DNA of 39,219 nt from Akkermansiaceae bacterium. GTDB taxonomy: Bacteria; Verrucomicrobiota; Verrucomicrobiia; Verrucomicrobiales; Akkermansiaceae. The DNA lies in contig CANLKN010000027.1 of NCBI GenBank assembly GCA_947491475.1, positions 1 through 39,219 on the forward strand, given 5' to 3'. The notes under the pieces are model-generated. The model was not told the DNA's origin. It was given only the letters and a program-made list of their open reading frames with translations, and searched no databases. The stretch's first letter is position 1. Each line of letters begins with the position of its first letter. The translations under genes were made by a program, and so were the position numbers. Positions 1 through 39,219 of this stretch are shown here, piece by piece.

Positions 1-340
1 CTGGAAGTCATCTGCGCGAAAACCATGCAGGTGAGTTGCTGTCGGAATCCAAAATGGCGGACAGAGATTGTGGGCTCGTATCGCTTTACTATGCGGTCGA
101 GCGTCTGACGGTGGACCAGGTCGAGAACCTGGGAGAGAATGAAGCGTCCGGAGTTCATGGACGAAAATTCTGGAAAATGCCGCCGCAGAGTTCAAATCCG
201 TCACACGCTTTTCCGTGCCTAATCCACTCATTTGAAATGCTTTCTAGAAACTTGAATTGAATTCAACCGGACACCCGTGATTCAAAATACAAAAAATTAT
301 TCTTGCGGGACAGGGGCCTAAGGCTTAGCCCGTAATCGTC
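1..340. other. Left-edge stretch with no gene recognised
   Basis: I see no convincing coding region here. The only open frame of note on the plus strand begins with TTG near base 36, runs to about base 260, has no ribosome binding site and no recognisable motif. The last 100 bases are AT-rich and are probably the upstream region of the gene starting at 341. Confidence 0.4.
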
Positions 341-925
341 ATGAGTACAAAAAAGAAAAAAGCAACCGCAACCGGAGTCCGCTATAGCGATGCGCAGAAG
401 AAGGAAATTGTGAACTTCGTCACGCAATACAATAAGGAAAACGGTCGTGGTGGCCAAAGTGCCGCAGCCAGCAAATACAAAGTCACTCCCCTTACCATTT
501 CCGGATGGTTGAAGGCCGCTGGTGCCAAGGCTCCGGGTAAGAAAAAGATTCAAACCCCCGCTAATGCCGCCCCTAAAGCATCCAAGGCTGCCTCTAAAGC
601 CCCCAAGGCCGCCAAGGGAAAGAAAGGCAAGATCGGAATTCGCTACACTCCTGAAGAGAAGAAGGAAGTAGTCGAGTTCGTGACCTCCTACAACGAGGTC
701 AACGGCCGTGGTGGACAAAACCAGGCTGCCAAAAAGTTTAAACTTTCCGTGCTCACCGTAGCTTCATGGCTCAAAGCCGCTGGCGCGAAGAAGCCCGGCA
801 GCAAGAAGATCACTACCAAGGTTCCCAAGGTCGCAAAGAAGGCTGCAAAGAAGACTGTTGTGAAGGCTTCGGGTGATCTGGCCGCTTTCAAGGCAGCGCT
901 CGTCAAGGTGATCAACCAATTCTAA
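341..925 (+). CDS. Basic protein with two helix-turn-helix-like modules joined by a histone-H1-like linker
   Basis: The 194-residue protein contains two copies of a module of about 58 residues (roughly 12-69 and 99-156). Each has the pattern KKEIVNFV / KKEVVEFV, then NGRGGQ, then an Ala/Lys helix, then a segment ending in the shared WLKAAGAK. This spacing resembles the small HTH of transposase and Psq-like DNA-binding folds. Between the copies (70-98) and after the second (157-176) lie Lys/Ala/Pro-rich stretches like histone H1 tails. The last 18 residues are a short hydrophobic helix. DNA binding, perhaps as a nucleoid-associated protein, is inferred and not shown. ATG 341 is the only good start and the gene stands alone with its own terminator. 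The family name is not known to me. Confidence 0.75.
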   Translation: MSTKKKKATATGVRYSDAQKKEIVNFVTQYNKENGRGGQSAAASKYKVTPLTISGWLKAAGAKAPGKKKIQTPANAAPKASKAASKAPKAAKGKKGKIGIRYTPEEKKEVVEFVTSYNEVNGRGGQNQAAKKFKLSVLTVASWLKAAGAKKPGSKKITTKVPKVAKKAAKKTVVKASGDLAAFKAALVKVINQF

Positions 926-945
926 ATCAAAACCAAAACCCTCGT

Positions 946-986
946 AAAAAGCCATGGCCGCATCCGCAAGGGTGCGGCCCTTTTTT
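946..986. terminator. Bidirectional rho-independent terminator
   Basis: A 10-bp stem (956-965 with 970-979, one G-T pair) and a GCAA loop are followed by six T on the plus strand (981-986). Five A precede the stem (946-950) and give a T run on the minus strand. It ends the gene at 341-925 and probably also the minus-strand NUDIX gene, which stops at 995. Confidence 0.8.
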
Positions 987-994
987 GCGGCATG

Positions 995-1525
995 CTACCA
1001 TGCGATGCCAGTGTGCATGTTCATCCATTGCATGGATTCGCCCTCGAACACAAAGCGTCCGTGGAAGGTGGTTTCCTCAAGCAAGAGCGGCAGCCAATGG
1101 CGGTCATCTTCCCACATCTTTTGATAGGGGATGGCATCCAATGGTGTCCAGACCGGCACGGCTTCATCGGTCTCGGTCGGTTTGCCGAGATGATCATCCG
1201 CCCGATAGACATGGCATAGGATGTCCGGACAGTCGGTCATGGCGAACCATAGCTCGCCGATCTTGCGCGCTCCGAGCGGGGTGATGAGGAGTTCCTCCTG
1301 GCACTCGCGGATCACCGATTCGAGTGGTGTCTCGCCGGGATCGATCTTGCCTCCGGGGCCATTGATTTTTCCCGCGCCGAGTCCTCGTTTTTTTTCGATG
1401 AGAAGAATGCTTCCATCCTTCACGATGAACATGAGCGTAGCATGGATTTCACCCTGCCAGACGTTCCAGTCGATTGGGGATGGCGGCGTATGTTCCGGCA
1501 CAGGTTGCATGGGTGGAGACATCAT
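995..1525 (-). CDS. NUDIX hydrolase, MTH1/MutT-like
   Basis: The 176-residue protein contains a NUDIX box near residues 60-85: GGKIDPGE, seven residues, then RECQEEL. The Glu residues that bind the metal are present; the usual Gly near the end of the box is Leu. The LxFxGxxMQWMNMHTGIAW-type tail (FEGESMQWMNM near the C-terminus) is close to the C-terminal region of MTH1-type 8-oxo-dGTP diphosphatases, so cleaning of oxidised nucleotides is the most likely role; other nucleoside diphosphate substrates are possible. It starts 15 bases after the PIN-domain gene and is probably co-transcribed with it. About 25 N-terminal residues rich in Pro precede the fold. Confidence 0.85.
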   Translation of the reverse strand: MMSPPMQPVPEHTPPSPIDWNVWQGEIHATLMFIVKDGSILLIEKKRGLGAGKINGPGGKIDPGETPLESVIRECQEELLITPLGARKIGELWFAMTDCPDILCHVYRADDHLGKPTETDEAVPVWTPLDAIPYQKMWEDDRHWLPLLLEETTFHGRFVFEGESMQWMNMHTGIAW

Positions 1526-1540
1526 GGGATAGAGAGACTT

Positions 1541-1969
1541 TCAGTTGGATCCGTCCGGATCATACATACCGCCGTAGCCGGGGCGGTATAAGTGCAGGGC
1601 GGGAAAGATTTCCGCCATCGCCTCGAAGTGTTTGTCCACCGCATAGACGCGACATTGGTTTTCCATGGCAATGGTGGCGATGAGCACGTCGTTCCATGGC
1701 GCGGTGACACCGCGTGACTTTAGAAGCGCGAAGTTCACGGCCGCCTTGCGCCAGATTTTCTGGTCGTTGCGGATGTAGGGGAGGATGTTGCACCATGCTT
1801 GCAGGCGCTCGCGTTCCTGCGGGCGGGCGCCACCCAGAAACTCCATCTCCACGGGACCGCAGAGTGCCGCCTGGAAATCGTCCAGCAAGCCTCTCAAGGC
1901 GAGTTTGACGGCGGCATCGCCCTTGAGGCGGTGCATTTCGATCCAAGCGCTGGTATCTACAATGACCAT
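1541..1969 (-). CDS. vapC: PIN-domain ribonuclease toxin, VapC family
   Basis: The 142-residue protein begins MVIVDTSAWIE, the classic first strand of a PIN domain with its first catalytic Asp. A central acidic position (PVEMEFLGG) and a later Asp (APWNDVLIATIA) complete the metal-binding set, and the C-terminus carries YAVDKHFEAMAE as in other VapC proteins. PIN toxins cut RNA, often tRNA, when released from their antitoxin. It lies 7 bases behind the gene for a small putative antitoxin, the normal order and spacing for a VapBC pair. The target RNA cannot be read from sequence. Confidence 0.9.
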   Translation of the reverse strand: MVIVDTSAWIEMHRLKGDAAVKLALRGLLDDFQAALCGPVEMEFLGGARPQERERLQAWCNILPYIRNDQKIWRKAAVNFALLKSRGVTAPWNDVLIATIAMENQCRVYAVDKHFEAMAEIFPALHLYRPGYGGMYDPDGSN

Positions 1970-1976
1970 GAGAAAA

Positions 1977-2183
1977 TCAGCGGTCGTAATCCTCGATTTC
2001 GTCGTTGCTCAGTGGATAGTCGCCGAAGTCGCCCTCCATCAGTTTTCGACCGAATTCGCGGGCCATTTGGCGGCGGACGTATTCTTTGGCCGCCTTGACC
2101 ACTGCCGGACCTTTTTTCCGCTCGCCGGTGATGCGCATGGCGTCTTGCAAGACATCATCGTCAATGTCGATGGTGATTTTCAT
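1977..2183 (-). CDS. Antitoxin of the VapBC pair
   Basis: This 68-residue protein starts MKITIDIDDDVLQDAM, a short strand followed by a helix as in ribbon-helix-helix antitoxins that resemble DUF2191/VapB. The middle (RKKGPAVVKAAKEYVRR) is the second helix, and the acidic tail (GDFGDYPLSNDEIEDYD) is likely the disordered part that covers the toxin active site. It is the first gene of the pair and should bind and block the PIN toxin and repress its own promoter. The assignment rests on size, position and fold pattern. Confidence 0.85.
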   Translation of the reverse strand: MKITIDIDDDVLQDAMRITGERKKGPAVVKAAKEYVRRQMAREFGRKLMEGDFGDYPLSNDEIEDYDR

Positions 2184-2189
2184 GAGGTT

Positions 2190-2217
2190 ATTTTACCTTT
2201 AAAGTAACACTCTTCAA
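2190..2217 (-). promoter_or_regulatory. Putative vapBC promoter with overlapping palindrome
   Basis: Reading toward the antitoxin gene, TTGAAG (2212-2217) and TAAAAT (2190-2195) are 16 bases apart, and the latter lies only 6 bases before the ATG, so the leader would be very short. A near-perfect palindrome TTAC-C-TTTAAA-GTAA (2193-2207) overlaps the -10 box and is a plausible autoregulatory operator. No experiment supports this. Confidence 0.4.
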
Positions 2218-2242
2218 TAAAAATAATAATATTTTTCCACCT

Positions 2243-5074
<2,832 letters not shown>

Positions 5075-5547
5075 AATGATCGGAGGATGGTGTGTACCGC
5101 AGCGGCGCAACGCCCTCTCCAATAGTGGAAAATGTCAGTCGCGCAACCCCTGCCATGATGAAAGGCACAAATTCTCCTCCCATGAGAGACAGAATTGTGG
5201 AGGCCGAAATCAATTCCCAGTTCGCCTTCATCATCGGCATCAGCCCGCGAACCCTCCAAAAAACTGGGAACAAGGCCACTGACCCGGAACGAACCCCTCC
5301 ATCATCACCGGCGTCCGCCGCTGTGAGATTTGTAGCGCCGTTGGCGTCCGTAACCTCCCTGATGGCAATCGGGCTCAAAAACTGAATTTTCTGAATTCTT
5401 CTCAGTGCCTTCAGTCTTCCTTTGACTTGATGGCATTACGTCCAAGCGGCAAGGGCTTAACCATGTATCCAAGTTTGCTAGCGCTCACTTTGCTTTGTGC
5501 TTCAGTGGTTCCAAAAGCTGATCGTCACAGAGAGAGGCTGCGGGTTT
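5075..5547. other. Intergenic stretch upstream of gcvP
   Basis: This is 473 bases between the gcvP start and the end of the sialidase-like gene. It should hold the gcvP promoter. I looked for the GGAGAGA and CCGAAGG elements of a glycine riboswitch and did not find a convincing set. Small open frames exist but none looks coding. Confidence 0.4.
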
Positions 5548-7281
5548 TCAGGGCGCGGGTGCGGACGCCCAGTCGGGAATCGTCCCATTGCCGGTCGCCT
5601 CGCCAGCGAGCATCCAGGACAGGTTGAAACGCGCGATGGACCCGCGTCCCCAGATTTCATACTGAAGATAGATCCATCCCTCAGAGGCCGTGCCGGCTCG
5701 TCCGGCGGCGAGGGATGAGTAGGCGAAGGAACCGGCATCCACCAGGCGTTTCACCGGCCACGTCTCACCGCCGTCGAAGCTCGCCCAGACCGTTCCGCGC
5801 TCGCGGGCGGTGTCGCTTTCGACGTTGCTGAAAATCAGGATGTCCCGACCGTGGACCGGCAACCGGATCAGACCGTGCATGAGGCCGTATCGCGAGTTCG
5901 TGTTGCCGTCGGGGAGCACGGGGCTCACGCGAAGATCCCGCCACGTCTCGCCGCCGTCATGGCTCCACGCGAAGTGCTTCTTGAACATGTCGAGACCGTC
6001 CGTCCCGAGATGCCGCCTCGCGATGAAAAGGATCCGTCCGTCCGTCAATTCCGTCACCGCCGCCTCGTTGGTGCCGAAGGCGGGGAACGGCGCGCTGGTG
6101 TCCCAGGTCCGCCCGCCGTCATCGCTGTAGATTGCGTTGCAAAACGCATCGGCCGGACCGCCAGCAATATTTCCGCCCATGTAGTTGCCTGTCGCCCGGA
6201 GCAAGCGGCCGCGCCGGTTTCCGAATCTCAGCGTGATGCCGTGCTCGTTCATGTGCATCGAAGGCACGTGGCCGCTGGCCTTCCGGTGGAGCGGATGAAT
6301 CACCGTCGCCTCATCCAGCGTCCATGTCGCACCGTGGTCGGAACTGCGGTAGATGCGAGGCGGCGGGCCAGGGGGGTGAGAGTTTTCGACGAAAATCAGG
6401 ACATCCCCCGTGACTTCGTCAACCGTAACGCCGCCGCCGTGAACCCCTTCCTCCACCAGGCTCTCCGGCTCCCATGTCGTGCCACCGTCGAGGCTGCGGC
6501 GGACTTTGTAGCCGCCCCCGGCCCATGTGGCAATGACCGTCCCGTCCAGCGCCACGACGACGTTTGGCATCCGGCCGCCCTCAAAGAGCGACTGGATTTC
6601 GAGTTTCGGTTCTCCGAGGAAGGTGGCCAATCCGGACTCCTGCGGCGGCGTCCAGCCGGTCCGCTGTTGGATCGACTTCATGCCCTCAATCGAAACTCCG
6701 TAAACCCGCATCGTAGAGCGATGGGGGCGGACGCCGACCTGGCCGAGCGGCCCGGTGAACCCGCGCAGGACATGGATTTCCTTGCCGTCGATCACAAAGC
6801 GCAACTGGTCGTCCTCCCGTTCGATCGTTGCGACAAACGGCTCGTTTGCGCGAATGATCTCCGTGGCGGGGCCCAGCAAGACCGCCTTGCGGCCGCCAAA
6901 GGCGGGGCCCTCGACGAACAGTTTCCGCCCCGAGCCGTCGAGCCCGAAGTGGTTGGCCTTGCCGAAAAGCACCGACGCGCCGGTGCCATCCACGGCTTCC
7001 AGCGCGAGGCGCATAGAGATGCGCCCGGACTCGGTTCCGAACTCATGCGGCAGGAAAAGCGGATTGCCTATGCCGCTGCCGCGCACGAACCCATCGCCGG
7101 ATTCCCACGCTTTGGTCACTGGCGCGTGGACCTGCCGGTAATACGACAAGTCCGCCGCGTTGAATCCCTCGGCGGAATCCGGCGCAGCGGCCGCGATTGA
7201 GGCGAGAGCGGGGACCAGCAGGAGCGTATGGACCGCCCGTTTCGCAAACGATAGCCCGGTTGTCTTCATCTTCGTTGGCAT
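5548..7281 (-). CDS. Secreted sialidase-like (Asp-box) protein with N-terminal sandwich domain
   Basis: The 577-residue protein has a signal peptide (hydrophobic run with TLLLVPALASIAAAA before the cut). Residues about 30-210 look like a jelly-roll or LamG-like domain. From about 215 onward a six-bladed sialidase-type propeller is shown by five Asp boxes: SLDGGTTW, SSDHGATW, SDDGGRTW, SHDGGETW and SFDGGETW. The family includes sialidases that release sialic acid from glycans, but many environmental members act on other sugars or only bind, and I cannot place the arginine triad with certainty. A second ATG four codons in (7269) is an equally good start. It stands alone in the minus-strand series. 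Confidence 0.8.
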   Translation of the reverse strand: MPTKMKTTGLSFAKRAVHTLLLVPALASIAAAAPDSAEGFNAADLSYYRQVHAPVTKAWESGDGFVRGSGIGNPLFLPHEFGTESGRISMRLALEAVDGTGASVLFGKANHFGLDGSGRKLFVEGPAFGGRKAVLLGPATEIIRANEPFVATIEREDDQLRFVIDGKEIHVLRGFTGPLGQVGVRPHRSTMRVYGVSIEGMKSIQQRTGWTPPQESGLATFLGEPKLEIQSLFEGGRMPNVVVALDGTVIATWAGGGYKVRRSLDGGTTWEPESLVEEGVHGGGVTVDEVTGDVLIFVENSHPPGPPPRIYRSSDHGATWTLDEATVIHPLHRKASGHVPSMHMNEHGITLRFGNRRGRLLRATGNYMGGNIAGGPADAFCNAIYSDDGGRTWDTSAPFPAFGTNEAAVTELTDGRILFIARRHLGTDGLDMFKKHFAWSHDGGETWRDLRVSPVLPDGNTNSRYGLMHGLIRLPVHGRDILIFSNVESDTARERGTVWASFDGGETWPVKRLVDAGSFAYSSLAAGRAGTASEGWIYLQYEIWGRGSIARFNLSWMLAGEATGNGTIPDWASAPAP

Positions 7282-7375
7282 GCTGGCACCATGGCGATCA
7301 AATTTGAAGCAATCAATGGATTACTCATAGCCAGATAGAATTACCATCTCAAATTATCAAGATCGGTGTGGAAAA

Positions 7376-7498
7376 CTAAGCTGAAGTTGTGGTCCAGACT
7401 TCCCTGATGCGGGCGATGGAATCGCGCCAGCGAGCCTGTTTGTAGATCCAGACACGCACCCAACGGATGAAGCGCTGGGTCAGCTCGGTGACTCTCAT
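7376..7498 (-). CDS. Possible Trp/Arg-rich small protein
   Basis: A 40-residue frame begins with ATG at 7498 and ends TAG at 7376. It is rich in Arg and Trp (FIRWVRVWIYK, ARWRDSIARI) and would form an amphipathic basic helix. It lies 44 bases downstream of the CHAD gene in the same direction. No clear ribosome binding site is seen and it could be chance or a gene remnant. The rest of the 7282-7542 gap shows nothing else. Confidence 0.25.
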   Translation of the reverse strand: MRVTELTQRFIRWVRVWIYKQARWRDSIARIREVWTTTSA

Positions 7499-7542
7499 TG
7501 AGCAATAAACCCAGCACGATCACAGGTGCTTGAGTGACGGTT

Positions 7543-8355
7543 TCACTCGCGCCCGGCGGCGCGCAGGCGGGCGGCGTCCTTGATCACCTTGCGCTGGAGA
7601 TTCTCGCGCGCGGCGGCGATCGTTTTCCACAAATCAGGCGCAAACCTCTTGGTGAAACCATGGTTTGCCAGCCATCCGGATAGGGTTGCGAGGTCGTTCT
7701 CGTCGCCTAACAACTCAGCCAGTTCCGGCAGGATTGGATCCGCCGTGATGCTGTCCTGCGGCAGGAAAACGATCGCTCCGAGCCATGCCTTCACCGCCTT
7801 GCGGGCTTCATGGAAATCCCCCTCGGCGCGGCGGTCGAGTTTGCGACAACGGACGAGGGCCTTCTTTTCAAGTTTGGCGAGGCCTTTGGAAATCCGCTCC
7901 GGCAGGTGGTCGGCGGGCAGGCTCTGCAACTCTTCGAGAGCCGCGCTCACGCGGTCCACGCACCAGGCAATGGTTTCCGGTGGCGGCCGTCGCGCGGCGG
8001 AGTGGGTTTGCTGATCCAGCAATCCGGCGATGGCGGCACAAATCCCGGGGTCTCCCACCCAGCCGAGTTTGTTCCAGGTGTTGAGGCGCGAGACGGCATC
8101 CCGCGGGCCGGACAACAGACGGCCGATCGCCTGGATTTCCAGCGCCGCGCTCTTTCCCAGCCGGAATAATGAGAACCCGCCGCGCAACGACTTGCCGAGC
8201 TTGCGGATGGCATGAATCTCCTCCGCCACTCTCCCTTTTGAGTCGAGCAAACCGAGCAGTTGTTGTTTCATCGACTCGCAATGAGTCGTCAATCGTTCAC
8301 GGGCGAGCAGAGCGGTGGTTTCATCCGGAGTGTGCATGGCCGGATGTAAAGACAC
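7543..8355 (-). CDS. CHAD-domain protein
   Basis: The 270-residue protein is nearly all helical. The CHAD signatures are visible twice: IHAIRKLGKSLRGGFSLFR near residue 47 and DFHEARKAVKAWLGAIVF near residue 180, each a His-x2-Arg-x3-Lys pattern, followed by GDENDLATL. CHAD domains bind polyphosphate through these basic residues and often associate with polyphosphate granules. No CYTH phosphatase domain is attached. The chosen start is GTG 8355 because GGGGGA lies a few bases upstream; ATG 8337 is an alternative. It follows serA by 50 bases. Confidence 0.85.
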   Translation of the reverse strand: MSLHPAMHTPDETTALLARERLTTHCESMKQQLLGLLDSKGRVAEEIHAIRKLGKSLRGGFSLFRLGKSAALEIQAIGRLLSGPRDAVSRLNTWNKLGWVGDPGICAAIAGLLDQQTHSAARRPPPETIAWCVDRVSAALEELQSLPADHLPERISKGLAKLEKKALVRCRKLDRRAEGDFHEARKAVKAWLGAIVFLPQDSITADPILPELAELLGDENDLATLSGWLANHGFTKRFAPDLWKTIAAARENLQRKVIKDAARLRAAGRE

Positions 8356-8405
8356 GGATTCCCCCGCTTGTCAGTGCGGATCGTGTGACAATCTCTTGAA
8401 GCAGG

Positions 8406-10001
8406 TCACAGCTCGAAGCTGAGCACACGGATGATGCCGGGTGCGGCACGCAGGCTGGCAAGCAGCGCGGCGGGCGGCTCGGTATCCACCTCGATCACCG
8501 TGACCGCGCGCGAGTGCTCGGGATCACGGCTGAGCGCCATGTTGGCGATGTTGACCGATGCGCTGCCGAGCGAGGTGCCGATCAGGCCGACAATGCCCGG
8601 GCGGTCGTCGTTTTCGACAAATAGGAAACATCCGCTGGGGCTGGTTTCCACGTTGTGGCCGGCGATGTGGACGATGCGCGGGGCCTTGCCGTAAAAGGTG
8701 CCGGCCACAGTGCAAACCTCATCGCCTTTTACGGCGGAGACTTCGATCAACTCGGTGCAGTTGGTGGCCAGTGCGACGGTGGATTCGGAGACCTGGAGTC
8801 CCAGCGCCTTGGCCACGGCCGGGGCGTTGACCAGGTTCACCTGTGCCTCGTCATGGGCTGCGGCGAGGTAGCCGGTGAGCGTTTTGCGGGTGATGAGCTC
8901 GGTATCGAGTTCGGAAACCGGGCCAAGATAGGAAACGCGGATCGCATCGCACTGGGCCGGGGCGATTTTCGAGAGCAGCTTGCCGAGCGAGTTGGCGAGG
9001 TCGAGGTAGGGGCCCACGCTTTCGAGCGTGCGGCTGTCGAGATTGGGCATGTTCACCGCATTGCGGATCTCGCCGGTGACGAGAAAATCGCGCACTTGTT
9101 GGGCCACTTCGATGCCGACGTTTTCCTGGGCCTCCGCGGTGGATGCGCCGAGGTGCGGAGTGAAAACGGCTTTCTTCGCGCCAAACAACGGAAAATCCGC
9201 AGTCGGTGGCTCGGTTTCAAACACATCCAGCGCGATGCCGGCGAGTTGTCCCTCGTCGAGCAGAGCCTTGGCAGCCGCTTCATCCACGAGTCCGCCGCGC
9301 GCGCAGTTGACCACCAGCGCGCCGCGATTCATCAGATTGAGGCGTTTTTCGTCGAGGATATGGCTGGTTTCCGGCGTGAGCGGGATGTGCAACGTGACGA
9401 CATCCGCGCCCGTCAGCGCTTCTTCAGGGCTCTCGGCGAGCTCGACCTTGAGCGACTGGGCGCGGGCGGCGGTGAGGAATGGATCGAAGGCGACAACCGT
9501 CATGCCGAAGGCCTGGGCGCGCTTCGCAAACTCGGTGCCGATGCGGCCCATGCCGAGGATGGCGAGGCGCTTGCCATTCATTTCAACGCCTTCGAAGGAC
9601 TTGCGGTCCCATTTTCCGGCGATCATCGAAGCATGCGCCTGCGGGATGTTGCGGGCCAGCGAGAGCATCAACGTGAATGCGTGCTCGGCGGTGGAAATCG
9701 TGTTGCCGCTCGGCGTGTTCATCACCACCACGCCGTGGTCGGTGGCGGCGGCGCGGTCGATGTTGTCCACGCCCACCCCGGCGCGACCGATGACTTTGAG
9801 GTTTTTCGCGGCAGCGAAAACTTCGGGCGTCACCTTCGTCTGGGAACGCACGACCAAGCCGTGGTAGCCACCGATGATTTTGAGCAACTCATCCGGCTTG
9901 AGGCCGGTGTTGACGTCAACGTCGATGCCCGGAGCGTTGCGCAGGGCGTCCACGCCCTTTTCCGAGATGGGGTCCGAAACCAACACACGATAGTTTGCCA
10001 T
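8406..10001 (-). CDS. serA: D-3-phosphoglycerate dehydrogenase
   Basis: The 531-residue protein matches the long form of SerA, which oxidises 3-phosphoglycerate with NAD in the first step of serine synthesis. The substrate-binding domain opens the chain (VRSQTKVT, GRAGVGVDNID). The NAD-binding fold has GMGRIG near residue 150. Catalytic regions NCARGGLVDE, VFETEP and PHLGASTAEA carry the Arg, Glu and His. An intervening domain of about 140 residues and a C-terminal ACT domain (FVENDDRPGIVGLIG), the likely site of serine feedback, complete it. Serine is the normal source of the glycine used by GcvP, whose gene is nearby on the same strand but not in the same operon. Confidence 0.97.
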   Translation of the reverse strand: MANYRVLVSDPISEKGVDALRNAPGIDVDVNTGLKPDELLKIIGGYHGLVVRSQTKVTPEVFAAAKNLKVIGRAGVGVDNIDRAAATDHGVVVMNTPSGNTISTAEHAFTLMLSLARNIPQAHASMIAGKWDRKSFEGVEMNGKRLAILGMGRIGTEFAKRAQAFGMTVVAFDPFLTAARAQSLKVELAESPEEALTGADVVTLHIPLTPETSHILDEKRLNLMNRGALVVNCARGGLVDEAAAKALLDEGQLAGIALDVFETEPPTADFPLFGAKKAVFTPHLGASTAEAQENVGIEVAQQVRDFLVTGEIRNAVNMPNLDSRTLESVGPYLDLANSLGKLLSKIAPAQCDAIRVSYLGPVSELDTELITRKTLTGYLAAAHDEAQVNLVNAPAVAKALGLQVSESTVALATNCTELIEVSAVKGDEVCTVAGTFYGKAPRIVHIAGHNVETSPSGCFLFVENDDRPGIVGLIGTSLGSASVNIANMALSRDPEHSRAVTVIEVDTEPPAALLASLRAAPGIIRVLSFEL

Positions 10002-10107
10002 AGGCCATGGGCCTTAAACGACCGCCCCCGGACTGGCAAGGGTTTGAGTGTAAAAAAACCGAATCGCACCGGATCGCGCGCTTGGCTGGAGAGGAAGTGG
10101 CGCAGTG

Positions 10108-10548
10108 TCAGTCCCCACGACGCTTCACCAGCAGCAGGTGCTCGCACGCCATCACGCATTCACCGCGCTGGTTGAGGGTTTCGAGTTTCTCCACCACGAT
10201 GCCGAATTCCGGCCGCTTGTGATCGCGTTTTTCCGCAATGGTCACCCGCGTGCGGATGGTGTCGCCGATGAATACGGCTTTCGGAAAACGCAGCTTTTCA
10301 TAGCCGTAGGTAATCGCCAGCGGGTTGATTTCCCCGGCGGTCTGGCCGACGCCGATGGTGAAAATAAGGGTGCCGTGCGCGATGCGCTGGCCGAAGGGCT
10401 GGGTGGCGCACCACTCCGCGTCCATGTGGTGAGGATAAAAATCCCCGCTCTGGCCGGCGTGGAGAACGATGTCGGTTTCGGTGATCGTCCGGCCGCCGCT
10501 ACAGCGGGTGAAACCGATTTCAAATTCTTCAAATGCGAGTTCTTTCAT
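10108..10548 (-). CDS. MaoC-family hydratase (catalytic residues intact)
   Basis: The 146-residue protein is a single hotdog domain. The (R)-specific enoyl-CoA hydratase signature is present: Asp36 and His41 in GDFYPHHMD, and FGQRIAHG at 52-59. Such enzymes add or remove water on a CoA thioester. It follows the IclR gene by 3 bases and is probably co-transcribed. A related gene lies at 20329-20850 in the facing operon, where the catalytic His is lost. Together with the CoA-transferase at 14124 this suggests a CoA-thioester step in the sugar pathway controlled by the IclR protein. The substrate is unknown. Confidence 0.88.
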
Positions 10549-10551
10549 GAT

Positions 10552-11226
10552 TCAAATGCCTAGTGATTGGTGAATGTTCTTTGCCGCCGCGCTCAATGCC
10601 GCCAGCACGGTCGCCGGTTTTTTGGCTCCCTTCCGGCTCCGCAGCCAGGAAACGGCGAGCGCCGCATGCACCGCGCCACCCGCAGTACCCACGCGCACCA
10701 CGGCGTCGTCCACGCCTTCGATCGTCTCGTCGCGCGCCGTCACCGAATGCACGGTTTCATCGAGCAACAACCTGCCCGATGCCGTTTTTTCCGGCTCAAA
10801 ACCCGCGCCGACCTCGATCAACAGCCGGATGCTCTCCGGGCTCTCCTCCCGCGCGATGACCAGCAACTTGCCGCGATCCAGCACGCTGAGGTGGCAGCTT
10901 TCGCCGAGGGTTTCCGCAACTTGCCGCATCGGCTCGCGGGCTGCGGCAAGCAGGGTTCGCAGCGGCGAATGCGCCTGTGCCAACTCGAACAAGCGCAGCG
11001 TCGGAGCGTATTTTCCCGATGCTGTGTCGCGCCGCAGATAGGCCCGCCGTTCCAGACACACCAGCATCCGGAAAATCTCCGCGCTGCCGCGGTTCAGGTC
11101 GCGCGCCAACTCCGCCAGCGAGAGTGGGGACGGCGCTGCGGCCAGCGCCTCCAGAATGTCCAGGCCCTTCTCAAGGGCCGGAACGGAATAGGACGGCGCG
11201 GCTTTTTTCTGCGGTTTGGATGCCAT
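10552..11226 (-). CDS. IclR-family transcriptional regulator
   Basis: The 224-residue protein has the N-terminal winged helix (VPALEKGLDILEALA, SLAELARDLNRGSAEIFRML) at about 15-75 and the IclR effector-binding domain after it (GESCHLSVLDRGKLLVIARE, ASGRLLLDET). It is somewhat shorter than the usual 250 residues. The C-terminal part of the domain is compact and the SDP-like end motif is not clear. It sits head-to-head with operon A and leads a two-gene unit with a MaoC hydratase, so control of both directions by a carboxylic-acid or aromatic-type ligand is the natural inference for this family. Confidence 0.88.
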   Translation of the reverse strand: MASKPQKKAAPSYSVPALEKGLDILEALAAAPSPLSLAELARDLNRGSAEIFRMLVCLERRAYLRRDTASGKYAPTLRLFELAQAHSPLRTLLAAAREPMRQVAETLGESCHLSVLDRGKLLVIAREESPESIRLLIEVGAGFEPEKTASGRLLLDETVHSVTARDETIEGVDDAVVRVGTAGGAVHAALAVSWLRSRKGAKKPATVLAALSAAAKNIHQSLGI

Positions 11227-11290
11227 GTCGGATTTGCGGCTTGACCGTCACTAATAAAAAACCATTTTGCCAGTGAAAAATTAACCCGAC
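11227..11290. promoter_or_regulatory. Divergent promoter region between IclR regulator and operon A
   Basis: This 64-base gap must hold promoters in both directions. Toward iclR, TTTTCA and TATTAG are 17 bases apart. A weak dyad TTTT-GCCAGTG-AAAA lies near 11263-11277 and may be a regulator site. The matches are modest. Confidence 0.35.
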
Positions 11291-12382
11291 ATGAAAGAGA
11301 TCGCCATTTCCACTGCCGACATCGCGCCGCTGCTGCCGGAAACCCCGAGCCCGATTCTGATCATCGGCACCGGCGGCATCGTCAAGGACGCCCACCTTCC
11401 GGCCTACCGCATCGCCGGGTTTCCAGTTTGGGGTATCTACAACCGCACCCGTTCCCGTGCCGAGGCGCTCGCCACGGAGTATGGCATCGCAAACGTCTTT
11501 GATGATCTGGATGCCGCGATCGCCGCCGCGCCGGAAAACATCATCTACGATCTGGCGCTGCCGGCCTCGATGTTTGCCGACGCCCTGCGCCGCCTACCGC
11601 AGGGATCGCATGTGCTGATCCAGAAACCGATGGGTGAGGATCTCGCCCAAGCCCGCGAGATTCTCGCCGTCTGCCGGGAGCGCGGTCTGCATGCAGCCAT
11701 CAACTGCCAGCTGCGCTTCGCACCATTCGTCGCCGCCGCGCGCCGCATCATCGGCGAGGGCCACATCGGCGATCTGATCGACATGGAGATGCGCCTCAAC
11801 GTGCACACTCCGTGGGGTTTGTTTCCCTTCCTCAACGGCATCCCTCGCGTGGAAATCGTCTATCACAGCGTGCATTACATGGACCTCATCCGATCTTTCC
11901 TCGGAGATCCGCGCAGCGTCCATGCACGCACCGTGCCGCATCCTCTGCATCCGCAGCTCGCCTCGGTCAGCAGCTCGATCATTCTGGATTATCCCAATCC
12001 GGTCCGCGCCACCATCACCACCAACCACCTGCACCGCTTCGGCGCGAAACATCAGGAAAGTTATCTCAAGTGGGAAGGCACGAAGGGGGCGATCAAAGCC
12101 CGCGTGGGCCTGCTCATGAACTACCCGCACGGAGTGGGGGACGAGTTTGAATACTGTCTTCTCGATGATGATGGGAAACCCGGCGAATGGCAGTCGAGCG
12201 CCATCGAAGGCTCATGGTTTCCCGAAGCCTTCATCGGCTCGATGGCCCAGGTCCAATGTCACAAGGCCGGCTTGCTCGCCCACATGCTCACCGATGTGGG
12301 CGACGTCATTCACACCATGGAAACCGTGGAAGCCGCTTATGAGTCCGACCGCCGCGGCGGCGTGAAACCGGGGGAGGTTTGA
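11291..12382 (+). CDS. Gfo/Idh/MocA-family oxidoreductase (operon A)
   Basis: The 363-residue protein has an N-terminal NAD(P)-binding fold with IIGTGGI at 24-30 and the family lysine in QKPMGED (Lys112; the usual EKP is QKP here). The C-terminal sheet domain includes a possible catalytic His in YHSVHYMD. These enzymes oxidise or reduce sugars, inositols and sugar acids, so it may be the entry dehydrogenase of the operon's sugar pathway. It is the first gene of operon A, facing the IclR regulator. Its stop codon TGA is the first three bases of an inverted-repeat element (12380). Confidence 0.88.
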   Translation: MKEIAISTADIAPLLPETPSPILIIGTGGIVKDAHLPAYRIAGFPVWGIYNRTRSRAEALATEYGIANVFDDLDAAIAAAPENIIYDLALPASMFADALRRLPQGSHVLIQKPMGEDLAQAREILAVCRERGLHAAINCQLRFAPFVAAARRIIGEGHIGDLIDMEMRLNVHTPWGLFPFLNGIPRVEIVYHSVHYMDLIRSFLGDPRSVHARTVPHPLHPQLASVSSSIILDYPNPVRATITTNHLHRFGAKHQESYLKWEGTKGAIKARVGLLMNYPHGVGDEFEYCLLDDDGKPGEWQSSAIEGSWFPEAFIGSMAQVQCHKAGLLAHMLTDVGDVIHTMETVEAAYESDRRGGVKPGEV

Positions 12383-12410
12383 ACATCCAACACTGAACAT
12401 TGAACGTTCA
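12380..12410 (+). repeat. Left inverted arm of miniature element
   Basis: This arm is built of GAACAT-type heptads (TGAACATCC, CACTGAACATTGAAC). Its first three bases are the stop codon of the upstream oxidoreductase. Confidence 0.65.
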
Positions 12411-12456
12411 GGTAAACTGATTACATATGAAAACAAGCACCACCCACCACTGTTTG

Positions 12457-12495
12457 TTCAGCATTCAATGTTCGATGTTGGATGTTCAATGTTCA
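12457..12495 (-). repeat. Right inverted arm of miniature element
   Basis: This arm reads TTCAGCATTC then four ATGTTC/ATGTTGG-type units and is the reverse complement of the left arm over most of its outer 30 bases. Apparent in-frame ATG codons within it are not thought to be gene starts. Confidence 0.65.
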
Positions 12496-12503
12496 TTATT
12501 CCC

Positions 12504-13643
12504 ATGACCTCTCTCACCGGCATCGCTTGGAACCACACCCGCGGCTTCGTTTCCGTGGCCGCCTGCGCCCAGCGCTTCGAGGAACTTCACCCGGAGGCGC
12601 GCATCACTTGGGAAAAGCGCTCGCTGCAAGCCTTCGCCGACGCATCACTCGCAGATCTGGCCGCAGCGTATGACCTCATCATCATGGACCATCCGCACAC
12701 CGCTCTGGCGGCGACGGAAGGCCTTCTGCTTCCTTACGAGGATTGGCTGCCCGCGGAATTTCTCGCAGACCAGGCGGAGAACTCGGTCGGCGGCTCGCAT
12801 GAGAGTTATCGCTTCAACGGCAGGCAATGGACGCTCGCCACGGATGCCGCCTCGCCCATCGCCACCTGGCGGCCGGACCTGATGGATAAACATCAACTCG
12901 CGCTTCCGCAAACATGGGAGGAAGTTCTTGAACTCGCGCGCCGGGGCTTCGTGACCGTGTCCGCGTTCCCCATTGATGTGCTGATGCACAGTTATACCTT
13001 TTGCGAAGCGCTCGTCCATGCGCCGTTCAGCGGCGATTGCGTCGCACCGGATGAAATCCTCGCCGCCGCTCTCGCGGAGCTGCGCAAGCTCGTTTCCCAC
13101 TGCGATCCCGCCTGTCTGGAGCGCAACCCGATCCGCACCGCCGAGTGGATGTCCCAAACCAGCGATCCGCGCGCCGCCTATTGCCCGTTCGCTTATGGTT
13201 ATTCCAACTACTCCCGCCCGCGCTACGCGCCGTTTCCGCTCAAGGCCGGCGGCTTGGTGACCTTCAACGGCAGCCGCCTGCGTTCCACGCTGGGTGGCGC
13301 CGGAATCGCGGTTTCATCGAAAACCAAGCATCCGCAGGCCTGCATGGACTTCGCGCGTTTCACTGCCTCGCCCGAGACCCAGATGGGCGTCTATTTCCAA
13401 TCCGGCGGCCAGCCCGGCCACCGCGCCGCATGGACCGACGACGCGGTGAACGCCGCCTCAGCCGACTTCTTCCGCGATACCCTGCAAACGCTCGATGAAT
13501 CGCTGCAGCGCCCGAAGCTTCCCGGCTACATGGACTTCCAGGACGCAGCCACGCCGGTGGCGCACGCGGCGGTGCGGGGAGAGGTGGCTGTGGAAGAGGC
13601 GGCGAGTAAGTTGAATGAACTGGCGCGTGTGATCAAATGTTGA
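12504..13643 (+). CDS. Solute-binding-protein-like, without signal peptide
   Basis: The 379-residue protein resembles group-1 bacterial extracellular solute-binding proteins for sugars: a mixed lobe near the N-terminus (YDLIIMDHPHTALAA), a hinge region with YGYSNYSRPRYAPFPL, and the characteristic GGAGIAVSSKTKHPQACMDF segment near residue 265. There is no signal peptide or lipobox: it begins MTSLTGIAWNHTRGF. No permease or ATPase gene is nearby. The start is set at 12504, since an upstream ATG at 12468 falls inside the inverted repeat. It may be a cytoplasmic sugar or sugar-acid-binding protein recruited to a new role. Its stop codon lies at the first base of the next element. Confidence 0.75.
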   Translation: MTSLTGIAWNHTRGFVSVAACAQRFEELHPEARITWEKRSLQAFADASLADLAAAYDLIIMDHPHTALAATEGLLLPYEDWLPAEFLADQAENSVGGSHESYRFNGRQWTLATDAASPIATWRPDLMDKHQLALPQTWEEVLELARRGFVTVSAFPIDVLMHSYTFCEALVHAPFSGDCVAPDEILAAALAELRKLVSHCDPACLERNPIRTAEWMSQTSDPRAAYCPFAYGYSNYSRPRYAPFPLKAGGLVTFNGSRLRSTLGGAGIAVSSKTKHPQACMDFARFTASPETQMGVYFQSGGQPGHRAAWTDDAVNAASADFFRDTLQTLDESLQRPKLPGYMDFQDAATPVAHAAVRGEVAVEEAASKLNELARVIKC

Positions 13644-13680
13644 ACATTGAACATCCAACATTGAACACCCAACTTTGAAC
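13641..13680 (+). repeat. Left inverted arm of four-helix-bundle element
   Basis: The arm contains TGAACATTGAACATCCAAC followed by two more degenerate heptads. Its first bases TGA serve as the stop of the solute-binding-like gene. Confidence 0.7.
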
Positions 13681-13685
13681 TGAAT

Positions 13686-14069
13686 ATGTCCGATACGAAA
13701 TATGATCTTGAGGAACGTTTGTTGGATTTTTCCGTGCGCATCATACGCATCTCCGAATCGTTGCCCGCCAGTCGGGCCGGCAATCACGTGGCGGGGCAAT
13801 TGCTACGCTCAGGAACCGCTCCGCTTTCCATGCATGGTGAAGCACAGGCCGCCGAATCGCCACGCGACTTTCAGCACAAGCTGCGCTTATCCTTGAAGGA
13901 GTTGCGCGAAACGCTCCGATGGCTCCGCCTCGTTCAGCGTGTGCCTCTGGTCGAGCCATCATCGAAGCTCGATTCGATTCTCGCCGAATGCGATGAATTA
14001 ATCCGCATCTTCGTCACCAGCATCCGCACCTCCGAGTCCCGCAGCAAGAAACGTCCTCCATCTTCCTAG
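13686..14069 (+). CDS. Four-helix-bundle protein (S23/intervening-sequence, Avd-like family)
   Basis: The 127-residue protein has the pattern of the S23 rRNA-intervening-sequence / four-helix-bundle family: LEERLLDFSVRIIRI at the start, ASRAGNHVAGQLLRSGTA in helix 2, HGEAQAAESPRDFQHKL leading into helix 3, and LRETLRWLRLVQR. Members include proteins encoded in 23S rRNA intervening sequences and the Avd protein of diversity-generating retroelements; the family forms pentamers that may bind nucleic acid. There is no reverse transcriptase here and the gene fills most of the space between two inverted repeats. The start at 13686 is 6 bases past the left arm. Its role is unknown. Confidence 0.85.
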   Translation: MSDTKYDLEERLLDFSVRIIRISESLPASRAGNHVAGQLLRSGTAPLSMHGEAQAAESPRDFQHKLRLSLKELRETLRWLRLVQRVPLVEPSSKLDSILAECDELIRIFVTSIRTSESRSKKRPPSS

Positions 14070-14072
14070 TTT

Positions 14073-14110
14073 TTCAGCATTCGATGTTCAATGTCGGATG
14101 TTCAATGTTC
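14073..14110 (-). repeat. Right inverted arm of four-helix-bundle element
   Basis: The arm reads TTCAGCATTC then ATGTTCAATG and related units, the inverse of the left arm. It differs from the right arm at 12457-12495 at about three positions. Confidence 0.7.
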
Positions 14111-14123
14111 CACCTCTTTCCGA

Positions 14124-15269
14124 ATGAAGCCCTTATCCAATCTCACCGTCCTCGACTTCTCCCAATTCCTCGCCGGTCCTTCTGCGGCCATGCGTTTGGC
14201 GGATCTCGGGGCGCGCGTCATCAAGATCGAACGCCCCGGTGTCGGTGACATCTGCCGCCAGCTATACATCACCAATCTCAAGCTCGATGGCGACAGCACC
14301 TTGTTCCATTCCATCAACCGCAACAAGGAAAGCTTCGCTGCGGACTTGAAGAATCCGGAGCATCTATCACAAGTCAAAAAGCTCATCGCCCATGCGGACG
14401 TGCTGATTCAGAATTTCCGGCCCGGGGTGATGGAACGCATCGGGCTGGGATATGATGAGGTGGCGAAGCTCAATCCCAAGCTCGTCTATGGCATGGTCAC
14501 CGGCTACGGCACGACCGGTCCGTGGGTGGATCTACCGGGACAGGATCTGCTCGCGCAAAGCCGCAGCGGACTCGTCTGGCTGAGCGGCGATGCGGGAAAC
14601 ACACCCACACCGATGGGCCTCGCCGTCTGCGACCTGACGGCCAGCGCGCATCTCGTGCAGGGAATCCTCGCCTGCCTGGTGCGCCGCGGCGTCACCGGAC
14701 AAGGCGGCAAGGTGGAGGTTTCGTTGCTCGAATCGATCCTCGACCTTCAATTCGAACTCACGAGCACCTTTCTCAACGACGGCGGCAAGCTGCCGGAACG
14801 GAGCGCGGTGAACAACGGCCATGCCTACCTCGGCGCACCATACGGGATTTACGCCACCGCCGATGGTTTCCTGGCGCTGGCCATGGGCTCGGTGGTGCAA
14901 CTTGGCGGTTTGTTGGAACTTCCGGCACTCGGTGAGTTCACCGATCCGGAGTCATGGTTTTCACAACGCGATGAAATCAAGGCGCTGATCCGCGATCATC
15001 TCAAGACCCGCAGCACGCAGCATTGGCTCGACCGCCTGGTGCCCGCGGACTATTGGTGCTCCGAGGTGCTCAACTGGCGGCAGCTTTTCGATCATGCCGC
15101 CTTCGCCGAGCTTGATTGGGTGATGGAGGTTCAGCGAGAGGATGGCCCGGCGATGAAAACCACGCGCTGCCCGATCACGATTGACGGCCAGCGTTTCAAG
15201 TCCGCTATCGGCGCACCGCGTGTCGGCCAGCATACCGATCGCATCGCCAAGGAATTCGGGCTTGTTTGA
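14124..15269 (+). CDS. CaiB/BaiF-family CoA-transferase
   Basis: The 381-residue protein carries the type III CoA-transferase pattern: [20 protein letters not shown] at the start, [31 protein letters not shown], then [14 protein letters not shown]. Asp141 in PGQDLLAQ is at the place of the Asp that forms the acyl anhydride with CoA acids. It moves CoA between carboxylic acids, so a sugar-acid derivative may be activated to a thioester for the MaoC proteins. The frame extends upstream to an ATG at 14091 inside the repeat, but homology begins at MKPLSNLTV. It directly follows the inserted four-helix-bundle element. Confidence 0.9.
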
Positions 15270-15332
15270 AATTGTTGTAAGACTGCTTTCACTATCATCG
15301 TTATCCTTCCCAACCCACACTTAAATACTCCC

Positions 15333-18300
15333 ATGACACTTATGAAAATCGCACCGCTGCTTTGTATCCCGCTGTCTCTTGCATTGCAGGCGCAGGAGGC
15401 ACCCGCCAAGTCCTCCACACATTATTCGATCTCTGGAGACGCTGTCACACGCTTGAATGGCGACCGCTTCAACAACCGCCCGCTTTACTGCCACCACCAG
15501 CCGGCATTCGCAATGGGAGGAGACCGCCCGTTGGTTTCCCTCGCCAACAATCCGCTGATCTGCGGAACCTTCATGGCGGCAGTGATGCGCGACGGAAAAG
15601 GCCGCTGGCTCCATCAATTCGGGGAAACCCGCATGCTTTACCGTCCGGGCCGCCTCGAGTGGCAGTTGAGCGATCCCTCGTTGCCCGGTCTGACGGCAAC
15701 CCTCGAACTGGTCACGATGGACCAAACCGCGGGAATGGTCGTTCGACTCGACATCAGCGGCGCGAAGGAAGGCGACCGCCTCCTTTGGTCCTTCGGCGGT
15801 GCGCGTCTGCCGGCCGGGGCGACTTCCGGAGGCATGGCGCTTCATGTGTCTCTTGATCCGAACGTTCACCCCGAAACGCTCCAGCGCGGTTTCCTCGCGG
15901 AAGATTGTGCGAACAACCAGGCCCGCATTGAAGGCGATGTTTTTCAGGTCGCTCTTGCAGGGCAGCCCCACGTCACGGCCGGGCGCTGCGATACAGCATC
16001 GCGGCTTTTCATCGCGGATGCCGCCGCATGGCCCGATCCGGCAACGTTGCTGGCCGCGGCCTTCGCAAATCCGGCCGCGGAGAAACCGCTGCTATGCGGG
16101 GTGATCGATTTGCCGTCCGACCTTGCGCCGATGCATTGGGCAATCGAGGATTTCCATGGTGAAAAGCCGACGCCCGAGGGGCTCCAACGACTTGCTGATC
16201 CTGCCAAGTCATTCGAGGCCGGTCTCCAGCGCGCCAAGACGCTCGCCGGGCGAGTCGTTGCCGATACTCCGTTCGATTGGCTCGACACCGCTATTTCCGC
16301 TGTTTCGGCGAGTATTGATGCCACCTACTATCCGCCGGTTTATGTTCATGGCGGCATGGCGTGGAATGTGCCCTATCCCGGTTGGCGCACAACTTATGGT
16401 CCGATCGCCTATGGCTGGCATGAAAATATAAAGGCGCAGATCGCGCATTACATCGCCTCGCAGACCACCACTTCCGAGAAACGCTTCGCCCGTGCGGAAC
16501 CGACGCTTGGCTATGGCCAGCAGGCGAAGGACTCGCGCTTCTACGGCAAGGGCCGCATCCAGCAGGATAACGGATTCTATAACTTCCAAACGCAGTTTTT
16601 CGATCAGGCTGTTTATGCCTGGCGCGCCACCGGCGCCCCGGAGCTCGAAAAAATTCTTTTCCCCGCGCTGGAATTGCAACTCGAATGGGCGCGCGATTGT
16701 TTTGATCCCGATGGCGACGGGCTTTACGAAAGTTACATCAACACCTGGCCGACCGACAGTGTCTGGTTCAATGGCGGCGGATCGCCGGAGGAATCGTCCT
16801 ACGCCTATACCGGCCATCGCGCCGCTTCCGAAATGGCAAGGCGTGCGGGCGATGCGGCAAAGGTGGAGTTTCACCAGGGCATGGCTGAAAAAATCCGCAA
16901 GGCGATGCTGGATTTGCTCTGGGTCAAGGACCGCGGGCATGTCGGAAGTTATCGCGAGCAACTCGGCCTGAAACGCCTGCACGGCGACGCGTGGCTTTAC
17001 GGCATTTTCCTGCCCATCGACGCCGGAATCCTGCCGTGGGCGGAGGCCGCCCAAGCACTCCACTACACCGAATGGGGGCTCGAACGCCAGCGGATGCCCT
17101 TCGGCGGCCAGCGCTGCTGGACTTCCAATTGGGTTCCCTCGATGTGGTCGGCGCGAGAGATGTTCGTCGGCGACAATCATCACCTCGCGCTTGCCTACTA
17201 TCAGTCCGGCCTGCCCGAGGCTGCGTGGGAATTGCTTCAGGGAACGACTTTGGAATCGATGTTCAACGAGAAGGTGCCGGGAGCTGTCAACGCGCCGAAT
17301 GGCGGCACCGATTTCAACGATGCCTCCAGCATGTTCGGCCGGGTGATCGTCGAGGGCTTGTTTGGCTACAAGCCGGACTATCCCAACGGCACGGTTTCAT
17401 TCCGCCCCGGCCTGCCGGGCGGGTGGGATCAGGCCTCGATTCGCACGCCGGATTTCTCGCTGCGCTTCAAGCGTTCCAACAGTGTCGATCAATACGACTT
17501 CACCGTTCGCCAGACGGCTCGGCTGCGTCTTGAACTGCCGGTTCACCGCGGACATGTGAAGGAGGTTCGCGTCGATGGCAAGCCGGCCAAATGGGAGGCC
17601 GCTCCCGGCATCGGGCGGACGATGGTGGCGGTCGAAACGGATTCCACGCAGGCCTCATCCGTTGCCATCACTTGGAGTGATGCACCGCAAGTCAGCGGCG
17701 AGCCGTCGATCATGGTGAAAGGAAACGTCGGTGACGCAGTGAAGCTTGCTGTCGAAGGCGCGCGCGTCATCGAATTTATGGATCCGCAGGAGGCGCTTCT
17801 GGAAGCAAAGCTGGCAGATGGAGCGATCACCGCGAAACTGAATGGCAAGGCCGGCCATCATCTGGTGTTGGCGCTCGCCGAGTTTGGCAATACCCGCCAA
17901 TGGCGGCAGTTCAAGATTGAGATTCTCGATCCCGCAGGAGATGCCGCCCGCGCCGCGCAAACCGTCGCGGCCGTTCCTGCCGGGGCGACGTGGAAAAGCG
18001 TGGATGTCGCCGCCCAACTCAACGGCGACATCCGGACGATTTTCAAACAGCAATACCTCTCGCCGCGTCCGGAGACCAGCTCCCTGCGCATCGGCTCCGA
18101 TGGCTACTCGCCGTGGACGTTTTACTATTGGGGCATCAAGCCGCCGGAAATCGACCTGGCACACGTCCCCTCGATGATGACGGGAGCAACCACCCTGATT
18201 TACGAGGCCGCTGATGATGCCCTGCTTGATGTGGGCGACGAGGTGACGCTGGAGGCTTGGGTGAAGGCCGGGGCCATGTCGAGTGATGGCGGACGCATCA

Positions 18301-19253
18301 TCGACAAGTGCCGCCCCGGGACCTTCGACGGCTACATGCTCGACACCTATCCCGGCAATTCGCTGCGCCTCCACGTGCCCAACGGCGGCTGCGGTTTCGA
18401 TGCCAAACTGCCAGCCGACCGCTGGACGCATGTGGCCGGCGTTTACAGCGCCTCCAAACGCATTTCGAAACTCTACATCGATGGCCGCGAGGTGGCCTCG
18501 AATCCTAACGGCAATTTCGCGCCGCTGGTGAAAAACGATCTGCCCCTGCGGATCGGTGCCGATGCCATGGGAGCCAACCGCTTCAAGGGATCCATGCGGC
18601 GAGTGGCGGTCCATGGCCGCGCCTTGGCTGCCGGGGAAATCGCCAGCCGCGCCCAAGGCGGTGCGGTTCCCGACGGCTGCATCGCGGAATGGAATCTCGA
18701 AAGTGGCGGAGAGTCCATCCAGCCAGTCACTGGCCAGCTTGCGCTCAGGCGGGCGGGTGCTGCCGGAGGTTTTCTAACGACTCCGCAGGGCGCTCCGTTC
18801 GATTGGCCGGGCGGCGAGCGCAACATCGCCTTCACCAGCCAATGGGACAACTGGCCGCGTCTCGTCACCGTGCCGGTGGATCAATCGGCGGAGGCCGCAT
18901 GGTTCCTCGTTTGCGGTTCGACGAATCCGATGCAGGGCCGCATCGCCAATGGCCGGCTGGTTCTCAAATACGCCGATGGAATCGAGAACGTGCTCGAACT
19001 GGTGCCGCCTTTCAACTACTGGAACCTCTGCTCCTATGTCAGGGCGGATTACGATTACCAGCGCGACGCCTTCTGCCTGCCCAAAACCCCGCCGCCGACG
19101 GTGCGGCTGGGTATCAACTGCCGGGCCATGGTCTTGAACCGCAAGCTGCGCCCCGGTGTGAAGCTGGAGAGTGTCACCCTTGAAACCTTGTCGCAGGAAG
19201 TGGTGATCGGCCTGATGGGCGTGAGTTTGATGAACCCGCAAAAACAACCATAG
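15333..19253 (+). CDS. Large secreted DUF4450-type glycoside hydrolase with LamG insertion
   Basis: The 1306-residue protein has a signal peptide (MKIAPLLCIPLSLALQAQEA; the start may be the second Met at 15342). The N-terminal domain (HYSISGDAVTRLNGDRFNN) matches the DUF4450 family seen in Bacteroidetes and Verrucomicrobia polysaccharide loci. Residues about 320-720 form an (alpha/alpha)6 barrel with GRIQQDNGFYNFQTQFFD, DPDGDGLYE, AYTGHRAA and GGTDFNDASSM. Residues about 950-1110 are a LamG/concanavalin domain (TLEAWVKAG, DRWTHVAGVY, LYIDGREV). The DUF4450 C-terminal segment resumes with TTPQGAPF and SQWDNWP. A role in cutting a deoxysugar-containing glycan outside the cytoplasm is inferred from the neighbours. 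Confidence 0.85.
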   Translation: MTLMKIAPLLCIPLSLALQAQEAPAKSSTHYSISGDAVTRLNGDRFNNRPLYCHHQPAFAMGGDRPLVSLANNPLICGTFMAAVMRDGKGRWLHQFGETRMLYRPGRLEWQLSDPSLPGLTATLELVTMDQTAGMVVRLDISGAKEGDRLLWSFGGARLPAGATSGGMALHVSLDPNVHPETLQRGFLAEDCANNQARIEGDVFQVALAGQPHVTAGRCDTASRLFIADAAAWPDPATLLAAAFANPAAEKPLLCGVIDLPSDLAPMHWAIEDFHGEKPTPEGLQRLADPAKSFEAGLQRAKTLAGRVVADTPFDWLDTAISAVSASIDATYYPPVYVHGGMAWNVPYPGWRTTYGPIAYGWHENIKAQIAHYIASQTTTSEKRFARAEPTLGYGQQAKDSRFYGKGRIQQDNGFYNFQTQFFDQAVYAWRATGAPELEKILFPALELQLEWARDCFDPDGDGLYESYINTWPTDSVWFNGGGSPEESSYAYTGHRAASEMARRAGDAAKVEFHQGMAEKIRKAMLDLLWVKDRGHVGSYREQLGLKRLHGDAWLYGIFLPIDAGILPWAEAAQALHYTEWGLERQRMPFGGQRCWTSNWVPSMWSAREMFVGDNHHLALAYYQSGLPEAAWELLQGTTLESMFNEKVPGAVNAPNGGTDFNDASSMFGRVIVEGLFGYKPDYPNGTVSFRPGLPGGWDQASIRTPDFSLRFKRSNSVDQYDFTVRQTARLRLELPVHRGHVKEVRVDGKPAKWEAAPGIGRTMVAVETDSTQASSVAITWSDAPQVSGEPSIMVKGNVGDAVKLAVEGARVIEFMDPQEALLEAKLADGAITAKLNGKAGHHLVLALAEFGNTRQWRQFKIEILDPAGDAARAAQTVAAVPAGATWKSVDVAAQLNGDIRTIFKQQYLSPRPETSSLRIGSDGYSPWTFYYWGIKPPEIDLAHVPSMMTGATTLIYEAADDALLDVGDEVTLEAWVKAGAMSSDGGRIIDKCRPGTFDGYMLDTYPGNSLRLHVPNGGCGFDAKLPADRWTHVAGVYSASKRISKLYIDGREVASNPNGNFAPLVKNDLPLRIGADAMGANRFKGSMRRVAVHGRALAAGEIASRAQGGAVPDGCIAEWNLESGGESIQPVTGQLALRRAGAAGGFLTTPQGAPFDWPGGERNIAFTSQWDNWPRLVTVPVDQSAEAAWFLVCGSTNPMQGRIANGRLVLKYADGIENVLELVPPFNYWNLCSYVRADYDYQRDAFCLPKTPPPTVRLGINCRAMVLNRKLRPGVKLESVTLETLSQEVVIGLMGVSLMNPQKQP

Positions 19254-19264
19254 CCCGAAAAAAC

Positions 19265-20323
19265 ATGTCCATTCCCATCCTCGGCATCCTGCTTCACGCT
19301 ATCGGCGCGCTTGCCGCCGGCATCTGTTTCACCCCGCAGCACAAGGTGCGCAACTGGACCTATCAGTCGTTCTGGTTCTGGATGTGCCTCAGCTCCTGGT
19401 TCCTGCTGCCGGTGCTCGGCTCGCTGCTCTTCATTCCGGATCTATCCGAAGTGCTCGCAAACTCACCACGCGCCGCGATGGTGAAGTCATTCGGCTACGG
19501 CATGGCCTATGGCTTCGGCGGCATGGCCTTCGGCTTCGCCATCCGCTATGTCGGATATTCTCTCACCTACTCGCTGGCGATCGGGCTTTCCGCCGTGCTA
19601 GGATTTTTCCTCACCCCGTTGATGCAGGGGAAACTCGGGGAAATCCTCTCCAGCGCCGGAGGAAACGCCGTTCTGGCAGGCGTGACCGTCGGTTTTATCG
19701 GCACGGTCCTCTGCGGCCTCGCCGGCCGCCGCAAGGAACGCGAACTGGCGGGCAGCGGCCACGGCGGCACCTTCCGGCCCGCCATCGGCATTCCGCTCTG
19801 CGTGTTGGCCGGTGTCCTGTCGGCGGTTTACAGCCTCGCCCTCGGCGCCGCCGATCCAGTGGCCGACGAGGCGCTCAGGAAAGGCGCGAACCCGGAACTC
19901 GTCATGAACGTGCGTTTCCTGTTTGCCAGCACCGGAGCCTTCTTCTGCATCCTGCCCATCACCCTGTGGCAGCTCGCGAAAACCGGCAGCCTGCGCGAGC
20001 TCACCGGAGCCGGGGCCGATGGCCAATCCGCGCCGAAATCCAACATTCTCTGGAGTTGTCTCGCCGGACTGCTGTGGTATCTGCAATTCATCTTTTACGG
20101 CATGGGCCACAACCGCATGGATACGCTCGGCGTCGCGAGCTGGCCGCTGCACATGATCATGCTCATCCTGTTTAGCACGCTCGTCGCCATCATCCGCCGT
20201 GAGTGGTCGGGCTGCTCGCCCGCGACGAAAAGGCTCATCACTTTTGCCATTTCCATCCTGATACTCGCCGTGCTGGTCATCGGCTACGGCAACCACTTGA
20301 ATCAAACCCCCGCCAGCCACTGA
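19265..20323 (+). CDS. RhaT-like L-rhamnose/H+ symporter family protein (first copy)
   Basis: The 352-residue membrane protein has about ten hydrophobic segments and the RhaT family pattern: [23 protein letters not shown] at the N-terminus (the first segment plus the basic loop), [12 protein letters not shown], and [20 protein letters not shown] near residue 265. RhaT carries L-rhamnose with a proton across the inner membrane. It lies 11 bases behind the DUF4450 enzyme and 5 bases before the second MaoC gene, so import of the sugar or disaccharide released by that enzyme is likely. The exact sugar is not certain since the family also covers uncharacterised transporters. Confidence 0.87.
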
Positions 20324-20328
20324 ACGCC

Positions 20329-20850
20329 ATGAGCAAACCCCACAACACCCCGAAGGAACAACACGCCTCCGTCCCGATCTGGAACGCAGAGGACTGGTAT
20401 TACGAAGACATCGTCATCGGCCATCAAATCCGCTCGATCCGCCGCACGATTTCGGAAGGCGAGAGCATGCAGTTCAACGCACTGGTGCTCGACATGCATC
20501 CCTACGTGGCCGACGAGATTTTCGCGAAGGAACAAGGCATTTTCGGCAAGCGCCTGGTCGCCGGCGCCTTCGTTTTCTCCGCCGGTCTCGGTCTGGTGGC
20601 CACCAACTGCGTCAATTCCTTCAGTTATGGCTATGACAAGTTGCGCTTCATCAAGCCGGTTTTCATCAACGACACGATCTACACCATCAAGACCGACTTG
20701 GAAAAATCGCCGAAGTATCCCGAGATGGGCCTCTACCGCGCGTCGTATGAGGTCTTCAAAAACGATGGCGAGCTCGTGCTTTATTGCGAGCACATCCAGA
20801 CCGTGAAATACCGCGATGCCGCAGCCAGCGGCGCACCTGCCAAGCCATGA
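20329..20850 (+). CDS. MaoC-like hotdog protein lacking the catalytic His
   Basis: The 173-residue protein aligns with the MaoC enzyme at 10108-10548, including [10 protein letters not shown] at the start and the shared [19 protein letters not shown] (compare [19 protein letters not shown]). In the active site Asp55 is kept ([10 protein letters not shown]), but the His four residues after the Asp pair is Val60, and the IAHG motif is LVAG. It may be a non-catalytic partner of the other MaoC, as in heteromeric hydratases, or have another function. The frame runs 126 bases further upstream, inside the RhaT gene, but ATG 20329, 5 bases after the RhaT stop, fits the family. Its stop overlaps the next start (ATGA). 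Confidence 0.82.
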
Positions 20851-21689
20851 TCATCGATACCCACCAACATCTCATCTATTCCGAGCGCTTCCGTTATGAC
20901 TGGGCTGCGGAAATTCCCGCGCTGCAAGGGAACTTCCGCCTCAACGAATACCGCGCGGCGGCGGAAGGCTGCGGCATTACCGAGTCCATCTTCATGGAAG
21001 TCGATGTACCGTGGGAACAAGCGGCCTCCGAAGCCACTTTCTTCTGCTCTCTGGCAGAGGATCCCTCCCACCGCATCGCCGGTGTGATCTCCGCCTGCCG
21101 GCCGGAAAACCCGGGCATGGCCGCATGGATGGATTCAATCGCCCATCCGCGGTTGGTAGGTTTCCGCCGAGTGTTGCACACCCAGCCGGACGAACTCTGC
21201 ACCAGCGCTTCGTTTCATGAAAATGTGGCGCTTATCGGCCACAAGGGACTGACCTTCGATCTCTGCGTGCTGCCACGCCAGCTCGCCAATGGCGCGGCGC
21301 TCGCTGATGCCTGTCCCGACACGGTTTTCATCCTCGACCACTGCGGCGTGCCGGACATCGCTTTTGGCGATCTCACATTCTGGCGCGAACAGTTGAGTGA
21401 AATCTCACGCCGTCCGAATGTGAACTGCAAGCTCTCCGGCATCATCGCTTATGCCGCTGGCGAGATCACCGCGGACACCCTGCGCCCGGTGGTCGAGCAC
21501 GCCATCGAATGCTTCGGCTGGGACCGCGTGGTGTGGGGCGGCGACTGGCCGGTCTGCAATCTCACCCGCGACCTCGGCACTTGGTGCCGTCTTCTCGATG
21601 AGATTTTATCCGGCAGTTCTGAAGACGAACTCGCCGGTCTCTATCACCGCAACGCCCGTCGCATCTATCGGCTCAAACCGCTTTCCTGA
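20847..21689 (+). CDS. Amidohydrolase-2 family, L-fuconolactonase-like
   Basis: The 280-residue protein has the TIM-barrel metal-hydrolase pattern: [10 protein letters not shown] with His6 and His8, His165 in [12 protein letters not shown], and Asp233 in WGGDWPV. This set and the length match L-fuconolactonase and related sugar-lactonases (4-sulfomuconolactonase is another relative). A lactonase would open the lactone formed by a sugar dehydrogenase, which fits the Gfo/Idh/MocA gene at the head of the operon. The start overlaps the stop of the MaoC-like gene by ATGA, so translation is probably coupled, and the next gene begins 3 bases after its stop. Confidence 0.87.
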
Positions 21690-21692
21690 ATC

Positions 21693-22715
21693 ATGAAAAC
21701 ACCCGCTGGCTCCATCCAAGGCATCTTCGTTCCCAACATCGTTCCCTACGATGCCAAGGGCCGCATCGACGAGAACGAGTTGCGCCGCATCATCAGCTGG
21801 CTGGCTGGCAAGGGCGTTTCCGGGTTTTATCCAAACGGCAGCATGGGCGAGTTCATCCGCCTGAGTTATGACGAACGCAAGACCGTGCTGCGCATCGTCA
21901 GCGAGGAGGCGCGTGGTCTGCCGATCCTCGCCGGCGCGGCCGAGCCAAATGTCGAACTGGTTCTGGAAATGTGCCGCTACTGCGCCGACCTCGGCTGTCG
22001 CGCAGTTTCCATCACCGGACCTTATTATTACAAACTCACGCAGGAGAGCATCGAGCAATACTTCCGCGAGCTTGCCGCCAAGTCGCCCATCGACATCGTG
22101 GTGTATAACATTCCTGTTTTCGCCAACGAGATTTCACTGCCCGTGCTCGAACGTCTCGCGCTGGATTGCCCGCGCATCGTCGGCACCAAGGACACGTCCA
22201 AGGACATGGGGCGCTTCCAGCAGACGCTGCACACCATCAAGCGGCAGCGCCCGGATTTCTCGGTGCTCATCGGCTGGGAAGAACTGCTGTGCACCGGCCT
22301 GTTCATGGGCGCGGACGGCGGCACGCTCTCCAGCGCCGGCGTGGCTCCGGAGGTCGTGATGAGCCTCTATCAGAACGCCCGTGCCGGAAACTGGGACGAG
22401 GCTCGGCGCATCCAGTTCGAGTTGCTCGATTTGTTCTCGCTGATGGTCGGCGCGCCGAATTTCCCCGAAGGCTTCCGCACCGGCTACGAGCTGCGCGGCT
22501 TCAAGGCCGGGCACGCGCGCTTCCCGCTGTCTGCCGGCGAGCAGGACCTCATCGCCGCGATGCGTTCCAAGCTCGCCTGCGCCCTGGCCGCCTGTGGATT
22601 CGAAGAAGCCGCCCGCGAATGCCGCGATGGCAGCTGCGCCAAACCCGGTGCCGGGCTCGATGTGGACGGCATCGTCGAGGCCGTGTTGCGCAAGATGTCC
22701 GGCGCGAAGGGCTGA
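21693..22715 (+). CDS. Dihydrodipicolinate synthase/N-acetylneuraminate lyase family aldolase
   Basis: The 340-residue protein is a DapA-family TIM barrel. The Schiff-base lysine is Lys166 in GTKDTSKD and the proton-relay tyrosine is Tyr138 in VVYNIP; the substrate-carboxylate loop is PNGSMGEF (47-54). Members cleave or form bonds to pyruvate and 2-keto-3-deoxy sugar acids. Here it is the last gene of operon A and likely splits a keto-deoxy acid made by the lactonase and dehydratase steps into pyruvate and an aldehyde. About 45 residues extend the C-terminus beyond the usual fold and carry two Cys (AARECRDGSC). Confidence 0.87.
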   Translation: MKTPAGSIQGIFVPNIVPYDAKGRIDENELRRIISWLAGKGVSGFYPNGSMGEFIRLSYDERKTVLRIVSEEARGLPILAGAAEPNVELVLEMCRYCADLGCRAVSITGPYYYKLTQESIEQYFRELAAKSPIDIVVYNIPVFANEISLPVLERLALDCPRIVGTKDTSKDMGRFQQTLHTIKRQRPDFSVLIGWEELLCTGLFMGADGGTLSSAGVAPEVVMSLYQNARAGNWDEARRIQFELLDLFSLMVGAPNFPEGFRTGYELRGFKAGHARFPLSAGEQDLIAAMRSKLACALAACGFEEAARECRDGSCAKPGAGLDVDGIVEAVLRKMSGAKG

Positions 22716-22750
22716 ATTGCCTGTCGCTTCAGAAGCTTTCTGAAAATGAT

Positions 22751-22763
22751 GGGCAGATTGCCC
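22751..22763. terminator. Weak hairpin between converging genes
   Basis: GGGCA-GAT-TGCCC forms a short stem in the 81-base gap between operon A and rhaB, with a second stem TTCAGA / TCTGAA just before it. A T run is not clear, so termination is only possible. Confidence 0.3.
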
Positions 22764-22796
22764 GATAGCCATTTTCCTGCTGGATGGTGAGGCCTA

Positions 22797-24272
22797 TCAG
22801 TCGATCAGCTTGCGGAACCTGGCATAGGCTTCGTCCCAAGCGGCGGTGTCCTGCGGTTGGTAGATGCGGAAATCAAACGAGCGGCGGATCAACTCGCGGC
22901 CGGCATGCAGGTCGGCGATGTGTCCTGTGGCCAGCATCTGGGTGATCACATTGCCGCAAGAAGTGGCTTCCACCGGACCGGCTACGACCTCGACGTTGAG
23001 CGCATTGGCGGTGGCACGGCTGAGCGGTTCGTTCTGGATGCCGCCGCCGCCGGCGTGCAGGCGTTGAAAATCGCGGCCGGTGAGCGCTTTGATGTTTTCG
23101 AAAACCAGGCGGTATTTCAGCGCGAGCGAGTCGGTGGCCACCCGCAGGATAGTGCCTTTGTCCTGCGGCACTTTTTGGCCGCTCTTTTCGCACCAAGCGC
23201 GGATTTTTTCCGGCATGCCGCCGGGACTGGCGAAGATCGCATCGTCCGGATCGATGAAGGCGGAAAAAGGTTCGGCGGCCTCGGCCATCGCACTCATGGC
23301 GGCGTAACCCACGTTTTCGCCATCGAGTTCCCACTGGCGCTTGCATTCTTGGATAAGCCACAGGCCGGCGATGTTTTTGAGAAAGCGCACCGTGCCTGCC
23401 ACACCGAGCTCGTTGCTGAACCCGCGCTCCAGCGCATCCGGGGTGGTCACGGCGTCGGGCGTCTCGATGCCCATGATCGACCAAGTGCCGGAGGAAAGCC
23501 AAAGGTTGCCGCTGCCTTTCATCGGGATGCCGGCCACGGCCGAGGCGGTATCGTGGCAGGCGGAGGCTACCACCGGGATGCCGGGCTTGCCGATGAATGC
23601 GGCTACCGCCTCGCGCACCGGACCGAGCACGGTGCCGGGTGCCACTACCTCACCGAAAATTTTGCGTGGCAGGCCGAGAGCATCGATCACCTCCCATGCC
23701 CAATCGCCGCTGCGCGGGTCTAACAATTGCGAGGTGGAGGCGATGGTGCGCTCGACCGCCATCCGCCCGGTGAGCCAGTAGGCGAGCAGATCGGGCACAA
23801 AAAGCAGCCGATCCGCTCCAAAAAGCGCCGGGTTTTTCTTCCGCTCCTCCGCAAGTAGATGCAGCGAACTGTTGTAGAAATTCGTCTTGATGCCGGTGTG
23901 GGCGTAGATTTCCGCCTCGGGCATCAGAGCGTGCATGGCCTCGGCCATGCCCTCGAAGCGCGAGTCGCGGTATTGATGCGGCATACCGAGCAACGAGCCG
24001 TCCGGGCCGATCAAGCCGTGGTCGCAGCCCCAGGTATCGATCCCGATGGACACGATGGAATCGCCGTGGCGTTCCACCGCGCGGCGCAGGCCTTCGAGGA
24101 TCTCGCGGTAGAGTCCGACGATGTTCCAGAACGAACCGCCGGGCAGGTCGGTGCCGGGATTGTCGAAACGGTGGATTTCCTCGAGTTCGATTTTCGAGAA
24201 GTCGGTGGTGGCGGCGATCACGCGTCCGCTGCCGCCACCCAGATCCACGGCGATGAAGGTTTTTGATGGCAT
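22797..24272 (-). CDS. rhaB: Rhamnulokinase
   Basis: The 491-residue protein is an FGGY-family sugar kinase. The nucleotide-binding start FIAVDLGGGSGRVI, the substrate region GIDTWGCDHGLI followed by GMPHQYRDSR, and the C-terminal HAGGGGIQNEPL are those of rhamnulokinase, which phosphorylates L-rhamnulose at O1. The chosen start is MPSKTF at 24272, where homology begins; a longer frame from 24326 is unlikely. It faces operon A. A strong inverted repeat lies 20 bases upstream and may control it. Rhamnose isomerase and rhamnulose-phosphate aldolase are not in the window. Fuculokinase is a less likely alternative. Confidence 0.9.
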   Translation of the reverse strand: MPSKTFIAVDLGGGSGRVIAATTDFSKIELEEIHRFDNPGTDLPGGSFWNIVGLYREILEGLRRAVERHGDSIVSIGIDTWGCDHGLIGPDGSLLGMPHQYRDSRFEGMAEAMHALMPEAEIYAHTGIKTNFYNSSLHLLAEERKKNPALFGADRLLFVPDLLAYWLTGRMAVERTIASTSQLLDPRSGDWAWEVIDALGLPRKIFGEVVAPGTVLGPVREAVAAFIGKPGIPVVASACHDTASAVAGIPMKGSGNLWLSSGTWSIMGIETPDAVTTPDALERGFSNELGVAGTVRFLKNIAGLWLIQECKRQWELDGENVGYAAMSAMAEAAEPFSAFIDPDDAIFASPGGMPEKIRAWCEKSGQKVPQDKGTILRVATDSLALKYRLVFENIKALTGRDFQRLHAGGGGIQNEPLSRATANALNVEVVAGPVEATSCGNVITQMLATGHIADLHAGRELIRRSFDFRIYQPQDTAAWDEAYARFRKLID

Positions 24273-24291
24273 GAAATTGCGATGGGTTGGT

Positions 24292-24321
24292 TTCCCGCAG
24301 GGTTCTAAAAACCTGCGGGAA
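24292..24321 (-). promoter_or_regulatory. Perfect 10-bp inverted repeat upstream of rhaB
   Basis: TTCCCGCAGG and CCTGCGGGAA flank a 10-base spacer, about 20 bases upstream of the rhaB start. This could be an operator for a dimeric regulator or an RNA hairpin in the leader. There is no strong T run, so a terminator is less likely. Confidence 0.5.
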
Positions 24322-24401
24322 TGCAATGCCGAATCTCAAACGCGCACTCCTTCAAACGACCCCAAGCTCAGCCACGCACGGAGCGGTTCGCTACAACGCA
24401 G

Positions 24402-25310
24402 GTTAGGCGTTTTCATGGGCTTATGGAACCTCCGCTCCGCGCCCCGGAAGAATGCTCGACCGTGAAATTCCAACCGTAGGACTCGTGCTTGATGTGCATC
24501 TGGCGTGAAAAGGTCGGGGCGTCGGCAGGAACACGTCGGAAGCTGCTACCATCCTGCACGTAGGCAATGGTGCAGTGTTTGGGCTGTGGCAACGAAGCCT
24601 CTGTCGTGAGTGGCGGAGTAAAGATAATGAGCGCTTTGGCTAGCGGCCATTTGGTTGAGTTGCTGGCGGAGCCGCCGCGACTCTCAAGCGTGCCGCGCAA
24701 GCCGGTTTGCTTGAGTATGGCCATGTCAGCCGGGCCGAGCACCTTGTCGGTGTCCAAAATACGAAGTTCGCCGTCGCCAGGGTGATGCCGAAAATAGAAT
24801 ACCGTCAGATGCTGGTTGCCGGACGAAAGCGAAAGAGCCGGTCTAAACGCGGCCGACGCGAAGACGCTGAGTAAGGCGAGCACAGTCAGCCCCACTGCCG
24901 CGCCGCGTGTGGACGGAGTGCGTCTCAGAAGAACGCTAGCTGAAAAGACAAAGGCGGCAGCGATGCACCACACCTGAAGCATGGGGACGCTCATTGCCCC
25001 GAACCAAGGTCCAAGGAAAAGCGCAACAGCGCAGGTGCCGAGCCAACCGAACAGAAGTCCCCCAATCAAAGCAAACGCGGAAGCGAGCCAGACTGGCAGC
25101 CGTGTAGTGACCCTGAAGGCGATCGCTGTGGCAGGCAGCGCGAGAAAGGCAAAAGGGACGCAGTAAATCGCAAATGGAACTAAGTCGCCGATGCCAAACC
25201 AATCGTTGAATGCTACGGCGATGACACTGAATGCCAGCGCCACGAGAAATGTGGCTGCGACGGTTGCGATGCTTGGATTCATAATTGTCGCTTCGAGGAA
25301 AAAGCCTAAC
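24402..25310 (-). other. Integron-cassette-like unit with core-site heptamers
   Basis: On the gene's strand, GTTAGGC (25304-25310) lies 21 bases before its ATG, and GCCTAAC (24402-24408) lies 4 bases after its stop, followed by CTGCGTTGTAGCG. These fit the R' (GTTRRRY) and R'' (RYYYAAC) core sites that bound integron cassettes. Full attC palindromes beyond them were not found, so the outer halves may be degenerate. No integrase is in the window. Confidence 0.35.
24413..25282 (-). CDS. Membrane protein of unknown function
   Basis: I do not recognise this 289-residue protein. It has four to five hydrophobic segments in residues 1-170 (ATFLVALAFSVIAVAF, FAIYCVPFAFLALPATAIAF, LASAFALIGGLLFGWLG, VWCIAAAFVFSASVLL, VGLTVLALLSVFASAAF). 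A soluble C-terminal half of about 120 residues follows, with YFRHHPGDGELRI and a GPADMAILKQTGLRGTLES segment. The latter has the look of an outer-leaflet or periplasmic domain. It stands alone between rhaB and operon B, with base use less GC-rich than its neighbours and core-site-like heptamers on both sides, which suggests it arrived as a mobile cassette. Confidence 0.7.
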   Translation of the reverse strand: MNPSIATVAATFLVALAFSVIAVAFNDWFGIGDLVPFAIYCVPFAFLALPATAIAFRVTTRLPVWLASAFALIGGLLFGWLGTCAVALFLGPWFGAMSVPMLQVWCIAAAFVFSASVLLRRTPSTRGAAVGLTVLALLSVFASAAFRPALSLSSGNQHLTVFYFRHHPGDGELRILDTDKVLGPADMAILKQTGLRGTLESRGGSASNSTKWPLAKALIIFTPPLTTEASLPQPKHCTIAYVQDGSSFRRVPADAPTFSRQMHIKHESYGWNFTVEHSSGARSGGSISP

Positions 25311-25391
25311 TAGCGCGATCACCGGTCCAATGCCTATCTATCTGTTCTCCGGCTATACCCGAAGACTCTGATTCCCGTTTTGCTGGACGAT

Positions 25392-26531
25392 TCATGCGAT
25401 CATGACGTTCCGTCCGGAGGAGGCCGAAGTGCTTGCGGCCTCGATGATCTTCATCGCGTAGAGGCCGAGTTCGCCCGGCGATTGGTTGGCGGCCGTCCCC
25501 GCAATGGCGTTTAAGAGATTATGGGCCGGAGCGTGCAAGGGATAGATGGCATCCTCATCCAGCTTCGGGAAAGTCTGCACGGTGCCGGCACGCGGATGGA
25601 ATTCCATGGTGCCTTCCCACAGTTCCATACACAACATCCCCCCGGTGCCAAACACGCGCAATTCAAACTGCCGGCGCGTTGGCATCGGGTCGCCGGTGCT
25701 GGCGAGGGTCACAAGACATCCGTTGCGCAGCTTGAGACACAGTGCGTCGTAAACATCCGTCTCGATTTCCGCGTTGTCAAAGTGCGCGAAGACCTCGGCA
25801 GGGTCGGAGCCTGTCAGGAAACCGAGGTAGGCCGCGGCGTGCGAGACCTGGCAGAAAATCTGACCGCCTCCGGCAATGGCCGGGTCGCTGTAGGAATGGA
25901 TCTCCGGCACCAAATAGGGCTCGACATAATTCTGATCACCGCCTGCCGCAAAGAGTTCTTTCCATGTCCGCCCCCGGTAGAGACCGCCGGAAAAATTCGT
26001 GAAGAGAACACTGATCATCTTGAGATCCCCGAGTTGCCCCTCGGCGATCAGGCGTCGGGCCGCGCGAGCGTGGGAAGTATAATGCCAGGGACAACTGATC
26101 AGCAGATGACGATCCTTCTTCCGCGCCAGTTCCACCAGCTCGGCGGCCTGGGCGGCGGTGAGTGTCATGGGTTTTTCCATCAGCACGTGCAGGCCGTGTT
26201 CGAGGCAGGTCCGCGCATTGTGATAGTGCATGTTCGGGGTGGAACCATCGATGACCGCGTCCAGCCCCGGAATGCCGACCATCTCCTCGACGCTGGTGAC
26301 GGCGTGCTCGACATGGAAGTCGCGCGCCACTTTTTCCGCCGCAGCGCGGGAGCGTTTCTGGACAGCCAGAAGCCGTGCCCGCGGATTCTGCTGCAAGGCC
26401 GGGAGATGTGCGGTCGTTGACCACCATCCCGCGCCAAGGATGCCGCAGTTGATGAGCGCCTTGTCCGCTGGTTTGCCGGAATAAATGTGGGCTGCTTCGC
26501 CGCTTGCCGGAGTTTCGCAGGAGATGTTCAT
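25392..26531 (-). CDS. Gfo/Idh/MocA-family oxidoreductase (operon B)
   Basis: The 379-residue protein has a GILGAGWWS nucleotide-binding turn at 30-38 and EKP at 119-121. The C-terminal domain carries a His-containing helix (YLVPEIHSYSDPAIAGGGQIF, continuing CQVSHAAAYLGF). It probably oxidises or rearranges a sugar derivative using NAD(P). About 23 residues precede the fold, and the frame could extend to 26687, but ATG 26531 overlaps the stop of the ceramidase-like gene (ATGA) and is preferred. It is the last gene of operon B, and the second such enzyme in this window after 11291-12382; the two are not close copies. Confidence 0.87.
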   Translation of the reverse strand: MNISCETPASGEAAHIYSGKPADKALINCGILGAGWWSTTAHLPALQQNPRARLLAVQKRSRAAAEKVARDFHVEHAVTSVEEMVGIPGLDAVIDGSTPNMHYHNARTCLEHGLHVLMEKPMTLTAAQAAELVELARKKDRHLLISCPWHYTSHARAARRLIAEGQLGDLKMISVLFTNFSGGLYRGRTWKELFAAGGDQNYVEPYLVPEIHSYSDPAIAGGGQIFCQVSHAAAYLGFLTGSDPAEVFAHFDNAEIETDVYDALCLKLRNGCLVTLASTGDPMPTRRQFELRVFGTGGMLCMELWEGTMEFHPRAGTVQTFPKLDEDAIYPLHAPAHNLLNAIAGTAANQSPGELGLYAMKIIEAASTSASSGRNVMIA

Positions 26532-28075
26532 GGGACTGTTTGGATGGCGGGTCGTGTGATCCTGGGTTTGGCCGGCGGCTCGGGAAGGCGGCCGGTGGCC
26601 GTCCATCCGGGAACCACCGGAGCGGTTCGCTCGGGAAAGAGGGAAAGCAGGAGCCTGACCGATGTCTCGATCAAAAGGCGTTCGCATTCCGGGCTGACTT
26701 GGGCGGGCAGGCCGTAGGGCTTGTGGCCATAGGTGGGTTCGTAGCCTCCGCGCGGATACTCGGCGGCGGTTGGGAAATAGGAGATCTCGCCGTTCGAGTA
26801 GCCGGCATAGAGCGTCACATCCGCCGGTGACCGTTCCTTCACGGCCAGTCCGATCTCAGCAAACATTTCTCCCGGCCCCGTGATGATCGCCCCATCGCCG
26901 ATGCGGATGGCATGGATGGTGCCGCGTTCCGAGTGGCGTGGTGCGCCGCTGAGGAGTTCTTTCTCCACCCGGCGGGCCCAGTTCAAGCCGTGAAACCGAA
27001 GAACCCGCAGCGCGCTTTCCGTCGCGCCATCGGCGGCCGCCTGTTCGATGTCCGCTTCGGTGCGCGCAATGAGAGCCTGGATTTCTTCCAGCTTCGGATG
27101 CGGCAGGAGGGGAAACTCAACCTCCACGGAGCAAGCCGCAAGCCGCGGCGCAGGCTCATCGCATGGTTCCCAGCGGAAGAGGCGCAGCCCGGTGCCAGAG
27201 ACAAGGCCTTCCTCGCGCAGGCTCGCGGCCCGCGCCCGGCGGTCGGCAAGGGCATGCAATGCCTCGATTCCGAGCCGGAGACCCATTTCACGCATCGATT
27301 CGCCGGTGCTTTCAAACGCCACACGCGGCATGATGTCAGCTCCGGCCCCTTGCAGGAAAACACACTCGCCGCCGGTGGTCTGGCGGATGAAATCGCGCAG
27401 GGGACCGGGATAATCCGGCGAATAGCCGAGAATATCCACTCCGGTCGTGACGGGATGGCATGCATAACTCACCACCGTCGCAATCGCGCTGCCGTCCGCG
27501 CGCACCGCCTGCAGGACCGGCACGGAAGAATCCACCGCGCCCTCCGGCTCCCAGCCGATCTTGGTTACGTTGCCATCGGCATCCCGCTGGCGGCGGTTGA
27601 TCGCCTCATCCACGCTGCCCATGCCCCAGCGAATCCAAGCTGGCTCGAGGCGATCGCAGGCCGTCATGCAAGTTTCCACGATTTGCGAGTGAAGGAAATC
27701 AATGTATGCCAGCACCTCGTCCGATGGCTCGGGATCGCGTTCGCCGATCAAGCCGCAGAGCGCCCGGCATCCCGGCGGCGCATGGTGGGTGTGACTCCAG
27801 TTGAGGACGATTCCCGCTGGGTCCACCCCGGTCGCGGCGGCCACCCGGCGTAGCAGTTGCTCCGCTTCGGCACCTTGGATTCCGATGTTGTCCACGCCGC
27901 AGAGGATCACCCGCGTCCCACCGCTGGCGAACGCGACCGCACTGACTTCGAGGGCGGCAAACCGGCTCGTGGCCGGACTCACGCGTTGAACCGAGCCGCT
28001 CATGGGCAAACCCAAAGGCGGGTCGATGGATCGGGAGGCAGCCCCCGCATGAAAGATGGTGTCGTTTGTTTTCAT
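26528..28075 (-). CDS. Neutral-ceramidase-like protein without the Ser nucleophile
   Basis: The 515-residue protein carries the N-terminal domain of neutral/alkaline ceramidases: AGAASRSIDPPLGLPMSG at the start, the zinc-binding segment NWSHTHHAPPG, YACHPVT and GPGEMFAEIGL. In true ceramidases the nucleophile lies in GDVSPN; here the matching segment reads GADIMPR, with Met in place of Ser. It is therefore probably not an amidase for ceramide. No signal peptide is seen. It sits between a RhaT-like symporter and a Gfo/Idh/MocA enzyme, so a cytoplasmic role on a sugar derivative is more likely. The start is set at ATG 28075; a TTG at 28117 also keeps the frame. Confidence 0.8.
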   Translation of the reverse strand: MKTNDTIFHAGAASRSIDPPLGLPMSGSVQRVSPATSRFAALEVSAVAFASGGTRVILCGVDNIGIQGAEAEQLLRRVAAATGVDPAGIVLNWSHTHHAPPGCRALCGLIGERDPEPSDEVLAYIDFLHSQIVETCMTACDRLEPAWIRWGMGSVDEAINRRQRDADGNVTKIGWEPEGAVDSSVPVLQAVRADGSAIATVVSYACHPVTTGVDILGYSPDYPGPLRDFIRQTTGGECVFLQGAGADIMPRVAFESTGESMREMGLRLGIEALHALADRRARAASLREEGLVSGTGLRLFRWEPCDEPAPRLAACSVEVEFPLLPHPKLEEIQALIARTEADIEQAAADGATESALRVLRFHGLNWARRVEKELLSGAPRHSERGTIHAIRIGDGAIITGPGEMFAEIGLAVKERSPADVTLYAGYSNGEISYFPTAAEYPRGGYEPTYGHKPYGLPAQVSPECERLLIETSVRLLLSLFPERTAPVVPGWTATGRLPEPPAKPRITRPAIQTVP

Positions 28076-28132
28076 GATGATGTGGTTTCCAAGTTGGCTT
28101 GAGTTGTGAGGGTTCAAACAGGCGCGTGATTC

Positions 28133-29134
28133 TCAACCGGCCGCCGCCAGGATCGCAAAGGCCGCGAGGAAAAGGACGACTCCCGCCATCGCCCAGAGGC
28201 GGGCATCGCGATGGGCGTGCTTCCATTCGCCGGTGCGAATCCCCCATGCGGCGGAGACGAGGATCGAGATGCCCCCGTTGACCGCCCATCCGTAAACCGC
28301 CCCCGCCTGACCAAGCGCGGGGGAAGTCACGCTGTAGGTCACGATACCACCCAGCCATAGGAGACCGAGAGAAGCGGCGCGCAACCAATCGGAAGCAGGC
28401 GCTTCGCGGTAGCCCTGCCATCCTTCGCCGTGGTGGATTTTCCATGCGGTTGCGGTCGCATTGATGACAAAACCGCCTGACAGCGCGGGCAGCCAAACCG
28501 CCATGCTCGCTGCAACGGGAGTGACCCCGCTGGCTGTGGCCTGTGCGATCATCGGGCCTCCGTAGGCAAATGCGATATTGAGCATGGCTGATAGGGCTCC
28601 CGCCATGATGGCGACGGCGACCCCAATGAGCGAAGCCATCAATGTGGGAGCCGCCTTTTCGGCCGTGGCGGCGGCGCGATCCCGCAGGATCGAGGCCCAC
28701 GAGCTCACGCCAATCGCCACAATGAGCAACCCGAGTCCGGCGGCGAGTTGAGCACCTTCGCCGGGGCCGATCTTGGCGGTGCCGAGGACAAGCGGCCCGA
28801 CGCTTCCAACCAAGGTCACGGCCCCGCAGACAATCGCGTAGGCGAGGGAAAATCCCAGCCGCGGAATCGACACCGCGAACAGCAACGCTCCAATCCCCCA
28901 TCCCACACCGCAGCCAGCCACCAGCATCACCGCAACCGGATGAGCCGGGAAAACAGTTTCAAACAGCACCGGAGCAAAGCCGATGGCAAGGCTCGCAGGA
29001 ATCAGGACGAGTGCGACCACACAGTAAATCAGCCAGGTCTGGTCCCATGCAAGCCGCCGGACCTTTTTTGCGGGAATGGCGAAAGAACCGCTCAGGCAGC
29101 CCGCGAGAAGGATGCCGAGCCACGCGGGGTTCAT
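28133..29134 (-). CDS. RhaT-like symporter family protein (second copy)
   Basis: The 333-residue protein has about ten hydrophobic segments and the RhaT layout: a first segment GILLAGCLSGSFAIPAKKVR, then DQTWLIYCVVALVLIPASLA, AGCGVGWGIGALLFAVSI, and SGGFVINATATAWKIHHGEG. It differs clearly from the first RhaT-like protein (19265-20323), so the two probably import different sugars or products. It lies 33 bases behind the amidohydrolase gene and 57 before the ceramidase-like gene in operon B. The transported sugar is not known. Confidence 0.83.
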   Translation of the reverse strand: MNPAWLGILLAGCLSGSFAIPAKKVRRLAWDQTWLIYCVVALVLIPASLAIGFAPVLFETVFPAHPVAVMLVAGCGVGWGIGALLFAVSIPRLGFSLAYAIVCGAVTLVGSVGPLVLGTAKIGPGEGAQLAAGLGLLIVAIGVSSWASILRDRAAATAEKAAPTLMASLIGVAVAIMAGALSAMLNIAFAYGGPMIAQATASGVTPVAASMAVWLPALSGGFVINATATAWKIHHGEGWQGYREAPASDWLRAASLGLLWLGGIVTYSVTSPALGQAGAVYGWAVNGGISILVSAAWGIRTGEWKHAHRDARLWAMAGVVLFLAAFAILAAAG

Positions 29135-29167
29135 CCTAACCTCCCTGTCTTTTTCGATATCATCATA

Positions 29168-30472
29168 TCAGCTTTTTTGCGAGTAGGACGGGAGTTCCCC
29201 GGAGACATAGTTTTGCAGGTCCCTGATGATCGGGTCGTCGATGGGGCTTGCGAAATATTCCCGTGCGGAGGTGAGGAGATCGTCTGGCGCAAGGGGAATT
29301 CCCCGGCGGAAGACGGCTTTCACATTTCCGATATCATCGATCCGCTCAAGCGGATTCCCGACCACCGCCAGGAGATCGGCATCCATCCCGGCCCGGATGC
29401 GGCCAATCGTTTTTTCCAACCCGATGAGCCTGGCATTCGTCACCGTGGCCGCCCGCAGCGCATCCACCGGGCGGAGTCCGGCATCCACGTATTGGGCGAG
29501 TTCGTCGTGCAGGCCGAAGCCGGGAAGCAGGTTGATAAACGGCGAGTCGGTGCCCGCACCAAGCACGACGCCGCGTTCGTGACATCTCAACAGGAACCGC
29601 TTGATATGCGGCATCATCGACTGGAAGCGCAGCCGCTTCGAAGCCTCGCAGCGGCGGTAGGGAAAGCGCTCCCAAATATCGAGCAATTGGGGGTGCAGCC
29701 ATCGGCGGCGCCCGTCGTGCAGGAACGCATGTTCCATGGCCCGCCCCAGGCGATCCCACACGTTCACGGTGGGATTCATGGCCGTGCCATGCGCAAGAAA
29801 CCGGTCGATCAGCCGGTCATCTTCCTCCGTGTTGGATTCCCGCCACGCCACGTCGCATCGGCTGAAATGCTCGATCTCATCCAGTCCGGCAATGGCTGCC
29901 TCCTCTGCAGAGGTGCTGTTCAGGTGCGCCAGGACCTTGAGCCCGTGCGCGTGGCCTTCTTCGACCCCGGCGCGGAGCATCGGCTCGTTGAGGCTGGCAT
30001 ACAGTTTGATCGCATCGACGCCGTGGGAGACGTTGTCGCGAATCGCCGCCCGCAGGCTGGCCTCATCGGGATGGCGTTTCGCGATCTGCTGCCAGATCCC
30101 TTCCATGCCGTCCAGCGCCCAGCCGCAGCACAGGATGCGCGGACCCCGCGCCGGATCGCCGTGGTTTTTCTCCTTTTGTCCGAGAATCCAGCCAAGATCG
30201 TTGCCCACATCGCGCACGGTCGTGACGCCGGCCGCGAGATAGGCGGGTCCACAGCTTTCCGCGTAGTGGACATGCGCGTCGATCAACCCCGGCAGCAGGG
30301 TGCAACCGGGGAGCTCCCTGCGCTGCACGCCTGCTGGGATTTCACCCGCAGGCAGAATCGCCTCGATCCGGCCATCGGCGATCAACACGGCTTGGCCTGT
30401 TAGCATTTGATCCCCATCCCAAATCCGGCTGGGAATCAATGCTTGCCGCTGGATGTTCGGTGAAACGCTCAT
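29168..30472 (-). CDS. Imidazolonepropionase-like amidohydrolase
   Basis: The 434-residue protein has the binuclear-metal amidohydrolase set: LLPGLIDAHVHYAE (the HxH), VDAIKLYAS (the Lys that is often carboxylated), LKVLAHLNS and LDEIEHFSR (two further His), and GAGTDSPF (Asp). All metal residues are present, so it should be active. The family acts on cyclic amides, dipeptides, lactones and similar bonds; no signal peptide is visible, so it works in the cytoplasm. It starts inside the stop region of the upstream glycosidase (ATGA overlap at 30469-30472) and is translated with it. Confidence 0.85.
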   Translation of the reverse strand: MSVSPNIQRQALIPSRIWDGDQMLTGQAVLIADGRIEAILPAGEIPAGVQRRELPGCTLLPGLIDAHVHYAESCGPAYLAAGVTTVRDVGNDLGWILGQKEKNHGDPARGPRILCCGWALDGMEGIWQQIAKRHPDEASLRAAIRDNVSHGVDAIKLYASLNEPMLRAGVEEGHAHGLKVLAHLNSTSAEEAAIAGLDEIEHFSRCDVAWRESNTEEDDRLIDRFLAHGTAMNPTVNVWDRLGRAMEHAFLHDGRRRWLHPQLLDIWERFPYRRCEASKRLRFQSMMPHIKRFLLRCHERGVVLGAGTDSPFINLLPGFGLHDELAQYVDAGLRPVDALRAATVTNARLIGLEKTIGRIRAGMDADLLAVVGNPLERIDDIGNVKAVFRRGIPLAPDDLLTSAREYFASPIDDPIIRDLQNYVSGELPSYSQKS

Positions 30473-33291
30473 GGGGTGTGGACCGGCTTTTCGCCGCGGC
30501 CGAGAAAACCGAATAGCCGCTCGCGGACGGAGGGATCCCGCAGCGGGATCGCCTGGAGAAAGTTATAACTATAGACGAGGTGGCCTTCGTATCCGCAGGT
30601 CTTGCCGGACCAGTCGTAAAACTCGGCACCATAGGGGAAGATATCCACGACGCCGTTTTGGAATCCGCCGCCGTTGGGAAAGAACCCCTTGTGCTGGCGC
30701 TTGACCATTTTTTCCAGAATGGCATCGGCGCGCTCGTCGTTGCCCGCCATGTAGTTGGCCACCAGGAACCACATCGTCGTGGAGACAACCGCGCCGCCAT
30801 TCAGGTAGCGCTGGAAGGTTTCCGAGCCATCAGCCTTCGTCCCGCCCCAGCCCGCGAACTGCAGGTTGGCCGGCACCGGGCGGTAATTCAGCGGCACGCC
30901 AAGATCGAATCGATTGAAGCCAGATCCCTGCAAGGCGGTCCAATACTTGTCCAGCATGGTTTTGGCATCCGCCGGTTCCAGCAGGCCATACAGGGTGGCA
31001 AGGCTGGTCGGCACGTCGGAATGCACATCGTGCAATGCGCCGTCGAGGCTTCTCCACCAGGCGATCCAGCCGGTTTCCGGATTGAAGAACGTCTTGCGGA
31101 ACGACGCCTTGAGCTTGGCCGCGCGCCCGCCGTATCGGGCGGCGCCCTCGGCGTCTCCGGATTTCCCGGCAAGGGCTTCGAGGCACTTGAAGGCGCGATG
31201 CGCGAGGACGTTCACATAGGCGTTCTTGTGGCCGCTGCTATAGGTGTCGAAGGCCGTGTCGCCAAAGGCTCCGGTGCCCGCGTTTCCGGACAGCTTGGAT
31301 TCGATCAAGCCGTCGTCATCCACATCGCGGGCTTCCAGATAAGCGATCGCGGGAGCGAGCTTCGGCCACCATTTCTTCATCCATTCCATATCGCCCGTGG
31401 CCTCGACCACGCCCCAGAATCCGATGATGAGGGCCGGATTGGCATCCATCGCTCCGGGGTTGCGATTCACGTAGAGCACCTCGCCTTCCGGAGTGATTTT
31501 ATGGGTGAGGTGATATTCGACCGTATGGCGCAGGAAATCCGCGCCCGCGAGGCCGATGCCGCCCTTCGGCTGGAGCAGGACGTGATCCACCAGCCAGAAG
31601 AGGGTGGAACCGACGGGATTGCTGATGATGTTATTTCCCCAGACGCCCGCGAGGCTTCCGTCCGTGCCGTCGGTCGGTCCCCACTGCGAAGTCGCGAGGG
31701 GCAGGTTCCACCAACCGCGGCGGGCCTTGAGCCAGAGCTCCTCGCTCTTGCCGGGTGTCGGATTCTCCAGAGTCACCGGCGCGAACCCCATGACCAGTTT
31801 GGGCGGCGCATCCGCCGGTGAGCTGAACGCGAGCGTCGTCTCGCGGAGTTTGCGGCTGCCGGTGAAACGCGCCTCGGTGGGCAGCGCGGAGGTCACCGCC
31901 ATCGTGCCCATGTCGGGCGCGATCAACAAACCGGGAAGACGGCCCGTGTCGGGAAATGTCCAATCCGTCGCGTGAAAACTCGTGGCGCACATGCGGGGAT
32001 TGAGCTCCAGCGCCAATGTCAGACGCGCATCCGCGCCGGCCTTGATCGGATCCAGTTCCGCCGAGACGGTCAGTTTTCCATTCACCAGTGCGATGCGGAA
32101 ACTTCCCAACGCCTGTCCTTTTTCCCGCGCCAGTTGGCCGGTGAGATCCGTATTCGTGACGGCCAATGTCTCCACGAGGAGCGGCACATCGGACTCACCC
32201 GCACGCAGGGAAAACCGGAATGGCCGACGGAGCAGGTTGTTGCTTTCGCGCCCGCCACCCTCGGTGTCCCAGCCCAGGTGGGTGATCAGCCCGGTTTCTT
32301 TCAGCGCCTTCACCAGTAGGCCGGCGGTGGGGGATTCCCCCGCTTGCCCTGTCTGCCGCAAGCTGAGCGTCTCCGCCGCTTCCGCTTTCCGCGGCGAGGG
32401 TTCCAGCGAGGAACTCACCAGATCCGCGGCCGGGAACTGCCGTTCCCAAAGGGCCTGGGAGGCAGGCTCATGGACCGGCCATCCGCTCACCTTGCCCGAC
32501 CCGCTGCTCGTCACCAGCAGCGTGCCGCCATCACGCGACAGGCCGAGGTAGATGACCTGGCGGGCGGCTTCCCCGGTGATCCATGGTTTCGCCGGCGCCG
32601 CCCCGTCCGGCTCGGTCCGGAAAATCCCGTCCGCGTTCGTTGAGTAGAAAATCCGGCCGCTGTCATCTTCGAGCACGGCCCAGGGACTGTTCGGTGCCGT
32701 GGACAGCACGACCACTGCGGGATCAAAGCCTCCCGCCGGATTGCGCGGAAACCGAACGATGCGCTGGCCATTGAAGTCAGCCGCCAGCAGTCCTTTCGGC
32801 GACATCCAAATCTGGGAAAATACGGCACCGGCGGATTCCGCCGCCAAGCCCTTCCACTCGCCGGACAAGGCATCAATGCGATGGATTTTTCCCGCGTCGC
32901 CCTCCGCTACATAAAAATCGCCACCGGCTTTGGTGATGCCGGTGATACGCCCCACCGCGCGGCCGCCGCCGTCAGTCCCATGCCAGAAGGTGCCGCTCGG
33001 AATGCCGGTCGCGGGATCAATCCGCACGATGGTTCCGCCCTGCGAGGGAGTTCCGGTGCTGGCGTAGATGAATCCATCGGGTCCCTCCTCCATCGCGTTC
33101 AATGCTGGCAAGGCTTCGGCGAAACTCCGTGCGGGTGCCCCGGCATCTCCGGGAATCATACTTTGGATGCGCCCCGCCACATGGCTCGCTACGAGGCAGG
33201 TCGCGCCAGGGTCAGCCACTGAAGCCGAGTGGGCGGTTGAAGGAATACCTATAGCGGCGATGACCAGGAGTCCGAAGGGAATGTTTTTCAT
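30469..33291 (-). CDS. Secreted fusion of beta-propeller and six-hairpin glycosidase
   Basis: The 940-residue protein has a signal peptide (MKNIPFGLLVIAAIG, then the small residues STAHSAS). Residues about 30-290 contain repeated NHL/SMP-30-like strands (GPDGFIYASTGTP, DFYVAEGDAGKIHRID, RIFYSTNADGIFRT), a propeller. A linker and sheet domain follow, then from about 540 an (alpha/alpha)6 barrel (RRGWWNLPLATSQWG, DVDDDGLIESK, GHKNAYVNVLAHRAFKCLE, GWIAWWRS) as in GH78/GH63/GH95-like clans. The start is ATG 33291; the frame is open further upstream but the signal peptide begins here. As the first gene of operon B it should supply the sugar used by the following genes. The catalytic Glu/Asp were not fixed. 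Confidence 0.8.
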   Translation of the reverse strand: MKNIPFGLLVIAAIGIPSTAHSASVADPGATCLVASHVAGRIQSMIPGDAGAPARSFAEALPALNAMEEGPDGFIYASTGTPSQGGTIVRIDPATGIPSGTFWHGTDGGGRAVGRITGITKAGGDFYVAEGDAGKIHRIDALSGEWKGLAAESAGAVFSQIWMSPKGLLAADFNGQRIVRFPRNPAGGFDPAVVVLSTAPNSPWAVLEDDSGRIFYSTNADGIFRTEPDGAAPAKPWITGEAARQVIYLGLSRDGGTLLVTSSGSGKVSGWPVHEPASQALWERQFPAADLVSSSLEPSPRKAEAAETLSLRQTGQAGESPTAGLLVKALKETGLITHLGWDTEGGGRESNNLLRRPFRFSLRAGESDVPLLVETLAVTNTDLTGQLAREKGQALGSFRIALVNGKLTVSAELDPIKAGADARLTLALELNPRMCATSFHATDWTFPDTGRLPGLLIAPDMGTMAVTSALPTEARFTGSRKLRETTLAFSSPADAPPKLVMGFAPVTLENPTPGKSEELWLKARRGWWNLPLATSQWGPTDGTDGSLAGVWGNNIISNPVGSTLFWLVDHVLLQPKGGIGLAGADFLRHTVEYHLTHKITPEGEVLYVNRNPGAMDANPALIIGFWGVVEATGDMEWMKKWWPKLAPAIAYLEARDVDDDGLIESKLSGNAGTGAFGDTAFDTYSSGHKNAYVNVLAHRAFKCLEALAGKSGDAEGAARYGGRAAKLKASFRKTFFNPETGWIAWWRSLDGALHDVHSDVPTSLATLYGLLEPADAKTMLDKYWTALQGSGFNRFDLGVPLNYRPVPANLQFAGWGGTKADGSETFQRYLNGGAVVSTTMWFLVANYMAGNDERADAILEKMVKRQHKGFFPNGGGFQNGVVDIFPYGAEFYDWSGKTCGYEGHLVYSYNFLQAIPLRDPSVRERLFGFLGRGEKPVHTP

Positions 33292-33321
33292 GAAATGGAG
33301 GAAAGATTCGATAGGCCCGAC

Positions 33322-33360
33322 AAAAGGGCGCCGGTGCTTTTTATAAACGCACCGACGCCC
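33322..33360 (-). terminator. Rho-independent terminator of the PEP-CTERM gene
   Basis: A 12-bp stem (33349-33360 with 33326-33337, one G-T pair) with an 11-base loop is followed on the minus strand by TTTTG. It ends the gene at 33410-34369 before operon B starts at 33291. Confidence 0.8.
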
Positions 33361-33409
33361 CTCGGTAAAGCCGGACAGAAGTTGACCGAACAAATTCGAG
33401 ATCGGCCAA

Positions 33410-34369
33410 TCAGGCAAGTTTCAGACGTCGGCGACGGCTGGCCGCCGCAAAGCCTGCGAGCACCACGAGACCACACGTGGAAGGCTCAGGGACGGCATAA
33501 GCAAGGTATCTTGAATCGCCGAGAGCGATGAGATCGTTCTGCACCAAAACTCCACCCGTCGTGTATTGGTCCACGCCGGTGCTCGTGCTCACAAAGAGAT
33601 CGCTGCCGACTCTCAACACATCGGTGGCCTGCGTCACTCCCGTGGTGATGAAATCCGTGGCCGAGCCGGTGGCGATGTTGATCGAAATCACCTTGTTATA
33701 GGCCTGATCGGCAACAAAAAGGGTCGATTCATCCGCGCTCACGGCCAGCCCGCGGACGCCACCGCTCAAGCCCGATGCAATGAGAGTGACGGTGGGTGTT
33801 CCACCGACACCGAAGTTGTTGAGCTGGTAAACAAAGCCAGTGTAATCCGTGAAATAGTATCTCCCGGAAACCGAAGATGAGGTAATACCGGTCGCGTTGG
33901 TTGGATACAAACTATTTGGCCCGGGATTCACCGGGGTGGTATCGGTGGGATCCGCCGGATTGAATCCGCTGACCTGGGCCGCGCCAAGGCCATAAAAATA
34001 GGGATTCGCAATGACCAAGCCGTTGTTGAAGGTGACCCCGATCGTGGCCTTATTGACCCCGGCATAAGTGCTCGACATGATCGTTTTGGACGGGGATGTG
34101 CCGTTGAACGCATACTGGACGAGCGGGCCGTTATTGGCGGCGTCCGCAACATAGACATTGCCGGTGCTGTTATCCGCTGCCACTCCCTGCCAACTGGAAA
34201 CCGATCCAACATACGTATGCTCCAGCACTCCGCCAGAGCTGTAGCGGTAAACGCCGCTCGACGAGCTGACAACGATCGCAGCCTGCGTGGCTGTGAAGGA
34301 TCCGCCCATGACCAGGGCGGCAAGTGTCATGGTGACGGGCAATGAAGCGCGGGATATTCTTGTTTTCAT
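33410..34369 (-). CDS. PEP-CTERM secreted beta-propeller protein
   Basis: The 319-residue protein starts with a signal peptide (ASLPVTMTLAALVMGGSFTATQAA) that is 24 residues from Ala8. The body has propeller-like repeats (VVSSSSGVYRY, NVYVADAANNGPLVQY, GLAVSADESTLFVADQAYNK, DLFVSTSTGVDQY). The end is a PEP-CTERM sorting signal: VPEP, a hydrophobic helix GLVVLAGFAAA, then the basic tail SRRRRLKL. Such proteins are exported and processed by an exosortase, which is not in the window. It is closely related to the middle part of the next protein (34448-36559), at the DNA level too, which shows recent duplication. Confidence 0.88.
   Translation of the reverse strand: MKTRISRASLPVTMTLAALVMGGSFTATQAAIVVSSSSGVYRYSSGGVLEHTYVGSVSSWQGVAADNSTGNVYVADAANNGPLVQYAFNGTSPSKTIMSSTYAGVNKATIGVTFNNGLVIANPYFYGLGAAQVSGFNPADPTDTTPVNPGPNSLYPTNATGITSSSVSGRYYFTDYTGFVYQLNNFGVGGTPTVTLIASGLSGGVRGLAVSADESTLFVADQAYNKVISINIATGSATDFITTGVTQATDVLRVGSDLFVSTSTGVDQYTTGGVLVQNDLIALGDSRYLAYAVPEPSTCGLVVLAGFAAASRRRRLKLA
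33525..34200 (-). repeat. Duplicated propeller DNA, copy 1
   Basis: This stretch and 34923-35595 are nearly the same at the DNA level, in the same direction, about 1.4 kb apart, with only small in-frame differences. Boundaries are approximate. Confidence 0.8.
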
Positions 34370-34447
34370 GATTTTTGGATTGGTTTTTATGATTACTTTC
34401 TGATGTGAATTTGCTTTATAGGATTGAAGGTTTTCAGAGGGTTCTTC

Positions 34448-36559
34448 TTACGGAGTGGCCACCACGCGGGCGAACTTCTTCGTCGCGACGCCTTTCGGAA
34501 TCGTCACCATGATGGTATCGGGAGCGCCGCCGTTTTCGGCCACGGTGTAGGTGACACCATTGGGTCCGGTGCCGTCGATGGCACCGATGGCGATGTCATC
34601 CGCCGGGTTCCAGGTCACGAGATCGGCGCTGACCTGCACCTTCACGGCCACCGGCTGGAGCTCCGATTCATCGGAACGCGCGAAGGTGACGACCATGTCA
34701 GTGCCGGAACTGGCAACCGCAGGCCTCACGGACGGGTTGTCGTTGATGGTCGGATCACCGCCGAGCACGAACTCAAGCAGGTTGTTGAGTCCGTCATTGT
34801 CGAAATCAACTTCCTGAGCGGTGTTGGTGAAGGGATTGGCGAAGCTTCCGGAAGCCCATGAATCATAGGCGGAGGAAGAAATCGCGAAGTCGGTGTATGC
34901 CAGATAACGAGAGTCGGCGAGGAGGATGAGATCGTTCTGCACCAAAACTCCACCCGTCGTGTATTGGTCCACGCCGGTGCTCGTGCTCACAAAGAGATCG
35001 CTGCCGACTCTCAACACATCGGTGGCCTGAGGAACGCCCGTGGTGATGAAATCAGTGGCCACACCAGTGGCGATGTTGATCGAAATCACCTTGTTATAGG
35101 CCTGATCGGCAACAAAAAGGGTCGATTCATCCGCGCTCACGGCCAGCCCGCGGATGCCACCGCTCAAGCCCGATGCAATGAGAGTGACGGTGGGTGTTCC
35201 ACCGACACCGAAGTTGTTGAGCTGGTAAACAAAGCCGGTGTAATCCGTGAAGTAGTATCTCCCGGAAACCGAAGAAGAGGTAATGCCGGTCGCGTTGGAT
35301 GGATAGAAACTGTTTCCAGCCGCCGGGGTGGTATCGGTGGGATCCGCCGGATTGAATCCGCTGACCTGGGCCGCGCCAAGGCCATAAAAATAGGGATTCG
35401 CAATGACCAAGCCGTTGTTGAAGGTCACCCCAATGGTGGCCTTGGAGGAACCGGCAGCGTAATTACTCGACATGATCTCTTTGGTCGGGGATGTGCCGTT
35501 GAACGCATACTGGACGAGCGGTCCGTTATTGGCGGCGTCCGCAACATAGACATTGCCGGTGCTGTTATCCACCGCCACCCCCTGCCAACTGGAAGTGCTT
35601 GCGGCATACGTATGCTCCGGCCAGCCACCCCGATCATAGCGGTAAACGCCGCTGGACGAACTGACGATGAGTTTCCCGGCGACAGGTTCCGGCACAATCG
35701 CCAGATATCTGGAATTCGCGAGTGTGATGAGATCCGCCGTGACCAGAACACCTGCTGTCGTGTATTTGCTCACGCCAGTCGAGGTGCTGACGTAGAGGTG
35801 ATCGCCATCCCGCGCCACATCCGTAGCCCCCGTCACTCCGGTGGTGATGAAATCGGTGGCCACCCCGGACGCAACATCGATGGAGATCACCTTGTCATAA
35901 GCCTGATCGGCCACCCAGAGAGTGGATTCATCCGCGCTCAGGGCCAGGCCGCGGATGCCACCGCTCAAGCCCGTGGCAATGGTGGACATCACAGGCGTGC
36001 CACCAATCCCCAGGTCGTCGAATTGCAGGATGCTGCCGTTAAAGTCGGTGGCGAAATACCGGCCCGGTGTCGAAGAAGCCGTGATTCCGGTAGCCCCGGA
36101 TGGATAGTAGCGGCTGCTGGATGCCGGGACGGTGTCGGTGGGAGCCGCAGGATTGAATGCGGTCACTTCCGCCGCGCCGAGACCATAAAAATAGGGAGTG
36201 GTGACGATCAACCCGCCTTGAGAGACGATTCCGATGGTGGCTTTTGAGAGCCCTCCGGCGTAGCCCGCGGACATGATCGTCTTGGACGGGGTGATGCCGT
36301 TGATTTCATACTGCACGACCGGGCCGTTGTTGGCCGCATCCGCGACAAAAACCGTATGGGTCGTGCGGTCCCACGCCACCCCCTGCCAGTTGGCGGTCCC
36401 ATCTTCAACGTAGGTGTGCTCCCAGGCCCCTGCGAAGTCGTAACGATAAACACCACTCGACGAGCTGACGATGATGTCCGCATGGACGGTCCCGGTTGAA
36501 ATGGCCAGGAACGAGGCGGCGAGCGCCGTTTTCAGGCGCGATGAGGTCGAGGATTTCAT
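34448..36559 (-). CDS. Secreted double-propeller protein with fossil PEP motif and calcium-type C-terminal domain
   Basis: The 703-residue protein has a signal peptide (TALAASFLAISTGTVHA), a first propeller (about 27-288), then VPEP at 289-292, then a second propeller (about 296-556) nearly identical to the PEP-CTERM neighbour. After it, YDSWASGSFANPFTN and DFDNDGLNNLLEF form the DxDxDGL calcium-type domain that is common at the end of secreted Verrucomicrobia proteins. The VPEP is not followed by a transmembrane helix, so it cannot sort the protein. It looks like the joint left when a copy was fused to another. The gene has no PEP-CTERM end of its own. Its binding partner is unknown. Confidence 0.85.
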   Translation of the reverse strand: MKSSTSSRLKTALAASFLAISTGTVHADIIVSSSSGVYRYDFAGAWEHTYVEDGTANWQGVAWDRTTHTVFVADAANNGPVVQYEINGITPSKTIMSAGYAGGLSKATIGIVSQGGLIVTTPYFYGLGAAEVTAFNPAAPTDTVPASSSRYYPSGATGITASSTPGRYFATDFNGSILQFDDLGIGGTPVMSTIATGLSGGIRGLALSADESTLWVADQAYDKVISIDVASGVATDFITTGVTGATDVARDGDHLYVSTSTGVSKYTTAGVLVTADLITLANSRYLAIVPEPVAGKLIVSSSSGVYRYDRGGWPEHTYAASTSSWQGVAVDNSTGNVYVADAANNGPLVQYAFNGTSPTKEIMSSNYAAGSSKATIGVTFNNGLVIANPYFYGLGAAQVSGFNPADPTDTTPAAGNSFYPSNATGITSSSVSGRYYFTDYTGFVYQLNNFGVGGTPTVTLIASGLSGGIRGLAVSADESTLFVADQAYNKVISINIATGVATDFITTGVPQATDVLRVGSDLFVSTSTGVDQYTTGGVLVQNDLILLADSRYLAYTDFAISSSAYDSWASGSFANPFTNTAQEVDFDNDGLNNLLEFVLGGDPTINDNPSVRPAVASSGTDMVVTFARSDESELQPVAVKVQVSADLVTWNPADDIAIGAIDGTGPNGVTYTVAENGGAPDTIMVTIPKGVATKKFARVVATP
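34923..35595 (-). repeat. Duplicated propeller DNA, copy 2
   Basis: Partner of 33525-34200. It lies inside the 703-residue gene and encodes its second propeller. Boundaries are approximate. Confidence 0.8.
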
Positions 36560-36733
36560 TGGGATTTTGATGGTTGGGTTGTTGTGAAGAGATTGTGCGA
36601 GGTCCGGAATTTAGGACTTTGGCACGCAGGCTCAATCAAATGCTGGGGGGCATAAACGCACAATGAGACGGTCAAAACCGACATGGCCCAGACCAGCCAA
36701 CCCACTGCATTTGCAAATGTCGCGGCGCTGTCT
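36560..36733. other. Upstream region of the double-propeller gene
   Basis: This should hold the promoter for the minus-strand gene ending at 34448. No clear promoter or repeat was found here. Confidence 0.35.
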
Positions 36734-36990
36734 TCACATCTCCCGCTCGCTGTCGGTCACACGCGCCCAGAACAGATCCAAATGATCGGTCGGCGGCAGA
36801 ATGTGCGTATTGCCGGGGAACAGGCCGCGTGAAGCCAGGATCGCCTGACTTTTGGAACCGGTTTCAGGATCCACCCGGAGCTGGGAGGCGGTCAGGCCGA
36901 GGTGTTTCTTCATCGCGAAGGTCAATTCCTGGACGAATCCGCAAGCGTCTCGGCCAGCAGCACGAGAATATTGAAGATGGCAACCTGCAC
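36734..36990 (-). pseudogene. Probable frameshifted gene remnant, family unknown
   Basis: Two open frames on the minus strand fit end to end if one base is added at 36926-36930 (AGGAA read as AGGGAA). The first gives VQVAIFNILVLLAETLADSSR and the second ELTFAMKKHLGLTASQLRV onward to ARVTDSEREM. The joined chain of about 85 residues reads like ordinary protein. I do not recognise it. It may instead be two chance frames. The remaining gap to 37184 shows no other gene. Confidence 0.3.
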
Positions 36991-37184
36991 AGGGAAATGG
37001 TATGTCGAGCCAGTTTGGGGCTGGCTCGACGCAGATGATTTCGAAAAGCCAGCTTAATTCTCCAAGGGCGCGATACTCTCCTAACTCCGGTATTCATCAC
37101 CGCCAAAACGCCACGAGCGCTAATAAATTTTGAGACTCCCTACATTTGAACTTGCAACTTAGGTATAACGATATACTCCTTTCT

Positions 37185-37943
37185 ATGAATCAGCTCACAA
37201 AAACCCACATGAAGCGATTTTTTCCAGACCTGCGGCGAAGCTTTGCCGTCTCCGGGAGAGCCTCCAAGACTACAGGAGGCGCTTTCACAAGTCAGGTCGC
37301 CAAGGCCTTCACGCTGGTTGAGTTGCTGGTGGTCATTGCGATCCTTGCCATCATGATGACGCTGGTGGTGCCGGCGCTTCCCGGGGTGATGGGAGAGAAG
37401 GAAATGACCAAGGCGCTCAATGATGTGGCGGGCGCGCTGGAAGGAGCGAAGGCGGAGGCGGTGGCCCGCAGAAGTTATGTGTTTGTGGGATTCGCCAACG
37501 TCATCAACAGCGACAGGAAGGAGGAACTCCGGATCGGATCGGTCATTTCGGCCGACGGCAGTGCCGACAACACCGCCGCCGCAAACCTGCTGCCGCTGGG
37601 CCGATTGACCCGCATGGAAAACCTGCGGATGGTGGGCTGGGATGATCTTCCCACGGCGGTGCGGGATCTCGCCCCGGCGGAAGTCCGCAGTCCCGATACT
37701 TATATCTCCAATTTCGGCGACAGCCCTGGATTGTCGTTCACCGTGGCAAAACAGGTATTTTCCAGTGGGATACTGATCATTTCGCCCTATGGCGAGATAC
37801 TGCCGGAGCGCAACGCCCGGATGTTCCGGCCTCAGATGGCAATCGGCCTGGTGCCGCTGCGCGGAAAACAAGTCAACCCGAATGACGGAGCCATCATCAT
37901 CTCGCAGGGTTTCTCCGGCAGCACTTCCATCATCAGGCCATGA
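37185..37943 (+). CDS. Prepilin-like protein, Verru_Chthon cassette protein D type
   Basis: The 252-residue protein carries a type IV prepilin-like segment AKAFTLVELLVVIAILAIM near residue 40, with the Glu at position +5 after the Phe. A leader of about 40 basic residues precedes it, longer than in most pilins. Then comes a globular part with LRIGSVISADGSADN and SPYGEILPERN. This layout, followed by two more prepilin-like genes, is that of the gene cassettes described in Verrucomicrobium and Chthoniobacter. ATG 37185 is chosen; ATG 37209 is also possible. Its stop overlaps the start of the next gene (ATGA). Confidence 0.8.
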   Translation: MNQLTKTHMKRFFPDLRRSFAVSGRASKTTGGAFTSQVAKAFTLVELLVVIAILAIMMTLVVPALPGVMGEKEMTKALNDVAGALEGAKAEAVARRSYVFVGFANVINSDRKEELRIGSVISADGSADNTAAANLLPLGRLTRMENLRMVGWDDLPTAVRDLAPAEVRSPDTYISNFGDSPGLSFTVAKQVFSSGILIISPYGEILPERNARMFRPQMAIGLVPLRGKQVNPNDGAIIISQGFSGSTSIIRP

Positions 37944-38467
37944 TCTCTTCCGGAAGAGCCCGTTTTCCTTTTCAAGGCGCGGCTGGCTGCCGGCGGATCG
38001 CTGCGTTCACACTGATCGAAGTGGTGGTGGCGGTGGGAATCATCGGCTTCGCGATGGCAGCAATCATCGGGTCGCTCGCCTCCGCGCTGGACACGCAAAA
38101 GCAGGCCACGGATCAGGCACGCGCCGCGCAATTGCTCGGTAGCGCGACCTCCGCGATCTGGGGCGTGAGGAAAACCGCGTCAGGATATGGGTTTCTTCCG
38201 CCTTTTGAGAACGTCGATGTGGCCAGTGCGGAATCGAGGTTCGGGCTGACCGAGCAGGGGGATCTCATCGCGGAAAATGATAACTCCCGTACGCGCCGAG
38301 CTTCCGTGGTCATCCTGCAACCGTCGCCCAAAGCAGGTGTTCAGAGCCGCCCCGTTTACTTCTCGGTGGCCTGGCCGGGAGCCGCCCGCTGGAAAAATGG
38401 TAAATGGGATGAGAAGGCCCGTGGGTCCATGGAATCCGTCGTTTTCTTCAACCTTCCCGGGAATTGA
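37940..38467 (+). CDS. Prepilin-like protein, Verru_Chthon cassette protein B type
   Basis: The 175-residue protein has a prepilin segment AAFTLIEVVVAVGIIGFAMAA near residue 23, then a helix and a small globular domain (GSATSAIWGVRKTASGYGF and PVYFSVAWPGAARWKNGKW). It is the second gene of the cassette, overlapping the first by ATGA and ending 1 base before the third. Minor-pilin or pseudopilin roles in assembling a surface or export structure are inferred from the fold only. Confidence 0.8.
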   Translation: MISSGRARFPFQGAAGCRRIAAFTLIEVVVAVGIIGFAMAAIIGSLASALDTQKQATDQARAAQLLGSATSAIWGVRKTASGYGFLPPFENVDVASAESRFGLTEQGDLIAENDNSRTRRASVVILQPSPKAGVQSRPVYFSVAWPGAARWKNGKWDEKARGSMESVVFFNLPGN

Positions 38468-38468
38468 A

Positions 38469-39219
38469 ATGAACTGCCGCTGCCTCACCGTTGGAAATCC
38501 CCGACAGTCCGGCCCCTTTGGTCCGGCCCGGCGGGGCTTCACCCTCCTCGAATTGCTGGTGGCTTTCGTGATTCTCACCATCGTGCTCACGCTGACGATG
38601 GAAATCCTGATACAAACCACCAACACCACGCGCGTTTCGGACCAGCAGATGGATACTTCCTCCGCAGCCCGGATCGCGCTGGAGGCACTCGGGAAAGACA
38701 TCGGTTCCGCCATGCTTGACGGTGGAGCCACGATGTTGTTCTCCAGCGGCGGTAACAATGCCGACCCGTCGCTTGGATTTCTAACGACCGGCAGGGCGCG
38801 TTTCACCGATACCGCCCGGATCGCCGGCAATCTGCGCGGCAGCGTGGTGGCATACAAGATGCGCGACTTCGAACTGCCCGTTTCCGGAAAAAACCAAACC
38901 ATCCGCGTGCTCGGACGGGCCGATGGCCGGCTGACCTATTGGGAGAAAGACAGCACCGAAAAGACGGATTTCGATCTGGGACAAATCTTCCGGGCAACTG
39001 CCTTGCCCGCCGATCTCTCATCGGCTACCGGCGGCGGGGATGAAAACACCGTGAGTTGGACACCGCTGGGAACCGGTGTCCTGAGGTTTGATGTCGGATT
39101 TTTATTAGACGACGGGACGATCACCCAAACACCGCCCCACCATCTGGATTTCGGCACATTTCCCGGCGGGTCACCGCTCAATACCGGCTCCGCCATTCCG
39201 GTGGCTTTTGCGGCAGCCA
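38469..39219 (+). CDS. Prepilin-like protein, Verru_Chthon cassette protein C type, cut by window end
   Basis: The gene starts with ATG 38469, 1 base after the previous stop, and runs off the window. At least 250 residues are present. The prepilin segment GFTLLELLVAFVILTIV lies near residue 23, followed by LTMEILIQTTNTTRVSDQQ (the usual minor-pilin helix) and IALEALGKDIGSAML. A large cassette protein A would be expected next outside the window. Confidence 0.8.
   Translation, partial: MNCRCLTVGNPRQSGPFGPARRGFTLLELLVAFVILTIVLTLTMEILIQTTNTTRVSDQQMDTSSAARIALEALGKDIGSAMLDGGATMLFSSGGNNADPSLGFLTTGRARFTDTARIAGNLRGSVVAYKMRDFELPVSGKNQTIRVLGRADGRLTYWEKDSTEKTDFDLGQIFRATALPADLSSATGGGDENTVSWTPLGTGVLRFDVGFLLDDGTITQTPPHHLDFGTFPGGSPLNTGSAIPVAFAAA

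Follow-up and report, generated by a model that had tools for sequence, protein, structure and literature searches.

S23 genes between inverted heptad arrays, a candidate REP/RAYT-like mobile element of bacteria

Introduction

In an Akkermansiaceae bacterium, a unit of ~475 nt lies between two protein-coding genes, and in it one short gene is packed between inverted arrays of a 7-nt repeat. What is this unit, does it move, and if so, what recognises its ends? The unit occurs in the window, the whole 39,219-nt stretch analysed here, which lies in contig C27 of a 3.9-Mb draft genome. A sequence-only reading of the window had proposed a minimal mobile or spreading element, whose mobility protein would be the encoded four-helix-bundle protein itself or something supplied in trans.

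Several known systems share parts of this layout. The genes for RAYTs themselves have inverted REPs on either side, and MITEs are gene-less inverted-repeat derivatives of insertion sequences at new sites. Avd is an accessory of the reverse transcriptases (RTs) of diversity-generating retroelements. Intervening sequences (IVSs) of rRNA genes that carry an S23 ORF have inverted repeats as ends and measure 428 nt in Coxiella; in the cited parts of the same source, S23p is a homopentamer of unknown function, and IVSs are proposed to be transposition remnants, or their ORF to serve mobility (a proposal of 1993), neither being shown (PMC4990558). The cited parts of work on REPs and REPINs describe extragenic inverted doublets that form hairpins, singlets, and repeat groups tied to specific proteins (PMC3116915, PMC2817692). 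Finally, the TAACTGA heptamers of Beggiatoaceae are, in the cited part of that report, direct repeats of 2 to 6 copies, mostly intergenic and proposed to be regulatory, with one inverted case among 170 sets (PMC4679880).

Results

The features of the window unit and its surroundings are listed in Table 1. The two arms pair between 13639-13679 and 14073-14113 (41 nt at 83%), and a 26-nt core at 13643-13668, read by eye, is one base off its inverted copy, as the sequence-only reading had described. That reading also recognised the heptads, but gave them as GAACAT, which is one base short of the actual GAACATT unit. Tandem Repeats Finder places a 7-nt array (TTGAACA) at 13640-13667. The sequence TTGAACATTGAAC, with up to 3 mismatches, has 21 matches in the window; 100 shuffles averaged 7.5 matches and did not exceed 17. 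A gene-less hairpin with the same heptad type is situated at the preceding junction, where an oxidoreductase gene adjoins the solute-binding-protein gene.

Table 1. Coordinates of the unit, the gene-less hairpin and the neighbouring genes in the window
Feature	Position	Strand	Basis or remark
Gene-less hairpin, left arm, window's heptad type, preceding junction	12379..12413	+	RNA fold z -4.35
Gene-less hairpin, right arm	12455..12503	-	RNA fold z -4.35
Upstream neighbour, extracellular solute-binding protein (PF01547)	12504..13643	+	Profile match
Left arm, ~five to six heptads (GAACATT; TTGAACA in other phase)	13640..13681	+	Inverted partner of right arm
TGA stop of upstream solute-binding-protein ORF, provided by left arm	13641..13643	+	ORF 12468-13643 and sequence
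S23/Avd-type four-helix-bundle protein gene, 127 aa	13686..14069	+	ORF, profiles, structure model
Right arm	14071..14112	-	Heptads inverted
Probable former 3' end of solute-binding-protein gene (..TCC GAA TGA), shifted by insertion	14113..14127	+	Comparison with empty junctions of G060, G005, G033
Downstream neighbour, CoA-transferase family III (PF02515)	14124..15269	+	Profile match, scanned from second codon

The enclosed gene encodes an S23/Avd-like four-helix bundle, and here the earlier identification was confirmed. PF05635 matched with E 3e-11 (43.9 bits, cut-off 33.8) and was the sole Pfam hit above cut-off; TIGR02436, 'four helix bundle protein', matched with E 5e-21 (74.9 bits, cut-off 24). 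The AlphaFold2 model (pLDDT 91.5) has four long helices, and its best match in the PDB is the S23-family structure 2rld (TM 0.78/0.90), followed among full-length matches by 2gsc and then by Avd 4dwl (TM 0.72/0.82). The entries 2rld and 2gsc each contain five chains. In agreement with the earlier statement that the unit has no RT, transposase or rRNA, no RT or transposase family was identified among 15 of the larger window ORFs, a Pfam scan of the 127-aa protein found no transposase family, and nothing in the window matched Rfam at the gathering threshold. The genome's four RT matches lie on contigs C143, C16, C89 and C82, none on C27. PADLOC models returned 0 families for 3 proteins, i.e., no match to known anti-phage defence.

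The arms are not confined to this site. A search of the own genome gave 19 arm matches at up to 1 mismatch, and 0 with the reversed-pattern control. All four PF05635 genes found in this genome sit between inverted heptad arms, each with an arm type of its own: GAACATT (window), AGACGCA, CCAGANN and GTTANNN. We then compiled a set of 121 S23 loci, drawn from 56 genomes within the genus and order, which favours high-scoring genes (61 genomes of the genus hold 273 PF05635 matches); two contig-edge fragments (L082, L085) and a duplicate of the own unit (L056) had been left out beforehand. Enough flank was available at 115 loci, and six were dropped for short flanks (L153, L067, L069, L070, L071, L083). 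The arm score is the best ungapped match between the upstream flank and the reverse complement of the downstream flank.

The median score of a locus with its own flanks is 23 (115 loci), versus 9 when flanks of different loci are paired. Different-locus scores reach 25 at the 99th percentile and 36 at the maximum, a high tail that arises because some loci share a heptad type. Scores of at least 14 occur at 105/115 S23 loci, versus 7.6% of 3000 mixed pairings and 3/185 control windows taken at loci of another gene family (PF01381); 10 of the 115 score below 14. At a threshold of 18 the corresponding values are 89/115, 3.4% and 0/185. Within arms, identity is 0.62 at lag 7 and 0.59 at lag 14, versus 0.26-0.33 at the remaining lags from 2 to 15. 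The periodic stretch has a median of 31 nt, with 4-5 units in 102/177 arms. Heptad position 1 is A in 64% and G in 28%, position 2 is G in 75%, and the other five are variable; the phase was picked to favour this pattern at positions 1-2, and the window's clade reads better as GA-N5. Overall, the window unit is one of a widespread class of S23 genes between inverted heptad arrays.

The heptad goes with the protein. Heptad types form blocks on the S23 protein tree, and locus pairs were sorted by whether both neighbours are shared so as to part the effect of the protein from that of the site. Where neighbours are unshared, 87 pairs with protein identity of at least 0.65 have a median arm similarity of 7.5 (upper quartile 13), versus 5.5 in 4361 pairs with dissimilar proteins (p = 2e-18, the pairs not being independent). 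At one site, arm similarity equals background in the 42 pairs with proteins less than 0.65 identical (median 5.0 for 3 pairs below 0.45, 5.5 for 39 pairs at 0.45-0.65), and has a median of 17.5 in the 281 pairs with proteins at or above 0.65.

Individual junctions agree with this pattern. The junction between a PAPS-reductase-domain gene and an EF-Tu-like GTPase gene (families assigned for L102 and L144), which we take to be cysD-cysN, is occupied by a unit of GTCTAAA type at L102, L103 and L109 and by one of AGTCGGG type at L144. At the metK-ahcY junction, for which gene families were likewise assigned, most filled genomes read have AGACGCA-type units, G007, G030 and G002 have AGTTTCA-type units, and G060 has a gene-less hairpin of AGTTTTC type; given these different types, the junction was probably entered more than once. 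At a site common to L107, L112 and others, both arms change together between species (AGTTTTC versus AGTGATC). Within clades, a left arm is fitted better by its own right arm than by those of other members (mean rank 0.746, n = 45, p = 9e-6); this preference is seen in five of six clades, the AGTTTTC clade having none (0.52). In these sequence comparisons, protein clades are shown to keep to their own heptad in both arms, irrespective of the site.

Filled and empty junctions were compared. A CoA-transferase search gave matches in 9/61 genomes, the own genome included. In G060, G005 and G033, the solute-binding-protein gene directly precedes the CoA-transferase gene, with stop and start overlapping (ATGA), so that the window junction is empty there; such empty sites were among the checks proposed by the sequence-only reading. 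In the window, the TGA of the probable old 3' end likewise overlaps the CoA-transferase ATG (14124-14126), and the right flank (..TCCGAATGAAG) agrees with that former overlap; the unit thus seems to have gone in just a few bases ahead of the original stop. G062 and G072 have another gene behind the solute-binding-protein gene, overlapping it, and ahead of the CoA-transferase gene an array made of a different heptad (GTTTAAT). G074 has a heptad-free spacer at the CoA-transferase junction, and in G036 this junction is cut by a contig end. In G061, an S23 unit with 80% identity over 114 aa immediately precedes the CoA-transferase gene and is followed by a further hairpin. We considered this unit as a filled copy of the window junction and rejected it, its upstream neighbour being another gene; going by its neighbours, we count it as related but sited at another junction. 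The junction that holds the gene-less hairpin in the window is empty in four relatives (G060, G005, G033 and G074).

A second junction could be read in many more genomes. Among 61 genomes, ahcY was found in 56 and the metK-ahcY junction was read in 30, of which 11 are filled (459-572 nt), 1 is gene-less (114 nt) and 18 are empty (30-88 nt). In the filled junctions examined, the unit starts ~0-15 nt past the metK stop, and its right arm is followed by a spacer with the ahcY start. In G007 and G009, the two genes of an oligopeptide ABC-transporter pair (families from L059) have a full unit between them; in the own genome (C74) the pair carries gene-less arms, as read by eye. At the metK-ahcY and window junctions, visual inspection revealed no target duplication, though the species compared are too diverged there for a firm test.

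The boundaries of the units were also examined. At 64/105 loci a same-strand stop codon (ORFs of at least 80 codons) is found no more than 12 nt from the start of the left arm, versus 6.4% of random positions; the mirror case at the right arm holds at 20/105. The boundary test used 209 similarity blocks confined to units. In three pairs without shared neighbours, similarity stops on both sides at a distance of 0-16 nt from the outer edges of the arms: L064/L066 (80%, 471 nt), L066/L068 (72%, 468 nt) and L138/L152, two loci of a single genome (74% over 513 nt; the arms of L138 are weak, with a score of 12). Several other blocks reach the arm edge on one side only, and most are shorter. The 281 locus pairs with protein identity of at least 0.65 noted above share both neighbours. 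Many units are thus old positional orthologues, so that across much of the genus movement is either slow or over.

Because the arms recur, the genes sit between them and the window junction is empty in relatives, the layout of a minimal mobile or spreading element proposed in the sequence-only reading is supported, and it is more general than that reading knew. Neither arms occurring once only, nor arms unlinked to these genes and free of presence/absence differences, was found.

Copies of the arms also occur away from the gene. A degenerate GAACATT pattern is present in 37/61 genomes, and its reversed control in 0. The cleaner test for the cognate gene used 37 genomes that were both searched with the window protein and scanned for arms; among these, at least 10 arm matches occur in 6/6 genomes with a TTGAACA-type gene versus 2/31 others (p = 1.2e-5). 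G001 and G002 have arms but, in the search with the window protein, no cognate gene was found, and G061 has the cognate gene and only 2 arm matches. With all 61 genomes, and G061 counted as cognate, the link is weaker (6/7 versus 9/54, p = 5e-4), cognate status being incomplete for G059-G082 and for unread PF05635 genes. For the AGTTTTC type, at least 3 matches occur in 6/6 cognate genomes versus 4/55 others (p = 4e-6, gene status again incomplete), or in 5/6 cognate genomes after the two arms of the unit itself are subtracted; the reversed control gave 4 matches in 2 genomes. In G060, which has 37 arm matches, 25 arms were read, of which 3 have an inverted partner and 22 have none, many of the latter in mosaics with other repeats. 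Single arms therefore spread or persist too.

The gene itself is maintained. Of 12 pairs, dN/dS was computable in 9, three being saturated, and was 0.023-0.102 in 8 of the 9; the exception is L067/L069 (0.328, with a dS of only 0.03). Pairs without shared neighbours have values of 0.07 (L064/L066) and 0.04 (L107/L131). Judged by these ratios, the S23 protein is under purifying selection.

Beyond the genus and order, named bacterial and archaeal genomes were scanned with a six-protein alignment. This gave at least 586 relatives, of which the best 80 were kept and 78 were usable (L293 and L312 were out for short flanks). Among these best 80 of at least 586, scores of at least 14 occur at 64/78 loci versus 4.9% of mixed pairings, and scores of at least 13 at 68/78 versus 7.7%; the 68/78 is an upper bound for clean cases, because several matches (e.g., L251, L264, L277) have no 7-nt period. 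The same best 80 of at least 586 include Pseudoalteromonas, Pseudomonas, Pseudoxanthomonas, Competibacteraceae, Flavobacteriales, Cyclobacteriaceae, Planctomycetota, Deltaproteobacteria and Victivallis. By the record titles of these 80, similar arms surround S23 genes in Verrucomicrobiota, Proteobacteria, Bacteroidetes, Planctomycetota and Deltaproteobacteria, and some of the 80 loci have very long arrays.

Discussion

Our favoured explanation, which we hold with reasonable though not high confidence, is that the unit is a REP/RAYT-like mobile element whose sole protein is S23 and whose ends are the inverted heptad arrays. The S23 protein is probably a pentamer, and is predicted to read the arms. 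As species comparison shows, the element is inserted between operon genes with the downstream start kept intact, its left arm typically lying at or next to the upstream gene's stop, in that gene's orientation. By the same comparison, each protein clade has a heptad of its own, present on both arms at any site. The protein, a homopentamer in solved relatives, may read the arm's mostly 4-5 heptads, perhaps with one 7-nt unit per subunit, and may hold the two ends together. Cutting and copying would fall to host replication and repair enzymes, or to an enzyme yet to be found; we know of no nuclease or polymerase activity of the S23 fold. Gene-less hairpins and single arms, remnants that are seen mostly in genomes with the cognate gene, would accumulate as by-products of this process. 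Overall, the system would work in the manner of REP and RAYT, with a non-catalytic protein replacing the transposase.

More tentatively, and as a possibility short of a probable one, the units may represent an element class without transposase, recombinase or RT. In such a class, a pentameric S23 ring would read about five 7-nt repeats per end as a protein-specific code and direct the unit to operon stop codons, with host enzymes doing the chemistry; rRNA IVSs would be members that landed in rRNA genes, and Avd a relative recruited by RTs. The idea of one subunit per heptad has arm length as its one basis (the 102 of 177 arms with 4-5 units). Set against mobility in general, movement is known as presence or absence between species only, many units are vertically inherited at one site, and boundaries are clean at both ends in three pairs only.

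Could the arms instead act in RNA? On this rather unlikely account the unit is an RNA-level module like the rRNA IVS: the arms are kept for pairing in the mRNA, the hairpin is cut (e.g., by RNase III) and the neighbours are uncoupled, while S23 binds its own leader and regulates, mobility being incidental. Folding agrees with it, since the gene-less hairpin has a z of -4.35 (0/200 shuffles as good) and the full unit, with its arms paired, a z of -3.43 (0/100 shuffles as good), as does the better fit of left arms to their own right arms in five of six clades. Known IVSs, in the cited parts of PMC4990558, likewise carry an S23 ORF that is framed by complementary ends, and RNase III cuts them. 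However, differences between left and right arms that keep G-U pairs are the rarer kind (118 versus 193 not keeping them, p = 2.5e-5; 21 versus 60 by locus), although left-arm base composition may contribute. With G-U-compatible differences fewer rather than in excess, a sense-RNA stem is not favoured as the sole reason for the arms, and recognition of both ends at the DNA level is therefore preferred, RNA effects being possible. An RNA-level module alone also leaves insertion, the boundaries and the single arms unexplained. It is highly improbable that there is no element at all, and that host-domesticated S23 genes merely stand beside ordinary heptad microsatellites grown by slippage. Heptads do reach ~30 units in places (L050:7-216), and many units are positional orthologues, yet slippage gives no account of inverted heptad copies on both sides, protein-matched heptads, empty sites or boundaries at arm edges.

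We find it very doubtful that the arms belong to another mobile system, a RAYT/Y1 transposase or an RT, with the S23 gene as cargo or parasite. Candidates for such a system are common: Y1 matches occur in 60/61 genomes, with 17 in the own genome (position given for the best one only), and Avd 4dwl, whose role as an RT accessory is noted above, has the S23 fold. Nevertheless, the one genome without a Y1 match, G063, has 2 PF05635 matches, and the flanks of 20 Y1 genes have mostly inverted repeats of other kinds, e.g., GTAGCC.. palindromes, without the 7-nt period. A long lag-7 stretch occurs in 1/20 Y1 flanks versus 60/121 S23 flanks, where long stretches at lags 5, 6, 8 and 9 number 2-12 of 121. 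These other repeats argue that RAYT-type enzymes have repeats of their own, and action in trans remains compatible with them; from the 20 flanks, supply in trans by RAYT is not favoured. Supply by RT is judged against, as RT was not found in 23/61 genomes, or in 12 of the 38 that are most complete; G071, a single contig with 8 PF05635 matches, is among the 23. The S23 clades, furthermore, have heptads of their own.

If the units are REP/RAYT-like elements with S23 as their protein, they combine traits of several known systems. As in REP/REPIN-RAYT systems, in the parts of those sources cited above, the gene stands between inverted repeat copies and gene-less inverted doublets occur elsewhere; unlike in those systems, the protein is a four-helix bundle and not an HUH transposase, no Y1 gene is in the unit, the repeats are tandem heptads, and Y1 genes in the same genomes are flanked differently. 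Like rRNA IVSs, as far as the cited parts describe them, window-type units have an S23 ORF between inverted, stem-forming ends and are of similar size (428 nt in Coxiella versus ~475 nt). They differ in lying between protein genes and not in rRNA and in having documented empty sites, and may differ in ends that are heptad arrays with a clade-specific unit. With Avd (4dwl) the window protein's model shares a fold, whereas a diversity-generating retroelement would have the RT that the window unit and, as far as searched, those 23 genomes lack. MITEs are likewise gene-less inverted-repeat derivatives at new sites, but the ends of S23 units are periodic arrays and no parent transposase was found; a classical insertion sequence would differ again, given that the unit's gene has no transposase family. 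The Beggiatoaceae heptamers are also 7-nt tandem units between genes, but are direct repeats of one fixed unit, and the cited part of that text has no 'four helix', '23S rRNA' or 'intervening' (PMC4679880).

No description of S23 genes between heptad arms was identified in the literature searched, most subscription journals and bioRxiv preprints being outside its scope, and the S23/heptad element is provisionally new to the literature. S23 or 'four helix bundle' proteins occur in many bacteria with unknown function, and binding of their own heptads would be a testable job for them. The free-standing units show empty sites, defined ends, a protein-linked heptad code and gene-less derivatives. 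If the favoured explanation is true, it adds mobile elements of a class that needs no recognised enzyme to spread, and S23 units may account for some of the intergenic 7-nt repeats in bacterial genomes that still lack an explanation.

Two minor observations concern S23 genes in other settings. Multi-copy truncated S23 genes of G022 and G032 were considered as proof of amplification and rejected, as the copies lie inside a larger shared repeat. The S23 family is also named in a figure legend on CRISPR-associated genes, in the part of that source cited here (PMC10910872).

Composition and possible growth of the heptad arms

Across the 105 S23 loci with an inverted-arm score of at least 14, the arms differ in a directional way: where the two diverge, A is commoner in left arms and G in right arms read inverted (left/right A/G 142 versus G/A 68). 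Arrays at three loci (L171, L164, and L147) are strongly expanded on one side or both, which suggests that the heptads grow by slippage. At L123 and L140 the arms are built of an 8-nt rather than a 7-nt unit (TCGGTGTT). In the window's own genome (contig C117), close to a contig end, some 30 GAACATC-like units stand in a row at positions 7-216 of locus L050, and a short array at 360-394 of that locus faces the opposite way.

Related units and other arrangements of arms

A unit closely related to that of the window (80% over 114 aa) was identified in genome G061 (L343), directly 5' of the CoA-transferase gene; its upstream gene differs from the window's, and an additional gene-less hairpin is present. 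In G062 and G072 (L345 and L346), the CoA-transferase gene is preceded by an array of another heptad, GTTTAAT, with no adjoining S23 gene.

Nine loci in G022 (L316-L320) and G032 (L324-L327) share a repeat whose copies are 87-97% alike in pairwise blocks. Inside the repeat lies an S23 gene with an internal truncation, flanked by arms of the GATTTAT type, and the repeat itself reaches past those arms. Seven loci in G060 (L363, L365, L366, and L371-L374) hold mosaics in which single AGTTTTC arms are combined with AGTGAGA-like arms and a palindrome-like GC-rich stretch in direct order, an arrangement that resembles BIME clusters of REP elements. Y1 transposase genes of the genomes from which the S23 loci come (L376-L395) mostly have other kinds of inverted flanks, often GTAGCC..., and apparently represent a separate REP/RAYT system.
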